Below, piece after piece: positions 1 through 64,000 of a stretch of DNA of 64,000 bases. The stretch covers positions 565,133 through 629,132 of the forward strand of contig NZ_KB913017.1 of NCBI RefSeq assembly GCF_000383975.1, read 5' to 3'. The notes beneath the pieces were generated by a model. It was not told the DNA's origin and ran no database searches. It saw only the letters and a list, made by a program, of their open reading frames with translations. The translations under genes were made by a program, and so were the position numbers. Each line of letters starts with the position of its first letter. Positions within the stretch are counted from its first letter, which is position 1. Source of the DNA: Natronorubrum tibetense GA33 (GTDB taxonomy: Archaea; Halobacteriota; Halobacteria; Halobacteriales; Natrialbaceae).

Positions 1-87
1 CCCTGGCAGGTTCCACAACCTCTCGCCGACGAACGGTGCGGCGTTTCACTAGCCGCATATAATAGTTCACAAGATTCACCACCTCGC

Positions 88-96
88 TTTTATAAT
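88..96 (+). promoter_or_regulatory. TATA box for the small zinc protein at 116
   Basis: The sequence TTTTATAAT lies about 25 bp upstream of the ATG at 116. That is the usual distance from a haloarchaeal TATA box to a leaderless transcript start, so the mRNA probably begins at or very near the start codon. Confidence 0.55.
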
Positions 97-115
97 CCGG
101 ACACAGAACACGTTC

Positions 116-316
116 ATGGACGACCAGTACGCCGGACCGCCTCGTCCATCGAGCCACCACCGGGTCGACGAGCCGACCGCGTGTTGTACCTGCGGATCCG
201 AGATCGGACCGGACGAACGCCGCCTGACGTGGCGGGTCCGCGACGGCGACGACCGTTTTCGGTACCACTACTGCAGCGAGGACTGTCTCCCGACCCCCGA
301 TATCGAACTGGGATAG
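116..316 (+). CDS. Small zinc-binding protein, treble-clef/TRASH-like
   Basis: A 66-residue acidic protein with two cysteine pairs: Cys23/Cys26 (preceded by Cys24) and Cys53-x3-Cys57 in the context HYCSEDC. This spacing resembles treble-clef or TRASH-like zinc fingers, which bind one zinc and often act in metal sensing or protein contacts; the family assignment is inference. The start is supported by a TATA box about 25 bp upstream. It stands alone ahead of a membrane protein on the same strand. No enzymatic role can be assigned. Such tiny zinc proteins are common in haloarchaea and many have no known function. Confidence 0.7.
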   Translation: MDDQYAGPPRPSSHHRVDEPTACCTCGSEIGPDERRLTWRVRDGDDRFRYHYCSEDCLPTPDIELG

Positions 317-391
317 CTCGAGGGCGGACCGGTCCCCGGCCAGGCCACAACCATATCAATTAAATCCTGTTACCACTTCATCCCGGCCAGT

Positions 392-946
392 ATGTGGCCA
401 CTCGGACACGTCGCCGTCGCCTATCTCTGCTACGCGTTCGCGACGCGAGCTCGCTTCGACGCGCCGCCGGCGCAAATCCCCGTACTCGTGCTCGTCGTCG
501 GGAGCCAGTTTCCGGATCTCGTGGACAAGCCGCTCGCGTGGTATCTGGGCGTCATCCCGACAGGGCGGACACTTGCGCACTCGCTGTTTCTGATCGTCCC
601 GCTCTCGATCGCCCTCTACGCGCTCGCCAGTCACTACGACCGCCGCGAGTACGGCATCGCCTTCGCGATCGGTACGCTCTCGCACGTGCTCGTCGACGCA
701 CTCCCCGTACTCTGGGGCGTCGAGGGGAGTGCGAACCACCTCCTCTGGCCGGCGATTCCCGTCGAGGAGTACGAACAGGGACCACCGACCGTCCTCGGCC
801 TCCTGCGGGAGTCGATGGGCGATCCGTACTTCCTCTCGGAGTTCGTCCTCGCGGCCATCGCCGTCGTACTCTGGCGGCGTCACGGCTATCCCGGTCTCGA
901 GCCGCTCCACGCCGCACTCGAGCGAGTGCGGCCGACCGCAGGATAA
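392..946 (+). CDS. Membrane-bound metal-dependent hydrolase-like protein (DUF457/YdjM type)
   Basis: A 184-residue multi-pass membrane protein. The N-terminus has His6 (MWPLGHVAVAYL), followed by a QFPDLVDK motif near residue 50, a GRTLAHS motif near 60 and a SHVLVDALP motif near 95. These His/Asp pairs between hydrophobic helices match the DUF457/YdjM-like family of membrane-bound, predicted metal-dependent hydrolases. Known members include poorly characterised bacterial inner-membrane proteins; the substrate is unknown. It begins about 75 bp after the upstream zinc protein and reads alone. Family-level assignment is good, exact function is not known. Confidence 0.75.
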   Translation: MWPLGHVAVAYLCYAFATRARFDAPPAQIPVLVLVVGSQFPDLVDKPLAWYLGVIPTGRTLAHSLFLIVPLSIALYALASHYDRREYGIAFAIGTLSHVLVDALPVLWGVEGSANHLLWPAIPVEEYEQGPPTVLGLLRESMGDPYFLSEFVLAAIAVVLWRRHGYPGLEPLHAALERVRPTAG

Positions 947-1020
947 CAGCTATTGGCCCTCGATAGCCGACGGCCGATGGTGAGTCGCCAACCGTCCGCA
1001 GCGTGGACAGACTGAGACGA

Positions 1021-1191
1021 TTACCGGATCTCCTTGTACTCCGCGGCACAGTCCGGACAGATCCGGACGGTTTTGATCTCGTCCGGGTCGTTTTCGGTCT
1101 TCAGGGGCTTTTCGCAGTCACCACAGACGAGCCGATCGTAGGTGTCCTTCTCGAGTTCGCCTTTGCGGAGTGCCTTCCGAACTGATTTCAT
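1021..1191 (-). CDS. HVO_0758 family zinc finger protein (56 aa)
   Basis: Reading the minus strand from the ATG at 1191 gives 56 residues starting MKSVRKALRKGELEKDTY and ending at TAA 1021-1023. It has Cys23-x2-Cys26 and Cys45-x2-Cys48, so it can hold one zinc ion in a zinc-ribbon-like fold. Length, the basic N-terminus and the phrase KTENDPDE match the haloarchaeal HVO_0758 family as I recall it; the assignment is from memory of that family. It has no neighbour on its strand and is convergent with the gene at 392. Confidence 0.85.
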   Translation of the reverse strand: MKSVRKALRKGELEKDTYDRLVCGDCEKPLKTENDPDEIKTVRICPDCAAEYKEIR

Positions 1192-1412
1192 GTTCGCCCC
1201 CTACGAAGGTGGGGGAGAAAAAGACCGGTGCTTATTTCGAGTACGTGTCGTCACTGATCCAACAGTTTCCCTGCAGTGAGTTTCGGTCCGAAAGAAGCAA
1301 CCGAGATCACGAGACGGGAGAGACGAACGAGTCGATGGAGGTTCGCAGTACTCTCGCGGTCTATCTGGCCGGAGCCGTGGGCGTTTTACCGATCCGGCCG
1401 AACACTTTACCG

Positions 1413-2588
1413 ATGGAGTACGTACAGGAGCGGATCGCGACGCTCCACGCCTTCGGTGGAACGGGCGGGGAATCGGGCCACGGTCTCGCCCGCACGACCA
1501 CCGATTCGGTCGCCGAGACGTCCGTCGTCGTTCCGATGACCGCCCGGGAACACGAAAATCCCGCCGCCGAGCGCGTCCTCTCGGAACTCGAGACCCTCGA
1601 GCCCGCCCCGGCCGCCGTTATCGTCCCCGTTCGAGCCGACGCCGACGAGATCGGTCCGTTTCGGCGGTGGCTCGAGTCGTTCGCCCTGCCGATTCGGGTC
1701 TGTTGGTGTACCGCACCCGGAGTCGAGACGCTCCTCGCGGACGCGGGACTGGCGAACGGCTTCGGCAAGGGACGGGACGTCTGGCTTGCGCTCGGCCCCG
1801 CCGCCGAATTGGGCGAGTACGTCGTCGTCCACGATGCAGACGCCCGGAGCTACGAGGCCGCACACGTTCGCCGGCTGCTCGCGCCGCTGACGATGGAGTT
1901 CGAGTTTTCGAAGGGGTACTACGCCCGCGTCGAGGACGGACAGCTCTACGGGCGACTGTTCCGCTTGTTCTACGAGCCCCTGATCCGAACGCTGTCGGCC
2001 GATCACGACGCGCCCGTTCTCGACTACCTCGAGGCGTTCCGGTACGCCCTGGCCGGCGAGTTCGCCGCCACCGCTGACCTCGCGCAACAGCTTCGCGCGC
2101 CACGCGCCTGGGGGCTCGAGGTCGGCACCCTTGGCGACGCCTTCGACCACGCGGGCTTCGACGGCTCCGCGCAGGTCGATCTCGGCCGCCACGAGCACGA
2201 TCACCGCGCGGTCGCCGGCGACACCGGACTCGAGGGAATGAGCCGCGAAGTCGCCGCGGAGCTGTTGCGCGTCGTCGAGGAACGCGGCGTCGGCCCGGAC
2301 TACGAGACGCTTCAGGAACGATATCTTACGACCGGCGATCGGCTCGTCCAGCAGTACGACGCGGACGCTGCGTTCAACGGTCTCGCGTACGACGCGGCGA
2401 GCGAACGCGACCAGCTCGCGCGCTACGCGGAGTCCGTTGTCCCACCCGGAACCGACTGCCGGCTGCCGCGATGGGTCGACGCCCCGTTCGAACCAAGCGA
2501 GGTGCTCGCGGCAGCCCAGCCATGGCGGACGGACCGACCCGCCGGTCCGCGCCTATCCGAGCGGATCGACACCGGCGCACAAGACTAA
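1413..2588 (+). CDS. Glycosyltransferase family 2/GpgS-like protein
   Basis: A 391-residue cytosolic protein. It has a Rossmann-like N-terminal half, a nucleotide-sugar metal-binding DAD motif at 141-143 (VVHDADARSYEAAH), and a following segment FSKGYYAR...GRLFRLFYEPLI. This arrangement resembles glucosyl-3-phosphoglycerate and mannosyl-3-phosphoglycerate synthases, which make compatible-solute precursors, but the acceptor cannot be read from the sequence. The open frame extends upstream to 1170; I place the start at ATG 1413 because the upstream part looks non-coding and overlaps the HVO_0758 gene. A conserved hypothetical gene and a Nudix gene follow at 26 and 34 bp spacing, so the three may form an operon. 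Confidence 0.75.
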   Translation: MEYVQERIATLHAFGGTGGESGHGLARTTTDSVAETSVVVPMTAREHENPAAERVLSELETLEPAPAAVIVPVRADADEIGPFRRWLESFALPIRVCWCTAPGVETLLADAGLANGFGKGRDVWLALGPAAELGEYVVVHDADARSYEAAHVRRLLAPLTMEFEFSKGYYARVEDGQLYGRLFRLFYEPLIRTLSADHDAPVLDYLEAFRYALAGEFAATADLAQQLRAPRAWGLEVGTLGDAFDHAGFDGSAQVDLGRHEHDHRAVAGDTGLEGMSREVAAELLRVVEERGVGPDYETLQERYLTTGDRLVQQYDADAAFNGLAYDAASERDQLARYAESVVPPGTDCRLPRWVDAPFEPSEVLAAAQPWRTDRPAGPRLSERIDTGAQD

Positions 2589-2614
2589 TCTGCCCACCCT
2601 TCGTTGTGGCGGGT

Positions 2615-3094
2615 ATGAACGCGACCGCCGACGAACTGGCAGGGGTGGTCGACCTCTTCGGCGGGCTGACCCGACCGGAACTCGAGCAGGCGCTCTCGGA
2701 AGCCGCGTTCCGCGCCGACGGCCAGTCCGTCGACGAGTCGGCGCTCGAGGCGGCGATCGACGACGCCCTCGAGACCTTCGCCCTCGTCGAGTACGAACGA
2801 CGCGTCGACGACGAGCGACAGCCCCTGCTCGTCGCCGGCCCGACCGCGTTTCCATCGGTCCCCGAACACGCCGAAGACGTCCCGCACATCCTCGACATCG
2901 ACCGCCGTCGACTCGATCGCGACGCCCTCGGCGAGCAGGTCTACGAGCAGTTCGTCGACGCCGTCGAGACCGCCGTCGATGCCGAGGAGGGGGATCAACT
3001 CCGGCAGCTGCTCGATGTCAGCTACGATGTCGAAGCCTGGGCGCCGGTCGACCTTGCGAGCGAACGGGACCGACTGGAGGCGAGCCTCGAGTGA
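2615..3094 (+). CDS. Conserved haloarchaeal hypothetical protein
   Basis: A 159-residue very acidic soluble protein (start MNATADELAGVVDLFGGLT). It is predicted to be largely alpha-helical, with no membrane segment, cysteine motif or recognisable catalytic signature. The N-terminal helix pattern (ELAGVVDLFGGLTRPELEQALSE) looks like a helical adaptor domain. It sits between the GpgS-like glycosyltransferase and a CoA-pyrophosphatase-like Nudix gene with short gaps, which suggests co-transcription but does not indicate a function. I do not recognise a characterised homologue. Confidence 0.7.
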   Translation: MNATADELAGVVDLFGGLTRPELEQALSEAAFRADGQSVDESALEAAIDDALETFALVEYERRVDDERQPLLVAGPTAFPSVPEHAEDVPHILDIDRRRLDRDALGEQVYEQFVDAVETAVDAEEGDQLRQLLDVSYDVEAWAPVDLASERDRLEASLE

Positions 3095-3128
3095 GCTCCG
3101 AATCACCGTGAACGCGGACGAACACCCA

Positions 3129-3722
3129 ATGTCACAGAAGAGCCTGACCCTGGAGCCGGTCGCGAGCCACGAACCGCTCGAGATCGACGACCAGGAATAC
3201 GACGCGGCCGTCCTCGCGCCGGTCATCGAGCGTGACGGCGAGGATCACCTGCTGTTCACCCGACGGGCCGACGACCTCGGCGAACACCCCGGCCAGATGA
3301 GTTTCCCCGGCGGCGGTGCCGAACCCGTCGACGAGACGATTCTGGATACCGCGCTCCGGGAATCGAACGAGGAGATTGGGCTCGATCCCGGGGAAGTCGA
3401 GGTCGTCGGCCAACTGGACGACATCCGGACGATTACGGAGTACGCGGTCACGCCGTTCGTCGCCCGCGTCCCCGACCGCGAGTACGTCGGCGACGGCAAC
3501 GAGGTCGCGGAGATCGTCGTCCTGCCGCTGTCTGGACTGCTCGACCCCGATAACTACGAGTACGAACGCCGGGATCATCCCTACTACGGCGACGTCGTCA
3601 TCCACTACTTCCACGTCGACGGCTACACCGTCTGGGGGGCGACGGGGCGGATTCTCGTCCAGTTGCTCGAGTTGACGACCGAGTTCGAAGCCCCCGAGGG
3701 GCTCGATCGAACCCACTACTAG
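3129..3722 (+). CDS. Nudix hydrolase, CoA pyrophosphatase (NudL) type
   Basis: A 197-residue protein. Residues 41-62 (LFTRRADDLGEHPGQMSFPGG core) match the NuCoA motif that in bacterial and eukaryotic members marks coenzyme A diphosphatases. The Nudix box follows at 63-85, with G63, E69, R77-E78, E81-E82 and G84 all present, which supply the Mg-binding glutamates. The expected reaction is hydrolysis of CoA or its derivatives to phosphopantetheine and 3',5'-ADP. The start at 3129 places the first beta-strand properly; the open frame upstream overlaps the preceding gene. Function is inferred from family motifs. Confidence 0.85.
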   Translation: MSQKSLTLEPVASHEPLEIDDQEYDAAVLAPVIERDGEDHLLFTRRADDLGEHPGQMSFPGGGAEPVDETILDTALRESNEEIGLDPGEVEVVGQLDDIRTITEYAVTPFVARVPDREYVGDGNEVAEIVVLPLSGLLDPDNYEYERRDHPYYGDVVIHYFHVDGYTVWGATGRILVQLLELTTEFEAPEGLDRTHY

Positions 3723-3769
3723 TCGATTTGGCGCATCGAGCGTATTCGCCGGCCGTTTCTCGAAATCGA

Positions 3770-4468
3770 CTACTGTTGTGGCGGTTTCCCGTCCGACTGC
3801 ATCTCGCCGACGACGGAAAGCGGCACGTCCTCGAGGTCGCCGTCCGCGCGGTCCGCGTCACCGAAGCCGGCGCTCACGACGCGCGTCAGCGCTTCCTCGA
3901 CGGTCTCGTCGAGTTCGGTTATCTCCTCGGGTGCGACCTCGAGGACGAATCCCGTCGTGATGTTCGGCGACGTGGGCAAGAAAAGGAGGACCCGTCCGTC
4001 CGGCGAGGTGCGGCCCGTCTTGAACGCCGTCATCCGCAGTCCGCCCCAGGTGTCGATCTTGACCGGCGTCTGGAGGGTATCTCCCGTCCCGATCGTCGTC
4101 TCGGTGGCCGTCTTCGAGGCGTTGTAGACGACGCGGATGACGGGGACGCGGTTCGCCAGGTAGTCGACGATTCCCTCGAACACCTCGCCCGTCGTCGTCT
4201 CGGTCGTCTGGCCGATGGCGTACATCGCGAGTGCGAGGGTCGCGACGAACGCAAGCACGCGGAGGAAGCCGGCGAGTTGCTCGCGAGCGTACTCGCCGAC
4301 GCCGGGGAGGATGGCCTCCAGAGTCTCGGCGTTGAGCAGTATCCCCGGCGTGAAGTTCGCGATGAACGAGTAGAGCGTGTAGACGATGAATAGCGTCACG
4401 AGGACGGGTCCGATGACGATGAGTCCGCGACCGAAGTCCCCTTTCACCGAGTCCATTGCTCCACTCAC
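3770..4468 (-). CDS. DUF502 family membrane protein
   Basis: A 232-residue protein with two transmembrane helices, near residues 16-40 (GLIVIGPVLVTLFIVYTLYS) and 82-106 (AGFLRVLAFVATLALAMYAI). The soluble C-terminal domain carries TWGGLRMTAFKTG and LFLPTSPNITTGFVL, typical of DUF502. The family is widespread but has no established function. The reading frame starts with GTG at 4468; an in-frame ATG at 4456 (MDSVKGDFGRG) is an equally possible start. It is convergent with the Nudix gene. The identity as DUF502 is firm, its role unknown. Confidence 0.8.
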   Translation of the reverse strand: MSGAMDSVKGDFGRGLIVIGPVLVTLFIVYTLYSFIANFTPGILLNAETLEAILPGVGEYAREQLAGFLRVLAFVATLALAMYAIGQTTETTTGEVFEGIVDYLANRVPVIRVVYNASKTATETTIGTGDTLQTPVKIDTWGGLRMTAFKTGRTSPDGRVLLFLPTSPNITTGFVLEVAPEEITELDETVEEALTRVVSAGFGDADRADGDLEDVPLSVVGEMQSDGKPPQQ

Positions 4469-4661
4469 AGTCTGAGTCAGGGCCCCCTCCTACGAGTAGA
4501 TTGTGGACTCGCGGCGACCGAAACCGAACCCGCGTCGGAACGCCAGATTTTTGCGCGACGGTCCCAGAAGAGGTCTATAGTCGCGTAAGCGCCGCCACTC
4601 GCGAACCGCCGATCAACGATGGTCCGCCGGTTCGCCGCTGCGTTGCGCGAGTACGCCACCG

Positions 4662-5441
4662 ATGTTAACTACGAGCACTGTCGCCCGCGCCGGACTCGAT
4701 GCGATCGCCCTGAAACCCGCCGAGTGTGACGTTTCGACCGCCGAAGCGCTCCCGGTCGAGACGATCGCGATCGACTACGAGGGACGGGACCACCTGCCCG
4801 CCCGGGAGACCCTGACGTCGCTCTCGAGCGACGCGAACGTACTGGTCACGACGCCCATCCGGGCCGACGGCTTCGACCCGCTGGGGGACGACTCGCTGAG
4901 TTCGGAGTTGCCCGACGCGGTCGGCCGCGTCCTCGTCGCCGGCCACCCCGCCTACCTCTCCGAGGAGGAGCGAGAGCGGGCCGTCGCGCCCCGCCTCGGT
5001 GCCGCCCTCGAGACCGCACCCGACGCCTGGGTCGGCACCGAGAGCGTCGAGCGGATCGCGATGGCGACCGGCGCGACCCAGTACGATCTGCTCTCGCGGG
5101 CGACCCACCGGGAGCTCCGAGGGCTCCGTTCGGCCGGGTTCGACGGCGAGATTGCCGTCTACGCGCCGACGGTCCTGACCGACGACGACGATCGCGTCCT
5201 CGAAGCCGTCGGGGAGTACATCTCTCGTCGCCGCCCAGTCGCGCAGGCACTGCCCGACCAGGCCGCGACCGATGCGAGCGCAACCGGGCGCGCTCGAGAG
5301 ATCCTGCTCGAGGCGGCCGGCGACTACGCACTCGCCGGCACATCTGAGGACGTGCGCGCACAGACCGATGCGCTGCGCGAGGCCGGCGCGACGACCGTCG
5401 TGGGGTATCCGGCGCAGGGACTCGAGCCGTTTCTCGCTTAG
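4662..5441 (+). CDS. Conserved haloarchaeal protein (DUF7388-like)
   Basis: A 259-residue soluble protein starting MLTTSTVARAGLDAIALKP. It contains alternating beta/alpha elements, including a GRVLVAGHPAYLSEEER segment, EIAVYAPTVL, and a C-terminal ATTVVGYPAQGLEPFLA strand-loop. The layout suggests a TIM-barrel-like fold resembling luciferase-type F420/flavin proteins, but no cofactor motif can be proved by eye. Closely similar proteins with the same N-terminus are, to my knowledge, conserved across haloarchaea under a DUF name. It is followed by the mobile-element island. Confidence 0.65.
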   Translation: MLTTSTVARAGLDAIALKPAECDVSTAEALPVETIAIDYEGRDHLPARETLTSLSSDANVLVTTPIRADGFDPLGDDSLSSELPDAVGRVLVAGHPAYLSEEERERAVAPRLGAALETAPDAWVGTESVERIAMATGATQYDLLSRATHRELRGLRSAGFDGEIAVYAPTVLTDDDDRVLEAVGEYISRRRPVAQALPDQAATDASATGRAREILLEAAGDYALAGTSEDVRAQTDALREAGATTVVGYPAQGLEPFLA

Positions 5442-5574
5442 TCTGTTCAGTATCGATGGTTTCGAGTCGCGCGGTCGAAAACGGGTTCCGCACTCGGACC
5501 ACTCGAGTGCTATCAGTAGTTGGGAATGCGACTTCTTTACCCAGAGTGATCCATGAAACTCGCGTTCAGTATAG

Positions 5575-5582
5575 GGTAAGCT
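5575..5582. repeat. Left 8-bp target site duplication of the MITE
   Basis: GGTAAGCT at 5575-5582 is repeated exactly at 5963-5970, directly flanking the inverted-repeat element between them. A perfect 8-bp direct repeat at this place is what a transposition event leaves, and 8 bp is the duplication length of IS6-type elements. Confidence 0.85.
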
Positions 5583-5962
5583 GGCTCTGTTGAAATCCTC
5601 AATGGCTGATAGAATTCGACTGCTGAATATAGAGTATTAGTGCAGCACGACAACCCCATTTGTTTCACTCCGAAATTAGTGAACCATCCGCTCACTACAC
5701 GTGCAGAAGTACCTTTTTCCGCCTCGGGATTCCTCGCTACGCTCGGAACCGCTCGGCGCAAAAATCTACGCTAAAAAGGCCGCTCGCTCCCGATGGTCGC
5801 TCGCGGGTGCTGCACCTTTGGCTCAACCTCAGCGGTAACGCCTTGCCCTGTACTGACTGTTCGACATTCCGCGTTGATCCCTCCTCAGCCCATGCAACAT
5901 TCGCGCTGTGTATTCAGCACAACTGCTAAAACGTATCATCAGTCGAGGGTTTCAACAGAGCC
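5583..5962. mobile_element. 380-bp MITE or internally deleted IS (IS6-like ends)
   Basis: The element begins ggctctgttgaaatcctc and ends with its inverted copy gagggtttcaacagagcc, giving 18-bp terminal inverted repeats with one mismatch. It is flanked by perfect 8-bp direct repeats. The GGCTCTGTTGAAA end sequence and 8-bp duplication resemble haloarchaeal IS6-type elements. No intact transposase is present in 380 bp; the short open frames inside look non-coding. It is therefore a miniature non-autonomous element, or a decayed deletion derivative, that would need a transposase encoded elsewhere. Family placement is inference from the ends. Confidence 0.85.
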
Positions 5963-5970
5963 GGTAAGCT
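5963..5970. repeat. Right 8-bp target site duplication of the MITE
   Basis: GGTAAGCT, identical to 5575-5582, immediately follows the right terminal inverted repeat. Its last base is also the first base of the stop triplet of the small minus-strand ORF next to it. Confidence 0.85.
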
Positions 5971-6137
5971 CATATCACTCCCCACTCGCGTAGGTAGAGC
6001 AATCCGGTGCCGATTACAGAGACTGTTGCCATAATTAGTAGTGCCTGCGAACCAATATCCACAGTTTGGCCAATAGCAACCCCTATCAGCACACAAAGTA
6101 ATATCAGAAATAGTACACCCACTCTCTCTATATACAT
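5970..6137 (-). CDS. Small two-helix membrane protein or gene remnant
   Basis: The minus strand from ATG 6137 encodes 55 residues (MYIERVGVLFLILLCVLIGV... ending REWGVI). Two clear hydrophobic helices span about residues 7-23 and 31-48. The same frame stays open upstream to a TGA near 6228, adding about 30 codons without an ATG, so this may be the 3' end of a larger decayed gene. The DNA is much more AT-rich than its surroundings, unlike ordinary genes here, which suggests foreign origin. It ends exactly at the MITE target duplication, but the stop would exist without the insertion. No function can be assigned. Confidence 0.4.
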   Translation of the reverse strand: MYIERVGVLFLILLCVLIGVAIGQTVDIGSQALLIMATVSVIGTGLLYLREWGVI

Positions 6138-6580
6138 AATCCAGTTACCAAGAATGTCAATAGATATTGTTAAATAATTGTCGCTCAGTTCGCAGATGTA
6201 CTTAGCGAATTCTCCGATTCTGTTTCAGGTGACATTCTGAATAAAGAAGCCGCACTACGATCTACTGCTATACTGTGATGGCAAAACGACGAGCGGTCTG
6301 CAGCCGCTAGCGGCGGTGATTTCCACGTCCTCCCCAGCCGATTCGATCCCTCACTTCGTTCGGTCACTCATCCACTGGAAGACGCTTGCGTCTTCCAAGC
6401 CATTCGCTCGTGATACTCGCGAAGACCTCGCGCAAGGTCGGGCCGCCGTTCGCCGTCGGCTCACTGCGGCCCAGCGCGCGCCACAGCACGTGGATCGACC
6501 GGTCCGATTTCGACGCGACCCCGACGATCACCGCGTCGAATGACCGACACTATAAGTGACGTGGATGCGCAGGACAGCGC
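6138..6580. other. Intergenic stretch with a perfect hairpin
   Basis: No convincing gene is visible in these 443 bases. The left part is AT-rich and continues the remnant frame described at 5970-6137. The right part has normal GC, with a perfect inverted repeat at 6376-6397 (TGGAAGACGC, 2-nt centre, GCGTCTTCCA) and other short quasi-palindromes such as CGCGAAGACCTCGCGC. It probably holds debris of mobile DNA plus the promoter of the creatininase gene. Confidence 0.5.
6376..6397. repeat. Perfect 10-bp stem hairpin
   Basis: TGGAAGACGC at 6376-6385 and its exact inverse GCGTCTTCCA at 6388-6397 are separated by TT. Hairpins like this occur near ends of IS200/IS605-type elements and as terminators; here no gene ends next to it. 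Confidence 0.6.
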
Positions 6581-7345
6581 ATGTCGCTACTCGCCGAACA
6601 CACCACCACGACTGCCGCCGACGCCATAGAGCGGGCCGAGGTTGCGGTGCTCCCGACCGGGAGTACCGAACAGCACGGGCCGGCGCTGGCGCTCGGAATG
6701 GACCACCTGGCCGCCGAGGCGTTCGCCCGGACGGCCGTCGATCGCGACGATACGGTCGTTCTGCCGACGATCCCCGTCGGCGTCAGCGAACACCACCGCC
6801 AGTTCGACGGCACGCTGTACGTGACCGCGGAGACGTTCGAACGCTACGTCGAAGAGACGATCTCGAGTCTCGCCGCACACGGCGTTCGGAAGGCCGTCGT
6901 CGTCAACGGCCACGGCGGAAACTCGGACGCGCTGCGACGGGCCGCACGAACCCTGCGCGACGAGGAGACGGCGTTCGCCCCGCCGTGGAACTGGTGGGAT
7001 AGCGTCGCGGACGTCGCCGACGACCTGTTCGACGAGGAAGGCGGCCACGCGGACGCCATGGAGTCGAGTCTGCTCTGGCACCTCCGCGAGGATCTCGTCG
7101 ATCCGGACGCGCTCGAGGACGCCGAGGCCGGCGCGAGCGAGGCGTGGGGCGAGTCCGTTCACGGCGCCGCACTCGGCTTCGATACGATCGACTTCTCCGA
7201 GAGCGGAGCGGTCGGTCGGCCGACGCAAGCCGACCCGGAGAAGGGAGCACGTCTGTTCGACGCCGGCCGAGACCAGTTGCACGCGCTGCTCGACTGGCTT
7301 GTCGATCGACCGCTCGAAGACTGCTGGCCGAGTGATCACAAATGA
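6581..7345 (+). CDS. Creatininase family amidohydrolase
   Basis: A 254-residue protein with all metal-ligand motifs of the creatininase fold: STEQHG at 28-33 (Glu30, His32), MDH at 40-42 (Asp41), NGHGGN at 109-114 (His111) and GGHADAMESS with Glu161. The family includes creatinine amidohydrolase, mycofactocin MftE and the archaeal formamide hydrolase ArfB of riboflavin/F420 biosynthesis, so the exact substrate is open. Its stop overlaps the start of the following FAD oxidoreductase by 4 bp (ATGA), so the two are translationally coupled and probably work on the same pathway. Confidence 0.85.
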   Translation: MSLLAEHTTTTAADAIERAEVAVLPTGSTEQHGPALALGMDHLAAEAFARTAVDRDDTVVLPTIPVGVSEHHRQFDGTLYVTAETFERYVEETISSLAAHGVRKAVVVNGHGGNSDALRRAARTLRDEETAFAPPWNWWDSVADVADDLFDEEGGHADAMESSLLWHLREDLVDPDALEDAEAGASEAWGESVHGAALGFDTIDFSESGAVGRPTQADPEKGARLFDAGRDQLHALLDWLVDRPLEDCWPSDHK

Positions 7346-8538
7346 GCGGGAATCGCAACGGCGAGGAACCCGAACTTGCCGTCGGCGCGGACGCCTTCGT
7401 CCAGTCCGGCACCGGCCTCGAGATCGCCGTCGTCGGCGCGGGGGCCGTCGGCGCGACGACGGCCTACGATCTCGCTCGCGAGGGTGCCGACGTGACGCTG
7501 TACGAGAAGGGATCGATCGCGAGCGGCTCGAGCGGTCGCGCGGCGGGCGTCTGTTACGACGCCTTCGCGGACCCGCTCGACGCCGAGATCGGTGCCGACG
7601 CGATCGAGCGGTTCCGCGACCTCTCCGGCGACGACACCTTCCCGTTCGTGGAGTGTCCGTACGTCTGGCTCGCCCGCGAGGGCGATTCGGAGCGCGCGGA
7701 CGCGATCCGCGAGCAGGTCGGGCGGATGCAGGAGAACGGCATCGTCGCGCTCGAGGCGACCGGTGACGACCTCGCGGATCGGTTTCCGTCGCTACGGACG
7801 GACGACGTCGAAGTCGCGGGTATCGCCGGCGGGGCGGGCTACACCGATCCCGCGACGTACACGGCCTGTCTCGCCGCCGCGGCGAACGGGGCAGGTGCGG
7901 CTCTCGAGTCCGAGACGCCGGTGCAGGTTCGCACCGATCCGTCGCGAGTCGTCCTCGAGGACGGCACCGAACGCGAGGTCGACGCGGTGGTCGTCACCGC
8001 CGGCGCGCACACGAAACGGCTCCTCGCCGACGCCGGCATCTCGATCGCGATGAAACCCTATCGCGTGCAGGCGCTCGTCGCGAGCGGCGACCTCGCGGAA
8101 CCGATGTGTTACGACGCGACGGACTCGCTTTACCTGCGGCCCCATCCTGACGGCTTGCTCGTCGGCAACGGGACGGAGTACGTCGAGGCCGATCCGGACG
8201 ACTACGAGCGCGACGCGGATCTCGACTTCGCGAACGACCTGCTCGCACGCGTCGAGCACCGCCTTCCGGAGGCGGATCTCGAACTCGAGCGAGCGTGGGC
8301 CGGCCTCTGTACGGCGACGCCGGATCGAGACCCGCTGGTCGGTGAGCTACGGGACGGGCTGTACGTCGCGACCGGCTTCCAGGGCCACGGCTTCATGCGC
8401 GCGCCGGCGATCGGCCAGCGACTGGCAGAACAGGTGCTCGGCGACGACGGGATCGAAGCCTTCGATCCGACCCGGTTCGACGGCGACGAGTCGTTCGAAA
8501 TCGTCGACGGAATGTCGGTCGAGTCCGAGTCCGCGTGA
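7342..8538 (+). CDS. FAD-dependent oxidoreductase, DAO family
   Basis: A 398-residue flavoprotein of the D-amino-acid oxidase/glycine oxidase/sarcosine oxidase family. The FAD-binding GAGAVG motif is at residues 32-37 of the Rossmann fold, and a YEKGSIASGSSGRAAG segment (about 54-69) follows, as expected for the flavin ribityl-binding loop. The C-terminal ATGFQGHGFMRAPAIGQRLAE motif is typical of DAO proteins. It should oxidise an amine substrate to the imine. Its start overlaps the creatininase stop (ATGA). An amide-hydrolysis then amine-oxidation sequence is a reasonable guess, but the substrate is not visible. Confidence 0.85.
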   Translation: MSGNRNGEEPELAVGADAFVQSGTGLEIAVVGAGAVGATTAYDLAREGADVTLYEKGSIASGSSGRAAGVCYDAFADPLDAEIGADAIERFRDLSGDDTFPFVECPYVWLAREGDSERADAIREQVGRMQENGIVALEATGDDLADRFPSLRTDDVEVAGIAGGAGYTDPATYTACLAAAANGAGAALESETPVQVRTDPSRVVLEDGTEREVDAVVVTAGAHTKRLLADAGISIAMKPYRVQALVASGDLAEPMCYDATDSLYLRPHPDGLLVGNGTEYVEADPDDYERDADLDFANDLLARVEHRLPEADLELERAWAGLCTATPDRDPLVGELRDGLYVATGFQGHGFMRAPAIGQRLAEQVLGDDGIEAFDPTRFDGDESFEIVDGMSVESESA

Positions 8539-8562
8539 AAACGACGTGTCGGTAACGGCAAA

Positions 8563-9024
8563 TCAGTCGTCGACGGTGATCTCGTCGGCTTCCGGCGCGG
8601 TCGCACTCTCTGGCTCCGTGTCGGTCTCCGAATCGTCAGTTTCGATCGAGACGTCCTTCGGAATGTCGATGCGCAGCGTGCCGGTTTCGGTTAGGGTCGC
8701 CTCGCCGGCATCCGGATCGACGACCGCGTCGTTCGGCAGTTCGGCTTCGCCGTCGAGTTCCATTCCGCGGCCGGGAAACCGCATCTCGTAGCCGTCCCGG
8801 AATTGGCGGAATCGTTCGATCCGAATCTTGACGTTTCCTTCCAGATAGCGGACCTGTACGTCGTCGGGTTCGGCACCCGGGGCGTCGAAAACGACCTGAT
8901 AGCTGGTCTCGTTCTCGAGGACGTCGACGGGGAGCGAGCGGTGTTTCTGGACGCGGCCGTTCGCGCGGCCGACCTGTCGGTAGAGGGCGTTACCGATCGA
9001 CTTGCGGAGGTCGCTGGGGCTCAC
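8563..9024 (-). CDS. Hsp20/alpha-crystallin family protein
   Basis: A 153-residue protein starting with GTG at 9024. The central alpha-crystallin domain spans about residues 30-125, with beta-strand patterns LPVDVLENETSYQVVFDAPG, VRYLEGNVKIRIER and ATLTETGTLRIDIPKD. The C-terminal 30 residues are an acidic, disordered tail. Small heat-shock proteins are ATP-independent holdases that bind unfolding proteins. The canonical IxI/V C-terminal motif is not obvious, so oligomerisation may differ from model sHsps. It is convergent with the FAD oxidoreductase, with only 24 bp between stops. Confidence 0.85.
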   Translation of the reverse strand: MSPSDLRKSIGNALYRQVGRANGRVQKHRSLPVDVLENETSYQVVFDAPGAEPDDVQVRYLEGNVKIRIERFRQFRDGYEMRFPGRGMELDGEAELPNDAVVDPDAGEATLTETGTLRIDIPKDVSIETDDSETDTEPESATAPEADEITVDD

Positions 9025-9192
9025 GGGGGGTCACCTCTGGACGCGACACGCAAGGCCGCAGTGGGGACCGGGAGGTGGGTCGAAGACATGACTTACCATC
9101 GGCTACACTAGCCCCATTCATATCTCTTTTGATAGAACAAAATAAACGTCTGACGAGTTCCGCGTTCACGAAACTGTGGCGGCCTCAGGAAG

Positions 9193-9351
9193 CTACAGTT
9201 CGACCCGCTCGAGACAGTCGCTTCCGCCACAGACCGGACACGAGAGGTCGGTCACCTCGATATCGTCCGGCACGTCGTAGGTGTAGTGATTCTCGAACAG
9301 GTCGAGAAAGCAATCCTCCGCGGTACAGACGAGTTCCTCCGTCGGTGGCAT
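9193..9351 (-). CDS. Small zinc-ribbon protein (DUF7559-like)
   Basis: A 52-residue protein from ATG 9351 (MPPTEELVCTAEDC...). Cys9 and Cys14 form one half-site and Cys38, Cys41 and Cys46 (SCPVCGGSDC) the other, so it can bind at least one zinc ion. Length and the phrase FENHYTYDVPD are as in a family of tiny conserved haloarchaeal proteins; the function is unknown. A longer open frame upstream to 9501 is unlikely to be translated. It is divergent from the radical SAM gene. Confidence 0.75.
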   Translation of the reverse strand: MPPTEELVCTAEDCFLDLFENHYTYDVPDDIEVTDLSCPVCGGSDCLERVEL

Positions 9352-9551
9352 ACCCGTTCTTGGGGCACGACGACCATCAACGTCCGGGTTACGGCACCAT
9401 CGGTTCGAGGTACTGGCTTCGGCTACTCGCTGCGGGTCGCCCATACGAACTGCACCCGCGAGCAGCGAGCGGTTCATCAACGGCGACCCTGAGGTGGACA
9501 CGTTCGTTCGGTGTAGTCACCGTTTTATCACTCGAGGCGCTACCCGACGAT

Positions 9552-11315
9552 ATGACTGACCCCGAGACGCTGTCGGTGACGATCGTCGACGGCTACGTCG
9601 ACGAACCCGCTCACTTCGGGGTGCCGCCGTACATTTCGACGTACCCGCGATACGCGGCCGGCGCGCTGATCGATGCGGGGGTGCCACGCGAAGCGATCAC
9701 TTACCACACGATCGATCGGCTTCGCGACGAGCCGGACTACTGGCGGGACGTCGACGAGGCCGACCTGCTGATCTATTTGGGCGGGATGACCGTCCCCGGC
9801 AAGTACGTCGGCGGCACGCCCGCCGAACCGGACGAAGTGCGAAAGATGGCCTGGACGGCGGGTGGCACGACCCTGATGGGTGGCCCCGTCAAGTTCGGCG
9901 TCGGCGACGAGAACGCCGGCGCTACGGAGACCGAACGGGACGATCTGGACTTCGACTTCGTCGCCAAAGGCGACGTCGAGGCCGCCGTCTACGACCTCGT
10001 CGAGAGCGGTCTCGAGGGCTTCAACAACCGGATGCGCGACGTCGACGAGGTGTCACGGTGGGCCCAGGAGGGGGCGTTCATCGTCGAGCAACACCCGAAT
10101 CATCCGGACCACCTCATCGCGGAACTCGAGACCTCCAGGGGCTGTGCCTACCGGTGTTCGTTCTGTACGGAGCCGCTCTACGGAAACCCGACGTTTCGGC
10201 CGCCGCCGTCGGTCGTCGGCGAGGTCGACGCCCTCTCGGATTACGGCGTCTCCCACTTCCGAATCGGTCGGCAGGCCGACATCCTCGCATACGGCGGCGA
10301 CGGCGAGGCGCCGAACCCCGACGCCCTTCGCCAACTGTACAGCGGTATCCGGGAGGTCGCGCCCGACCTCGAGACGCTCCACCTCGACAACATGAACCCG
10401 ATCACGATCGTCGAGTGGCCCGAGGCGAGTCGGGAGGGAATTCGGATCATCGCCGAACACAATACGCCGGGTGATACGGCCGCGTTCGGTCTCGAGTCGG
10501 CCGATCCCGTCGTTCAGGAGGAGAACAACCTGAACGTCACCGCCGAGGAGTGTTTCGAGGCGGTCAAGATCGTGAACGAGGAGGCTGGCTGGCGTCCAGG
10601 AGGGCCGAGGGACCCGAGGCACTCCGATAGTGCGAGCGGCCCAGCTGCGAGTGCGGGCGAAGTGCCAGACGGCGACGCGCCGCAACTCCCCAAACTCCTC
10701 CCCGGGATCAACCTCTTACACGGTCTCAAGGGCGAGCGCGAGGAGACCTACGAGCGAAATCGCGAGTTCCTCCAGCGGGTCTACGACGAGGGCTACATGC
10801 TCCGGCGGATCAACATCCGACAGGTGATGGCCTTCGACGGAACCGACATGAGCGATACGGGGGCCGAAATCGCGAACGAGCACAAACAGCTGTTCAAGCG
10901 GTACAAGACGCGGGTCCGCGAGGAGATCGACCAGCCGATGCTCGAGCGCGTCGCCCCGCCCGGCACCGTCCTCCCGAACGTCCACCTCGAGTACCACCAG
11001 GACGGGAAGACATTCGGTCGCCAGCTCGGCACGTACCCGCTGCTCGTCGGCATCCCGGGCGAGCGCGAACTCGATCGGACGATCGACGTCGCGGTCGTGG
11101 ATCACGGCTACCGCTCCGTCACCGGTGTCCCGTATCCGCTCGATCTCAACGACGCCTCGATGGACGAACTCACCGCCATCCCCGGAATCGGGGATCGAAC
11201 TGCGGGCGACATCGTCATCAATCGCCCCTACGAGACCGTCGCGGACGCCGACCTCGAGACGCAGTTCGATCTCTCGCAGTTCGTGACGACGCGGGGTCTC
11301 GAGCACGCGCGGTGA
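9552..11315 (+). CDS. Radical SAM protein with C-terminal helix-hairpin-helix
   Basis: A 587-residue protein. An N-terminal B12-binding-like alpha/beta region (1-185) precedes the radical SAM core, whose 4Fe-4S ligands are Cys198, Cys202 and Cys205 (GCAYRCSFC). A helix-hairpin-helix near 535-565 (LTAIPGIGDRTAGDIV) suggests nucleic-acid binding. Residues about 348-380 form a Pro/Gly/Ser/Asp-rich insertion absent from a compact core. Similar archaeal proteins are annotated only as radical SAM proteins; the substrate, perhaps an RNA or DNA base, is unknown. ATG 9552 is chosen because the frame upstream to 9075 crosses the divergent zinc-ribbon gene. Confidence 0.85.
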   Translation: MTDPETLSVTIVDGYVDEPAHFGVPPYISTYPRYAAGALIDAGVPREAITYHTIDRLRDEPDYWRDVDEADLLIYLGGMTVPGKYVGGTPAEPDEVRKMAWTAGGTTLMGGPVKFGVGDENAGATETERDDLDFDFVAKGDVEAAVYDLVESGLEGFNNRMRDVDEVSRWAQEGAFIVEQHPNHPDHLIAELETSRGCAYRCSFCTEPLYGNPTFRPPPSVVGEVDALSDYGVSHFRIGRQADILAYGGDGEAPNPDALRQLYSGIREVAPDLETLHLDNMNPITIVEWPEASREGIRIIAEHNTPGDTAAFGLESADPVVQEENNLNVTAEECFEAVKIVNEEAGWRPGGPRDPRHSDSASGPAASAGEVPDGDAPQLPKLLPGINLLHGLKGEREETYERNREFLQRVYDEGYMLRRINIRQVMAFDGTDMSDTGAEIANEHKQLFKRYKTRVREEIDQPMLERVAPPGTVLPNVHLEYHQDGKTFGRQLGTYPLLVGIPGERELDRTIDVAVVDHGYRSVTGVPYPLDLNDASMDELTAIPGIGDRTAGDIVINRPYETVADADLETQFDLSQFVTTRGLEHAR

Positions 11316-11486
11316 TCTGCACTTCGAACGACCCCGTTTGGCCCTCTCGAGCTGGTTCAGTCCGCTTTTCGAACCTACGCGATCTGTTGCCGTCCGCAGC
11401 CCGTACTTTTTTCCAACTGTGCAGACGCTCGATCTGTCGGTAGTTCTATTACGAATGAGCATAAGAGGTGAAATCGAGGGTCTACT

Positions 11487-11891
11487 GTGGAAATATCTGA
11501 AAAACTCCTGTGTCTGTTCAGTGCGGACGTTTCAGCAGAGGAGGATCGTTACGTCATCGAAGTACCACGTCAAGAGGTCGAAACCGGCGATATCGACCCG
11601 GAGGAAGTGTACCGCGTCGCGCTGATCTCTCGTGAGGAGTCGACCGAGACCGAGGAGACGACGGCCCAGCCACAGACGGCACCGTCGGAACCGCAGCCAC
11701 CGGTCGACGTCGGCGAAACGCGCTACGTCGAGATCGAAGACATCGGGAAACAGGGAGACGGTATCGCTCGCGTCGAACGCGGCTACGTCATTATCGTCCC
11801 CGGCGCCGACGTCGGCGAGCGCGTCAAAGTCGAAGTCACCGAGGTCAAATCGAACTTCGCCGTCGGCGAGATCATCGAAGAAACGTTTTAA
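11487..11891 (+). CDS. TRAM domain RNA-binding protein
   Basis: A 134-residue protein with GTG start at 11487 (MEISEKLLCLFSADV). The N-terminal 50 residues form a small conserved domain; residues about 51-75 are an acidic Pro/Gln-rich linker; residues 76-134 are the TRAM domain (RYVEIEDIGKQGDGIARV...VPGADVGERVKVEVTEV). Single TRAM proteins are archaeal RNA chaperones, with a cold-shock-like role shown in methanogens. The GTG start is supported by the conserved N-terminal sequence. A T-rich stretch near 11408 may terminate the upstream gene. Confidence 0.85.
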   Translation: MEISEKLLCLFSADVSAEEDRYVIEVPRQEVETGDIDPEEVYRVALISREESTETEETTAQPQTAPSEPQPPVDVGETRYVEIEDIGKQGDGIARVERGYVIIVPGADVGERVKVEVTEVKSNFAVGEIIEETF

Positions 11892-12071
11892 GCGACCAGT
11901 CGTCCGGGTTCTCGAGCGGTCTGTGGCCGCGCTCGAACCCGGTCCGTGTCAGCTTCCCGTGAGACGCCGTCAACGAAGGTTTCGTATTGCAGTGGCGTCG
12001 TCCGAACAGCCTGTGGAACTACCAGCCCGAGCGAACAGGGTCCCCAACTGCCCCCTGCGGATCGAGCCGGG

Positions 12072-12728
12072 TCAGTCGTGGTCGTTCACGTCGAGGGCTG
12101 CTGCGACGAGACTGGATTGGCCCCGCCGTAACAGATCAGAGACGGTCGAGACCGCACAGTCGAGTCGATCCGCGATGTCCTGAAGCGTCGCGGTCCGTGG
12201 AATTTCGTAGTAGCCGAGTTCCCAGGCGGTCTCGAGCGCTCGTCGCTGATCAACGGTGAGGGGAGCGTCTGCGATCTGGGGGACGGAGCCGACGGAGATC
12301 ACGTCGACCGTCAACTCGTCCGGTATCTCCTCGCGGATCTCCCGAAAGTCGCTGGATGTGGTCACAATCGAGACGACCATTCGCCGATCGGGCAGATACT
12401 CTATCGGCGGAATCACCGCGAGCGTCTCGCGTTGAAACGCCGTCGCGAGCGCTCGATTGTACGCATCCAGTTCGTTTCTGAGGTAGGAATAACAGCCGTC
12501 GTCTCCGTCCGGATAGATCTCGTACTCATCAATGTCGAGTTCCGTCCGGAGCGCCGATTCGTACACCTCCGGATCGCCTTCCACGTAGTTGATTGTCGTT
12601 TCGATACCGTCGGTGACCGTGACGTACAGAATCAGCTCTCGAGACACCGCTGGAGCGGTACAGACGAGCGAGTGGATCGGATGGATCGTCGTCTCCGTAT
12701 GCGTAATCGCGATCCGGATTGCATTCAT
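12072..12728 (-). CDS. HTH_10 (bacterio-opsin activator-like) transcriptional regulator
   Basis: A 218-residue regulator. The N-terminal region (MNAIRIAITHTETTIHPIHS...) is a ligand or partner-sensing domain of the type found in many haloarchaeal regulators. The C-terminal HTH_10 domain, about residues 160-215, contains LTVDQRRALETAWELGYYEIPR and LQDIADRLDCAVSTVSDLLRRGQ. The open frame extends to 13055, but that part overlaps the divergent winged-helix gene; ATG 12728 aligns with family starts and ATG 12755 is an alternative. It shares a short upstream region and a symmetric TATA box with the winged-helix gene, suggesting joint or mutual control. Confidence 0.8.
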   Translation of the reverse strand: MNAIRIAITHTETTIHPIHSLVCTAPAVSRELILYVTVTDGIETTINYVEGDPEVYESALRTELDIDEYEIYPDGDDGCYSYLRNELDAYNRALATAFQRETLAVIPPIEYLPDRRMVVSIVTTSSDFREIREEIPDELTVDVISVGSVPQIADAPLTVDQRRALETAWELGYYEIPRTATLQDIADRLDCAVSTVSDLLRRGQSSLVAAALDVNDHD

Positions 12729-12768
12729 TCGTTCGGCCTCGTCCAACCCCTTCATCTCGCCGAGGCAA

Positions 12769-12778
12769 CTTATATAAT
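12769..12778. promoter_or_regulatory. Shared TATA element between divergent regulator genes
   Basis: CTTATATAAT is nearly symmetric and lies 41 bp from the minus-strand ATG (12728) and about 51 bp from the plus-strand ATG (12829). It could recruit TBP in either orientation, which would couple expression of the two regulators. Confidence 0.5.
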
Positions 12779-12828
12779 TGCGAAAGCATTCGTGCCAACA
12801 GTTTGGCGGGGCCGAAGCAGTGTTGTGG

Positions 12829-13185
12829 ATGATGGCACGGAACGGAACGTCGGAGAACTCGACACCGGCCACCGACGAATTGCTCGAACTGCTCGGTGAC
12901 CGGTACGCTCGTCGGGTCCTCCGGACGATACTCGACGAGCCGATGGCTGTACAACAGATCGTCGATACCACGGGAATCTCGAAGCCGACAGCGTATCGCC
13001 GCCTCGACCAGTTAGAGCGTGCGGGGCTCGTCGCGTCGAAGATGCTGCTCGACACCAGCGGGAACCACTACAAACAGTACTGGACGACGCTTGAGAGCGT
13101 GACCCTCCGAATCGGTGAAGACGGGGTAACGACGACCGTCCGGGCCGACCGTACGCAGCGGAGCCAGGAACGAAGACTATCGTAA
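12829..13185 (+). CDS. Winged helix-turn-helix regulator, ArsR-like
   Basis: A 118-residue protein (from the first of two adjacent ATGs, 12829/12832). Residues about 12-90 form a winged-helix fold: ELLGDRYARRVLRTILDEPMAVQQIVDTTGISKPTAYRRLDQLERAGLV, with the recognition helix around KPTAYRRLDQLE. The rest is a short wing (MLLDTSGNHYKQYWTTLESVTLRI) and a basic tail. Haloarchaeal proteins of this type are annotated as winged-helix or ArsR-type regulators. It lacks clear metal-ligand cysteines. It is transcribed divergently from the HTH_10 regulator and overlaps no downstream gene. Its targets are unknown. Confidence 0.8.
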   Translation: MMARNGTSENSTPATDELLELLGDRYARRVLRTILDEPMAVQQIVDTTGISKPTAYRRLDQLERAGLVASKMLLDTSGNHYKQYWTTLESVTLRIGEDGVTTTVRADRTQRSQERRLS

Positions 13186-13298
13186 CGATCGAAGCCAGTT
13201 GCAGACCGATCAGATGACCGTCGTCCGAGGGTGCGTACCGACCGCACGGCCGTCGTCTGAAGATGCGTACCGACCGCCAGCCGCGACGCTCAGCCGGC

Positions 13299-14066
13299 TC
13301 ACGCCATTGGAATCGTGTCTCGAAACGTCTCCGGATCGTCGTGGAAACAGTCGCCGACGACGACGGCGTCCGCGCCGGCCTCGAGGATCTCCATCGTCTT
13401 CTCCTGACTGTCGATACCGCCGCCGTAGAGGAGCGTGGTGTCCTCGAGATAGCGCGCCGCGGCTTCGACGTCCTCGGGCCCGCCGTAGCGGCCGGAGTAT
13501 TCGACGTAGAAGATCGGGAAGCCGTAGAACGCCTCGGTCGCGAGCGCAGCACCGGCGACCTGCTCCGGCGTGTAGGTGGTCTCGACCCCGGAGGTGGTCG
13601 CCGCCGCGGAGTCGAGATGCTGGACGACGTATCCCTCGCCGATCAGGCTCGTCGCGAGTTCGGCGATCGCATCGACTCCTTTGGACGCGACGAAGTCGCC
13701 GACGACCGGGAGACCGGCCCCGAGGAGTTCCTCGGGCGTGCGTCCGACCTCGGTGAAGAGATCGACGTGTTTGCCCACGAAATGCTCCCGATCACCGTTG
13801 TAGACCGCCGGAACGGCGACGAAGTCCGCGGCGTCGATCGTCTCTCGCGAGACGTGGTCGGAACTGTACGGCTCCTGAAAGACGGGTGTCGAGGGATGTG
13901 CGTCGTCGATCGCTCGGATCGCCTCGAGCGTGTTCGTCTCCGTGACGTCGTCGGAGCCGCCGACGATCACCAGATCGGTGCCCTTGAGCACGTCGAGATC
14001 ATCCGGCAACGGCTTCGCAGGATCGACTTTCGTGATGTGGGTCACCCCGTCCCAGTCGAGTGTCAT
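13299..14066 (-). CDS. Geranylgeranylglyceryl phosphate synthase
   Basis: A 255-residue TIM-barrel prenyltransferase. Motifs include HITKVDPAKPLP (about 9-20), LVIVGGSDDVTETN, VFQEPYSS, FVAVPAVYNGD, YVEYSGRYGGPEDV and LLYGGGIDS, covering substrate and phosphate-binding loops of the PcrB/GGGPS family. The enzyme joins geranylgeranyl diphosphate to sn-glycerol-1-phosphate, the first ether bond in archaeal membrane lipids. I chose ATG 14066 (MTLDWDGVTHITKVDP) over the upstream in-frame ATG 14093. A YkgJ protein gene lies upstream on the same strand, 79 bp away. Confidence 0.9.
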   Translation of the reverse strand: MTLDWDGVTHITKVDPAKPLPDDLDVLKGTDLVIVGGSDDVTETNTLEAIRAIDDAHPSTPVFQEPYSSDHVSRETIDAADFVAVPAVYNGDREHFVGKHVDLFTEVGRTPEELLGAGLPVVGDFVASKGVDAIAELATSLIGEGYVVQHLDSAAATTSGVETTYTPEQVAGAALATEAFYGFPIFYVEYSGRYGGPEDVEAAARYLEDTTLLYGGGIDSQEKTMEILEAGADAVVVGDCFHDDPETFRDTIPMA

Positions 14067-14145
14067 GCAGAGGCCTTCGAAGAACGGTCTCAACTCCCTG
14101 TCGGTTTCGCGGTCGGTCGTCGGTCGAACCCCGCTGGACGACGAT

Positions 14146-14865
14146 TCACTCTTCGAGGGGCGTCCCGTCGATGCCTTTCACCCCTTCGGAGTCGTGAACG
14201 ACGACCTCGCCGGGGTCCGGTGGGGCGGGCTCGTAGGTATCTCGGACGGCAATGGCCTCCTCGAGTTCGCGTACGGCGCGCTCCTTGAGTGCGCGTGCGA
14301 GGTCTTCGGCGTCCTCGCGGGAGATATCTCGACCCAGCCCCTCGCACTCGTGGGCGCGGACGACGCCTTTCTCGTCGCCGGCTCCGCCAGCTTCCCGTTG
14401 CGCCGGGAGCGCAACGCTGTCGACGACCTCACCCATCGGCTGGCTGGTTCCGTCCAGTGCAACGCTGAACGGGTAGGTACGACAGATCAGTGGTCGGTCG
14501 TCGTGGGCGGCGCAGGCACCGGCCCCATCCTCGTCTTCCTCGTAGAAGGTACAGTCCCCGCAGCTGTCGGTCTGGAGCGCCCACTCGAAGGTCTCGCCCT
14601 CGAGGTCGCCGTCTTCGGTCTCCGACAGGCCGTACGGCATCGGTCGGGCGACGTCGCGCCAGTCGTACTCGCCGTCGTACGCGTCGCTCGCTTCGAGGTC
14701 GCGCACCTCGTCCGGAAACACCGTCGCAGTGTGTTCGTCCTCGCCGTGGCCCTTGCAGCAGGCCCCACAGCGGGTACACTCGAAGCCGATCGACTCGATG
14801 GCGTCCGCGAGGTCGTCGACGGCGAGCTGGCGGGCGTCTTCGAGTTCGGCCTCGAGCGATTGCAT
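14146..14865 (-). CDS. YkgJ family cysteine cluster protein
   Basis: A 239-residue protein with the YkgJ cysteine pattern: Cys30, Cys33, Cys36, Cys37 (FECTRCGACCKGHGEDE) and a later group SCGDCTFYEEDE...ACAAHDDRPLICRTYPF. These residues are expected to hold a zinc or iron-sulfur site. The family is widespread, with no firmly proven enzymatic function; the CRTYPF motif is diagnostic. An acidic C-terminal part follows. It lies between the metallo-beta-lactamase and GGGP synthase genes on the same strand, so these may be loosely co-transcribed. Confidence 0.85.
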   Translation of the reverse strand: MQSLEAELEDARQLAVDDLADAIESIGFECTRCGACCKGHGEDEHTATVFPDEVRDLEASDAYDGEYDWRDVARPMPYGLSETEDGDLEGETFEWALQTDSCGDCTFYEEDEDGAGACAAHDDRPLICRTYPFSVALDGTSQPMGEVVDSVALPAQREAGGAGDEKGVVRAHECEGLGRDISREDAEDLARALKERAVRELEEAIAVRDTYEPAPPDPGEVVVHDSEGVKGIDGTPLEE

Positions 14866-14913
14866 ACTGGATACTCCCTGCGAGGGCAGAAAAGGCAGTC
14901 GCTCCCTCGCCGT

Positions 14914-15708
14914 TCAGTCGGTCCGCGCGGCCGGCACCGCCCGCTCGCCGTCCCACCGGACGCGACCCTCGACATCGAGCTTCTCGAGGTGGGCCACGAC
15001 GGTTGCCCGCGCGAGGTCGCGGACGCCGGAGAGATCCTTCTCGTAGGCCATCTCGAGGATCTCCTCGAGCGTGTCCGCACCAGCGTCGACGGCCTCGAGA
15101 ATCTTCTCCTCCCGACGCTTCCGGTGGGTGAGCAGTCGCTCCAGAGTCTCTCGGGACGCGTCGATCTCGGGTCCGTGTCCGGGATGGAGCGCCGGCGGGT
15201 CGGCCGCCCAAAGGCGACGCAGGGTCGTTACGTAGGCGCGCATGTCGCCCTCCGGTGCGCCGACGACGACACTGCCCTCGCGGACTGCACAGTCACCGCA
15301 CAGGATCGGTCCGTCGCGGCCGGCCTCGAGGGCGACGTGGTCGGGCGCGTGGCCCGGCGCGTCGAAGACGCGAACGCGGTCGTCGCCGAGCGGAATCGAC
15401 GTTCCCGGGGTGAACGTTCGGTCGGGATCGACACCGGTCGCCTCGCGGAACCGTTCCGCGTGGCCGTACCGCGCCCAGACGGTCGCGTCCGTTTCGGCGG
15501 CGTACGCGTCGACGGCACCGACGTGATCGGGATGGGTGTGCGTGACGAGCACGTGCTCGACGTCGCGGGTACGGACCGCCCGGTCGAGTTCGTCGGTTCG
15601 CGCCGCGGGATCGACGAGCACCGCGGACTCGTCGCCGAGCAGGTAGGCGTTGGTCGCCCCGCCCGGCGCGCGCGTCGCGACTGGAATCGCCAGTCGAGTG
15701 AGATGCAT
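14914..15708 (-). CDS. Metallo-beta-lactamase fold hydrolase
   Basis: A 264-residue protein. The metal-binding signature HTHPDH is at 57-62, followed by further motifs FDAPGHAPDHVAL and LHPGHGPEIDASRETLERLL. The C-terminal 65 residues are a winged-helix-like region (RKRREEKILEAVDAGADTLEEILEMAYEKDL...ARATVVAHLEKL) as in LACTB2-type and related RNase/hydrolase proteins. It likely cleaves an ester, thioester or phosphodiester using two zinc ions; the substrate is not visible. ATG 15708 begins with the first beta-strand; the frame upstream to 15783 has no support. Confidence 0.85.
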   Translation of the reverse strand: MHLTRLAIPVATRAPGGATNAYLLGDESAVLVDPAARTDELDRAVRTRDVEHVLVTHTHPDHVGAVDAYAAETDATVWARYGHAERFREATGVDPDRTFTPGTSIPLGDDRVRVFDAPGHAPDHVALEAGRDGPILCGDCAVREGSVVVGAPEGDMRAYVTTLRRLWAADPPALHPGHGPEIDASRETLERLLTHRKRREEKILEAVDAGADTLEEILEMAYEKDLSGVRDLARATVVAHLEKLDVEGRVRWDGERAVPAARTD

Positions 15709-15822
15709 ATCTTGAGCGTTGCAGCGAGCAAAAAAGTGTGTATCGGCGGGTCGGTTCGACCGACGCCGGCGGACCACCCCCATCCGTACCCCCGTACAGA
15801 TGTGGACCGGGCTGCCGGGCGG

Positions 15823-16104
15823 TCAGTTCTTGAGGAAGTAAACCTGTTTGCGCGCGTCGCGGAAGCTGTATCGGGAGCCGACGAGACCGACGTCCTCGAG
15901 GCGGTTGAGCGCGTAGCGGACGGTTCGGTCGGGTAGGAGCGACTCCTCGGCTAGCTGGCCCTGCGAGAGTGGCGAGTCGGTCTCGAGCACTTTCGCGACC
16001 AGTTTCGCACTCGGCGGCAGGTCACGGAGGCGGTCACGGTATTCATCCGCTGAGAGGGTTTCTTCGGCAGCACCGGCACGGTCCTCGGCTGTACTCATGC
16101 TCAT
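15823..16104 (-). CDS. Winged helix-turn-helix DNA-binding protein
   Basis: A 93-residue regulator (MSMSTAEDRAGAAEETL...). The winged helix covers PPSAKLVAKVLETDSPLSQGQLAEESLLPDRTVRYALNRLEDVGLV, with recognition helix around PDRTVRYALNRLE, and ends SFRDARKQVYFLKN. Haloarchaea carry several such short MarR-like proteins, some highly expressed. The start could be ATG 16113, 16104 or 16098; a TATA-like CATATAGGG about 40 bp upstream fits any of them. It is divergent from the methyltransferase gene across a 327-bp gap. No ligand-binding domain is present, so it may act as a chromatin or constitutive factor. Confidence 0.8.
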   Translation of the reverse strand: MSMSTAEDRAGAAEETLSADEYRDRLRDLPPSAKLVAKVLETDSPLSQGQLAEESLLPDRTVRYALNRLEDVGLVGSRYSFRDARKQVYFLKN

Positions 16105-16113
16105 ACCTACCAC

Positions 16114-16431
16114 AGCGGAATGGTCATTGGTAAAGCTTCCCTATATGTAGATACGAATAGTCCAGTTTGTATAAGGGGTATGAATGAGGTATTAACACAG
16201 AACGTGCACCTCGACTCCGTCCCCCGATTGTAGTTATATATGGGGTCGCTCGAAGGCCGACCTCACAGCAAGCGAGTGTCCGTTAGTCACCGACATCGGA
16301 CTGTCAGCTCGGCGGATCAATTCCGACGAATCGTCGGACCGGCCGAGTCGATTCGGGCCGACAGCCGCGTGCCCACTCGCCGATAGACTCCAGTATCGTT
16401 TTATCCTCCGGCTACTGTAGTTGCGCCCAGT
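16114..16431. other. Intergenic region between divergent genes
   Basis: About 320 bases without a convincing gene. It has an AT-rich segment (16140-16200) with TATA-like sequences for the minus-strand winged-helix gene and a second TATATGGGG near 16236. The plus-strand methyltransferase promoter is probably near 16395-16405 (TCGTTTTATCC). Confidence 0.45.
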
Positions 16432-17139
16432 GTGAAAGGACAGGAGTGGTACCAGGCCGACGACGTCGCCGAGGAGTACGACGACAAGCGATTCTCCCAG
16501 GGCGGACAGCTGATCGACCGCCGGGAGAAAGCAGCCGTCCTCGAGGCCATCATGCCCGTCGAGGACCGGAACATCCTCGAGATCGCCTGTGGTACCGGGC
16601 GGTTTTCGGTGATGCTCGCCGAGCAAGGTGCTGACGTCGTTGGACTCGATATTTCGGCGGCAATGTTACAGCAGGGCCGAAAAAAGGCTCAGAACGTCGA
16701 ACTCGAGGGGACACTCGAGTTCTTGCGAGGTGACGCGGGACGGCTTCCGTTCCCGGACGATCACTTCGATACCGTCGTCGCGATGCGGTTTTTCCACCTC
16801 GCGGACGATCCGAAGGCGTTCTTAGCAGAGATGCGTCGCGTGTCGCGCGAGCAGATCGTCTTCGACACGTTCAATCGGTTCAGTTCGCGCAGTATCTACA
16901 ACTGGGCACTGCCGATGGGGTCGCGACTCTACTCGAAGAGCGAAGTCGCCGTCTTGCTGGCCAAGACGAACCTGACCCTGGTCGACGTCGAAGACGACTT
17001 CATCGTCCCCTACGGGTTCTACCGGTCGATTCCGAACGTGCTTGCCTCACCGATCCGAACGATAGACGAGACCATCGGAAAACTGCCGGTTACCGACCAT
17101 CTCGCGTCGGTTTCCTACTGGAACACGCGGGTTCGCTGA
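16432..17139 (+). CDS. Class I SAM-dependent methyltransferase
   Basis: A 235-residue protein starting with GTG at 16432. Motif I is ILEIACGTGRFS at 48-59, followed by the acidic residue ending beta-2 (VVGLDIS), motif post-I/II (RGDAGRLPFPDDHFDTVVAMRFFHL), and a C-terminal substrate domain. The order is typical of UbiE/Methyltransf_11 enzymes that use S-adenosylmethionine. The substrate is not evident; a glycosyltransferase gene follows 153 bp downstream on the same strand, so modification of a glycan or lipid is possible. Confidence 0.85.
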   Translation: MKGQEWYQADDVAEEYDDKRFSQGGQLIDRREKAAVLEAIMPVEDRNILEIACGTGRFSVMLAEQGADVVGLDISAAMLQQGRKKAQNVELEGTLEFLRGDAGRLPFPDDHFDTVVAMRFFHLADDPKAFLAEMRRVSREQIVFDTFNRFSSRSIYNWALPMGSRLYSKSEVAVLLAKTNLTLVDVEDDFIVPYGFYRSIPNVLASPIRTIDETIGKLPVTDHLASVSYWNTRVR

Positions 17140-17292
17140 CGGATACCCGAACTCGTCGACGATCCTGTCCCGTGTGTCCCCGTAGCTGCTGGACTCCCGT
17201 TCGTGGACGGTGGACGACCTGAGACGAAACGGTGATCCTCGCTTGGCGGGAAACCCCCCTGTTTTTACTACCGACGAACGCTACCACAAGGT

Positions 17293-18198
17293 ATGGAGCT
17301 CTCGGTGGTAGTATCGACGCTCAACGACCGGGAGCAGTTAGTATCCTGTCTCGATGCACTCGCGGAACGAGCACCCCCGTCGACGGAAGTAATCGTCGTC
17401 AACGGACCGTCCTCCGACGGAACGACCGGCGTCGTTCGCGACCGCACCGACGTGGACGTGCTCGTCGAAATCTCCGAGCGAAATCCGAACGTCTCGAGAA
17501 ACGCGGGGCTCGGAACGGCCACCGGCGAGGTCGTCGCCTTCCTCGACGGCGAGTACGCGATCGAACACAGCTGGTACGAGGCCATCGAACGGTCGATCGC
17601 CAACGGTACTGACGTTGTCACCGGTCCCGTCACGGGCGGCGGTACCGATTACGATCTTCGAACGCCACGGTCGATCAGGGGTCGCAGCGTCACGCACTTC
17701 GACGGCGACAACGTCGCGTTCGATCGGACCGTCCTCGAGGCGCTGGACGGGTACGACGAGTACCTCGAGGTCGACGGCGAGCGGGACTGTGCCCACCGCG
17801 TGGCCGGTCTCGGATTCGACGTCGCCTGGGATGCGGAGATGGCAGCCAGATGTGAGGCCGAGACCGACGGCGGCCGAACCGACTGCGACTGGGGGGCGAC
17901 CTACCGCTCGCTGTCCTACCGACTCGCGAAGAACTACGGGCCGCGACCGACAGTTCTCGGGCGAACGGTCGGGAGCGCGCTCCGCGACGGGTTCACGAGC
18001 ATTCGCGGCGTCGTCGCCGGTGACGAGAAGCCGACCGGGTGGGTCTCCAACGGTACCGACGTCGTCAGCAACGCGGCCCGCGGTCTGGGAGACGGTCTCC
18101 GCGCTCGCTACGCGGATCGGTCGGCACAACGAAATCCGAACGGGCTTTCAGTGCGTCACGACCGGGCAGTGCAGTTGTACGATCGCCGCGAGGAGTGA
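17293..18198 (+). CDS. Family 2 glycosyltransferase
   Basis: A 301-residue protein. The GT-A fold begins MELSVVVSTLNDREQLVSCLDAL, with VIVVNGPSSDGT (33-44) binding the nucleotide and a metal-binding FLDGEYAIE motif (Asp85, Glu87) in place of the usual DxD. A VDGERDCAHRVAGLGF segment contains the likely catalytic acidic residues. No membrane helix is predicted, so it probably acts at the cytoplasmic membrane face on a lipid-linked or small acceptor. It follows a methyltransferase gene. It ends 3 bp before palindromic repeat copy A. Confidence 0.8.
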   Translation: MELSVVVSTLNDREQLVSCLDALAERAPPSTEVIVVNGPSSDGTTGVVRDRTDVDVLVEISERNPNVSRNAGLGTATGEVVAFLDGEYAIEHSWYEAIERSIANGTDVVTGPVTGGGTDYDLRTPRSIRGRSVTHFDGDNVAFDRTVLEALDGYDEYLEVDGERDCAHRVAGLGFDVAWDAEMAARCEAETDGGRTDCDWGATYRSLSYRLAKNYGPRPTVLGRTVGSALRDGFTSIRGVVAGDEKPTGWVSNGTDVVSNAARGLGDGLRARYADRSAQRNPNGLSVRHDRAVQLYDRREE

Positions 18199-18200
18199 GC

Positions 18201-18284
18201 TATAGTAGCCACTGAAAGTCAATGCACACCAGATCGCATGACGGCTATGCGATCAGTGTGTGAATCGTTTCAGTTGTTACTATA
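18201..18284. repeat. 84-bp palindromic repeat, copy A
   Basis: It begins TATAGTAGCCACTGAAAG and ends with the near inverse GTTTCAGTTGTTACTATA, with an inner stem AGATCGCAT/ATGCGATC around a short loop. A second copy in opposite orientation is at 22208-22287. The two ends differ consistently (GCC end and ACA end) in both copies, showing one mobile or amplified element. It starts 3 bp after a stop codon and lies between convergent genes, so the hairpin may also act as a terminator. Confidence 0.8.
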
Positions 18285-18299
18285 CGCTGCCGCTGGTTT

Positions 18300-19088
18300 T
18301 TATTCGCCACGAAATGCCGGCTCTCGATCCTCGAGTCGCGCTTCGAACCCCTCGCGGTAGTCGTCGGTGTCGTCCAACTCGTACCCTAACTGCCGTTCGT
18401 AGGCCAGCCCCCGCTCGAGGGGCATCTCGAGGGCGGCGTTGAGCGCTCGTTTGGCGTTTCGAAGGCCGAGCGGCGCGTTGTCACAGAGGCCGTCGGCGAA
18501 CGCCTTCGCTCGCTCGTCGACGGCGTCGGTATCGACGACCTCGTGAACTAATCCCATCTCGGCGGCGTCCTCGGGGTCGACGAACTCGCCCGTCATGACG
18601 ATCTCCTTTGCATTCGAGAGGCCGACCAGTCGCGGCAGTCGCTGGGTTCCGCCGCCGTGTGGAAAGGTCCCGAGTCGGACCTCGAGTAACCCGTACGTCG
18701 CCTCGCGGCCGATGATCCGGAAGTCACAGGGGAGCGTCAGTTCGAACGCCCCCGCGGGCGCGGCGCGTTTGATCCCGGCGACGACCGGCTGGCGGATTTC
18801 CTCGATGGTCTCGAGAAGTTCGGGAAAGACGTCGCGATCGATCCCGGAATCGGGTTCGACCCGGTCGCGCATCATCTCGAGGTCCATGCCGGCACAGAAG
18901 GCGGGTCCCTCGCCGAGCAGCGTCGCCGCACGGACATCCTCGTTCGCGTCGACGCGTTCGAACGCCTCGGTCAGGTCGCACATGAGGTCGACCGTCATCG
19001 CGTTTCGCTTGTCCGGTCGCGAGAGATAGACGTCCGCGCGAGTATCGTTCCAGTCGATCGCCGCGAGTCCGGTGCCGATGGATTCCAT
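18300..19088 (-). CDS. Enoyl-CoA hydratase/isomerase family protein
   Basis: A 262-residue crotonase-fold enzyme. The oxyanion-hole region is FCAGMDL (64-70) and PAGAFELTLPCDFR, with catalytic-type Glu116 and the second Glu136 in YGLLEVRLGTFPHGGGTQRL, so both hydratase glutamates are present. It should hydrate 2-enoyl-CoA thioesters or perform a related reaction in fatty-acid or branched-chain degradation. ATG 19088 gives the expected N-terminus. It is isolated: convergent with the glycosyltransferase and separated by repeat A. Substrate range is not visible. Confidence 0.85.
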   Translation of the reverse strand: MESIGTGLAAIDWNDTRADVYLSRPDKRNAMTVDLMCDLTEAFERVDANEDVRAATLLGEGPAFCAGMDLEMMRDRVEPDSGIDRDVFPELLETIEEIRQPVVAGIKRAAPAGAFELTLPCDFRIIGREATYGLLEVRLGTFPHGGGTQRLPRLVGLSNAKEIVMTGEFVDPEDAAEMGLVHEVVDTDAVDERAKAFADGLCDNAPLGLRNAKRALNAALEMPLERGLAYERQLGYELDDTDDYREGFEARLEDREPAFRGE

Positions 19089-19361
19089 GTCCGTGCGATC
19101 GATTGCCAGCCACGTAACAGTAGTTGTTAGGCGTGTCCTGTTGCTCGAAGCACGTGGTGAAATTGGCTTTCAGTTCGGTGATGGAATGCTCGTTCCGATC
19201 TGATCAGGTTACGTGCGGTGGCGCGCGCTGGTTGCGAGGTGCAACAGCGTGAGCAGTGTATTCGAATCGACTCCACCTCGTCCCTGCGACAAATCCGATA
19301 GGTAAGCCGTCGCCGCAGTACTTTCGGATGGCGAACCATCGGCCAGGTCGGAACGAATCGA

Positions 19362-20141
19362 CTACCCCTCGAGCACTTCGTAGGAGACATCCGCGTCTCG
19401 AAGCGTATCCGTGACTCGACCGACTTCGTTGGTGGTGGCGACCGCGGCCACCTCGAGACCGCGTTCAGCACCTTCGGCGGCGACCTCGCCGGCCGCGAAC
19501 GGGACGGCCGGATCGCAACCGGCCTGTCGGCAGGCGACGACGGCCTCGACGCCGGCGGCGACGACGAGATCGGACTCCTCACAGTGCTCCGAGAGCACCG
19601 TCGAGTCGACGTCGCGACTCCCACCGGTGCGAACCGCGGGGATCTGCAGGACGGTGACGGAGCCCGGCTCGAGTTCCATAACGCCCTCGAAACTCGTAAC
19701 GCCGACGTCGGTGCCGGCGTCGGCGTCGGTCGTCGCGACGCCCGTCGCCGGCCCCTCGCTGCTGGGGGTCGCGTGAAGCAACCCGTCTCGAACCGAGAGG
19801 GTGACGGTGTCGCCCTCCGCGATGTCGTCCGTCGCGATGTAGGCCGCCTCGCTCATCGCTCCGAGCACGTCGCCGGTGACGTGGTCGGCGAACCGGCGGA
19901 CGTCGTCGGCGGTTCGAAAGAGCACGTCGACGCCTTCCGGCGTGACGCGGTACCGCGAGCGGCCTTCCTTTTCCACGAGGCCGTCGTCGACGAGTTCACG
20001 GATGTACTCGCTGACGGCCTGACTCGTCACGCCGACTTCCCCGGCGATCTCTCCCTGGCTGACGGCGGGTTGGCGCTCGGCGATCTGGACGAGGATCCGA
20101 AACCGCGTTGCGGCCCGCTTGTTGTCGAGGACGTCGACCAT
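19362..20141 (-). CDS. MarR-type winged-helix regulator with C-terminal ligand domain
   Basis: A 259-residue regulator. Residues 1-75 form a winged helix (DNKRAATRFRILVQIAERQPAVSQGEIAGEVGVTSQAVSEYIRELVDDGLVEKEGRSRYRVTPEG). Residues about 100-259 form a separate domain with TGDVLGAMSEAAYIATDDIAEGD, a GSVTVLQIPAVRTGGS strand and a VVAAGVEAVVACRQAGCDPAVPFAAGEVAAEGAERG alpha/beta part, likely a small-molecule sensor. ATG 20141 begins the conserved MVDVLDNKRAATRFRIL start. Haloarchaeal homologues are annotated only as MarR-type regulators. Its target is unknown; it has no operon partner. Confidence 0.8.
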   Translation of the reverse strand: MVDVLDNKRAATRFRILVQIAERQPAVSQGEIAGEVGVTSQAVSEYIRELVDDGLVEKEGRSRYRVTPEGVDVLFRTADDVRRFADHVTGDVLGAMSEAAYIATDDIAEGDTVTLSVRDGLLHATPSSEGPATGVATTDADAGTDVGVTSFEGVMELEPGSVTVLQIPAVRTGGSRDVDSTVLSEHCEESDLVVAAGVEAVVACRQAGCDPAVPFAAGEVAAEGAERGLEVAAVATTNEVGRVTDTLRDADVSYEVLEG

Positions 20142-20414
20142 ACCCCGATAGTTCGGCGAGCGCCCCAAAAAGGTACGCGGTCTCGGCGATCCGCTCTCGG
20201 CGGGGCGATTCGGCCCGTGGGGAGGTCCAGACCTCGAGAACGTCGAATCTGACGGCGTGCTCCTCCCATCGGGAAGAGGGTGTGCAAGCGACGTTCATAT
20301 GGGATCGCGGCCGTACAGGGAGATACGGAGTAGCGATCGATTCCCTCGACGGGACGGCGCTTCGATCCCCCACGGTCCCCCTCCCAGACGAGTAGGCGGA
20401 GTGCAGACGAACTC

Positions 20415-20915
20415 ATGCATCGACGAACAGCCCTCGCGGCGATCACCGGCGCTAGCCTGTCCCTCGTTACGGGGGGCGCTACTGACTGGACCACTACACC
20501 GCCTGTCGCCGTCGACGGATCCCTGACCGACGACACCATTGGCCCGGCCGACGCGACCGAACGGGCGGCGGCCGATCTCGAGAGCGACGTGTCCTTCGAG
20601 GGGGACGTAGTCGAGATCGTCGAGTGCGGGCGGACCTGCCGCGAGGTCACCACGACGCTCACTAACACCGGCACCGCCGATGCCACTGCCGTTCGGGTCG
20701 CCGCCACCGTCGTCGCCGGTGAGACACTCGTCTGGGAGACCGACGAAGAGATCGGTCGTCTCGAGGCCGGCGCGACCGTCACTCGAACTCAACGTATCGA
20801 TATCGATGTCGTAAGCGCCCTTGCGATCGAAAACAACGACCGAACGGTCACGATCACGACGACGATCACGTCGGCACAGCAGACGGAACAGTTCGTCACC
20901 GAGACGACCGTGTAG
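20415..20915 (+). CDS. Exported protein with a beta-sandwich (CARDB-like) domain
   Basis: A 166-residue protein. The N-terminus MHRRTALAAITGASLSLVTGG is a Tat-like signal peptide (twin arginines at 3-4) without a lipobox cysteine. The mature part contains a segment VVEIVECGRTCREVTTTLTNTGTADATAVRVAATVVAGE, with a Cys pair (ECGRTC) and the TNTGTADA pattern of CARDB/immunoglobulin-like extracellular domains. It is probably a small secreted or surface protein. No enzymatic motif is seen. Homologues with the same ECGRTCREV phrase occur, to my recollection, in haloarchaea, function unknown. Confidence 0.75.
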   Translation: MHRRTALAAITGASLSLVTGGATDWTTTPPVAVDGSLTDDTIGPADATERAAADLESDVSFEGDVVEIVECGRTCREVTTTLTNTGTADATAVRVAATVVAGETLVWETDEEIGRLEAGATVTRTQRIDIDVVSALAIENNDRTVTITTTITSAQQTEQFVTETTV

Positions 20916-21248
20916 TCCGATGGCAACGCATCTCCAATAGACTGATTACGCTCCACTCGAGCCAAGAGTACGTGGGCTGGGCTGCGGTTGACACACCATT
21001 ATGACACACACTGCGGTCCCAGCGTCCACACCGCGATTTCGATGCGGGAATCACGGCTAGCCGCCGGTATTGGCCGAGCAGCGTTCCCGCTGTAGCGTAG
21101 TATATCGGTATTGGTGATAGTCTTTAACCCGATACGATTTGGCGGAGGTGGACCAACGAACCATCGCTCCGTCCGGTGAAAGTGACTACAGCGTTTCCGT
21201 AGTCGGCGGCGAGTCCGGACCCCCGTCCGAGGAGGCGGGATGGCGGCG
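20916..21248. other. Intergenic region, convergent genes
   Basis: About 330 bases between the stop of the exported protein and that of the membrane protein. I see no ORF with plausible codon use, no tRNA-like structure and no clear long hairpin. It is ordinary intergenic DNA. Confidence 0.4.
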
Positions 21249-22091
21249 CTACTGCGTCGAACTCGAGGCCTGAACCTCGGTCTCTCCGGGAGTGATCGAT
21301 TCGAAGAGTCGACGAAGCAGCGAGTAGCAACAGCCGAAAACGAACCCGAAGACGAGCAGTCCGATCAGACTCTGCCAGTGGAGATACGGGAACGGCCGCG
21401 AGAGTTCGAAGAACCGCTGCATCCAGAGCGGGAGGGCGACGACGATGCCGAACAGCCACCCCACGGCGGCGACCAGCATGCCGACCGAGATCCCGGCGAC
21501 CGGATCGGTCGCCCGCATGGTTTCGTCCGCCAGCGCGATGATCGCCGCGATTCCCGCGCCGGTGACGACGCTCCACGCGAGCAGCAGCGTTGCCCCTGCA
21601 CGGGCGCTCTCACGGCCGTACAGCGTGGCAACGGACTCGAGCCGGTTCGTCGCGTACAACCCGGCGCCGAGGGCTGTCCCGGCGATCAGAGCCGCGAGCG
21701 CGACGCAGACGATGGCCGCGACGAACTGGGAGCCCCGCGATCCGCTTGTCGATCCGCTCCTGCTCCACGCGGCCGTGAACACGGTGATCGCGACCAGAAA
21801 CAGGAGTATCGACCCGACGATTAGTTCGAGCGCCATCCCGGTCAGCGCCGGCTGATCGAGCGTGTAGTGGAACGCGAACAGGTCGACCCACCGCGAGTCG
21901 TGAAGGGACTCGAGGGTGCGATCGAGAACGGGAGCGACGTAGTGGACGTCCGGGAGGAGACCCCAGAGGCCGCCAGCGAGGATCAGCCACAACTGATAAC
22001 GACGAACGGTTCCGAATCGGAGCGCCAACGGCGCTGTCAGCAGGAGTAAGAGTGACGCGCCGACGAGGAAGTGGACGATAGCTGGGGCCAT
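21249..22091 (-). CDS. Multi-pass membrane protein, DUF457-like features
   Basis: A 280-residue protein with about seven transmembrane helices. The N-terminal MAPAIVHFLVGASLLLL and WGLLPDVHYVAPVLDR motifs place His7 and the Asp-Val-His group near membrane borders, similar to predicted membrane-bound metal hydrolases. The remaining helices are hydrophobic with no clear motifs, and the C-terminal tail is short. ATG 22091 is the first start and gives the proper N-terminus. The gene is on the minus strand, downstream of repeat copy B and the nucleotidyltransferase gene. Function is not assigned. Confidence 0.65.
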   Translation of the reverse strand: MAPAIVHFLVGASLLLLLTAPLALRFGTVRRYQLWLILAGGLWGLLPDVHYVAPVLDRTLESLHDSRWVDLFAFHYTLDQPALTGMALELIVGSILLFLVAITVFTAAWSRSGSTSGSRGSQFVAAIVCVALAALIAGTALGAGLYATNRLESVATLYGRESARAGATLLLAWSVVTGAGIAAIIALADETMRATDPVAGISVGMLVAAVGWLFGIVVALPLWMQRFFELSRPFPYLHWQSLIGLLVFGFVFGCCYSLLRRLFESITPGETEVQASSSTQ

Positions 22092-22207
22092 TGCAGTCGA
22101 AGTGAGGCGACCGTACGTCGGGGACGTTCTTTAGTAACCTCGCCGTACTCTCCGTTCGAGGGTGTCGAGGGAGCCGAAACGCGGTCTCGAATCGCGAACG
22201 TGGAGGC

Positions 22208-22287
22208 TATAGTAACAACTGGAACTGTTTACACACCGATCGCACGACGTGCGATCGGGTGTACACTGACTTCCAGTGGCTACTATA
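22208..22287. repeat. 80-bp palindromic repeat, copy B
   Basis: It begins TATAGTAACAACTGGAAC and ends TTCCAGTGGCTACTATA, so it is copy A in the opposite orientation with about 10-15% base differences. The inner stem CCGATCGCAC/GTGCGATCGG is perfectly paired. It lies between the stop of the nucleotidyltransferase gene and the start of the downstream membrane-protein gene, both minus strand. Confidence 0.8.
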
Positions 22288-22309
22288 GACGGGGTCCGCC
22301 CGCGCCCGC

Positions 22310-23491
22310 CTACCGATCCCGATCGACCGTCTCACCGGGCAGCGTCGTCGCGCCGGTATCGAGTTTCAGTCCGGGCGACAGACTCGAGTTGATGCCCGTC
22401 TTCGCGCCGTCGCCGGCGACGACGCCGAACTTTCGCCGTCCGGTCGACACCCGCTCGCCTTTCACGGTGAACTCGATATCCGCGTCGTCGTGCCGGAGGT
22501 TCGCGACGTTCGTGCCGGCTCCGAAGTTGACGTCACGGCCGAGCACGCTGTCGCCGACGTAAGAGAGGTGACTCACCGACGCGTCTCGAGAGAGCACGCT
22601 GTTTTTCACCTCCGCGGCGTGGCCGACCTTCGCTCCCTCGTCGACCAGAGTCGCCCCGCGTACGTAGGCGTTCGGCCCGACGGTCGCGCCCGACCGGATC
22701 AGCGCCGGCCCCTCGACGACGACCCCCGGCTTCACCGTCGCACCGTCCTCGACAACCACGTCGCCTTCGAGGTGGGCATCCTCGCTCACGTCGCCGTCGA
22801 TCCGGCGCTCGAGATTGCCGATCTTCCACTCGTTTGCCTCGAGTAGTTCCCAGGGCCGACCGACATCGAGCCAGCGCTCGAGGGTGACGGGCGTGACGTC
22901 GAACTCGTCGATCACGCGAGCGACGACGTCGGTGATCTCGTGTTCGCCGCGCTCGCTTTCGGGGACCTCGAGCCACTGTCGGGCCTCCTCGGGAAAGGCG
23001 TAGGCCCCGGCGTTGGCGAGGTTCGTCGGCGGATCGGCGGGTTTCTCGACGATACCGGTGACCGAGTCGCCCTCGGTGCTGAGGACGCCGTAGTTGCGGG
23101 GCTCCTCGACTTCGATGGCACAGATAGCCGGGCACTCGGTAAAGAGGCGATCGATCGCCGCGGGATCGTACAGGTTGTCACCGTTCAGGACGGCAAACGG
23201 CCCCTCAATGTGCTCGCGGGCCGTGTTGACGGCGTGGGCCGTCCCGGCCTGTTCGGTCTGGACGGCGTAGCTGACGGGAACGCCGCGATACTCCGCGCCG
23301 AAATAGTCGCGAACCGTGTCGGCTTCGTAGCCGATTACGAGGACGATCTCGTCCGCTCCGGCGTCGACCGCAGCGTCGATAGTGTGGGCCACGAGCGGCC
23401 GGTCTGCCACCGGCAGCATCGGTTTCGGAACCGAATCCGAAAGTGGTCGAATGCGCGTGCCCTGACCCGCCGCGAGAACGACTGCTTTCAT
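22310..23491 (-). CDS. Bifunctional sugar-1-phosphate nucleotidylyltransferase (GlmU-like)
   Basis: A 393-residue protein. Residues 1-225 form the nucleotidyltransferase domain with the signature AAGQGTRIRPLSDSVPKPML (7-26) and metal/substrate motifs VLNGDNLYDP and GIVEKPADPP. Residues about 240-393 are a left-handed beta-helix of hexapeptide repeats (VVVEDGATVKPGVVVEGPALIRSG). Together these give sugar-1-phosphate plus NTP to NDP-sugar activity, likely with acetyltransferase activity as in GlmU-type archaeal enzymes. ATG 23491 (MKAVVLAAG) is the family start; the frame upstream to 23659 overlaps the divergent LolA-like gene. It likely supplies sugars for glycoproteins. Confidence 0.9.
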   Translation of the reverse strand: MKAVVLAAGQGTRIRPLSDSVPKPMLPVADRPLVAHTIDAAVDAGADEIVLVIGYEADTVRDYFGAEYRGVPVSYAVQTEQAGTAHAVNTAREHIEGPFAVLNGDNLYDPAAIDRLFTECPAICAIEVEEPRNYGVLSTEGDSVTGIVEKPADPPTNLANAGAYAFPEEARQWLEVPESERGEHEITDVVARVIDEFDVTPVTLERWLDVGRPWELLEANEWKIGNLERRIDGDVSEDAHLEGDVVVEDGATVKPGVVVEGPALIRSGATVGPNAYVRGATLVDEGAKVGHAAEVKNSVLSRDASVSHLSYVGDSVLGRDVNFGAGTNVANLRHDDADIEFTVKGERVSTGRRKFGVVAGDGAKTGINSSLSPGLKLDTGATTLPGETVDRDR

Positions 23492-23606
23492 ATGATCGGA
23501 TGTTCCACGAACCGTCGGATAAGCGATTCGCCTCCCGGAGGCGAGATTCTTTCCATTCCTGACAGCAATCGACCGGGTGTTCCGACCGAGAAAACGCGAC
23601 TTCCGA

Positions 23607-23615
23607 TTTATAAGG
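23607..23615 (+). promoter_or_regulatory. TATA box for LolA-like lipoprotein gene
   Basis: TTTATAAGG lies 30 bp upstream of ATG 23645, in the 153-bp space shared with the divergent nucleotidyltransferase gene. Confidence 0.55.
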
Positions 23616-23644
23616 TCGGATTCCTGAAGTGAGACAGAGAACCG

Positions 23645-24760
23645 ATGAAACGAACGCATCTTTCGACAGTGGTCGTCGCCCTCCTGTTGGTCACCGCCGG
23701 CTGTCTCGGCGCGGTAGGATCCGGAGACGACGACGCGAGCGTCGACGACAGTGGCGACGAGGAACTGCCCGAAGCGGAACTACCCGATGCCGATGAGTTG
23801 CTCGAGGCCGCAGTCAACGCCGAATCGAACGTGGAGACCGTCCAGGGGATCCAGACGATAACGATGGACGACGGAACGGAGACCGTCACGACGACCCAGG
23901 AGGTCTGGGAACGAGGGCCGGATCAGTACCGGGCTGACATCGTCGAAGCGGACGAGCCCGAGCCAATCGACGTAATTGTATCCGACGGCTCGACGATCTG
24001 GATGTACGACGAGGACGACAACGAGGCCGTTCAGATGGAACTCGGCTTCGATCAGGCCGACGAGGAAGCATTGAACGACGGCTTCGCCGACGCCTTCACG
24101 GCCGACACGGACGCGTCGGTTGAGGGAACCGATACCGTCGCCGACCGCGACGTCTACGTCCTCGAACTCACCGGCGACGGCGACGACGCGCTCTACGAGT
24201 CGGCGACCCTCTGGATCGACCAGGAGACCGACTACCCCCTGAAACAGGAGATCACGCCCGCAGTCGGCGAGTCGGTGACGACGACCATGGCGTTCGAGGA
24301 GGTCACCTTCGATGAGGAGATCGACGACGAGATCTTTACGTTCGAACCGCCGGAGGACGCCGAGATTCGGGAGTTCGACGATCTCATGCCCCAGCAGTAC
24401 GCGGACGTCGACGCCGCCGACGCCGACGTGCCGTTCGACGTTCCACAGCCTGACGTTCCCGCCGAGTATACGCTCGAGAGCGTACTCGCCGGAGAGAACA
24501 TGGTGGGCTGGAGCGCGACGCTGCAGTACACCGACGACACGGGCTCGTTCCTGACCGTCGGTGTCGCCGACGAGGCGCAGGACCCCGTCTTCGAACCCGA
24601 CAGCGACCCCCTCGAGATCGACGATGTCGACGCGACGATCCGCGAGGTTACCGAGACGAGAACGATCGTCGAGTGGGAAGATGACGGACTCACCTACACC
24701 GTCGGCGGGGAACTCACGGCGGACGAACTGATCGAGATCGCCGAATCGATCGTTCACTGA
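23645..24760 (+). CDS. LolA-like/DUF2092-like lipoprotein
   Basis: A 371-residue exported lipoprotein. The signal peptide MKRTHLSTVVVALLLVTAGC ends in lipobox Cys20 (VTAGC); an acidic spacer (about 21-45) follows. Residues about 50-250 form a beta-rich domain with VQGIQTITMDDGTETVTTTQEVWERGPDQYRADIVEAD and TLWIDQETDYPLKQEI, the concave beta-sheet pattern of the LolA/LppX/DUF2092 group. A second domain, 270-371, ends in TVGGELTADELIEIAESI. In bacteria such folds carry lipids or lipoproteins; in archaea the role is not known. It is a clear single gene with its own TATA box. Confidence 0.8.
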   Translation: MKRTHLSTVVVALLLVTAGCLGAVGSGDDDASVDDSGDEELPEAELPDADELLEAAVNAESNVETVQGIQTITMDDGTETVTTTQEVWERGPDQYRADIVEADEPEPIDVIVSDGSTIWMYDEDDNEAVQMELGFDQADEEALNDGFADAFTADTDASVEGTDTVADRDVYVLELTGDGDDALYESATLWIDQETDYPLKQEITPAVGESVTTTMAFEEVTFDEEIDDEIFTFEPPEDAEIREFDDLMPQQYADVDAADADVPFDVPQPDVPAEYTLESVLAGENMVGWSATLQYTDDTGSFLTVGVADEAQDPVFEPDSDPLEIDDVDATIREVTETRTIVEWEDDGLTYTVGGELTADELIEIAESIVH

Positions 24761-25191
24761 CCGCGCTACGCTGAGAACGGTTTTTCAACGAGACAGTACC
24801 GATAGGGAAGCCGTCAGCGAGACGAATTAGCCGCTGTGCGCCAGTTTGAACACCGTTCGGAAAAGAGGGAGACGACTACGTCCGCTATCGCCAGCGCGAC
24901 GCCGATTCCGTCGATGACCCCCATAGGTCGGTCAATCACGCCTCGAGACGTTGGTTTTGTCCCGTTGACTGAGACGGTCGGCTACGGGTGTGGCCGACGC
25001 GCGGTAGTGGTCGACTGATCGGGAGTCGAAAGCCGGACGGTCCGGAACGACCGGCAGCGGAATCCGATCGGGGACGGCGAACGCTGAGCCGGATCAGGGA
25101 CGGCAAACCCTGTGCCGGGTCAGGAATGGCAAACACTGTATCGAATCGGAGACGGCGAGCGCCGAACCCGAACGGATTCGTGACTCTCCAC
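24761..25191. other. Intergenic region with degenerate 26-bp tandem repeats
   Basis: About 430 bases between convergent genes. No gene is convincing. The right half contains four consecutive degenerate 26-bp units (see 25066-25169), and the left part is plain, with a T-rich GGTTTTTCAACG near 24780 that may terminate the lipoprotein transcript. Confidence 0.5.
25066..25169. repeat. Four degenerate 26-bp tandem repeats
   Basis: Units start at 25066, 25092, 25118 and 25144. They follow the pattern GATCRGGGACGGCRAACSCTG then a 5-nt tail. Units 1 and 2 differ at about five positions, the later ones more. A still more diverged unit may precede at 25040. It lies downstream of both convergent genes, so it could be a VNTR-like tract. 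Confidence 0.7.
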
Positions 25192-26724
25192 TCAGTCCTC
25201 GCCCATCGTGATATCGGCCGACAGCCCCTGGGCCATCTCGATCTCTTTGGAATTGTTGAGCGTCCAGGCGGTCCGTTCGGTGACGGCCTCGATGGCCTCG
25301 CGTGCGCTCGGGTAGCCGTTCCCGGACTTCTTGACGCCGCCGAAGGGCAACTGGACCTCCGCACCGATACACGGCAGGTTCGCGTACGCGAGCCCGAGGT
25401 CGGCCCGGTCGCGGAAAGCGTTGAGCTGGCGGTAGTCCTCCGAGATGATCGCCCCGGCGAGTCCGTACGGCGTGTCGTTGTGGATCTCGAGCGCGCGGTC
25501 GATCTCCCCGTCGTACTCGACGAGGGCAACGTGCGGGCCGAAACACTCCTCTTGCAGACAGCGCAGGTCGGTGTCGTACTCGATCTCGTAGACGAACGGC
25601 CCGACCCAGTGGCCCTCTTCGTGGCCCTCGGGAATCTCCTCGTCGCCGAGTTCGAAGCGGTCGACCAGCACCTCGGCCCCCTCCTGTTCGGCCAGTTTGT
25701 TGTGCTTGCGGATCTTCTCGACGTGGTCGGCCTCGATCGCCGGTCCCATGAACGTGTCCTCCTCGAGGGGGTCGCCGACCGCGATATCCGCGGCGATATC
25801 GACGTATCGCTCCGTGAACTCGTCGTAGACGTCCGTGTGGACGATCAGGCGCTCGGAGGAGACGCAGCGCTGCCCGGTCGTCTTGAACGACGACATGATC
25901 GCGGAGTGGACGGCGATGTCGAGGTCTGCTTCCTCGGTGACGATGATTCCGTTCTTGCCGCCCATTTCGCAGGCCGCGAGTTTGCCGGGTTCGCCGCCGA
26001 CCTTGCCCGAGATCTCGTGGCCGACCTCCGCGGAGCCGGTGAAGAGGACGGTGTCGACGCGCTCGTCGTCCGTGATCGCCGCGCCGGCGTCACCAAAGCC
26101 CTGGACCATGTTGAAGACGCCCTCGGGAATCCCCGCGTCGTCCATCATCTCGGCGATAGTCTGGCCGCACCACGGCGTCTGCTCTGCGGGCTTCCAGACG
26201 ACGGTGTTGCCCTCTACGAGGGCGATCGCCATGTGCCAGAAGGGGATCGCGACGGGGAAGTTCCACGGGGTAATACAGCCGATGACACCGCGGGGTTTGC
26301 GCCGCATGTAGGCGTCTTTCGCCCCGACCTCGCTCGGAACGACATCGCCGTGGGGATGTCGGGCATTGCCCGCGGCCCACTCGACCATGTGCCAGGCTTC
26401 AGTCACGTCCGCTTTCCCTTCCGAAATCTCCTTCCCGCACTCTTTCGTGACGATCTCGCCGAGTTCCTCGTGGCGCTCGCGCAGTTCGTGGTAGATGTCC
26501 CAGAGGTACTCCGCGCGATCGATGTAGGAGAGCGACCGCCACTCGTCGAAGGCGTCTTCGGCGGCCTCGAGGGCCGCGTCGACATCGTCGACCGTTCCGC
26601 GCCGGAACGTCGCCAACGTCTCGCCGGTAGCCGGGTTCCGGCTGTCGAACGTGTCTCCATCTCCATCAGTCCACTCTCCGCCGATGTAGTGGCCGTACTC
26701 CTGCTCTGTGGCTTGCTGGCTCAT
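25192..26724 (-). CDS. Aldehyde dehydrogenase family protein
   Basis: A 510-residue NAD(P)-dependent enzyme. The active site is complete: Asn155 in PWNF, Glu253 in CEMGGKN, and nucleophile Cys287 in FKTTGQRCVSSERL; Lys178 in WKPAEQTP contacts the cofactor. The TTGQRC-SSERL pattern is typical of ALDH7/aminoadipate-semialdehyde-type enzymes, though Met replaces the common Leu in ELGGK. The product is the carboxylate of an aldehyde that cannot be identified from sequence. ATG 26724 gives the full N-terminus. It stands alone. Confidence 0.85.
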   Translation of the reverse strand: MSQQATEQEYGHYIGGEWTDGDGDTFDSRNPATGETLATFRRGTVDDVDAALEAAEDAFDEWRSLSYIDRAEYLWDIYHELRERHEELGEIVTKECGKEISEGKADVTEAWHMVEWAAGNARHPHGDVVPSEVGAKDAYMRRKPRGVIGCITPWNFPVAIPFWHMAIALVEGNTVVWKPAEQTPWCGQTIAEMMDDAGIPEGVFNMVQGFGDAGAAITDDERVDTVLFTGSAEVGHEISGKVGGEPGKLAACEMGGKNGIIVTEEADLDIAVHSAIMSSFKTTGQRCVSSERLIVHTDVYDEFTERYVDIAADIAVGDPLEEDTFMGPAIEADHVEKIRKHNKLAEQEGAEVLVDRFELGDEEIPEGHEEGHWVGPFVYEIEYDTDLRCLQEECFGPHVALVEYDGEIDRALEIHNDTPYGLAGAIISEDYRQLNAFRDRADLGLAYANLPCIGAEVQLPFGGVKKSGNGYPSAREAIEAVTERTAWTLNNSKEIEMAQGLSADITMGED

Positions 26725-26846
26725 ACTGAAACGGACGACGAGCGGCGTAAAAAACCTGGTTGTGGTTCACACCCAAACAAAGCGGGCTGACGGCAGGACG
26801 GGGGTGACGACTCTCGGTCCGGGTCATCCCCTGATCCGATGGGCCG

Positions 26847-27788
26847 CTAGTCCGACCGCCGTGGATAACGCACGCGACCGTACAACTCCCGTGCCCGATC
26901 CGAGTGCCGAGCGACTGGGACCACGAGGGCGAGCGCCGTGGCGAGACCCACAACCCCGGCCGCGGTCGAGAGCGAGACGAACGATCCGCCGCCGAGCGCG
27001 GCAACGAGCGGAATTGCACCGATCAGCGTCGCGCTGCCTCGTAACAGTATCGGGCGAACCGAATGCGAGCGCGACGGGGCGACGGCGAGTCGTCGGCCAA
27101 GCATGACCAGTTGCCAGCCGCCGAAGGCCCCCAGCGATCCGGCGAGCAGGAACACCGCGATCGGGGATCGATCGCTCATCACGAGGTAGAACGTGCTGAA
27201 TCCGATGCCGAGCGCGAACGTGATCGTCGCGCGGTCGGCGAACTCCCGCCGGAGGAGCGCTCGAGCGACGAACAGGAGCGCCAGTCCGACCGCAACCCCG
27301 ACGACGACATCGACGACGTAGTGCACGCCGAGTGCGACGCGCGTGAAACAGACCAGCGAGACGAGCGACGCGGCGACGCCGTACCGGAGTCGTCTCGAGC
27401 TGACCGAGAGAACGCTCGCCAGCCCGAAATAGACGATCGTCGTGTTGACCGCGTGGCCGCTCGGGAAGCCGTAGCCGCCGGCAGTCGCCGTCGCCTCGTA
27501 CAGCGGCTGGACGAGCCGCGGCAACAGGGTCGGATCGAGCAACGGCGCCTCGGGACGCGGGAGACCGAACACCTCCTTCAGTCCCTTGTACAGTCCCATT
27601 CCGGCCAGCGTGACGCCCGCAACGGCGGCGATGTCGTCCCGGTCCGTCGTGTCGAACCAGTACAGCACGGTCAGGACGAGCACCAGAAACCAGACGTCAC
27701 CTAACTGGGTGAGCAGAGCGATAACGACGGCCAGCCACTCGGGGATCGACTCCTGTACGAGATCGAACTCGCCGATGCCACGGGACAT
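26847..27788 (-). CDS. PAP2 superfamily phosphatase
   Basis: A 313-residue membrane protein with about eight helices. The three phosphatase motifs are intact: KEVFGLPRP (Lys71, Arg78), PSGH (109-112) and TRVALGVHYVVD (Arg150, His156, Asp160). This is the lipid phosphatase/acid phosphatase family that removes phosphate from isoprenyl or phosphatidyl-type lipids at the outer membrane face. The C-terminal half has extra helices without motifs. In haloarchaea the substrate may be a polyprenyl phosphate, but that is inference. A PRC-barrel gene follows on the same strand upstream. Confidence 0.85.
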   Translation of the reverse strand: MSRGIGEFDLVQESIPEWLAVVIALLTQLGDVWFLVLVLTVLYWFDTTDRDDIAAVAGVTLAGMGLYKGLKEVFGLPRPEAPLLDPTLLPRLVQPLYEATATAGGYGFPSGHAVNTTIVYFGLASVLSVSSRRLRYGVAASLVSLVCFTRVALGVHYVVDVVVGVAVGLALLFVARALLRREFADRATITFALGIGFSTFYLVMSDRSPIAVFLLAGSLGAFGGWQLVMLGRRLAVAPSRSHSVRPILLRGSATLIGAIPLVAALGGGSFVSLSTAAGVVGLATALALVVPVARHSDRARELYGRVRYPRRSD

Positions 27789-27877
27789 TGATTCAGAGTA
27801 CGGTCAGCGATCGGGAACGTCGTCTGTCGCGCAACCCGAAATCACTCGGCTCGACGCGCTCGAGATCGAGTCCTCGC

Positions 27878-28408
27878 TCATCGGTCTTCCTCTTCGCCGC
27901 GGTCTTTCGTCACCGTCCGATCACCCTCCGGCGGCCGGTCTTCGCTCTCGGGGTGGCGTTCAGCCCCCGATTCGGTCATCTCGTCCGTCTCCGGCTCCAT
28001 CGCCTCGCCCGAACGGCCCTCGCCCGCAGCTTCCGTCTCGCCGGTTTCCTCGCCGTCAGTTTCGTCGCGCTGCTCACCGGCGGCTCGTTGATCGCGCTCC
28101 TCTCCCTCGTGGCCGGCGGACTCGTCGCGGTCGAAGACGGGATCGGTATCTGTGTCGGTCGTCCGTGCGTTCTTTCCCTCGAGTCGGACCACATCCGCAG
28201 TCACTTCGCGGACGACGGCACCGCCGATCGGGACGATGTTGTCGGTATCGGCGTTCCAGTCGAGGACGGCTTTGATGGAGTCCGTCACACCTCCCTCGAG
28301 TTCGACGTACGCCGTCTCGTTGCCAGTCATTGTGACGACCCCGATGGACTCGCCGGCGGCCGTCTCGACCCGTTTTCCGACGTCGGCGTCAGTAAATCGA
28401 GCGCACAT
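27878..28408 (-). CDS. PRC-barrel domain protein
   Basis: A 176-residue protein from ATG 28408 (MCARFTDADVGKRVETAAG). Residues about 1-75 form a PRC-barrel (VGKRVETAAGESIGVVTMTGNETAYVELEGG...VPIGGAVVREVTADVVRLEG); the remainder is an acidic, disordered Glu/Asp-rich tail typical of haloarchaeal adaptation. PRC-barrels often bind RNA (as in RimM) or proteins. The MCARF start is conserved in such haloarchaeal proteins. Its role is unknown. Confidence 0.8.
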   Translation of the reverse strand: MCARFTDADVGKRVETAAGESIGVVTMTGNETAYVELEGGVTDSIKAVLDWNADTDNIVPIGGAVVREVTADVVRLEGKNARTTDTDTDPVFDRDESAGHEGEERDQRAAGEQRDETDGEETGETEAAGEGRSGEAMEPETDEMTESGAERHPESEDRPPEGDRTVTKDRGEEEDR

Positions 28409-28597
28409 GCACACGGTTAGTGTAATCTTCTCAAAACGTGTAGTGCCTGCACAGGCCAGCGACTCGAGCGTGCCGCCCGGTCGCTGCGTATCGTACCCAA
28501 AGCGGAGTTACGGAACGGCCTCGGCCCCCGGATCGAGTTCGGAGACGATTCCCCGATAGCAGACAGAAACTCCGATTCGCCGTCTCTGCGGAACCGA

Positions 28598-29407
28598 TCA
28601 GCGCTGCCCCTGATCGGCCGCCGCCTCGAGTTCGGTCCGTAACGTCGTCGAGTCGAACTCGTGGTCTGGACGGAGGCGGACGAAATCGAGAAACCGGCGC
28701 GCCGAGAGGAGTTCTTCCGATTCGTAGACCGTCGCGGCCGCCTGGACGGCGTCTCGAGCCCCGATGCGGGGCTCAAGGACGGCCAGCGCACAGGCGAGAT
28801 CGTAGGCGGTGGTCTCGCCGACTCGGTCGTCGTGGACGTTGGTCGCGTCGATGAAGTAGAACTCGCCTTCACACAGCAGGATGTTTTCGGCGCGCAGGTC
28901 GCCGTGGGCCATGCCGTGATCCCGGAGGGTGGCCAGCATGTCGAACAGTTCCGTCGCGCGCTCGGCGACGAGCCAGTCCGGCGCATCGTCCAGCGACCGG
29001 AACTCCGGCAGATACTCGAGGACGAGCACGCCCAATCCGTTGACCTCGAAGGCCTCGATCGGCTGGGGTGCGTTGATGCCGATTTCGCGCATCCGTTCGG
29101 TTGCCTCGTACTCGTGTTCGACCATCTCCCGGGGCGTATCGAACCGACCGAAGAAGCCACCGGTGCCCGCCGAGACCGCGCCGACGTTCCGCCCCGTCGT
29201 CAACACCGCGTGGACGAGCGCGTTCTGCCGCGAGACGATCTTGACGAACCACCGCTCGTCGATCACGCAGGGCGTCGACAGCCAGTTGTCGGCCTCGAGA
29301 AACTCGACACGAACCTCCTCGCGGTCGTACCGATCCGCCAGCGTCCGGATCACGCGCTCGAGGCGATCCCACTCGACGTTTCCTCGCGCTAGCCGGCGGA
29401 TATCCAT
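28598..29407 (-). CDS. RIO-type serine/threonine protein kinase
   Basis: A 269-residue protein. The N-terminal lobe has WFVKIVSRQN with Lys56 as the ATP-binding lysine; the hinge is VLEYLPEFRSLDD; the catalytic loop is HGDLRAEN (Asp170, Asn175); and the metal-binding loop is FIDATN (Asp187) in place of DFG. This is the RIO kinase arrangement, with RIO proteins acting in ribosome small-subunit maturation in archaea and eukaryotes. The protein lacks an obvious N-terminal winged helix as in Rio2, so it is a divergent, Rio1-like member. It is a single-gene unit. Confidence 0.8.
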   Translation of the reverse strand: MDIRRLARGNVEWDRLERVIRTLADRYDREEVRVEFLEADNWLSTPCVIDERWFVKIVSRQNALVHAVLTTGRNVGAVSAGTGGFFGRFDTPREMVEHEYEATERMREIGINAPQPIEAFEVNGLGVLVLEYLPEFRSLDDAPDWLVAERATELFDMLATLRDHGMAHGDLRAENILLCEGEFYFIDATNVHDDRVGETTAYDLACALAVLEPRIGARDAVQAAATVYESEELLSARRFLDFVRLRPDHEFDSTTLRTELEAAADQGQR

Positions 29408-29578
29408 ATATCGGATGTGGGTGCTCGGGTGTTAAATGCGTCCCGAACTGTCGCCGAGAAGATGTATTCGACGACGGGATCCCCAATGTGGTCCGTTGGG
29501 ACCTGATCGGACCGTCAGGCCGTGAGGTGACGACGGAGCAGTATCATTATCAACAACGGAATGAAATGTAGGGATAAT

Positions 29579-30781
29579 ATGGATGCGATCGACGATCTCA
29601 GCGACGCACTTGAGACGACTCGGAACTTCCTGACGCCGGTCAGTCTGGGGCTGTGGGTCAAACTCGCGATCGTCGTCTTCTTCGTGAGTTCGCTGGGGAT
29701 GGGGGGCCCAACGATCCCCGGCGGGGACGTCGGCACGTTCGCCGACGAGCCGATGTTCGAGGAAGAGACGCCTGGCGAGGTCGAGGAGTTCGAAGAAGAG
29801 TTCCCGCTCGAAGAACTCCTCTTGGTGCTACTGGTCGTTGGCGGAATCGTCCTGTTGCTCTGGCTACTGTACGCGATCATCAGCGCCGTGATGCAGTTCG
29901 TCTTCATCGAGTCGCTCCGGTCGACCGAGGTCCACGTGAGACGTTACTTCAAGACGAACCTCGGGAACGGGCTCCGATTGTTCCTGTTCAGAGTCGGCTT
30001 GCTGCTCGTCGCCGGGGTTCTCGGAACTGCGCCGGCACTGGCGATCTGGCTGCAGGGCGGGTTCGATGCCCTCTCGGGCGCTCTCGTCGCGCTGTACGCG
30101 CTGTACGGCATTGGACTGTTTCTGGTCTACTCGCTCACCCGACGGTTCACCGACGAGTTCGTCGCGCCCGTCATGTTGCTCGAGGATCGGGGCGTCCTCG
30201 GCGGCTGGCGACGATTCTGGTCGACGTTGACGGGCAACTGGACGGAGTACCTGGTCTACCTGATTCTCGTCTGGATCCTCTCGCTCGCGGTTACCATCGC
30301 CGTCTGGTTCGTGCTGGCGTTCGGGGTGCTTGCACTGCTGATCCCCTTCGCCATCGTGATCTTCCTGCTGATACTCGCCGCGGGCGAGATCGGCGCGATT
30401 CTGTCTGTGTTGGTCGGCATCGTCGCATTCCTTACTATTCTGCTGTTCGTCGCGCTCGTCTGGACGCCGATCACGACCTACTTCCAGTACTACGCGCTGT
30501 TGTTGCTCGGCGATACCAACGATGACCTCGATCTCATCCCCGAGCAGCGCGCCGCAGTTCGGTCCGACGGCGGGAAGCCAGTCGGGCGAAACGGCACGCA
30601 GGCCGGTGACGCTCGAGACGACCGCGACCGGTTGGACCGCGACGAGCGTCGAGCGACCGACGACGGGCGCGAGTGGGACGACGACTCGGATCCGTGGAGT
30701 GACGCGGACGAGACGGACGACCCGGACCCGTGGGACGACTCGAGCGAATCGGACGACCGCGACGACGACCGCGGCTGGTAA
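29579..30781 (+). CDS. Multi-pass membrane protein (DUF7544-like)
   Basis: A 400-residue integral membrane protein (start MDAIDDLSDALETTRNFLTP at 29579). It has about six to seven hydrophobic helices: near 22-40, 75-105, 120-150, 160-180 and two long ones around 235-310. The C-terminal 85 residues (from about 318) are a hydrophilic Asp/Arg-rich tail on the cytoplasmic side. The helix pattern with FxPVMLLEDRGVLGGWRRFW is shared, to my recollection, with archaeal DUF7544-like proteins. No channel or enzyme motif is seen. The transcript may use a start at 29561 but ATG 29579 is better placed. Confidence 0.65.
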   Translation: MDAIDDLSDALETTRNFLTPVSLGLWVKLAIVVFFVSSLGMGGPTIPGGDVGTFADEPMFEEETPGEVEEFEEEFPLEELLLVLLVVGGIVLLLWLLYAIISAVMQFVFIESLRSTEVHVRRYFKTNLGNGLRLFLFRVGLLLVAGVLGTAPALAIWLQGGFDALSGALVALYALYGIGLFLVYSLTRRFTDEFVAPVMLLEDRGVLGGWRRFWSTLTGNWTEYLVYLILVWILSLAVTIAVWFVLAFGVLALLIPFAIVIFLLILAAGEIGAILSVLVGIVAFLTILLFVALVWTPITTYFQYYALLLLGDTNDDLDLIPEQRAAVRSDGGKPVGRNGTQAGDARDDRDRLDRDERRATDDGREWDDDSDPWSDADETDDPDPWDDSSESDDRDDDRGW

Positions 30782-30837
30782 CGGCCCGGAAACAATTCCA
30801 GCGGCTGATGCTTTAGCGTTCTATTTGTGAGGGTGAC

Positions 30838-30918
30838 CGTCTCGCGAGCGAGACGAGTCGCTATGCGGGTGATATATTGGTGGACAGAAACCGCGAGTAC
30901 CCCTACCCGCTGTCCACC
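30838..30918. repeat. Two hairpins in the space before acyl-CoA dehydrogenase
   Basis: CGTCTCGC and GCGAGACG (30838-30855) form an 8-bp stem around GA. GGTGGACAG (30879-30887) and CTGTCCACC (30910-30918) form a 9-bp stem with a 22-nt loop. The gap between genes (30782-31071) has no convincing ORF. These could be a terminator or a structured RNA; no family is recognised. Confidence 0.5.
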
Positions 30919-31071
30919 GTCCTACCAGAGTGGTTACCGGTTGAGGCAATATGCTTTGTGGTCGCGCAGGACTGAATCGAGTGGGGTGAGACCGACCCCG
31001 ACGACGCTGTCGGACCGACGGTCGACGAAGGCTGTCGGTGCGTTTATTCCATTCCTCGGCAAGTATTGCGT

Positions 31072-32214
31072 ATGGACACCGAGCTACCCGACGAGCACCG
31101 GATGGTCCGAGAGACCGTCAGAGACTTTTGTGACGCAGAAATCGAACCGATCGCTCAGGAAATCGAGGACGAACACCGATTCCCGGCGGAGATCTTCGAG
31201 CAACTCGCCGACCTGGATATGATGGGCGTCCCGATCGACGAGGACTACGGCGGTCTCGGCGGCGACACGCTCATGTACGCGCTGGTCGCCGAGGAACTCG
31301 GTCGGGTCTCCGGCTCGATCGGCCTCTCCTACGTCGCGCACACGTCGCTCGCGTCGAAACCTATCGAGCAGTTCGGAACCGACGCCCAGAAGGAACGCTG
31401 GCTGCGCCCGCTCGCCGAGGGCGAGCATCTCGGCGGCTGGGCGTTGACCGAACCGGAGAGCGGCTCCGACGCATCGGATATGAACACCGTGGCGGAAAAG
31501 GAGGGCGACGAGTGGGTGGTAAACGGCACCAAGCAGTTCATCACCAACGCCTCCGAAGCCGGCTCGATCCTTGTCAAGGCGGTCACAGACCCCGACGCAG
31601 GCTACGACGGCATCTCGACGTTCATCGTCGATCCCCGCGAGGACGACGGCTTCGAGGTGAGCACGATCTGGGAGAAGATGGGACTGAACGCCTCGCCGAC
31701 CTGTGAGATTCGCCTCGAGGACGTCCGGCTCCCCGAAGACCGCCTCCTCGGCGAGGAAGGCGAGGGCTGGAACCAGACGAAGAAGACGCTCGACGGCGGC
31801 CGGATCTCGATCGCCGCGCTCTCGACAGGGCTGGCACAGGGTGCTTACGAGCACGCGAAAACGTACAGCAAAGAGCGCGAGCAGTTCGGCCAGCCGATCT
31901 CGAAGTTCGATGCCATCCGCGACAAGGTCGTCGATATGCACCGCAAGACCGAGCGAGCGCGACTGCTCACCCGCCGGGCCGCTCGCACCTACGATAAGGG
32001 CGAGCCCGTGACCCGTGAGTCCGCGCTCGCGAAACTCGACGCCAGCGAGGCCGCCCGCGAGGTCGCCGAGGACGCCGTCCAGGTGCTCGGCGGCTACGGC
32101 TACACCACCGACTTCGCCCCCCAGCGGTTCTATCGGGACGCGAAGCTGATGGAGATCGGCGAGGGAACGAGCGAGATCCAGCATCTCGTGATCGGGCGCG
32201 AACTGGGACTGTAG
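31072..32214 (+). CDS. Acyl-CoA dehydrogenase
   Basis: A 380-residue flavoprotein with the three-domain acyl-CoA dehydrogenase fold. Visible motifs include GGWALTEPESGSDASDM (substrate/FAD region near 120-135), a KQFITNASEAG strand, and the C-terminal IGEGTSEIQHLVIGRELGL, which holds the catalytic-base-type GEGTSEI segment and FAD contacts. It dehydrogenates acyl-CoA to 2-enoyl-CoA with electrons going to ETF. ATG 31072 is preceded by a TTTATT element. It may cooperate with the separately encoded crotonase, MaoC and carboxylase genes in this window in lipid or branched-chain degradation. Confidence 0.9.
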   Translation: MDTELPDEHRMVRETVRDFCDAEIEPIAQEIEDEHRFPAEIFEQLADLDMMGVPIDEDYGGLGGDTLMYALVAEELGRVSGSIGLSYVAHTSLASKPIEQFGTDAQKERWLRPLAEGEHLGGWALTEPESGSDASDMNTVAEKEGDEWVVNGTKQFITNASEAGSILVKAVTDPDAGYDGISTFIVDPREDDGFEVSTIWEKMGLNASPTCEIRLEDVRLPEDRLLGEEGEGWNQTKKTLDGGRISIAALSTGLAQGAYEHAKTYSKEREQFGQPISKFDAIRDKVVDMHRKTERARLLTRRAARTYDKGEPVTRESALAKLDASEAAREVAEDAVQVLGGYGYTTDFAPQRFYRDAKLMEIGEGTSEIQHLVIGRELGL

Positions 32215-32230
32215 CTCCGTCTCCGAAGCC

Positions 32231-32458
32231 GTGATCCTGACACTGCTCGGTTTCGCCCTCATTGCACTCGGCGTCGCCGGCGTACGGTACGCGCCCGCTA
32301 TCGTCGCCGCCCAGCACCGACAGGGGATGGCCCCACTCGGTGACGACGACGGCACCGACCTCGAGGACGCGGACAGAGTCCGGGTCACGAAAGGGGCCGG
32401 CGTCGTGCTCGTCGTTGTGGGACTGGTCAGTGTCGCGTACGGATCCAGTCTTATCTGA
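32231..32458 (+). CDS. Small two-helix membrane protein
   Basis: A 75-residue protein beginning with GTG at 32231. It has two hydrophobic helices (about residues 2-28 and 55-75) around a short acidic loop QHRQGMAPLGDDDGTDLEDADRVRVTKG. It begins 16 bp after the acyl-CoA dehydrogenase stop and codon use looks coding. Function unknown. Confidence 0.55.
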   Translation: MILTLLGFALIALGVAGVRYAPAIVAAQHRQGMAPLGDDDGTDLEDADRVRVTKGAGVVLVVVGLVSVAYGSSLI

Positions 32459-32504
32459 GCGACGAACCGAGAATCAGTGGTGCGGCGGATGTCGAACCGG
32501 GCGG

Positions 32505-33296
32505 CTACTCGAGGGTACCGAGTATCCCATCGTCGTCGTCTTCACTCTCATCGTCGTCGCCACCACCGTCGCCGTTCTCACCGTCTGCATCGTCGTCGCC
32601 GTTCTCACCGTTTTCACTCTCGTCGCTTCCGTCGTCACCATCGTCGTTCGTATCGATATCCGCAGTCACACCCTCCATGAGCTCGAGGACGTTCGACTCT
32701 TCTTGCATGCGGAGATCCTGGGGGTAGACGCCGATTGTCACGAGCAGGTCGTCGTCGTCGGTCGGGACAGCCTCGCTGACGTGGAGGTCGACCGGAAGGT
32801 CGTGGCCGTCGAACGTCGCGTCGGCGTCGAACCGGGACCGGGTCGTTTCGCCATCGAGGATCGTGATCTCGCCGTCTTCGTCGTGGGAGATGTCGCCGAT
32901 ATCGTCGTAGTTGTCCTCGACTAACTCGATGATCTCCTGGGCGGACATATCTTCGATCGGATTGACGTTTCGCCCGGCGATACTGATCTGTGGCGTCGTA
33001 AGGACGATGAAAACGGCCGCGCGCTGGCCGTCGAGCGGCCCGATACTCACCGACTTCTCGTGTTCGGTCATGTAGTTCGTGACGGAGATCGTCTCCGTGG
33101 CGATGCTGGCGCCGACTTCCTCCTCGACGACGATGTCGTCGATGTCGGTCTGGGCGTAGCCCGTCTCGTCGCGAACGCTCGCTTCGACGCCGACCGGCGA
33201 AGACTCGTGTTCGTCCATGCCGACCAGACCGAGACAACCCGCGAGGCTCGAAAGCCCTGCGATGGAGAGTCCGCCAAGTACGGTTCGTCGTTTCAT
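32505..33296 (-). CDS. DUF6517-like Tat lipoprotein
   Basis: A 263-residue exported lipoprotein (ATG 33296). The signal sequence MKRRTVLGGLSIAGLSSLAGC has a twin-arginine start and a lipobox ending in Cys21. The mature part has a segment VFIVLTTPQISIAGRNVNPIEDMSAQEIIELVEDNY and a C-terminal, very acidic, low-complexity stretch of Asp, Gly, Glu and Ser. Such DUF6517-like proteins are common on haloarchaeal cell surfaces with unknown roles. An earlier in-frame ATG at 33323 gives a less typical signal peptide. Confidence 0.75.
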   Translation of the reverse strand: MKRRTVLGGLSIAGLSSLAGCLGLVGMDEHESSPVGVEASVRDETGYAQTDIDDIVVEEEVGASIATETISVTNYMTEHEKSVSIGPLDGQRAAVFIVLTTPQISIAGRNVNPIEDMSAQEIIELVEDNYDDIGDISHDEDGEITILDGETTRSRFDADATFDGHDLPVDLHVSEAVPTDDDDLLVTIGVYPQDLRMQEESNVLELMEGVTADIDTNDDGDDGSDESENGENGDDDADGENGDGGGDDDESEDDDDGILGTLE

Positions 33297-33456
33297 TTTC
33301 CTCCCAATCGATAGTCTGTTCATATGAGTTTGTTGGATCGAGGACTATCTGTAATGGCTGAAACAGTTGCACCAGCGGAAAGAGTTCTCGTCGGTCGAAG
33401 CGGATGGCGACGAGGCCCACGGTGACGAACTGTGGACGACGCATCCGGTCCGCCCA

Positions 33457-33957
33457 TCATCGACGGAAGAACCCAATCACGATAGATAGCAGTGACGTCC
33501 CCGTTTGCCGTCTTGATCGTCGCCGGTGAGCCCGCGTCAGGTGTAAGACGGTAACGTATCCGATCGCGGAGAGTGCAACCGCGATGATGAGATTTCCGAG
33601 CAGTAACTGCTGGATCGCGACCCACGCCGATTCGGTGGCTGTCCCGTCGAGCGATCCAACCGACTCCGAACCGAGCAAAACGGCCCCGAGCTTGAAGCTC
33701 GCGAGATAGATCACGGGCTTTACGAACGGGTTGAGTACGGCGACGGAGGCGAATATTGCGGGTTTGCTGATCCACGACCAGATCGAAATCAGCACGAAAA
33801 ACAGCCCGACACCGAGTCCGCCGGTCGGCATCGCCGTGATGAAGATGCCGACCGCGAAGCTCGCTGCAACTTGGTGCGGGGTGTGCTCCTCGCGGAACGC
33901 CGCGAGGAGTTGGCCGCGAACGCGATCACGATAGTCGGCGAGCCGTTCGCGTACCAT
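33457..33957 (-). CDS. DUF2062 membrane protein
   Basis: A 166-residue protein (start MVRERLADYRDRVRGQ). Residues about 30-50 carry HTPHQVAASFAVGIFITAMPTGGLGVGLF, the hallmark of DUF2062; further helices span 55-110 and 120-150. The C-terminus is basic. The family is associated with membrane glycosyltransferases or polysaccharide proteins in bacteria, but no function is proven. Possible upstream starts exist at 33987 and 34014. Confidence 0.75.
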   Translation of the reverse strand: MVRERLADYRDRVRGQLLAAFREEHTPHQVAASFAVGIFITAMPTGGLGVGLFFVLISIWSWISKPAIFASVAVLNPFVKPVIYLASFKLGAVLLGSESVGSLDGTATESAWVAIQQLLLGNLIIAVALSAIGYVTVLHLTRAHRRRSRRQTGTSLLSIVIGFFRR

Positions 33958-34076
33958 TCGCTCTGTGGGTCGGTAGCCAGCAACCATCAAAAAGATACCG
34001 AGTCCCTTGGCCACGTGTCAGACATAGCGTAGATGACCGCGGACGAATTCGGCGTGTGGTCCGAACCCGAAGCAGG

Positions 34077-35333
34077 TTACGGGAACGTCCCGGCCTCTTC
34101 GAACGAGTCGGCGACTCGCTGAATCGCCACGACGTACGCGGCGATACGGGGGTTCTCGAGGTTGTACTCCTCGAGCGTCTCGACGAGGGCGTCGAAGGCG
34201 TCGACGATGATCTCCTCGAGTTCGCTGTTGACTTTCTCCTCGGTCCAGTAGAACCGCTGGCGGTTTTGCACCCACTCGAAGTAACTGACGGTCACACCAC
34301 CGGCGTTGGCGAGGATGTCCGGAATGACGAAGACGTCTTTGTCCTCGAGGATCGCGTCTGCTTTGGGTGTCAACGGTCCGTTCGCGGCCTCGGAGATGAC
34401 ATCTGCTCGCACGTCGTCGGCGAGGTCGGCGTCGATGGCGTTCTCGAGGGCGGCCGGGATCAAGAGATCGACGTCCAGCGTCAGGACCTCGTCGTTCGTC
34501 AGTTCCTCTTCGCTCTCCCCGAAGCCGACGACGCTGCCGGTCTCGTTCTTGTGATCTCTGGCCGCGACCGGATCGAGACCGGAATCGTTGTAGACACCGC
34601 CGTTCGAGTCGCTGACCGCGACGACGGTTGCGCCCATGCGGTCGATTAGTTTTGCCGCGATCCAGCCGGCGTTGCCGTAACCCTGAACGGCGACGGTCGC
34701 CCCCTCGAGATCCTTGCCGAGGTAGTCAAATGCCTCACGAGCGGCGAGCACCGTCGAGCGGCCGGTCGCCTCGACGCGGCCCTCGCTACCGCCGCTGGCG
34801 ATGTTCTTGCCCGTGATAACGCCCGGTTCGGTAGTGTTCTCTAAGGTTTCGTAGGTGTCTTTGATCCAGTTCATCTCCCGCTGGCCCGTGTTCACGTCGG
34901 GCGCTGGGATGTCGCGATCCTCGCCGATCATCGGCCGCAGTTCCGTCGCGAACGCGCGGGTGACACGCTCGAGTTCCGCCTCCGAGTACTCGTCGGGGTC
35001 GATAATGATTCCGCCCTTTCCACCGCCGTAGGGGATTCCGGCGGTTGCACACTTGTACACCATCCAGCCAGACAGCGCCTTCACCTCGTCGCGAGAGACC
35101 TGCGGGTGGTACCGAATGCCGCCCTTGTAGGGTCCGCGGTCGCCGTTGAACTGCGAGCGAAAGGCTTTGAACCGCTCGAACGAGCCGTCGTCGAGTTCGA
35201 CCGTGAGATTTGTCTCGAGCACGCGCTCGGGATGTTTGAGCCGCTCGATGACATCGTCACCGACCTCGAGATGAGTTGCAGCCTCGTCGATCTGTGACTG
35301 GAGGCTTTCGAATGGATTCGCGCCCTCGGTCAT
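34077..35333 (-). CDS. Glutamate dehydrogenase (paralogue 1)
   Basis: A 418-residue hexameric-type glutamate dehydrogenase. Motifs: [22 protein letters not shown] (substrate lysine region), [19 protein letters not shown] with the catalytic lysine, a NAD(P)-binding [16 protein letters not shown] Rossmann motif, and [15 protein letters not shown]. It interconverts glutamate and 2-oxoglutarate plus ammonia. The ORF starts at ATG 35333. Its paralogue lies at 39440-40726; the replication origin lies between the two genes. Cofactor preference cannot be stated from this sequence. Confidence 0.9.
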
Positions 35334-35583
35334 ATTGGCCTCTTTTTCGGACGGGAGGATAAGCGTAGCGAATATCTATCATGGTGCATAGTACCCCGTT
35401 CATCCGAGTTCCCGAAGTGCCCTTGTATATTGGTCGAGCGGTCACTTTTCGCCAGTTCCTGCCGTTCGGTCCCGAACGGGTCTTGCTCTGATAATTGGGA
35501 GTCGTCGACCTCCGAGTGAGGGAGTCCCGTGTCAGCGGTGCGTGTCACGCAACCGTCGTCGACCCGGGAGCGTTCGACGACGG

Positions 35584-35607
35584 ACACCCCTCGTTCAGAG
35601 TGAAACG
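35584..35607 (-). repeat. Origin recognition box 1
   Basis: On the minus strand it reads CGTTTCACTCTGAACGAGGG followed by GTGT. The core CGTTTCACTCTGAACG is shared by most boxes in this region; the G-rich tail orients the box leftward. Confidence 0.75.
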
Positions 35608-35663
35608 ACTCGAGCGGGTGCTCGTGTGCGACCGTCGATTCGAACGCCCCGTAGTATCCGATA

Positions 35664-35693
35664 GGGGGAGACCCGTCGTTCAGAGTGAAACGA
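35664..35693 (-). repeat. Origin recognition box 2
   Basis: Minus-strand reading gives CGTTTCACTCTGAACGACGG followed by a G-rich tail to 35664. It has the same core and orientation as box 1, 80 bp away. Confidence 0.75.
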
Positions 35694-35819
35694 CGACGAT
35701 GCTACGGCTCGTTTCGTCGCTGTCCACCCGGAGCGTTGCGCGGTGTGACAGACGACGCTGAACGCAAAGAGGTGGCCCTTCGAACGGCGCCATCGATCCG
35801 TTCGGTCGATTCAGAACTC

Positions 35820-35840
35820 TTTCACTCTGAACGGGGGGAG
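35820..35840 (+). repeat. Origin recognition box 3
   Basis: The plus strand reads TTTCACTCTGAACGGGGGG then AG. It has the common core with the G-rich tail pointing right, opposite to boxes 1 and 2. Confidence 0.75.
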
Positions 35841-35897
35841 AGACTCGAAACAGGTCTCTCGCGAAACGGATTCGGGTAACCGACACGCCGGATCGGG

Positions 35898-35925
35898 ACC
35901 CCCACACCCAGTTCAGAGTGTAACG
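35898..35925 (-). repeat. Origin recognition box 4
   Basis: Minus-strand reading is CGTTACACTCTGAACTGGG followed by a TGTGGGGGT tail. One core base differs (TTACAC for TTTCAC). It faces box 5 across the AT-rich segment. Confidence 0.75.
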
Positions 35926-36009
35926 GGTAACGACTGTGGTGTAGTGGCTGAGATCAGTCCGCGTCGACGCTGGATCAGAGGCGATTAGACGAGACTCCTC
36001 GTGGAAAGG

Positions 36010-36120
36010 ACATAAAAATCAAAGTGGTATATAAAAGCGTACAATTAAGAAATATCTTCCTATACCATAAAATATAATACTACTATACTAGCTAGACGGG
36101 TATCGATAGAAGAGAGAAAA
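36010..36120. other. AT-rich duplex-unwinding element candidate
   Basis: This stretch contains long A/T runs (ATAAAAATC, TATATAAAAG, ACAATTAAGAAATAT, CCATAAAATATAATACTACTATACTA) in an otherwise GC-rich genome. It lies between inward-facing boxes 4 and 5, the position expected for initial strand opening at an archaeal origin. Confidence 0.65.
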
Positions 36121-36273
36121 AGCGAAAATCGTGCTTCTCGAGGACCAGAAGACGAAGTTACTACCCGACAGTTCTAGTAGGGCCACTCTGTACCATCGTG
36201 GATCGTCCGGTCTGTAGTCCAACGCTTCATCGCGTCTCCGTTCTGTTGGCTCCTCCCACCCACACCTACACTC

Positions 36274-36305
36274 CGTTTTCACTCTGAACGGGGGGTGTGG
36301 GGGTC
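36274..36305 (+). repeat. Origin recognition box 5
   Basis: The plus strand reads CGTTTTCACTCTGAACGGGG then GGTGTGGGGGT. It is the longest match including the G-rich tail, mirrors box 4 and lies 173 bp before the orc1 start. Confidence 0.8.
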
Positions 36306-36478
36306 GTGATCACGGTCGGTAGCGAGCGGCGAGGGTCCGGTTGGAATCCGAGTCGGTCTCGAGACTGGTACAGTCTGAACCCGGGGTCTAGCTACCTCGA
36401 GCGATATCGGGCGAATTGGACCGTACCAATACAGCTACCCGAGGTCTATCAGTCTGAACTACCTTCCATAGATTTATT

Positions 36479-37786
36479 ATGTCCGTCTTCGACGACCGAG
36501 GTATGGCTGATCAGGCTGGGGATCCGCTCTTCCACTCTCACGATCCTATCTTCGATCGGAAGGAACTCCTCCACGTCGGTCACGTTCCCGACGAGGACCG
36601 TATCGTCGGTCGGGACGACGAGATCGAATCCGTCGCGGCCGAAGTCGGGGCGATCACGCGCGGTGATCCACCGAATAACGTGATGATCTACGGTAAGACC
36701 GGCACCGGAAAGAGTCTCATCTCCCGACACGTCGCGACGCGAGCACAGGACGCCGCCCGAACGAACGAAATCGACTGCGGCGTCCTCTACATCGATTGTT
36801 CCGAAGCGAACACGGAGACGCGCGCGACGCGGCAGTTGGCGCTCAGTTTGAAAGAGCAGACCGGCTATCAGGAGAACATCCCGGTCCGCGGCGTCGGAAC
36901 CATGGAGTACTACCAGCACATCTGGCAGATTCTCGAAGCGTGTTTCGACGCGATCATCGTCATCTTGGACGAGATCGACAAACTGGACAATAGCAACATC
37001 CTGATGCAACTCTCGCGCGCTCGAGAGGCCCAGAAGACGGACGCCTACATCGGTGTCATCGGCATCAGTAACAAGGTCAAGTATCGGGAGACGCTCGACG
37101 AACGCATCGATAGCAGTTTCGGCCACCGCGAACTGTTCTTCCATCCCTACGACGCCTCCCAACTCAGGGAGATCATGCGCAACCGCGAGGACGCCTTCCA
37201 GCCCGACGTCTTGGAGGACGGGACGATCGAACTCTGTGCCGCACTCGCAGCCAAGAAACATGGCGACGCGCGGAAGGCGATCGAGATTCTCAAGGAGGCC
37301 GGCGAACTCGCTCGCCGAACCGGCTCGGAAACGGTCTCGGAAGACCACATCCAGCAGGCCCAGGAGGTCGCCGAAATCAACCGGATCGAAGAGCTCACGA
37401 GCGGCGCGACGGTCCACGCGAAACTCGCGCTGTACGCGCTGGCGAGTCGCATCATCACGGGCGACCGCGAGACGTACAAGACCAGAGAGGTCTACGAGCG
37501 CTACGTCGGTATCTGCGAACTGGTCGCCACCGATCCGATCACCGAGAACGGACTGTACCGACAGCTCAAGGAGCAAGCGTTCCTCGGCGTCATCGAGTCC
37601 GAGAAGACCGGCGGCGGGCGGTCGCAGGGAAGTTACCTCCTCCACCGTCTCGTTACCGACCCGAAACACATCGTGAAGGCCGTGCGGCGAGATTCTTCGC
37701 TCGAGGACCTGCCAACGTACGACGGTCTCGCCGGGACGACGACTGCCGGAACGGACCGTGACGCCGACCTTTCCTCGTTTTCCTGA
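36479..37786 (+). CDS. Orc1/Cdc6 replication initiator
   Basis: A 435-residue AAA+ initiator. Walker A is GKTGTGKS at 72-79, Walker B is VILDEIDKL at 161-169, sensor-1 lies in GVIGISNKVKYRETLDERIDS, and sensor-2 region LCAALAAKKHGDARKAIEIL follows. The C-terminal 110 residues form the winged helix that binds origin DNA (about 320-410, LYALASRIITGDRETYKTREVYERY). The ATG at 36479 directly follows TTTATT. The gene sits immediately beside a cluster of repeated boxes, so it most likely binds its own origin. Haloarchaea have many Orc1/Cdc6 paralogues; which one this is cannot be told here. Confidence 0.93.
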   Translation: MSVFDDRGMADQAGDPLFHSHDPIFDRKELLHVGHVPDEDRIVGRDDEIESVAAEVGAITRGDPPNNVMIYGKTGTGKSLISRHVATRAQDAARTNEIDCGVLYIDCSEANTETRATRQLALSLKEQTGYQENIPVRGVGTMEYYQHIWQILEACFDAIIVILDEIDKLDNSNILMQLSRAREAQKTDAYIGVIGISNKVKYRETLDERIDSSFGHRELFFHPYDASQLREIMRNREDAFQPDVLEDGTIELCAALAAKKHGDARKAIEILKEAGELARRTGSETVSEDHIQQAQEVAEINRIEELTSGATVHAKLALYALASRIITGDRETYKTREVYERYVGICELVATDPITENGLYRQLKEQAFLGVIESEKTGGGRSQGSYLLHRLVTDPKHIVKAVRRDSSLEDLPTYDGLAGTTTAGTDRDADLSSFS

Positions 37787-37837
37787 GGCGGCTTCGGTCG
37801 GTTCCAATTCGACGATCCGCCCGACCCACGATCGGGC

Positions 37838-37865
37838 TTTCACTCTGAACGAGGGGTGGGGGACC
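37838..37865 (+). repeat. Origin recognition box 6 (downstream of orc1)
   Basis: Plus-strand TTTCACTCTGAACGAGGGG then TGGGGGACC. It begins 52 bp after the orc1 stop. Same orientation as boxes 3 and 5, so the boxes flank both sides of the gene. Confidence 0.75.
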
Positions 37866-37981
37866 GGAGGTGACGTCGTTCGGGGACAAGTTTTCGGCGC
37901 GCACGGATCAGCCAGCAGCCAATATGTGGATTTCAGTTAACGGCCGAGACGACGTCTCGAGCCGGCGAGTGCCGGCTCGAG

Positions 37982-38677
37982 TCAACTGATTCCGGGAACG
38001 ATGCGAAAGACGAACAGCAGGTAGTACAGCGACACCGCGACGAGTACGAGCCCGACGACCCGGTTGATCGGCGTCCCGTATCGGGCGAGTGTCCGGGTAA
38101 CGCGACGACTGTACGGTTGCGAGAGGAGTGCGAACGCCAGGAGCGGCGCGCCGATCCCCAGACCGAAGGCGAAAAAACCGAGCATGACCTCGAGGTGCGA
38201 GTCGAACGCGGGGAACGCGACCGTCGAGCGGCTGAAAAACAGCGCGATCAGTCCGGGGTTACAGGGGATGACGATCGCACCGAAAAAGAAGCCGTACCCG
38301 AACGCGGACAGTGAGGGGTACTGAGAGTGCGGCGGCTCGACGGACGGGAGCCGGGAGAACGCAGTCGGCGCGACGAGGAGCACCGCCCCGACCACGGCCA
38401 GTACCCCGAACGCGATCGGCGAAACGCGATCGACCGCGCTTGTAACGCTCGTGCCGAAAACTGCGGTCCAGAGCAGTCCGACGACCATCATGAACGTGAT
38501 CACGCCCGCGACGACGAGCGCGCCGAGCACAGCGACGGGCGGGCCGCGACCGTGCTTGCCGCTACTCGCCAGATACGCGACGAAACCCGGGTAGAGCGGA
38601 ATTACACACGCCGCTGTCAGGGGCGTCGCGAGCCCGAGCAGAAAGAACTCGAGCAGCGCGGCGGCCGTCGACGTCAT
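37982..38677 (-). CDS. CcdA-type cytochrome c biogenesis/thiol transport protein
   Basis: A 231-residue membrane protein with about six helices. The two redox cysteines are in TAACVIPLYPGF (helix 1) and AIVIPCNPG (helix 4), each followed by a proline as in the CcdA/DsbD-beta family. It transfers reducing equivalents from cytosolic thioredoxin across the membrane. ATG 38677 (MTSTAAALLEF) begins the first helix; an upstream in-frame start at 38698 is less likely. The adjacent gene encodes an exported thioredoxin-like lipoprotein, its probable electron acceptor. Confidence 0.85.
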   Translation of the reverse strand: MTSTAAALLEFFLLGLATPLTAACVIPLYPGFVAYLASSGKHGRGPPVAVLGALVVAGVITFMMVVGLLWTAVFGTSVTSAVDRVSPIAFGVLAVVGAVLLVAPTAFSRLPSVEPPHSQYPSLSAFGYGFFFGAIVIPCNPGLIALFFSRSTVAFPAFDSHLEVMLGFFAFGLGIGAPLLAFALLSQPYSRRVTRTLARYGTPINRVVGLVLVAVSLYYLLFVFRIVPGIS

Positions 38678-38758
38678 CGTAACTCTCCCCGTCGCCACAC
38701 GAACTCGATGGGAGCGAGTCGGAACTGACTCGCCGACGAACGACGGCCGTGGGAGCGA

Positions 38759-39340
38759 TCAGCAGACATCGTCGATCACCGATTCGAGTTCGTCGGCGTC
38801 GGCGATCTTATCGAACCGGTACGTCTCGCCGCTCGGACAGACCACGACTATCGGCGAGGCGGTGCTGCTGTTCATCTCCTGGCCGAACTCCGAGACCAAG
38901 CTCCCCGACATCGCTTCCGAGGAGACGCCGAATCGCCACTCGAAGCCGTCCTCCGCGGCGTAGCTTTGCAGCTCGTCCGAACTGACGCGTGGATCGATCG
39001 TCAGATCGACGATTTCGGCGTCCACATCGGTCCTCGAGTCAAACTCGTCGAACTCGTGGTGTTGGCTGTGACAGACCGCACAGCCGATCGTGAACCGGTG
39101 TATCACGACCGGCTGCTCGAAGTCGCCGATGACGAACTCGTCGCCGGTCAACGCGTCGGTTACCGACGTGGTCAGCCAGGTGGCACTGTCGTCGACGTCG
39201 ACCGCTTCGGGTTCGACGCGGGACTCGTCGTTCTCGTTGTCATCGTCATCTCCACAGCCCGCGAGTGCAGCCAGCGACCCGGTGCCGATCGAACCGAGGA
39301 CCGTCCGTCGATCGAGCGCGTTGCGGCCAGTCGGAGTCAT
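38759..39340 (-). CDS. Tat lipoprotein with thioredoxin-like fold
   Basis: A 193-residue exported protein. The signal peptide carries twin arginines (DRRTVLGSIGTGSLAALAGC) with lipobox Cys29. The mature domain has RFTIGCAVC, giving Cys87-x2-Cys90 in place of the classic WCxxC, followed by thioredoxin-like beta/alpha elements and a SPIVVVCPSGETYRFDKI segment with the cis-proline-type SP. It likely reduces or shuttles disulfides outside the membrane, using electrons from the CcdA-like protein encoded 81 bp downstream. Redox partners are inferred. Confidence 0.75.
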   Translation of the reverse strand: MTPTGRNALDRRTVLGSIGTGSLAALAGCGDDDDNENDESRVEPEAVDVDDSATWLTTSVTDALTGDEFVIGDFEQPVVIHRFTIGCAVCHSQHHEFDEFDSRTDVDAEIVDLTIDPRVSSDELQSYAAEDGFEWRFGVSSEAMSGSLVSEFGQEMNSSTASPIVVVCPSGETYRFDKIADADELESVIDDVC

Positions 39341-39439
39341 CGTTCGGGTATCGGGCGGACGGACTACAATGGTTCTGGTACGACGTTCGATTCGGGCCCG
39401 GTGCGTTCACACGGGACCGAAAACGCCGAAAAGTCCTCG

Positions 39440-40726
39440 TTACGGCCAGAGCCCGCGCGTCTCGTGGGCCGCGGCGACCCGCTCGAGCGCCACGATGTAC
39501 GTCGCGTCGCGCCAGGTCACGTCCCGCGCCTCGTACTCCTTCCGAACGGCGTTCCAGGCCCGGAGCATCTCGGTCTCGAGTTCCTCGTTGACGCGCTCGA
39601 GCCGCCACTTTCGGCGGTTGATGTCCTGGAGCCACTCGAAGTAGCTCACCGTGACGCCGCCGGCGTTAGCGATGATGTCCGGGATAACGTGGATGCCGCG
39701 CTCCTCGAAGATTTCGTCGGCGCTCGAGGTCGTCGGTCCGTTGGCTCCCTCAACGATGATATCGGCGCTAACGTTGCGGGCGTTCTCGGCGGTCAGGACG
39801 TTCCCGATGGCGGCGGGGATGAGCACGTCGACGTCTAACTCGAGGAGTTCGTCGTTGGTCAGCGTCTCGGGTGCGTCGTAGCCGGAGACCATCCCCGGCG
39901 TCTCGTCGTGATCCTCGACGTCGTTGGTGTCGAGTCCGTCGGGATCGTAGATGGCTCCGTCGACGTCCGAAACCGCGACGACGGACGCGCCGAGGTCGTC
40001 GAGATAGCGGGCCGCGTTGGCTCCGACGCTCCCGAAGCCCTGAACGGCGACGGTCGTCTGCTTGCGATCCCACTCGTAGTAGTCTATCGCCTCACGCGTG
40101 ACGATACCGACGCTTCGACCGGGTGCTTCCTCGCGGCCGTACGAACCGCCGATCACGGGCGGTTTGCCGGTAACCACGCCCGGCGTCGTCTCGCCTTCCT
40201 GCATCGAGTAGGCGTCCATGAACCAGGCCATCGTCTGCGGGCCGGTTCCCATGTCGGGTGCGGGGATGTCACGCATCGGGCCGATGACTGGACGGAGTTC
40301 TTCAGCGAAGCGACGGGTGAGCCGCTCCGTCTCGTCCGCGCTGAGGTCCTTCGGATCGACGACGACGCCGCCTTTGCCGCCGCCGAATGGAATGTCCATC
40401 ACGGCGCACTTCCAGGTCATCCACATCGAGAGCCCGACGCACTCCTCTTCGCTGACATCGGGGTGGTAACGCAACCCACCTTTGTACGGTCCGCGGACGC
40501 TATCGTGGTGGGCGCGATACCCCGTGTACATCTCTCTCGAGCCGTCGTCGCGCTCGAGGGGAACCGTCACGCGATAGACGCTCGTCGGGTATCGCAGTCG
40601 TTCGACGATGCCCTCGTCGACGTCGAGGTGGTCGGCCGCCCGCTCGAGTTGTCGACGGGCCGTTTCGACGGCGCTTTCCGGTTCGTCCGATTTCTCCTGG
40701 TCCGCTGGTGTATTGGAGACGGTCAT
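39440..40726 (-). CDS. Glutamate dehydrogenase (paralogue 2)
   Basis: A 428-residue enzyme from ATG 40726 ([14 protein letters not shown]). It has the full substrate and cofactor motifs: [58 protein letters not shown] and [15 protein letters not shown]. It differs from paralogue 1 by an N-terminal extension and many surface positions. Two GDHs with different cofactors or directions (assimilation against catabolism) are known in haloarchaea, but which is which cannot be read here. Isolated gene. Confidence 0.9.
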
Positions 40727-40886
40727 CGTACTCGAGGTCAGTCTACGTTGCGACCGCAGAAGTACGTCGGCTTGCAACGCATCCCTTCGAGGGCCGGATG
40801 CTGGCGTCGCTCCGTCGTGTCACTCGAGGCGAACCCGTCTATCGCCACCCCCGCGTTTGAAGCGGCTCCTCGTGGTCGGACCCTCC

Positions 40887-42287
40887 ATGTCTATCGAGAG
40901 CCAAAATCCGGCGACCGGCGAGGTAGTCGACACCTTCGACGAGACATCGGCCGAAGACCGCGAGGAGCACCTCGAGCGCGCGACCGAGACCTTCGAGGAG
41001 TGGCGCGAGACGCCAGTTGAACACCGCCAGCAGCTGCTGTCGACGGCGGCCGACGTCCTTCGAGACGGTGCCGAGGAGTACGCCCAACTGATGACCGAGG
41101 AGATGGGCAAACCCATCGGGCAGGCCCGCGACGAGGTCGAGAAGTGCGCGTGGGTCTGTGAGTACTACGCGGAACACGCCGCCGAGTTCCTGGCGGACGA
41201 CTTCGTCGCCGGCGAACCCGACGCTCGCACGGTCGTCGCTTACCAACCGCTGGGGCCGATCCTGGCCATCATGCCGTGGAACTTCCCGTTCTGGCAGGTG
41301 TTTCGCTTCGCCGCGCCGAACCTCGTAGCGGGCAACGTCGGTCTGTTGAAACACGCCTCGAACGTTCCCGGCTGTGCCAAAGCGATCGAGGATATTTTCC
41401 GCGAAGCCGGCTTCCCCGAGGGGGCTTTCACCTCGCTGCTCATCGGCTCCGACGAGGTCGAGGACGTGATCGGGGACGATCGAATTCAGGGCGTCACGCT
41501 CACCGGCAGCGACGGCGCGGGCCGCGCGGTCGCCGAAACCGCTGGCAGCGAACTCAAAAAGAGCGTCCTCGAACTCGGCGGCAGCGACCCGTTCGTCGTT
41601 CTCGAGGACGCACCAATGGAGAAAACGGTCGAGACGGCAGTCCAGGCCCGCCTGATTAACAACGGCCAGTCCTGTATCGCGGCAAAACGGTTCATTGTCG
41701 TCGACGACGTTTACGACGAGTTCCTCGAGCGCTTCGTCGAGGAGATGGACGCCCAGACTGTCGGCGACCCCAGCGATGAAGAGACTGACATCGGCCCACA
41801 GGCTCGCGAAGACCTCATGGAGGTACTCCACGGACAAGTCGAGGAAACGCTCGAGAAAGGCGGCGAGTGCCGACTCGGCGGCGAACCGATGGACCGCGAC
41901 GGCGCGTTCTACCCGCCGACGGTACTGACGGACGTTCCCGATGAGGCGCCGGCGGACGACGAAGAGCTGTTCGGTCCCGTCGCGTCGGTCTTTCGCGTGC
42001 CCGACGAAGAGGCCGCGATCGAGAAAGCCAACGCCACCCGGTTCGGTCTCGGCGCGAGCGTCTGGACGGACGACCTCGAGCGCGGCGAACGAGTCGCTCG
42101 TCGGTTCGAGTCGGGTGCCGCGTTCGTCAACGAACTCGTCAAGTCCGATCCGCGACTGCCCTTCGGCGGCGTGAAGGACTCGGGCTACGGCCGCGAACTC
42201 GCCCGCGACGGCATTCGGGAGTTCGTGAACGCGAAGACGATCTGGGTGCAACACGACGCCGGCGAGGAGACTGGGATGGTCGAGTGA
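40887..42287 (+). CDS. Succinate-semialdehyde-type aldehyde dehydrogenase
   Basis: A 466-residue ALDH. Catalytic residues are Asn132 (PWNFPFWQ), Lys155, Glu229 (ELGGSDPF) and nucleophile Cys263 ([11 protein letters not shown]). The short N-terminus and the SDPF variation of the ELGGK motif are characteristic of GabD1/GabD-type succinate-semialdehyde dehydrogenases in many prokaryotes. It probably oxidises succinate semialdehyde to succinate, completing GABA degradation near glutamate metabolism, but other semialdehydes are possible. ATG 40887 begins the conserved [12 protein letters not shown]; a long upstream frame is antisense to gdh paralogue 2. Confidence 0.85.
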
Positions 42288-42341
42288 GCGGTCCTCCCAA
42301 ACTCGAGCGAAACCGTCGAGAGGCGACACCGTGACGGCCGT

Positions 42342-43265
42342 CTAACGGGAGCGTTGGTGGTACCTACCGGGATCGATTCCGGTACAGGCCATCGTCGCGA
42401 GAAACGTCCTGGCGAAAAACAACAGCGTGAGGACCTGATCGCGATTCGTGAGCGGAGACGACTCTCCGTCTCGAGCGTCGTCGTCGACGCGCTCGTCGCT
42501 TGTCGAATCGTCACGTTCGGTGTTGTTCTCGCCGCCTTCCCCGCCCTCGTCGCCGTCTTCCCCCTTCTCGTCGTCCTCAGCCTCACTTTCGTCGTCATCC
42601 GCCTCGCTTTCGCCGTCGGAATCGGGCAGTTCGCCCTCGTCCGACGCGTCGTCGTTTCGGCCGTCATCGGACAACTGAACGTCCCGCGTCGTCACCTGGC
42701 TCTCCCGGACGGTGACGCTCGAGCGTCGCGTGTTGTAGCCGTCCGCGCTGGTCTCGAGCGAGTAGCTCCCAGGATCGATCTCGAAGGCGTAGCTGCCGTT
42801 CTCGCCGGTCGTCGCCTCGCGGTCGGTGTCGGCGACCCGACCCGTCGCCCCCTCCACCGGCTCGTCGTCGGGGTTCGTCACGGTTCCCTCGAGTTCCGTC
42901 GGCTCGGCGGTGAGCGTCACGTCGGTCCGCGTCCAGCTTCCGTTCGAGAGGCTCTCGGTCCACGTCTTCGGTTCGTGTCCGTCCGCGTCGACGGTGACCT
43001 CGTACTCGCCCGCCTCGAGTTCGAGACTGTAGAAGCCGTCGGCGTTTGTCCTCTCCGTCTGGCTCGAACCGTTGACAGTGACGTCTGCGGCGAAGATCGT
43101 CTCCCCGTCTTCGACAGTGACGGTGCCGCTGAGCCGAGCGGTGTCGCTATCGATCGCCGCGCTCGAGACACCAACGTCGACGGTACCGACCGATAGGAGA
43201 ACGACGAATCCGACAGCAGCGGCTGTCGCGACGGCTGTGACGACGTTCGTATCGACCCCACTCAT
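42342..43265 (-). CDS. Exported protein with two carboxypeptidase-regulatory-like domains
   Basis: A 307-residue protein. An N-terminal helix (VVTAVATAAAVGFVVLLSVG) serves as a signal or anchor. Two tandem beta-sandwich CarboxypepD_reg domains follow: LSGTVTVEDGETIFAADVTVNG...DGFYSLELEAGEYEVTVDADG (about 45-110) and LEGTVTNPDDEPVEGATGRVADTDR...GSYAFEIDPGSYSLETSADG (about 123-180). A long acidic low-complexity segment ends in a hydrophobic stretch LTLLFFARTFLATMA near the C-terminus. It is probably a cell-surface structural or binding protein. The tail looks shorter than a proper membrane anchor. Confidence 0.75.
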   Translation of the reverse strand: MSGVDTNVVTAVATAAAVGFVVLLSVGTVDVGVSSAAIDSDTARLSGTVTVEDGETIFAADVTVNGSSQTERTNADGFYSLELEAGEYEVTVDADGHEPKTWTESLSNGSWTRTDVTLTAEPTELEGTVTNPDDEPVEGATGRVADTDREATTGENGSYAFEIDPGSYSLETSADGYNTRRSSVTVRESQVTTRDVQLSDDGRNDDASDEGELPDSDGESEADDDESEAEDDEKGEDGDEGGEGGENNTERDDSTSDERVDDDARDGESSPLTNRDQVLTLLFFARTFLATMACTGIDPGRYHQRSR

Positions 43266-43448
43266 TCGGAGCCGACCAACTCGAGCGGTGATTCCGCCGC
43301 TCGAGACTACAGCGTATCGGACGACTCACCGCTCGATACGTGACTTATCGCTCGAGTGACGCCGAACGTGCTCCGCTCGAGTAGCGACGGCCGTGGCCCA
43401 CCTCGAGCGAGCACCACGCTTTTATCGGCGCTGTGCGACTCCGAACCT

Positions 43449-43907
43449 ATGACCGGACTGTACTACGAGGAGTTCACCGTGGGTGAGACGATCGAGCACG
43501 AGCGCCGGCGGACGATCTCCGAGAGCGACAATCAGCGCTTCTGCGATATGACGATGAACCAGCAGCCGCTGCACTTGGACGCCGAGTTCGCGGGCGAAAC
43601 CCAGTTCGACGAGCGGCTGGTCAACGGCCTCTACACGATGTCGCTGGCCGTCGGCATCTCGATTCCGGAAACGACCGACGGAACGATCGTCGCGAACCTC
43701 TCCTACGACGACGTCGAGCATCCGAACCCCGTCTTTCACGGCGACACGATCCGCGTCCAGTCGACGGTGACGGACAAACGCGAGACCAGCGACGGCGAGC
43801 GCGGGATCGTCACCATGCGCGTGGAGGTACACAACCAGGACGACGACCTCGTCTGCGAGTTCGAACGCACCGTCCTCTCGTTGAAACGCGAGCACGCGGA
43901 GGCGTGA
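43449..43907 (+). CDS. MaoC family dehydratase
   Basis: A 152-residue hotdog-fold protein. It begins MTGLYYEEFTVGETIEH and contains SESDNQRFCDMTMNQQPLHLD, the hydratase-2-like motif with Asp and His, and NPVFHGDTIRVQSTV. MaoC proteins hydrate enoyl-CoA with the (R)-stereochemistry or act in fatty-acid and polyhydroxyalkanoate metabolism. A single short MaoC domain is present. Its stop (GTGACCG) lies 3 bp before the PH-domain gene start, so the two are co-transcribed. Confidence 0.85.
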   Translation: MTGLYYEEFTVGETIEHERRRTISESDNQRFCDMTMNQQPLHLDAEFAGETQFDERLVNGLYTMSLAVGISIPETTDGTIVANLSYDDVEHPNPVFHGDTIRVQSTVTDKRETSDGERGIVTMRVEVHNQDDDLVCEFERTVLSLKREHAEA

Positions 43908-43910
43908 CCG

Positions 43911-44627
43911 ATGGGGAACTCACAAGTCGCTTCCGACATCGACGACGGCGACCACGGTCTCGAGTGGCTCTCGCTGGACGACGACGAATCCGTCCTCTGG
44001 TCCGGCGGCCCGGACCGGCGAACGATCACGCCGACAGCGGCGCTGCTCGCCCTCCCGATCCTCGGACTGTTGGCCGTCCCGTTCAACGCGGCCGCCGGAC
44101 TGGCGCTCGCGGCCGTGCTGGCGCTGGTCGTCGTCCCGCTCGTCGCCTGGTCCGTCCTCTGGATTCGTCGGACGGACTACGTCGTGACCACCAGCGCCCT
44201 CTACGCGAAACGGGGTATCCTCTCGCGAGACGTCAAACGGATCGACTTCGAGAAGGTCCAGAACACGTCCTACAGCCAGACTGCCATCGGAACGCATGTC
44301 GGCTACGGCACGGTGGAAGTCAGCTCCGCCGGCGGCTCCGGCGTCGAGATGAGTTTTCGATCTATTCCGAATCCGAGAGAGATCCAGCAACTGATCAGCA
44401 GTCGCGTCTCGCCGGGTCGTTCATCGGGCGGTCGAGGGAACGCCGGCTCCGACGCAGACGTCGAGTCGGACGACGTACTCGAGGAGATCCTCGTCGAACT
44501 GCGAGCGATTCGGACGGCGCTCGAGGACGGTGAGAGCACCCGGACACAACCATCCGAGTCGGAGCCGACCGACGCCGAAACCGAGAGTGTCACGCTCGAG
44601 CACGATTCAGCCGACCCACAGCCTTAG
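43911..44627 (+). CDS. PH-domain (DUF304/bPH2) membrane protein
   Basis: A 238-residue protein. Residues about 25-40 have DESVLWSGGPDRRTITP, two adjacent helices follow (about 43-85), and residues 90-155 form a bacterial PH domain (RRTDYVVTTSALYAKRGILSRDVKRIDFEKVQNTSYSQTAIG). The C-terminal 70 residues are acidic and disordered. Such proteins are membrane-anchored with unknown ligands. Tight coupling to the MaoC gene is noteworthy but unexplained. Confidence 0.8.
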   Translation: MGNSQVASDIDDGDHGLEWLSLDDDESVLWSGGPDRRTITPTAALLALPILGLLAVPFNAAAGLALAAVLALVVVPLVAWSVLWIRRTDYVVTTSALYAKRGILSRDVKRIDFEKVQNTSYSQTAIGTHVGYGTVEVSSAGGSGVEMSFRSIPNPREIQQLISSRVSPGRSSGGRGNAGSDADVESDDVLEEILVELRAIRTALEDGESTRTQPSESEPTDAETESVTLEHDSADPQP

Positions 44628-44679
44628 TCCTGCAGCACGATCGCTCGGGGGTTTTGGGACCCCCCGTCGGTCACCCTCC

Positions 44680-45099
44680 TCAGATCGTCGTCGAGATCAT
44701 GTAGAGGTTGATGCAGACGGCGGCGGTCCAGGGAATTGCGAGTCCCGCGGGAACGATCGCTCGGTAGGCCTTCGGCAGCATCGGTCGACAGACCAGTCCG
44801 ATCCCGATCGCGAGCCCTTTGAGCGCGAGCATGCCGAGCAGTCCGTAGCCGTCGATCGCGCTTCGTGCGACCGGGTTCGACTCCGCAAGCCCCAGGTGGA
44901 GCCCGACGAACGTCGTCACGATGTCCCCGACGAGCGAGACACCGACGAGGACCCAGAAGAATCGCTCGAGGGCAGCCGGCGAGACGTCGACCGGGAGTTG
45001 GTGGTGCAGGTGTGCGGCGTCGGAACTCATACTCTCCCCGCCGGAGTCGAACCGGGCGTCGACGCGTCGACCGTCGGGAGCGTGCCGTTCGCACGCCAT
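44680..45099 (-). CDS. DUF5658-like membrane protein
   Basis: A 139-residue protein from ATG 45099, or 116 residues from ATG 45030 (MSSDAAHLHHQLPVD). Three to four helices are visible: FFWVLVGVSLVGDIVTTFVGLHLGL, YGLLGMLALKGLAIGIGLVCR and IVPAGLAIPWTAAVCINLYMI. The pattern GDIVTTFVGLHLGLAESNP matches DUF5658 proteins. A TATA-like GCATAACAATA sits about 25 bp before 45099, so the longer form may be real. Function unknown. Confidence 0.65.
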   Translation of the reverse strand: MACERHAPDGRRVDARFDSGGESMSSDAAHLHHQLPVDVSPAALERFFWVLVGVSLVGDIVTTFVGLHLGLAESNPVARSAIDGYGLLGMLALKGLAIGIGLVCRPMLPKAYRAIVPAGLAIPWTAAVCINLYMISTTI

Positions 45100-45373
45100 G
45101 CTTCCACCAAATGGGGTATTGTTATGCCAGGCGTAGGCCGAACCGGTCCGACGTTTTCGGTCAGTAACGACTCTCAAACACCGCGATAACGGTCTCGAAC
45201 GGTCCGCGATAGTGAACCGACGTGACCTGAAATCGCCTCGAGGTCACGTGACTCGCCAGCGACGTAATCGGGAGACGGGACGGGATAGGCAGCCGGAAAA
45301 CGGAGAGACTGAGACGCGGATAGCAGGCAGATCGTGCGAGAAATAGCACGCTACCGGCGGACGGTCCTCGTTC

Positions 45374-47188
45374 TCAGAGCACGGTTCCGTGTTTCTTGTC
45401 CGGCAGCGACTTCTCGACGTCCTCGTAGAACGCAAAGCGGGCGGCGAGTTCCGCGCGCAACTCGCTGGGGGGAACGATCTCGTCGATGACGACCTCGCTG
45501 GCCATCCGGTGGACGTCGATATCCTCGCGGTACTCCTCGCGGAGTTCCCGCTCCATGCGTTCGCGCTCCTCGGGGTCGTCGATCTCGGAGAGTTTGCGCG
45601 CGTAGACCGCGTTGATCGCCGCCTCGGGGCCCATGATGGCGATCTCACCCGAGGGGAGCCCGATGACGCTCTCGGGATCGTAGGCTGGCCCGCCCATCGC
45701 GTAGATGCCCGCGCCGTAGGCTTTCCGGACGACGACGGTCTGTTTCGGCACCGTCGCCGACGACGTCGCGTAGATCATCTTCTTGCCCTGCTCTAAGATG
45801 CCCTCCTTCTCGACCTGCGAGCCGGCCATGAAGCCGGGCGTGTCACAGAGGTAGAGTAAGGGGATGTTGAACGCGTCGGACTTCCAGACGAACTCCGCGG
45901 CCTTCTCGGCAGCGTCGGGGAAGATCGCTCCGGCCCGGTGGGCGGGCTGGTTTGCGACAATTCCCACGGGACGGCCGTCGATTCGGGCGTACGCCGTAAT
46001 GATCTCCGGCCCGTAATCGGGCCGTAACTCGAAGTAGGAGCCCGAATCGACGATGCGATCGATGACGTCAGTCATGTCGTAGCCCTTGTTCGGCGACTGT
46101 GGGACGACGGCGTCGATCCCCTCCGGCGACCGCGCCGGCGCGGTTGGTTCCTGCTGGGGCGGCTTCTCGTCCGAGTTGTCCGGCAGGTAGGTGATCAGTT
46201 GGGCGACGAGCTCCCGAGCGTGTTCCTCGTCCTCCGCGATCAGGTCCGCGGAGCCGGACTCTCGAGCGTGGACCTGCGGGCCGCCGAGCTCCTCGAGATC
46301 GATCTCCTCGCCGGTGACCATCTGCACCATCCGCGGGCTCGCGATCGCCATCGCGGACATTCCCTCGACCATGATCGTGAAGTCGGCGAAGACGGGCGTG
46401 TACGCGGCCCCGGCGATACACGGGCCGTAGAGCACGCAGACCTGCGGTACCCGTCCGGAGAGCATTGAGTGGTTGTAGTAGTACTTCCCGATCCCCTCGC
46501 GGTTCGCGAAAAAGCCAGTCTGCTGGTCGATCCGGCCGCCGGAGGAGTCCATCAGATAGAACACCGGTCGGCCGGTTTTCAGCGCGCGCTGTTGCATCCG
46601 CAGGAACTTCTCGACGCCCTTCTTGGCCATGCTCCCGCGCTTGACGGTGTAGTCGTTGGCCATGAAGTGGACGTCGCGGCCCTCGAAGGTCGCGCCGCCG
46701 GTGATGAGGCCGTCGGCCGGCAGTCGGTCGTCGGTCTCCTCGCCGGCCCCGTCGGGATGCCAGTCGTCGAACGCCGCGAACCTGCCGTCCTCGAACTGAA
46801 ACGCGCTGTTCTCGCCGTCGAACCAGAGCGCGAGGCGGTCCCGAACGAACAGCTTGTCCGTCTCCTCGAGTTGGTCGCGGTACTTTTCGGGGCCGCCCTC
46901 GAGAATGTCCTCGATCTCCGCCCGAAGCCGTCGCTCTCGGTCCGTCGGCTCGAGGTCGTCCGCTTGGTCGCTCTCGGTGGAGTCGCGCTGCGGAGCGTCG
47001 GCGTTCGAAGCGGAATCGGCCTCCCGTTCCGTCGACGGCTCCGATTCGGACGAGCCGTCGTGGCTCGCTAGCGGCTCGTCGTCGTCGCCGACGTACACCT
47101 CGACCGATTCGCCGACGTGTTCAGCCAGTGCGGCGGCGATAGCCGACGCTTCGTCGTCAGATGCGCCTGCCGCGATGCGGACGTGCAT
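45374..47188 (-). CDS. Acyl-CoA carboxylase carboxyltransferase with epsilon-like N-terminus
   Basis: A 604-residue protein. Residues about 85-604 are the carboxyltransferase beta chain of acyl-/propionyl-CoA carboxylase: DLEPTDRERRLRAEIEDILEGGPEKYRDQLEETDKLFVRDRL, with crotonase-fold halves containing GRPVFYLMDSSGGR, GPCIAGAAYTPVFADF and IPLLYLCDTPGFMAG. Residues 1-37 (MHVRIAAGASDDEASAIAAA...) resemble the small epsilon subunit of actinobacterial carboxylases. The 40-residue segment after it is an acidic linker. With a biotin carboxylase (not in this window) it would carboxylate acyl-CoA, for example for propionate or fatty-acid metabolism. ATG 47188. Confidence 0.85.
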   Translation of the reverse strand: MHVRIAAGASDDEASAIAAALAEHVGESVEVYVGDDDEPLASHDGSSESEPSTEREADSASNADAPQRDSTESDQADDLEPTDRERRLRAEIEDILEGGPEKYRDQLEETDKLFVRDRLALWFDGENSAFQFEDGRFAAFDDWHPDGAGEETDDRLPADGLITGGATFEGRDVHFMANDYTVKRGSMAKKGVEKFLRMQQRALKTGRPVFYLMDSSGGRIDQQTGFFANREGIGKYYYNHSMLSGRVPQVCVLYGPCIAGAAYTPVFADFTIMVEGMSAMAIASPRMVQMVTGEEIDLEELGGPQVHARESGSADLIAEDEEHARELVAQLITYLPDNSDEKPPQQEPTAPARSPEGIDAVVPQSPNKGYDMTDVIDRIVDSGSYFELRPDYGPEIITAYARIDGRPVGIVANQPAHRAGAIFPDAAEKAAEFVWKSDAFNIPLLYLCDTPGFMAGSQVEKEGILEQGKKMIYATSSATVPKQTVVVRKAYGAGIYAMGGPAYDPESVIGLPSGEIAIMGPEAAINAVYARKLSEIDDPEERERMERELREEYREDIDVHRMASEVVIDEIVPPSELRAELAARFAFYEDVEKSLPDKKHGTVL

Positions 47189-47865
47189 GATCGATGATGT
47201 GTGGGGAGACCAAAAACCGTTTTCGCTCCTCGGGCCGACGATCGACGGGGAGTCGGCCCGACTGACGGCGACTCACGGTCTGTCTTGTCGGCCGGAACCG
47301 ACCGAGCACGCCGTTCGCTACCTATCGACCGCAGAAACCGTCCGCCCTGCTCGAACGGACGGACGTCGCTGAGTGCCGAGACGATCCGGGACGGCAAAAC
47401 ACTCTCAACGGGGCGGCAGAGAGGAGAAAAACGGTTCGCGTCCGACCGACCGCCACTGATCGTTCGGAGTTCGCCACGAGGGATGAGGAGGATCACGTGT
47501 CGTGGACGCGAACCGATCGGGAGTGAGTCGTACCGTCGGGCACCTGGTGCCCGCCAGTAGCTGCCTTCGTGGTCACCAGCACGAAGACAGTTACTGCTGG
47601 ATGGGGAGCTGACACGAACGCTTGCGTTCAGTCGTACAGATTTTATAATGGGTTGGGTTTGTGATCGCCTACGAACGTTTCGGCGCGTCAGTGTTGACAC
47701 GTTGGGGCCCGCAAAACGGACGGTACAAAACGAGTAGCAGGTGCAGGCACAACCGATATCGCCGATTTCATCGTTACATTCGACTGTCATCGACCCTCCC
47801 GTGTACGTGAACATTAGCTTTGGCGTCGTGAACTGAACGGACACTGCAGAGACCAGAATCGCGGT
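47189..47865. other. Long intergenic region with hairpins
   Basis: About 680 bases, no convincing gene; the long minus-strand frame here is antisense and continues through the next gene. Two hairpins are visible: GGGCACC/GGTGCCC at about 47537-47551, and CCTTCGTG with CACGAAGA-type arms forming a stem near 47551-47600, followed by GAACGC/GCGTTC near 47617-47632. A TATA-like TTTTATAATG is at 47641-47650, about 220 bp upstream of the exported protease-like gene, possibly initiating a leader or small RNA. Confidence 0.5.
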
Positions 47866-49038
47866 ATGGAAGGCACACACACTGAGCATCTCGTCCACCG
47901 GATCGCGACGATCCGCGATCGGATCGAGACCGGCATGGATCGTCGCGAGTTTCTTCGGACTCTCGTTACCGGCGGCTACGCACTCGGCGTCGCCGGGGCG
48001 CTCGGCGTCGACGACTTCCTCGCGGCCGACGATGGTGAGGTCCCGATCGTCACGGCACACGTCCGAGCCGACCCCGACGACCCGTGGTCGCTCGAGGAAC
48101 GAACGCGATACGTCCCCGCCGAGTGGTACGCAGCCGTCACGAAAGCCCTCGAGTTGAACGAGTTGCTCGCACGAACGGCGTTTACCGGCTATCTCGGGAG
48201 CGCGGTCGTTCCCGGCTCTTACGACAGCGGGACGGCCACCGTCTCCGTCGGTATCTCGAGCGATCCGACCTCCCTCAGAGAATCGCTCGACGGGCTCTTG
48301 GACGGGATCTCGCTCGATATCGAGACGATCGGCGAGATCGAAGACATCGAGCAGGGACCGCAAGATATCGAGCCGCGGGTCGTCGGCTCCCTCACGGGCA
48401 ACGACGTTCCGAGCGGGGTCGCCTGCGAGACGGCGGACAGCATCGCGACGCTCGGACCCGTAATGTATGACCCCAGCAGCGAATCGGAGTTCTTCGTAAC
48501 GGCCGAACACGCGTTCGACGGCGGTGCCGATACGAATGGCGATCACCTCAGTCTCCCGATCGAGGAGAGCGATTCGATCGAACTCGGTCCCGTCTCACAC
48601 GCTCATCCAGCGGAGGACGTCGCCGCGATCACGCCCGAGGGACGGGTCCAGCCCTCGAACGCGATCGACACACCGTCGCCGTCACGCGTCCGTGGCCAAC
48701 TTACTCGACTTGGACTCGCGGACCTCATCGCGCGCGACGAACAGCTCGAGAAGGTCGGCGCGGTAACCGGACACACGACGGGGAGGATTCAGGGGATCGA
48801 CGCGGTCACCTGCTTCACCGACAACTTCTGTCGGCACGGCCAGATCCGCTGGGGCGGCGAGATGGATCTGACCGACGGCGACAGCGGCTCGGTGAGCTAC
48901 TACGCCGACCCCATCGGCGACGAGGAGGACGTCCTCATCGCGGGCTTCAACAACGCTCGAACCTGGTGGCCGGGACAGAGCTACGTCTGGGGCGTCGGCG
49001 CCTACAGACTCACCGAGATGTACGGTTATCACTTCTAA
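47866..49038 (+). CDS. Tat-exported chymotrypsin-like serine protease candidate
   Basis: A 390-residue secreted protein. A twin-arginine signal begins MDRREFLRTLVTGGYALG (from residue 24; alternative start 47935). A catalytic triad can be proposed: His215 in FFVTAEHAFDGG, Asp251 in HPAEDVAAI and Ser340 in TDGDSGSVSYY, the GDSG motif of the S1 (trypsin/alpha-lytic) family. Four cysteines (187, 316, 322 and others) may form disulfides. The N-terminal 150 residues may be a propeptide, as S1 bacterial proteases have. A small two-helix membrane gene follows 50 bp downstream. Confidence 0.7.
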   Translation: MEGTHTEHLVHRIATIRDRIETGMDRREFLRTLVTGGYALGVAGALGVDDFLAADDGEVPIVTAHVRADPDDPWSLEERTRYVPAEWYAAVTKALELNELLARTAFTGYLGSAVVPGSYDSGTATVSVGISSDPTSLRESLDGLLDGISLDIETIGEIEDIEQGPQDIEPRVVGSLTGNDVPSGVACETADSIATLGPVMYDPSSESEFFVTAEHAFDGGADTNGDHLSLPIEESDSIELGPVSHAHPAEDVAAITPEGRVQPSNAIDTPSPSRVRGQLTRLGLADLIARDEQLEKVGAVTGHTTGRIQGIDAVTCFTDNFCRHGQIRWGGEMDLTDGDSGSVSYYADPIGDEEDVLIAGFNNARTWWPGQSYVWGVGAYRLTEMYGYHF

Positions 49039-49087
49039 CTACCCCGAACTGTACCGATAGGCCTCCACACTCACCACCTCTCAACCC

Positions 49088-49315
49088 ATGGCAACAGATA
49101 CACACACCGGCTCCGACCGTTCCGACCAGACCGGGATCGTGAGATCCATCGCCCGACTCGTCGGCGACCTGCTCATCGTCACCTGCTGGGTCGTGTTTTT
49201 GACGCTGGTCTTTCTCGGGACCGCGTGGCCCCAGTGGGCGTTTTACCTGCTGTTGCTACTCGGCGTCGGGCTCTACGTGTCCCTAACGGCGACGTGGACT
49301 GGATCCAGCGGCTAG
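49088..49315 (+). CDS. Small two-helix membrane protein
   Basis: A 75-residue protein. An acidic/polar N-terminus of 18 residues precedes two helices (about 25-45, LLIVTCWVVFLTLVFLG, and 50-70, AFYLLLLLGVGLYVSLT). It begins 50 bp after the protease-like gene on the same strand and may be co-transcribed. No motif is recognised. Confidence 0.65.
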   Translation: MATDTHTGSDRSDQTGIVRSIARLVGDLLIVTCWVVFLTLVFLGTAWPQWAFYLLLLLGVGLYVSLTATWTGSSG

Positions 49316-49378
49316 GAACCACAGGAGCCGAGAACCGGACGGCCGACGCAACCAAAAAACGGACTACGGGATCGTTGA

Positions 49379-50260
49379 TTAAGCGATTCGATTCTCGACC
49401 CGATCTTCGAGCCGCTCGACCAACTCGCTGTTACCGACGTGGACCGGCGTTCGATCGTGGAGGTCATCGGGGTCGACGGAGAGCAGTGACTGATTGCCGT
49501 CCGAAGAGCGACCGCCCGCCCGTTCGACGATGTAGCCGATGGGGTTGCCCTCGAACTGGAGGCGGAGTTTCCCCTCGGGGCGGGACTCGAGACCGGGGTA
49601 GCCGAAGATCCCGCCGTAGGTGAGCACCTGATTGACGTCGCCGATCATCGCGCCGCCATACCGGAGCTTGAGCTCCTGTTCGATCTCGCGGGCGTACTCC
49701 TGAAAATCGTCGGGCCAGTCGGGGACGCGCCCGCCGAAGCCGTAGACGACCGGCTCGTCGGGGAGCCGAACGTCTCGGTCGACGACGGTCCGTTCGCCGC
49801 CGGTCAGTTCGTACTCCGTGACGGACTCCTCGGTCGCGAGCACCATCGTCGTGATCGGGCCATACAGGATGTATCCGGCGGCGACGAGCGTCTCGCCTCG
49901 AGCGGGGAGCGCGGCGTCGTAAACGCCGAAGATGGTCCCCATGGCGTTGTTCGACTTGAGATTCGAGGAGCCGTCCAGCGGATCGACGGCGACGGCGTAG
50001 ACGTCCTCCATCGCCGGATCGCCGCCGCAGTCTTCGACCTCGGCTCGCTCCTCGCTTGCGTACTGTCCGACGCCGTCGATACCGGCGAGCCGGTCGCCGA
50101 GCAGTTCGTCCGCCCAGATGTCGGCTTCGACCTGCGTCTCGCCGCTAGGATTCTCCTCGTCGACGGTGCCGCGACGCCCGATGAGCCCCTGTCTGATCTC
50201 GGTCGCCGAGCGGCTGATCGTCGCGATCACGCTCTCGACAACTGGATCGGACACCGTCAT
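49379..50260 (-). CDS. fbp: Class 1 fructose-1,6-bisphosphatase
   Basis: A 293-residue enzyme. The metal-binding motif VDPLDGSSN is at about residue 90-98, with the upstream E-rich [11 protein letters not shown] and the substrate segment [25 protein letters not shown]. It dephosphorylates fructose-1,6-bisphosphate to fructose-6-phosphate, the committed gluconeogenic step in archaea that grow on organic acids or amino acids. Its ATG starts 1 bp after the stop of the aldolase gene, so aldolase and FBPase form an operon. Confidence 0.9.
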
Positions 50261-50261
50261 C

Positions 50262-51056
50262 CTATTCCGTAGCCTCGAGTGCGGCGTCGGCCGTCTCCTC
50301 CTCGTAGATGACTCGCTCGAGGGCGTCCAGGATCTGCGTCGGGTTCTCTCGCTGCCAGACGTTGCGGCCGACGGCGAGACCCTTACAGCCCGCCTGGACG
50401 GCGGCTTCGACGGTCGAGAGGAACTCGTAGTCGGAGGTCTTCGAGCCGCCGCTCATGACGACTTTCATGTCGCCGGCGGCCTTGCAGGCGTGTTCCATGG
50501 CTTCGGAGCTGCCGGGGTACTTGACTTTCGCGATGTCTGCACCGAGCTCGAGGCCGAGTCGGGTCGCATAGGAGATCGTGCTCGGCTTCGTGTCGTTTTT
50601 CAGCCCCTGTCCGCGCGGGTACGACCACATGACGACCGGCAGGTCGTGCTCGCGGGCGTCCTCCTGTACGTCGCGGAACTCTTCGGCCATCTCGACCTCG
50701 TGGTTTGAGCCGCCGTAGAGGGTGAAGCCGATGGCGTCGGCACCGATCTCAGCTGCGTAATCGACCGAGCAGTTGACCGCCGAGTCGTACTCGCCCATCC
50801 AGAGGTTCGAGGTTCCGTTGACCTTCAGCAGGAGGTTCACGTCGTCCTCGTAGCTCGGATAGTAGCCCTCGGCGACGCCCTTCTGGACGGCCATGCAGGT
50901 GACCGCGTCGTGCGTCGCCGTCTCGAACACCGTCGACGGGTCGAGCTTTTCGGGCACGTCCTCGAAGTCGACAGGACCGTGCTCTAATCCGTGGTCCATC
51001 GCCAAAATCAGTGACTTACCGTCGCGGACGATCGGTGAATCGTCGATCGGAATCAT
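50262..51056 (-). CDS. Class I fructose-bisphosphate aldolase (DhnA-type)
   Basis: A 264-residue TIM-barrel aldolase from ATG 51056. The Schiff-base lysine region is [18 protein letters not shown]; other motifs are [13 protein letters not shown] (phosphate binding) and [15 protein letters not shown]. The archaeal class I (DhnA) aldolase makes or splits fructose-1,6-bisphosphate. Coupled with fbp immediately downstream, the pair serves gluconeogenesis. A TATA box (TTTATAG on the minus strand, at 51081-51087) lies about 27 bp upstream. Confidence 0.9.
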
Positions 51057-51080
51057 CTGTAAGAGGATCCAACAGGCCGC

Positions 51081-51088
51081 TATAAATC
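51081..51088 (-). promoter_or_regulatory. TATA box for the aldolase-fbp operon
   Basis: The minus-strand sequence ATTTATAG lies about 27 bp before ATG 51056, a leaderless-start spacing. Confidence 0.55.
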
Positions 51089-51191
51089 TCTGATGGTCCG
51101 GATTATCGAAATTACGTACTATCGTAGTTATCTTCGGCGGAATCCCGCCCGATTCCACCGCAGTTATTGCAGTTTACCGAGTCACTCGTTG

Positions 51192-51947
51192 TCACCCGAC
51201 CAGTTCTCGGGCGTTGTGTCGCCACGTTCGAACGTGGATCACGTTCAGTTCGAGCACGCGAGCGACCTCGAACGCGCTGATCGTCGCCAGTCGCTCCGCC
51301 GAACGGACCCCGGCTTCGGCCAACTCGTCGGCGTCGTCGGGACCGACGCCGGCTACCGCCGTCACGGGCGTCGGTTTCGGCCACGGCCGCTCCGACGGAC
51401 GCTGCCGCCCGATCGACGACTCGGTCGCGTGCTCGTACTCGAAGGCTTGCCAGTCCTCGTCTCCGCTCACGGCGATCCACTCGCGCTCGGCCGCTCCGAG
51501 CCCGCGGACTTCGCTCGAGCGACGCTCGAGGTCACCGTCGCCCTCGAACGACCACGGGAGCGAGAAGCGGCGGCGCAGCGCGTCCGCGATCGGTTCGTCG
51601 ACGCCCGCGTCGAGCAGCATCTGATAGGAGCACTCCTTGCTCGCAACGGCGTCGGGGTCGACGTCGGCCGCCTCGAGGGCATCCCGTTCGTCGGGTTCGA
51701 TCCGGGGGTCGACGCCATCCGGGGCAGATCCCATGCCGAACACCAGTTCGGTTGCAGAGACCGTCTCTCCGTCTCGATCGACGGTCCCCTTCCGCTGGGG
51801 GTCAGCGTCTCGGTCGGTTGGCGTGTTCAGCTTCCGGACAGCGTCTGTGGAGCCCACGTCGGACTCTCGGTCGCCGCGTCCGTCGGCGTCTGGATCGCTG
51901 TGTACGATTTCTTTGCTCACGCGATTCACCGGTTGTCCGTAGCTCAC
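51192..51947 (-). CDS. Haloarchaeal protein with C-terminal helix-hairpin-helix
   Basis: A 251-residue soluble protein. Its N-terminal part is acidic and of low complexity. A central segment (about 68-180) has SATELVFGMGSAPDGVDPRIEP. The C-terminal 55 residues carry two helix-hairpin-helix turns (VAGVGPDDADELAEAGVRSAERLATISAFEVARVLELNVIHVRTWRHNAREL), as seen in RNA polymerase alpha-like or DNA repair HhH domains. It likely binds DNA or a nucleic-acid-associated protein. Divergent from nothing close; convergent gaps on both sides. The function is unknown. Confidence 0.65.
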   Translation of the reverse strand: MSYGQPVNRVSKEIVHSDPDADGRGDRESDVGSTDAVRKLNTPTDRDADPQRKGTVDRDGETVSATELVFGMGSAPDGVDPRIEPDERDALEAADVDPDAVASKECSYQMLLDAGVDEPIADALRRRFSLPWSFEGDGDLERRSSEVRGLGAAEREWIAVSGDEDWQAFEYEHATESSIGRQRPSERPWPKPTPVTAVAGVGPDDADELAEAGVRSAERLATISAFEVARVLELNVIHVRTWRHNARELVG

Positions 51948-52038
51948 ACTCTCTCGTAATGAAAGTTTTCCCCGTTTCCGACGAGGAGAAAACGTCAGAC
52001 GGGAGTCATTCGTCAGGAGACCGCCGAGCGATCGTCGG

Positions 52039-53484
52039 TTATCGGTCGACTGACGGCGTCTCGGTGTCGGTGGTCGCTTTGGCAGTTGCGAGACTCACAC
52101 CGACGATTGCAGCCACGGTGACCGGCCACGGCAGGATCGGGAAGTAGTCGGGGAAGTAGTAGAGGTTCACGATCGTACTCGCCATACCGACGACGATGGC
52201 CGCGAGGACACCTTCACTGGTTGTGTGTCTCCAGAAGAGGATGAACAGGAGCGGCAGGCCGACGGTGACGCCGAGTCCGACGTAGGCAACTTCGATGATC
52301 TCGAAGATCGTACCGGGGCGAATCCACGCGAGTACAATGCCGAACACTGCAACCGTCGCCACCGTCAGCCGACCCAGGAGAATCAGCGTCCGTTCACTCG
52401 CATCGGGGTTGACCTGTTCCTCGTAGAATCGGGTGATGTCCGAGGAGGTGACCAGCAACATCGAGTCCGACGTCGAGAGGATCGCACTGACGATCGCGGC
52501 GAGCAGGATGCCCGCGATAACCGGCGGAAACAGGTCGACGATCGCGAGCATCGCAACGTTCTCCGGATTGTCGACGGTCCCGTACAGGACCCGTCCGGCG
52601 ATGCCGATGAACAGCGGGACGGTCAGTCGAAGCGACTGGAACGCCACCGCGATCGCCGAGGCCTTGCTGACGATCGATTCGGAACGGATCGCCTGGAACC
52701 GCATCAGCGAGTGGGGTTGACCGATCGTCCCCATCGCGAACGTCACCCAAACGAGCACGAAGATGAGCAGTGCCGTCCCCGTCTGACCGGCCTGCATCTC
52801 CAGCAGCGTCGGCTCGATCTCGTTCGCCTGCGTGATGAACGACGACCAGCCACCGACTTCCATGATCGCGAGGACGGGAAGCGCGACGGCGCCAACGAAG
52901 ATCAGGATCCCCTGGAAGAAGTCGGTCCATACCGATGCGTTGAATCCGCCGAGGACGGTGTAAAACGCCACGGCGAGGCCGCCGATGAGGATCGCGGTCC
53001 GGTAATCGATGCCGAGCCCGGTGTCCATCGCCTGGCCGACGGCGATGATCTGTGCGCCGATGTAGGAGACCATGAACGTCACGACTGCAAGCGTCGCGAC
53101 GATGCGGATCGTCGGACCGAGCGGGTCGTTTCTGAAGAACGCCGAAATGTGGTCGGTAACCGTGATCGTGCCGAGTTCCTCTGATTGACGGCGAAACGGC
53201 GAGGCCACGTACCGGTACATGAAGACGACGATAATGATCATCGTCAACGAGAACCAGAGCCCGCTCAGCCCCAGGGCGAACCCGATGCCGACCCAGGCGA
53301 AGAACGTCCAGCCACTGGCTACCGAGGACACTTCGGAGATGGCAATCGGCCATGTCCCCACGTCACGACCGGCGAGGAGATAGTCCGAGAGTCGCTTCGT
53401 CTCGGTTGTGAAAAAAAAGTAGAGGCCGATCGAGACGAGGACGAGCAGGTAGAGCCCGAACGTGACCTGCATTCCAAGGGACAT
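52039..53484 (-). CDS. Sodium:solute symporter (SSS family)
   Basis: A 481-residue transporter with 13 predicted helices. Hallmarks are the YLLAGRDVGTWPIAISEVSSVASGWTF region in helices 2-3 (the PutP-type SSS signature near residue 35-60), FYTVLGGFNASVWTDFFQGIL in helix 5 and the IGQPHSLMRF motif. It should import an organic solute with sodium; the closest look is to proline or pantothenate-type symporters, not decisive. Its ATG overlaps the stop of a 46-residue membrane gene by one base (TAATG), and an HTH_10 regulator is divergent 340 bp away. Confidence 0.85.
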   Translation of the reverse strand: MSLGMQVTFGLYLLVLVSIGLYFFFTTETKRLSDYLLAGRDVGTWPIAISEVSSVASGWTFFAWVGIGFALGLSGLWFSLTMIIIVVFMYRYVASPFRRQSEELGTITVTDHISAFFRNDPLGPTIRIVATLAVVTFMVSYIGAQIIAVGQAMDTGLGIDYRTAILIGGLAVAFYTVLGGFNASVWTDFFQGILIFVGAVALPVLAIMEVGGWSSFITQANEIEPTLLEMQAGQTGTALLIFVLVWVTFAMGTIGQPHSLMRFQAIRSESIVSKASAIAVAFQSLRLTVPLFIGIAGRVLYGTVDNPENVAMLAIVDLFPPVIAGILLAAIVSAILSTSDSMLLVTSSDITRFYEEQVNPDASERTLILLGRLTVATVAVFGIVLAWIRPGTIFEIIEVAYVGLGVTVGLPLLFILFWRHTTSEGVLAAIVVGMASTIVNLYYFPDYFPILPWPVTVAAIVGVSLATAKATTDTETPSVDR

Positions 53485-53624
53485 TAGCGGCGCCCCCAGA
53501 CGGTCACGCTTCCGTCACCACGCTGTTCGTCGATCACCGAGAGCGCGTACGCGACGAGCGGGATAATCACCATCAGTGCTAGCACGATCGCCGTGAGAAG
53601 TGGTAACCCGAGTATTGCTGTCAT
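53484..53624 (-). CDS. 46-residue membrane protein, symporter partner
   Basis: Reading from ATG 53624, the minus strand gives MTAILGLPLLTAIVLALMVI followed by IPLVAYALSVIDEQRGDG and ends SVTVWGRR, TAA at 53484-53486. One long helix spans about residues 4-30, with a polar tail. The stop and the next ATG share the A of TAATG, so translation of the symporter is coupled to it. A TATA box lies about 30 bp upstream. Small accessory membrane proteins precede some SSS transporters (for example YhdT with PanF); this may be an analogous partner, by position only. Confidence 0.75.
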   Translation of the reverse strand: MTAILGLPLLTAIVLALMVIIPLVAYALSVIDEQRGDGSVTVWGRR

Positions 53625-53648
53625 CGGTTCGTCTCTCCCAGTAGTGGG

Positions 53649-53657
53649 GTATAAAAA
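53649..53657 (-). promoter_or_regulatory. TATA box for the symporter operon
   Basis: TTTTTATAC on the minus strand lies about 27 bp before ATG 53624, so the small membrane gene is probably leaderless and the first gene of the operon. Confidence 0.6.
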
Positions 53658-53706
53658 CACCCCCTAATGGAGGACCATGGTGTCGTTCGGGTGGACTCAC
53701 TACGGT

Positions 53707-53722
53707 CCGGTCGAACGACCGG
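53707..53722. promoter_or_regulatory. Palindrome between divergent symporter and regulator genes
   Basis: CCGGTCGAACGACCGG is a 7-bp inverted repeat with a 2-nt centre. It lies between the two divergent promoters and could be an operator for the HTH_10 protein encoded to the right. Confidence 0.35.
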
Positions 53723-53826
53723 TCGAAGCCGTTACACAAATCTTTCGAATTTGGCCGCATCTGTCTCTCTGGCAACCATATTCGGATAGTAACCGTTATA
53801 CGGGTTGTGACAAGATAGCACGCCAG

Positions 53827-54549
53827 ATGAGTATCGAACCGACCGAGGCCAGTGGCGTTTGTCTCACGCTCGAGATCTGGCATCCGAACTGCTGGACGAC
53901 CAGAGTGACTGCCGACACCGATTCGGGGCTGCTCGGACACACGGTGTATACCGCCGCTGACGGCACGGTCAACGGTCACTTCACCGTCTACGGAAATACT
54001 ACCGACGCTGTCGAGGGGTGTATCGCGGAGATCAAAGATACTCCGCTAACGGGCGACGTAACGGTCATGCAACGCCGCCACGACTTCACCCACGAGATTG
54101 CCGCGCCCGGCAACGCGACCCAGGACATCTTCGTCGAGTACGATCCGGACAACAGCATCACCGACTCGCTCGTCTCCCGTGGATTCATTTATAACGCCCC
54201 GATCCACATCCACGACGGCGACGAGTACTGGCCGCTGTTTCTCGCCGATCCGAACCGCGAGGATCTCCATGCCAGCCTGGAATCGCTCCGCACCGAGGAG
54301 GACGCCGACATCTCGATCCAGAAGATCACTCGATCGCAGTCGGCCGCCGAGTCGAAAGTGGACCTGCTCTCGGCCCGTCAGCGGGAAATCCTCGAACTTG
54401 CCTGTAGTCGAGGTTACTACGGCTGGCCGCGGACAGTCTCGCTCGAGGAACTGGCGACCGAACTCGACGTTTCCAAACCGACGCTTCTAGAGCACCTCCG
54501 AAAGGCCGAAGCGAAGATCCTCAACGCCGAACTCGAGGCGAACAGATAG
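53827..54549 (+). CDS. HTH_10 (bacterio-opsin activator-like) regulator
   Basis: A 240-residue regulator starting MSIEPTEASGVCLTLEIW at ATG 53827. The N-terminal domain has cysteines in GVCLTLEIWHPNCWTTRV and further Cys in VEGCIAEIKD; these could bind metal or sense redox, as inference only. The C-terminal HTH_10 region is LSARQREILELACSRGYYGWPRTVSLEELATELDVSKPTLLEHLRKAEAKI (about 180-232). A TATA-like GTTATACG is about 27 bp upstream. Placed divergently from the SSS symporter operon, it may control it. Confidence 0.8.
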   Translation: MSIEPTEASGVCLTLEIWHPNCWTTRVTADTDSGLLGHTVYTAADGTVNGHFTVYGNTTDAVEGCIAEIKDTPLTGDVTVMQRRHDFTHEIAAPGNATQDIFVEYDPDNSITDSLVSRGFIYNAPIHIHDGDEYWPLFLADPNREDLHASLESLRTEEDADISIQKITRSQSAAESKVDLLSARQREILELACSRGYYGWPRTVSLEELATELDVSKPTLLEHLRKAEAKILNAELEANR

Positions 54550-54629
54550 GCTCCGTTCGAATCGGTTTGACCGAATTTTTATCGATCGCTGATCCGGAAC
54601 GCTCTATCGGGATCTCACACGCCGCTGGC

Positions 54630-55598
54630 TCAGAAGGGGATGTCCGTCCCTAAATCGTCCGTTTGTGCGCGCTCGTAGACGGTCGCCGCTGCAGTCAGGT
54701 CCATGACCGCACTCCCGACGCTTTTGACCACCGTGAGCCCGTCTGCTGGCTCGTCGGGGCGCTCGCCCGTGAAGGCGTCCGCCAGCGGGTGGAGATCCCC
54801 CTCGGACCAGACCGTGCCGCGAAGATCGCCCGTTTCGATCGCTTCGCCCGGAACGTCGGCGAACACCCGATCGGCGCGATCGACGAGATCGGTCTCGAGT
54901 TCCTGCATCGACGCGTTGTAGGCACCAACCGCGATGACGAGTTCCGCATCCGTCTCGGCGGCCGAGAAGACCGGTTTCGTGCTCGTCGTCGCCGTCAGGA
55001 CGACGGTCGCCTCCGAGACGGCGTCGGCCGGCGTTTCGACCGCCTCGGCCGGAATGCCGTCGGCACGGAGATCCGCTGCGCACTCGTCTTTCGAGTCGCT
55101 GGGCGAGTATATCGAGACGGAGTCGAGAGCAGACGTCGCGTCGATCGCTCGCGTCTGCCACCGAGCCTGCACACCGGCTCCGATGACACCCAGTCGAACC
55201 GGTTCCGAGGCGAGCGCTCCGGCTGCAAGCCCGCCGACGCAGCCGGTTCGGACGTTCGTTATCCGTGTTCCCGGCATATACGCGACTGGCGTTCCGTCTC
55301 GAGCGTCGGTAAGTGCGATCTGTGCCCGAATCGTCGGCAGTCCCCGTGATTCGTTGCCCTCGTGGACGCTCGCGAGTTTCGTCACGTAGTACTCCTCGCC
55401 GTGGACGTACGCCGGCATCGTTAGGGCAGTGCCAAGCGGTTCGTCGCCGTCGAGGCCCGTTCCGACCGGAAAGTGCGGCCGATCGGGTCGTTCGACGTTC
55501 CCCGCAGCCTGTTCGACGAGCGCAGTTTCGACGGCGGGGAGAACCGACTCGACGTCACAGCACGACTCGACCTCGTCCGCAGTGAGAACCGTGACCAT
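54630..55598 (-). CDS. Ornithine cyclodeaminase/mu-crystallin family protein
   Basis: A 322-residue NAD-dependent protein. Motifs: YYVTKLASVHEGNESRGLPTI (substrate binding), TGCVGGLAAGAL and the Rossmann loop LGVIGAGVQARWQTRAI (about 135-150). The family includes ornithine cyclodeaminase, archaeal alanine dehydrogenase, ketimine reductase and others, so the reaction cannot be fixed. The preferred description is amino acid dehydrogenase or cyclodeaminase. It ends 81 bp from the regulator and is convergent with it. GTG is not used; ATG 55598. Confidence 0.8.
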   Translation of the reverse strand: MVTVLTADEVESCCDVESVLPAVETALVEQAAGNVERPDRPHFPVGTGLDGDEPLGTALTMPAYVHGEEYYVTKLASVHEGNESRGLPTIRAQIALTDARDGTPVAYMPGTRITNVRTGCVGGLAAGALASEPVRLGVIGAGVQARWQTRAIDATSALDSVSIYSPSDSKDECAADLRADGIPAEAVETPADAVSEATVVLTATTSTKPVFSAAETDAELVIAVGAYNASMQELETDLVDRADRVFADVPGEAIETGDLRGTVWSEGDLHPLADAFTGERPDEPADGLTVVKSVGSAVMDLTAAATVYERAQTDDLGTDIPF

Positions 55599-55730
55599 AG
55601 CAAAGATGGCTCGACGGAAGCACTAAAGTAATACTCCCTAATCGCCGACCGAGAGACACCTCCGTCCGTTCGGCTCGGGTTCACGACGACTCGAGACCGG
55701 CCCCGAAGCGGCTTCCGGGTGAGAACCGCG

Positions 55731-56945
55731 CTACTGCGAAGGGATATCGTCCGTCGAATCGACGCTGACGCGATCGTGGATGTGCCCCTCGCGGGTTCGC
55801 AGGTGATCCGGCGTCCGGTCGTTGGACACCGAAAGCACCTCCGCCACGATACTGTGTGCGATCTGGTAGGGTGAACCGCCGCCGAGATCGAGACCCATCG
55901 GCGTGTACAGCGACGACAGCGCCGCGTCGTCGAACGTCGTCCCCTCGCTCTCGAACGCCTCGACCATCTCCTCGAATCGCTTGTGTGGCCCCATCAGCCC
56001 CACGTACGGAACGGGCGAGTCGAGCAACCGTTCGACCGTTAGCCGATCGTCGACGAAGTTGTGCGTCATGACGACCGCGTACGTGCAATCGTCGAGATCG
56101 ATCGCCTCGTCGATCGAGGCTGGCGACGTCGTCACCGTCGCGTCGGCGTCGGGGAACCGCGCCTGGAGATCGACGCTTCCGCGAAAGCTGACCACGGTAA
56201 CCCGGAAGTCGTTCTTCGCGGCCAGTTCGGTGACCGGCCCGACATCGTGGCCGGAACCGAAGATGACCAGCTCCGTCGGGGCCGCGAGACCGTCGATAAA
56301 CACCTCGAGTTGCGTACCCGAAACGTCGAGTTCGACGGTATCGGCTCGGCCGCGCTCGGCGAGATCGGCCGCTGGGCCCGTGAGTTCATCGGGCCACGCC
56401 GTCGCCGGCTCGCCGTCCGGCGTCGCGAGGAGTCCTTCGTCGGGATGGTAGTACGCCCGATCGCCGCGAGCGAGGAGCGCGTCTCCGCCATCTCTTCGGT
56501 CTCTTCCGTCCCCCTCATCTCCCCCGTCCCCGCCCTCGAGCACGGTGAGAACGGCCACGCTTCGACCCTCGTCGAACGCCTCGACGGCCGGCCGGTAGGC
56601 GTCGGTCAGCGGCTCGAGCAGGACGTCGATGATTCCGTTACAGCCGACGCCGAGGCCCCAGACATCGTCGTCGTCCTCCATCAGATCGTACGTCACCAGC
56701 TCCGGCCGGCCGCGTTCGCGAACCGACTCCGCCGCGACGAGCAGTTCGTCCTCGAGACAGCCGGCCGTAATGCTGCCGACGCCCTCGCCCGCTTCGTCGA
56801 GGAGCATCTTCGCGCCCGGCCGCCGGTAGGCGTTCCCCTCGACGTCGACGATCGTCGCGAGGACGTCGGTCCTGTCCCCATCGAGTCGTTCGTGAACGCG
56901 CTGTACCACCTCGGTTTCCGGAACGCTCCAGTTACTTCGTGTCAT
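55731..56945 (-). CDS. XdhC/CoxI family molybdenum-enzyme maturation protein
   Basis: A 404-residue protein. The N-terminal XdhC domain has LATIVDVEGNAYRRPGAKMLL and SITAGCLEDELL with the conserved Cys near 63, and GVGCNGIIDVLLEP. The C-terminal Rossmann domain begins ELVIFGSGHDVGPVTELA and has YVGLMGPHKR. XdhC proteins bind molybdenum cofactor and insert or sulfurate it into xanthine dehydrogenase-type enzymes. It is the last gene of the cox-type operon and its start overlaps the stop of the DUF364 gene by 4 bp. Confidence 0.85.
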   Translation of the reverse strand: MTRSNWSVPETEVVQRVHERLDGDRTDVLATIVDVEGNAYRRPGAKMLLDEAGEGVGSITAGCLEDELLVAAESVRERGRPELVTYDLMEDDDDVWGLGVGCNGIIDVLLEPLTDAYRPAVEAFDEGRSVAVLTVLEGGDGGDEGDGRDRRDGGDALLARGDRAYYHPDEGLLATPDGEPATAWPDELTGPAADLAERGRADTVELDVSGTQLEVFIDGLAAPTELVIFGSGHDVGPVTELAAKNDFRVTVVSFRGSVDLQARFPDADATVTTSPASIDEAIDLDDCTYAVVMTHNFVDDRLTVERLLDSPVPYVGLMGPHKRFEEMVEAFESEGTTFDDAALSSLYTPMGLDLGGGSPYQIAHSIVAEVLSVSNDRTPDHLRTREGHIHDRVSVDSTDDIPSQ

Positions 56946-57940
56946 TGGTTCGAATCGCTCCCATCGGTCGTTTCGCTCCGCCGCTCGCTTCGTCTCGTGC
57001 GTTCGTTCGCCGTTGCTGGTCCCCGTAACCCCCGGTCCAGGTCGGCGACGCCATCGGCTACCGTATACACCTTCCGTACGCCGGCGTCGTGCAAGTCAGT
57101 TCCGCACGCCCCACCCCGGACGGCCTCGCGAACCCGATCGGGAGCGACCACGTCGGCCCCGGCGACGACGTCAACACCGGCCTCGAACATTGGTTCCGGA
57201 AGCCCCGACGCCGTCGCGCCGATCAGGACGACCGCCGCTTCCGCCGGTGCGGCCTCGAGATACCGCTCGAGACCGCCGTAGACGAACACGGAGCCGGTGA
57301 TGAATACGACGTCCGCGTCGGCCATCGCCGCGGTCGCTTCGGTCGGCCGGAACGTCGTGATGCGCACGTCGTCTGGCGCGGAGATGGGGCCGACATCTCT
57401 GCGTTCGATCACCCGAACGTCCACGTCCGAGAACTTCCGGAATGCGGGTCTGAAGACGCCAACCGTCGCGATCACGTCTACGCTCGGATCCAACAGCGTC
57501 ATCGGATCCCCGGTCCGCCAGTCGACGAACGGCGCAGACAGTGCGTTGATCGTAGCGACGCCCAGCGCGATTCGAAGCGCGGTGTCTCCGTCCGCCATCG
57601 CGTCGCTACGGGTCGATTCACCCGTCTCGGTGCCGTCACCGTCGCGATCCGATTCATCCCCCGACTCGTCGGGCTCCAGTGTCGCCCACCGGAGGAGCGT
57701 CTCGAGATCCACGTCGTCGGTCGACACCGGCTCCCCCGACGGTCGGTGGGCAAGCCCGGTCGTCCGTACTCTCTCGTCAGACTCCGTGAGTTCGGGTTCG
57801 GAACGGACCGCTGTGCAGACGCCGGCCAGTTCGACCAGCACCGCCGCCTTGCCGATCGTCACGCGCTCCACCGTGACGCCCTCTGTAATCCCGCGACTAC
57901 GGAGTCGGTCGACGATGGCCGGTCGGATGAGGTCGATCAC
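56942..57940 (-). CDS. DUF364/DUF4213 putative metal-chelation domain protein
   Basis: A 332-residue protein starting with GTG at 57940 (overlap with the VWA stop). An N-terminal DUF4213-like domain (VERVTIGKAAVLVELAG...) precedes a Rossmann-like DUF364 domain: DPSVDVIATVGVFRPAF, VRVIERRDVGPISAPDDVRI, ADVVFITGSVFVYGGLERYLEAA and VLIGATASGLPEPMFEAGVDVVAG. The Pfam name 'putative heavy-metal chelation' comes from structure and is unproven. It sits within the CO dehydrogenase maturation operon between CoxE and CoxI, so it probably takes part in cofactor or metal delivery. Confidence 0.75.
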   Translation of the reverse strand: MIDLIRPAIVDRLRSRGITEGVTVERVTIGKAAVLVELAGVCTAVRSEPELTESDERVRTTGLAHRPSGEPVSTDDVDLETLLRWATLEPDESGDESDRDGDGTETGESTRSDAMADGDTALRIALGVATINALSAPFVDWRTGDPMTLLDPSVDVIATVGVFRPAFRKFSDVDVRVIERRDVGPISAPDDVRITTFRPTEATAAMADADVVFITGSVFVYGGLERYLEAAPAEAAVVLIGATASGLPEPMFEAGVDVVAGADVVAPDRVREAVRGGACGTDLHDAGVRKVYTVADGVADLDRGLRGPATANERTRRSERRSETTDGSDSNQ

Positions 57941-59388
57941 TCACGATCACCCCCGCCGTCGGCGCTCTCGACAGCGGATCGCCTGCGCCGGGGATCGTGC
58001 TCGAACCCAACCGGGCCGTCGATCCCGTAGCGCTCGAGCTGTCGCGTCGCCTCGTCGAGATCGGTTGGCGTCGCGAAGCCGAACAGCGCATCCACGTAGG
58101 GGAGGGCGGTCGCCATTCCCCGCGACCGCGGCTCGTACGCCGGCGACACCGCGAGCGGGTTGAGCCAGACGAGCGCGTCGGCCCGGCCCGCGAGCCAGGT
58201 GACGCTCTCCTCGAGGATCTCCTGGTCGCCGACGTCGAGCCCGTCGCTGATGACGACGACGACCGTTCGCCGATCCACCGCGTAGGGATGGCGTCGCCGG
58301 AGTGCATCGAACGCGTCGCCGATCCGCGTCCCGCCGCCCCACTCGATTTCGGCGTCGCGCAGCGCTCCGGCGGGGTCGCCGTCGGCTCGCGCGAACTGCT
58401 CGGTCGCCTCGACGAGGTCCGTGTCGAACAGGAAGACGGACGACCGCCGCGCGGTGGCTTGCAGTCGGTCCGCGACCGCAAGCAGCGTGTCGCGGTCGAT
58501 CGTGTCCAGAACGGAGCCGCTGACATCGATCAGCAGACAGCAGTGGAGTTCGCTCGGCACCCGCTCGCGGGTCGGGAGGTCCACCGCGGTGCCGCCGGTC
58601 CCCAGACTGGCGCGAAGCGCACGCCGGGCGTCGATCCGATCGCCGGTGGCGGCGAGGCGCGTTCGGCGGCCGGGAATCGTCGACAGCGCGTCGAGAAACC
58701 GATCGACTGCGGCGGTCTCGTCGGCAGTCAACGGAGCCGGCGTCGCTTCGACGGGTTCGCGCCGTCCGACGGCGCTGTACAGCCGCGCGTCGTCACCGTC
58801 GTCGCCGTCGGACTCCGGCCGCTCGCCGGTCGCGTGCCTGCGACCGGTCGCGAGACGGACGTCTACGCTCTCGGCCCCGTCGTCCGATTCCGGCGGCGGT
58901 GGTTCCGTCTCCGATGGCACGTCCGATCCCTGTAGCGACGCCGCGTGACGATTCGACTCGTCGGAATTGCCGCCGTCTCGCGCAGGCGAGTCGTCGTGTG
59001 TCGAAATCCGATCGATCCCGGTCCGCAAGCGGTGCCAAAAGGTCGGGAACTCCGCGTCGAAAACGTCAGTATCGGCCGACTCCGTGAGCAGAGTCGCCCG
59101 AAGCGCGTCGGCGGCGACGCCGCGATCGGCGAACCCGACCACGGCGAGCGCTCGTGCACCCTCGAGCGCCCCACTCGCCGGGACGCTAGCGCCCTCGCGG
59201 CGGAGTCGACCCACGAAGCGAACGAGTTCCGTCAGCACGTGTTTGCGCGCCGCCTCGAAGTCCGGGGCCGTGTGACGGCCCGGTGGTTGATCGAGTCCGT
59301 CGTCGTTGGACTCGGTTTCGAGTTCGGCCTCGGTCTCGAGTTTGCCTGCATCCCCCTCGGCCTCGGACGGGTTCCGGCGCGGCGTCAT
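57937..59388 (-). CDS. coxE: VWA domain protein, CoxE-like
   Basis: A 483-residue protein from ATG 59388. The N-terminal half is partly disordered and acidic. The C-terminal VWA domain carries the MIDAS motif LLIDVSGSVLD (Asp288-x-Ser290-x-Ser292), ETDxx and a VVVISDGLDVGDQ segment. It belongs to the CoxE group, which works with a MoxR ATPase (CoxD) to mature CO dehydrogenase or related molybdenum enzymes. Its ATG overlaps the MoxR stop (ATGA). The frame continues upstream to 60207 only by chance over the MoxR gene. Confidence 0.85.
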   Translation of the reverse strand: MTPRRNPSEAEGDAGKLETEAELETESNDDGLDQPPGRHTAPDFEAARKHVLTELVRFVGRLRREGASVPASGALEGARALAVVGFADRGVAADALRATLLTESADTDVFDAEFPTFWHRLRTGIDRISTHDDSPARDGGNSDESNRHAASLQGSDVPSETEPPPPESDDGAESVDVRLATGRRHATGERPESDGDDGDDARLYSAVGRREPVEATPAPLTADETAAVDRFLDALSTIPGRRTRLAATGDRIDARRALRASLGTGGTAVDLPTRERVPSELHCCLLIDVSGSVLDTIDRDTLLAVADRLQATARRSSVFLFDTDLVEATEQFARADGDPAGALRDAEIEWGGGTRIGDAFDALRRRHPYAVDRRTVVVVISDGLDVGDQEILEESVTWLAGRADALVWLNPLAVSPAYEPRSRGMATALPYVDALFGFATPTDLDEATRQLERYGIDGPVGFEHDPRRRRSAVESADGGGDRE

Positions 59389-60434
59389 GGGTCGGGCGCG
59401 TCGGTTCGGTCGCGAGCCGCTGTCGCGGCGTCGCGAAGTCGTTCCAAGAGCGAGCCGTCGATCCGTTCGACATCCTCGACTTCCTTGAGCAGGCAGCCGA
59501 TTGTGCGCTCGATTTCGTCCGCCGAGAGCGACTCGCGGTCGCCTTCGGCTCGCAGTGTGGCCACCGCTCGAGCCCAGTCGAGCGTCTCGGCGACGCCGGG
59601 CCGTTTGAGGAACGATTCCTCTCGCAGGCGTTCGACGACGGCGCACACTTCGGCCGCGATCGCGGCGTCGAGCTCCGGCACCTTGCGGGAGACGATTTCG
59701 TACTCCGTCTCGAACGACGGGGGCTCGACGTGCAAGTAGAGACACCGGCGTTTGAGCGCGTCGCTCAGTCCGCGGGTTCGGTTCGACGTGAGGACGACGA
59801 TCGGCGGATTCTCCGCGCTGACCGTCCCCAGCTCCGGAATCGATACCTGATAATCCGAGAGGAGCTCGAGCAGGAAGGCCTCGAACGCCTCGTCCGCGCG
59901 GTCGATCTCGTCGATCAGCAGGACCGGCGATCGGTCCTCCCCCGCGGTGAGCGCGCGCAGGAGGGGTCGCTCGAGGAGGTACTCGTCGTCGAACACGGAG
60001 CGTGGTCGGTCGGCGTCCGACCCGGAGCTGTCCGGGGTGTCCGTCGCGTTCGACGCGTTCGGTCCATCCAGAGCGCCCGAATCGGCCGTTCCGCCCTCGA
60101 CCGCCCCCGTCGCGCCGACCCGTCCCTCGTTCGACTGGACCGCGAGCAATTGTTTCGTGTAGTTCCACTCGTAGAGCGCGTTTTCGGCGGTCAGCCCCTC
60201 GTAACACTGGAGCCGAATCAGCTCCGTCTCGAACCCCTCGGCGAGGACTTTCCCCAGTTCGGTCTTCCCGCTGCCGGGCGGTCCCTCGACGAGGAGCGGC
60301 CGCCCGAGTTGCAACGCGAGGTACACCGTCGTGACGAGGCGGTCGTCGGCGACGTAGTTCAGTTCCTCGAACCGCTCGCGAAGCGTGGATTCCGAGACCG
60401 TATCGAACGCGATAGTCGGCGTCTCGTCGGTCAT
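59385..60434 (-). CDS. coxD: MoxR AAA+ ATPase, CoxD-like
   Basis: A 349-residue ATPase. Walker A is GPPGSGKT at 51-58 and Walker B is VLLIDEIDRAD at 171-181, with a VVLTSNRTRGLSDALKRRC sensor-1/arginine-finger region and a C-terminal helical lid. An acidic 40-residue insertion (about 105-145, GATGAVEGGTADSGALDGPN...) separates the two Walker motifs. In Oligotropha CoxD is needed to mature the Cu-S-Mo active site. It overlaps the neighbours at both ends: ATG with the XdhC-YHS stop and TGA with the CoxE start. Confidence 0.9.
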   Translation of the reverse strand: MTDETPTIAFDTVSESTLRERFEELNYVADDRLVTTVYLALQLGRPLLVEGPPGSGKTELGKVLAEGFETELIRLQCYEGLTAENALYEWNYTKQLLAVQSNEGRVGATGAVEGGTADSGALDGPNASNATDTPDSSGSDADRPRSVFDDEYLLERPLLRALTAGEDRSPVLLIDEIDRADEAFEAFLLELLSDYQVSIPELGTVSAENPPIVVLTSNRTRGLSDALKRRCLYLHVEPPSFETEYEIVSRKVPELDAAIAAEVCAVVERLREESFLKRPGVAETLDWARAVATLRAEGDRESLSADEIERTIGCLLKEVEDVERIDGSLLERLRDAATAARDRTDAPDP

Positions 60435-61636
60435 GGTGATGTCAGTTCCTCGTCTTCGACCGCCTCGAGATAGTCGTCGGGATCGGTCCGGAAGCTGTCG
60501 GCGCAGCCGTGACAGCAGAAGTGGTAGGTCGCCCCCTCGTGCGTGACGCCCGGCGCGTCGGCGGGATCGACGGTCATGCCGCAGACGGGATCGACTGCCG
60601 ACTCGTCCGTCACGTCGTTCGGGTCGTTCACGCTGTCCGGGTCGGTCGCTCCGCTCGTCGCTGTTTCGGTCTCGCTGCCGCCACCTCCGCAGCAGGCGTC
60701 ACCCCCTCCATCGCCGGCGTCGATGGTCGTTAACGCGTCCTCGAGACCGCCCGCCTGATGGGACGACCCCGTCACCATCCCCGTGTCGGCCCGCACGTCG
60801 ATCAGTTCGGCGAGCACGCTCGTCGCAATCTCCGCCCCCGTTTTAGCCGAGATATCGACGCCCGCGGGGTTCGTGATCGCGTCTCGGACCGCGTCGGGTT
60901 CTTCGTCGAGGAGCCCCGCGGCCCGCTCGACGACCGTCTCAGCGCGCGCGTCGCTCGCTACGAGCCCGATGTACGGCGCGTCCGCGAGAACGCCCGCCGC
61001 GACGGCGCGAGCGTCGTACTCGCCCATAGAAGCCGCGACGACGAACGGTCCGGGGCCGACGGATTCGGCGATCGAGTCGGGCTCGAGCGTCGAGAGCACC
61101 GTCACATCCGGTGGAACGTCTCCTCCACCTCCTTCGGGATCGACGACCGTCACGTCGACGGCGAGTTCGCTCGCCAGTCTGGCGAGCGAGCGTGCGATAG
61201 GCGACCCACCCACCACGAGGAGTTGCGTTGTTGGAATCACCGGCTCGATAAACACCTCGAGGGTACCCTCGCTCTGACACGTCATCGGAAACGCCTCGAG
61301 TCCGGGGCGATCGATCTCCGCGGGATCCGGTGCGAGACCGATCAGGCGGGGCTCCCCGTCGGCGATGGCCGCTCGAGCCTCGCTCTCGACCCGCGACTGC
61401 GCGCAGGCCGCCCCGCCAACCCAGCCGACGAGGTCGCCGTCGGCCGTGAGGAGCGCCCGGTCGCCGACGTTGGCCGACACCGGCGCTTCGCGGCGGACGA
61501 CGGTGGCTCGGGCGTAGGGCGTCCCGCACTCGGCGAGCGCTCGCTCGCGCTCTGCGAGTTCGCCGTCGCTTACGGCGTCGGCTCGGTCGGTCGTCGACTC
61601 GATGTTCGTGGTCGCGTGTGATGTTTCTTCGGTCAT
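60431..61636 (-). CDS. XdhC-like protein fused to a C-terminal YHS domain
   Basis: A 401-residue protein. Residues about 30-115 are the XdhC domain (ARATVVRREAPVSANVGDRALL, GGAACAQSRVE) and residues about 130-290 a Rossmann-like XdhC_C domain (QLLVVGGSPIARSLARL). A Gly/Cys-rich linker (DACCGGGGS) leads to a YHS domain from 349: DPVCGMTVDP...YHFCCHGCADSF with Cys352, Cys374, Cys375 and Cys378. YHS domains are metal-binding and often accompany copper proteins. CoxF/XdhC handles the molybdenum cofactor. The fusion joins both functions next to coxL. ATGA overlaps the MoxR gene. Confidence 0.85.
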   Translation of the reverse strand: MTEETSHATTNIESTTDRADAVSDGELAERERALAECGTPYARATVVRREAPVSANVGDRALLTADGDLVGWVGGAACAQSRVESEARAAIADGEPRLIGLAPDPAEIDRPGLEAFPMTCQSEGTLEVFIEPVIPTTQLLVVGGSPIARSLARLASELAVDVTVVDPEGGGGDVPPDVTVLSTLEPDSIAESVGPGPFVVAASMGEYDARAVAAGVLADAPYIGLVASDARAETVVERAAGLLDEEPDAVRDAITNPAGVDISAKTGAEIATSVLAELIDVRADTGMVTGSSHQAGGLEDALTTIDAGDGGGDACCGGGGSETETATSGATDPDSVNDPNDVTDESAVDPVCGMTVDPADAPGVTHEGATYHFCCHGCADSFRTDPDDYLEAVEDEELTSP

Positions 61637-61771
61637 TTCATGATGTCTACGCCTCGTTCCCCGGCGTCACGAGGGGTGGTGCGGGCGAATTCCGTCGTGG
61701 GACCGCTCGCAGCCATCGGTGGCCCCGACGAGCGCTCGGGTGCCGGGACGTACGTTTGCTCATCGTGGCTG

Positions 61772-64000
61772 TCAGTCGTCCGCCGCCTCGTCGCTCGACT
61801 GCACGTCGAACTCGAGGGCGACGTTGTCGGCGGGATCCATCGAGAGGCCCGCCTCGTCGAGTTTCTCCCAGACGACGTCGGGCGTCATCGGCATCTCGAC
61901 GTGGCTGATCCCGCCGTGGGCCATCGCGTCGACGACGGCGTTGACGATGGCGGGCGGCGAGCCGACCGTCGGCGACTCGCCGACGCCCTTCGCGCCGATC
62001 GGGTGGTGGGGCGACGGCGTCACGGTGTGGCCGGTCTCGAACTCCGGAATCTCCATCGACGTGGGGAGCAGGTAGTTCATAAAGTCGCCGCCAGTGACGT
62101 TGCCGTTGTCGTCGAAGGTGACGTGCTCTAGCATCGCCGTCCCGATCCCCTGGGCGAGTCCGCCGTGGATCTGGCCCTCGATGATCATCGGGTTGATCCG
62201 GTTGCCGCAGTCGTCGACGGCGACGAACTTCTCGAACTCGACCTCGCCCGTCTCGCGGTCGATCTCGACGATCACGATGTACGAGCCAAAGGGGTAGGTC
62301 ATCTCCGGCGGATCGTAGTAGTTGACCGCCTCGAGACCCGGATCCTCGCCTGCCGGCTTGTTCATGTACGCGCCGGCGGCGATCTCGGTGATCGTGATCG
62401 AGCGGTCCGGCGCGCCGGCGACGTGGAACTCACCGCTCTCGCGGTCCCACGCGATGTCCTCCTCGGCGGCCTCGAGTTCGTTGGCTGCGATCGCCTTCGC
62501 CTTCTCGCGAACCTTTCGCGAGGCGACGGCCGCCGCCGCGCCGGCGACGGGGGTGCTCCGGGAGCCGTAGGTTCCCAGGCCGTACGGATCGGTGTCGGTG
62601 TCGCCGTGTTCGACGGTGATGTCGTCGACGTTCATGCCGAGTTCCTCGGCGACGATCTGAGCGAACGTGGTCTCGTGACCCTGGCCCTGCGTCTGGACCC
62701 CGACCCGGACCGTCGCGTTGCCCGTTGGGTGAACTCGAATCTCGGCGGAGTCGAACATCTCGACGCCCGCGATGTCGCAGGTCTTTCCGGGACCCGCGCC
62801 GACGACTTCGGTAAACGAGGAGATGCCGATGCCGAGCAGTTTGTCGTCGTCCTCGTCGATCCGACGCTGTTGTTCCTCGCGGTAGTCGTCGTAGTCCGCC
62901 ATTTCGAGGGCGAGATCCAGGGCCTTCTCGTAGTCACCCGAGTCGTAGTTCCACCCGGTCGAACTTTCGTAGGGGAACTGCTCGGGCTGGATGAAGTTCT
63001 TCCGTCGGATCTCGGCGGGATCCATCTCGAGTTCGTCCGCGAGGACTTTCACCATCCGTTCGATGAGGTAGACGGCTTCGGTGACGCGGAACGAACACCG
63101 ATACGCGACGCCGCCCGGGGCGGTGTTGGTGTACGCCGCTGTCAGTGAGCCATAGGCCGTGTCGATGTCGTAGGATCCGGTGAAGATGTTGAAGAACCCG
63201 GCGGGGAACTTCGACGGCTGGGCCACGGCGTTATATGCCCCGTGGTCCGCGAGTACGTCGGTTCGGACCGCCAGAATCTCACCGTCTTCGGTCGCGGCGA
63301 GTTCGCCCTGCATGTCGTAGTCGCGGGCGAACCCGGTCGACTGGATGTTCTCCGAGCGCTCCTCGACCCACTTCACCGGCTGCTCTAAGACGTACGACGC
63401 CGCGGCGGCGACGACGTAGCCCGGATAGATTGGCACCTTGTTGCCGAACCCGCCGCCCACGTCCGGGCTGACGATCCGAACCTTGTGTTCGGGGATCCCC
63501 GAGACCTGCGAGAACAGCGTCCGGTGGATGTGGGGGGCCTGCGAGGTCATGTGGACCGTTAGCTTGTCCTTGCCGGGATCGAAGTCGCCGACCGCGCCGC
63601 AGGTCTCGATCGGCGCGGGGTGGAGTCGCTGGTAGAGCATCTGCTCTTTGACCGTGACGGGGGCCTCGTCGAACGCTTCCGCGGTGGCCTCCTCGTCGCC
63701 GGTTTCCCAGTCCAGACAGTGGTTGTCCTCCTGGCCCTCGATATCGTCCCTGATCAGCGGCGCGTCGTCCTCGAGCGCCTTCTCCGCGTCGACGACCGGA
63801 TCGAGCACGTCGTAGTCGACGACAACCTTTTGCGAGCCGTCTTTCGCCGTGTACCGGTCGGTCGCGATGACCGCGGCGACCTCCTGGGACTGGAACTTCA
63901 CCTTGTCGTTGACCAGGACGTCCTGCGTGTCGTCCATCAGCGTCGGCATCGTCGCAAGATCGTACTCGAGTAAGTCCTCCGCGGTCAGGACGGCGACGAC
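61772..64000 (-). CDS. coxL: Aerobic CO dehydrogenase large subunit, form I (partial)
   Basis: 742 codons to the stop at 61772; the 5' end lies beyond the window (about 60-70 residues missing by family length). It is a xanthine dehydrogenase-family molybdopterin subunit. The form I CoxL signature AYRCSFR is at 63086-63106 with the copper-ligand Cys codon at 63095-63097. Further family motifs are QTQGQGHETTFAQIVAEEL, YGTYGSRSTPVAGAAAAV and GAKGVGESPTVGSPPAIVNAV with the catalytic Glu. It oxidises CO to CO2, passing electrons via FAD and Fe-S subunits that would be encoded to the right. Confidence 0.9.
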   Translation of the reverse strand, partial: VVAVLTAEDLLEYDLATMPTLMDDTQDVLVNDKVKFQSQEVAAVIATDRYTAKDGSQKVVVDYDVLDPVVDAEKALEDDAPLIRDDIEGQEDNHCLDWETGDEEATAEAFDEAPVTVKEQMLYQRLHPAPIETCGAVGDFDPGKDKLTVHMTSQAPHIHRTLFSQVSGIPEHKVRIVSPDVGGGFGNKVPIYPGYVVAAAASYVLEQPVKWVEERSENIQSTGFARDYDMQGELAATEDGEILAVRTDVLADHGAYNAVAQPSKFPAGFFNIFTGSYDIDTAYGSLTAAYTNTAPGGVAYRCSFRVTEAVYLIERMVKVLADELEMDPAEIRRKNFIQPEQFPYESSTGWNYDSGDYEKALDLALEMADYDDYREEQQRRIDEDDDKLLGIGISSFTEVVGAGPGKTCDIAGVEMFDSAEIRVHPTGNATVRVGVQTQGQGHETTFAQIVAEELGMNVDDITVEHGDTDTDPYGLGTYGSRSTPVAGAAAAVASRKVREKAKAIAANELEAAEEDIAWDRESGEFHVAGAPDRSITITEIAAGAYMNKPAGEDPGLEAVNYYDPPEMTYPFGSYIVIVEIDRETGEVEFEKFVAVDDCGNRINPMIIEGQIHGGLAQGIGTAMLEHVTFDDNGNVTGGDFMNYLLPTSMEIPEFETGHTVTPSPHHPIGAKGVGESPTVGSPPAIVNAVVDAMAHGGISHVEMPMTPDVVWEKLDEAGLSMDPADNVALEFDVQSSDEAADD

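Follow-up and report, generated by a model that had tools for sequence, protein, structure and literature searches.

CoxF with a C-terminal YHS domain in the form I CO dehydrogenase operon of a haloarchaeon, a candidate for the copper delivery step of enzyme maturation

How does copper get to the [CuSMoO2] site of aerobic CO dehydrogenase (CODH)? CoxF has been implicated genetically in this step, and its own copper site has so far been a guess. In Oligotropha (Afipia) carboxidovorans OM5, coxE and coxF mutants have a copper-free CODH whose molybdenum is partly sulfurated, and MCPSHG was proposed as the copper site of CoxF (PMC4240915). Loss of CoxE also removes CoxF in this bacterium, and vice versa (PMC4240915), so the copper phenotype is not assignable to CoxF alone. 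Here, we analyzed a stretch of 64,000 nucleotides from Natronorubrum tibetense GA33 (the window), in which a gene next to coxL joins XdhC domains to a YHS domain. A first-pass annotation of this DNA had read the product as a molybdenum cofactor (Moco) inserter fused to a Cys-rich YHS domain, one factor for both metals of the form I active site, and had added that no such role has been shown. The latter statement is only partly right because the copper role of CoxF is already published; for the YHS part it stands, as no paper pairing "YHS domain" with "XdhC" was found and none of the CoxF papers found mentions YHS, in a search that left most subscription journals outside. The fusion itself, its restriction to form I CODH, and its ligand set appear to be new.

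A three-domain protein within a form I cox operon

The gene occupies exactly one open frame with an ATG start, and all three domains of its product pass the Pfam gathering thresholds, the YHS domain (PF04945) with 45 bits against a curated cut-off of 30.3 (Table 1). XdhC and a Cys-rich YHS domain are thus confirmed to reside in one protein, and Cys352, Cys374, Cys375, and Cys378 all lie where the first-pass annotation had placed them. The same architecture is kept in 26 other haloarchaeal genomes of our sample; since the frame is single and the arrangement is conserved in 27 genomes, a fusion by chance, frameshift, or assembly artefact was ruled out. Both in sequence and in fold, the Rossmann domain matches 2we7 and 3on5. 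The AlphaFold model has an overall pLDDT of only 60 and was therefore relied on for the folded YHS domain and the low-confidence linker alone; a pLDDT of ~90 over the former and <50 over residues 276 to 343 is in keeping with a folded module tethered through about 65 residues.

The gene run reads coxG-like, coxM, coxS, coxL, coxF-YHS, coxD, coxE, DUF364, coxI, and an ornithine cyclodeaminase-family gene, with coxF-YHS starting 135 nt downstream of coxL. The latter scores 1,224 bits against the TIGR02416 cut-off of 991, indicating form I, and together with its AYRCSFR motif this bears out the proposed adjacency to a form I coxL. CoxI of this operon has neither the CoxF motifs described below nor a YHS domain, and its product probably serves the operon as Moco factor, a role inferred here. 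The DUF364 gene between coxE and coxI is kept in most haloarchaeal form I clusters, with no annotated copy in the bacterial cox clusters viewed. The coxS gene, also on the minus strand, immediately precedes coxL and falls outside the window; form I CoxS in 25 of 28 haloarchaeal genomes (window genome counted) ends in a Cys-rich tail, CG(V/A/L/R)E(N/D)CCGGP or near, and among the CoxS examined from bacteria and of the form II type, none was found to have it. A CCGGG motif resembling this tail occurs in the CoxF linker of some members of the Natronorubrum group (60689-60694 in the window, residues 315 and 316).

Table 1. Features of the coxF-YHS gene and neighboring cox genes in the window
Feature	Coordinates	Strand	Basis or remark
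coxI, ordinary XdhC without YHS	55731..56945	-	Pfam, motifs, tree
DUF364 gene, "putative heavy-metal chelation"	56942..57940	-	Pfam; neighborhood comparison
coxE, VWA protein, 483 aa (from ATG at 59388)	57937..59388	-	PF05762
coxD, MoxR-type AAA+ ATPase	59385..60434	-	Start overlaps coxF stop by 4 nt
CoxF-YHS fusion protein, 401 aa	60431..61636	-	Single ORF; Pfam XdhC_CoxI + XdhC_C + YHS; CoxF clade
YHS domain, aa 348-392	60461..60595	-	Pfam, E 1.1e-11; pLDDT ~90; conservation in 32 CoxF-YHS sequences
Linker, aa 279-347, probably flexible, including CC at 315-316	60596..60802	-	Low-confidence model
XdhC_C Rossmann domain, aa 139-278	60803..61222	-	Pfam, E 8.7e-19
CoxF-specific motif M118-T-C120-Q-S-E-G	61265..61285	-	Alignment with O. 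carboxidovorans CoxF MCPSHG
XdhC_CoxI domain, aa 36-99	61340..61531	-	Pfam, E 7.9e-12
CoxF-type GWVGGAAC motif, aa 71-78, inside XdhC_CoxI domain	61403..61426	-	
coxL form I, 3' part (5' end beyond window), AYRCSFR	61772..64000	-	TIGR02416; motif

CoxF identity and distribution of the fusion

Phylogenetic analysis including the window protein yielded one CoxF clade (support, 100/99) that contains O. carboxidovorans CoxF and stands apart from CoxI and other XdhC, and a larger tree from which the window protein was left out agrees on a separate CoxF clade. Two motifs, GW[IV]GG..C and MxCxSxG, are diagnostic of CoxF, and both are present in the window protein. Its MTCQSEG aligns with the proposed copper site of O. 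carboxidovorans CoxF (M107-CPSHGTM), at a position where CoxI and the other XdhC examined have C-G-G, C-N-G, or similar. The window protein also sits in a CoxF context, a form I cox cluster including coxD and coxE, and, within the plasmid collection, the XdhC closest to it come from form I clusters, O. carboxidovorans CoxF among them. Compared to the window protein, O. carboxidovorans CoxF shares clade, partners, both motifs (the second as CxSxG), and form I CODH but has only 280 residues, without linker or YHS domain, and its gene follows coxE rather than coming directly after coxL. Chaperones of the XdhC/CoxI/PaoD type likewise have XdhC_CoxI and XdhC_C domains but carry a C-[GN]-G-type motif in place of MxCxSxG and fall in another clade. 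Judged from its sequence, the window protein is the CoxF of a haloarchaeal form I CODH operon with a C-terminal YHS extension. Identity as a generic Moco inserter was ruled out by the tree and the CoxF motifs, and the first-pass assignment of the XdhC half to that role is not supported, as the protein falls in the CoxF clade and the operon separately encodes an ordinary XdhC, CoxI. Another haloarchaeal XdhC type consists of open frames of ~600 residues (loci L079, L080, L081, and L083); plasmid records matching it are annotated as YqeB-related molybdenum cofactor proteins.

Among 292 Halobacteria genomes, form I coxL (scored over the cut-off) and CoxF occur in an identical set of 28, and 27 of the 28 CoxF, window included, have the YHS domain. 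In the 27 form I loci retrieved besides the window, no CoxF is farther than 300 bp from a coxL with the AYRCSFR motif. A cluster of form II (genome G271; AYRGAGR) has CoxI, CoxD, and CoxE and no CoxF. A scan of the genome contigs with a single protein as the query matched seven haloarchaea. Are XdhC-YHS fusions equally common away from form I coxL? All 27 haloarchaeal fusions adjoin it, and no YHS domain was listed within 3 kb of any of the 137 non-CoxF proteins among the 150 haloarchaeal XdhC_C matches listed, a count that very weak cases may escape (27 of 28 CoxF against 0 of 137, Fisher p ~4e-30, relatedness ignored). The proposed link of the fusion to the form I (Mo-S-Cu) enzyme is hence supported by its distribution among sampled genomes. 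The sole sampled form I haloarchaeon with a YHS-less CoxF (genome G020, locus L078) has no YHS match at an E value of ≤1e-6.

Bacteria were sampled through the plasmid collection only, where all XdhC-YHS fusions seen adjoin genes for CODH large subunits. Those of Natronorubrum bangense (a haloarchaeon in the same collection), Thermomicrobium roseum, and Paraburkholderia stand beside an AYRCSFR coxL, and that of Caballeronia stands beside a CoxL match from which the search did not recover the motif. The T. roseum protein (TRD_RS11740), annotated merely as "XdhC family protein," has the same three domains directly after a form I coxL but is bacterial, has a shorter linker, and lacks coxD and coxE in the annotated stretch beside its gene. 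CoxF of Deinococcus sp. AJ005 (locus L019, 8865-8999) has a degenerate YHS-like tail that has lost the equivalents of Cys352 and Cys374. No YHS domain was found on CoxF of Nonomuraea, O. carboxidovorans, or the other alphaproteobacteria examined, and the alphaproteobacterial loci examined, that of O. carboxidovorans included, have no separate YHS gene. Because the domain is degenerate in Deinococcus and absent from O. carboxidovorans, the other alphaproteobacteria examined, and G020, it is not indispensable; with several CoxF proteins lacking it, it is therefore accessory to CoxF function, not core, and an essential part in CoxF was ruled out by the YHS-less proteins of O. carboxidovorans and G020. 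From these comparisons, the domain is dispensable or replaced in the YHS-less lineages. Its presence and absence require 4 changes on the tree (3 to 4 in bootstraps), compatible with either an ancestral fusion with losses or repeated gains.

Predicted metal ligands of the YHS domain

The four-Cys site of the first-pass annotation holds in part. The 28 aligned haloarchaeal YHS domains (the 27 above and that of N. bangense) all keep Asp349, Cys352, Cys374, and Cys378 unchanged. Two relatives (L076 and L077) have Gly in place of Cys375, which rules out a site of the four cysteines, and Asp349, at a position that is Asn in the betaproteobacterial copies, belongs to the set instead. By analogy, the metal ligands of CoxF-YHS are likely Asp349, Cys352, Cys374, and Cys378, with Cys375 replaceable. 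All four coincide in position with the Asp-Cys-Cys-Cys ligands that have been proposed in the YHS domain of a Mycobacterium phlei adenylyl cyclase, an enzyme that in the presence of Mg is activated by 1 to 10 µM copper and by no other transition metal tested. The Asp-x-x-Cys ... Cys-x3-Cys pattern recurs in copper-transporting P-type ATPases, in their YHS/TRASH domains, as it does in the M. phlei cyclase; the window copy, whose ligands are predicted, differs in being joined to CoxF rather than to a transporter or a cyclase.

Copper delivery and its alternatives

What might a tethered YHS domain do on CoxF? The simplest reading of the sequence is that it would give this CoxF a better copper-capturing site, and we consider it probable that CoxF-YHS consists of CoxF and a tethered module that captures copper for delivery to the sulfurated molybdenum site. 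CoxD would sulfurate the molybdenum site first, the YHS domain would capture copper through its four predicted ligands, and the copper would be handed on, possibly through the CoxF motif M118-x-C120, to the sulfido-Mo center of apo-CoxL, with CoxE acting together with CoxF-YHS. What is inferred in this scheme is that this YHS domain binds copper, by which route the metal is transferred, and in what order the haloarchaeal steps follow.

The same tethered module could instead be a copper sensor or gate that switches CoxF activity or its contact with CoxE or CoxD, allowing loading only when copper is available, with the inserted copper coming from elsewhere, e.g., from CoxF MxC. We regard this as unlikely, though it draws on two observations, namely, that the M. 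phlei cyclase YHS domain is a copper-responsive regulator and not a donor and that O. carboxidovorans, and probably also G020, has a CoxF that works with no YHS domain. The strict link to a copper enzyme, however, is just as compatible with a donor; nothing in the present evidence tells sensor and donor apart, and sequence by itself does not separate copper delivery, regulation, and docking. An extension of the delivery reading casts CoxF-YHS as a copper chaperone dedicated to form I CODH, working in a haloarchaeal Cys relay with the CoxS tail, which would serve as copper acceptor or as a dock for CoxF near the molybdenum site, with DUF364 maybe a further partner; this extension is speculative, and we give it less weight than the sensor.

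That one factor handles both metals, a Moco inserter with a copper-binding module attached, is more doubtful still. The XdhC fold is common to Moco chaperones, as the matches to 2we7 and 3on5 reflect, and CoxF has been suggested to protect the sulfurated molybdenum site as well (PMC4240915). However, CoxF forms its own clade with the XdhC signature changed to its two diagnostic motifs, the operon encodes CoxI as a separate XdhC, and the O. carboxidovorans apoenzyme is described as having its full set of cofactors, with coxE and coxF mutants affected in sulfuration and copper (PMC4240915). The first-pass proposal to this effect thus went unsupported, the XdhC half being a CoxF whose ortholog is genetically tied to copper insertion.

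Least probable of all is a structural, zinc- or iron-binding, or protein-docking tail with no copper role. A YHS domain need not bind copper, or any metal: in a crystal, the four Cys of the ribosomal L24e TRASH domain hold Cd, the YHS domain of toluene hydroxylase crystallized without metal, and one bacterial CoxF YHS copy is weakly similar to MYM/FCS zinc fingers. However, the fusion is restricted to CoxF of a copper enzyme in the archaea and bacteria sampled, and heavy-metal P-type ATPases make up much of the remaining YHS set in the plasmid collection.

Returning to copper delivery, the fusion, present in archaea as well as bacteria, gives CoxF a domain of a type associated with copper and occurs only beside a copper enzyme in the sampled genomes. 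The presence of CoxF serves as a sequence rule, agreeing with that of form I coxL genome by genome in this sample, and the small soluble YHS domain with its four named residues offers a target for tests of copper binding and transfer. Overall, these comparisons make CoxF-YHS a candidate for the copper delivery step of CODH maturation.
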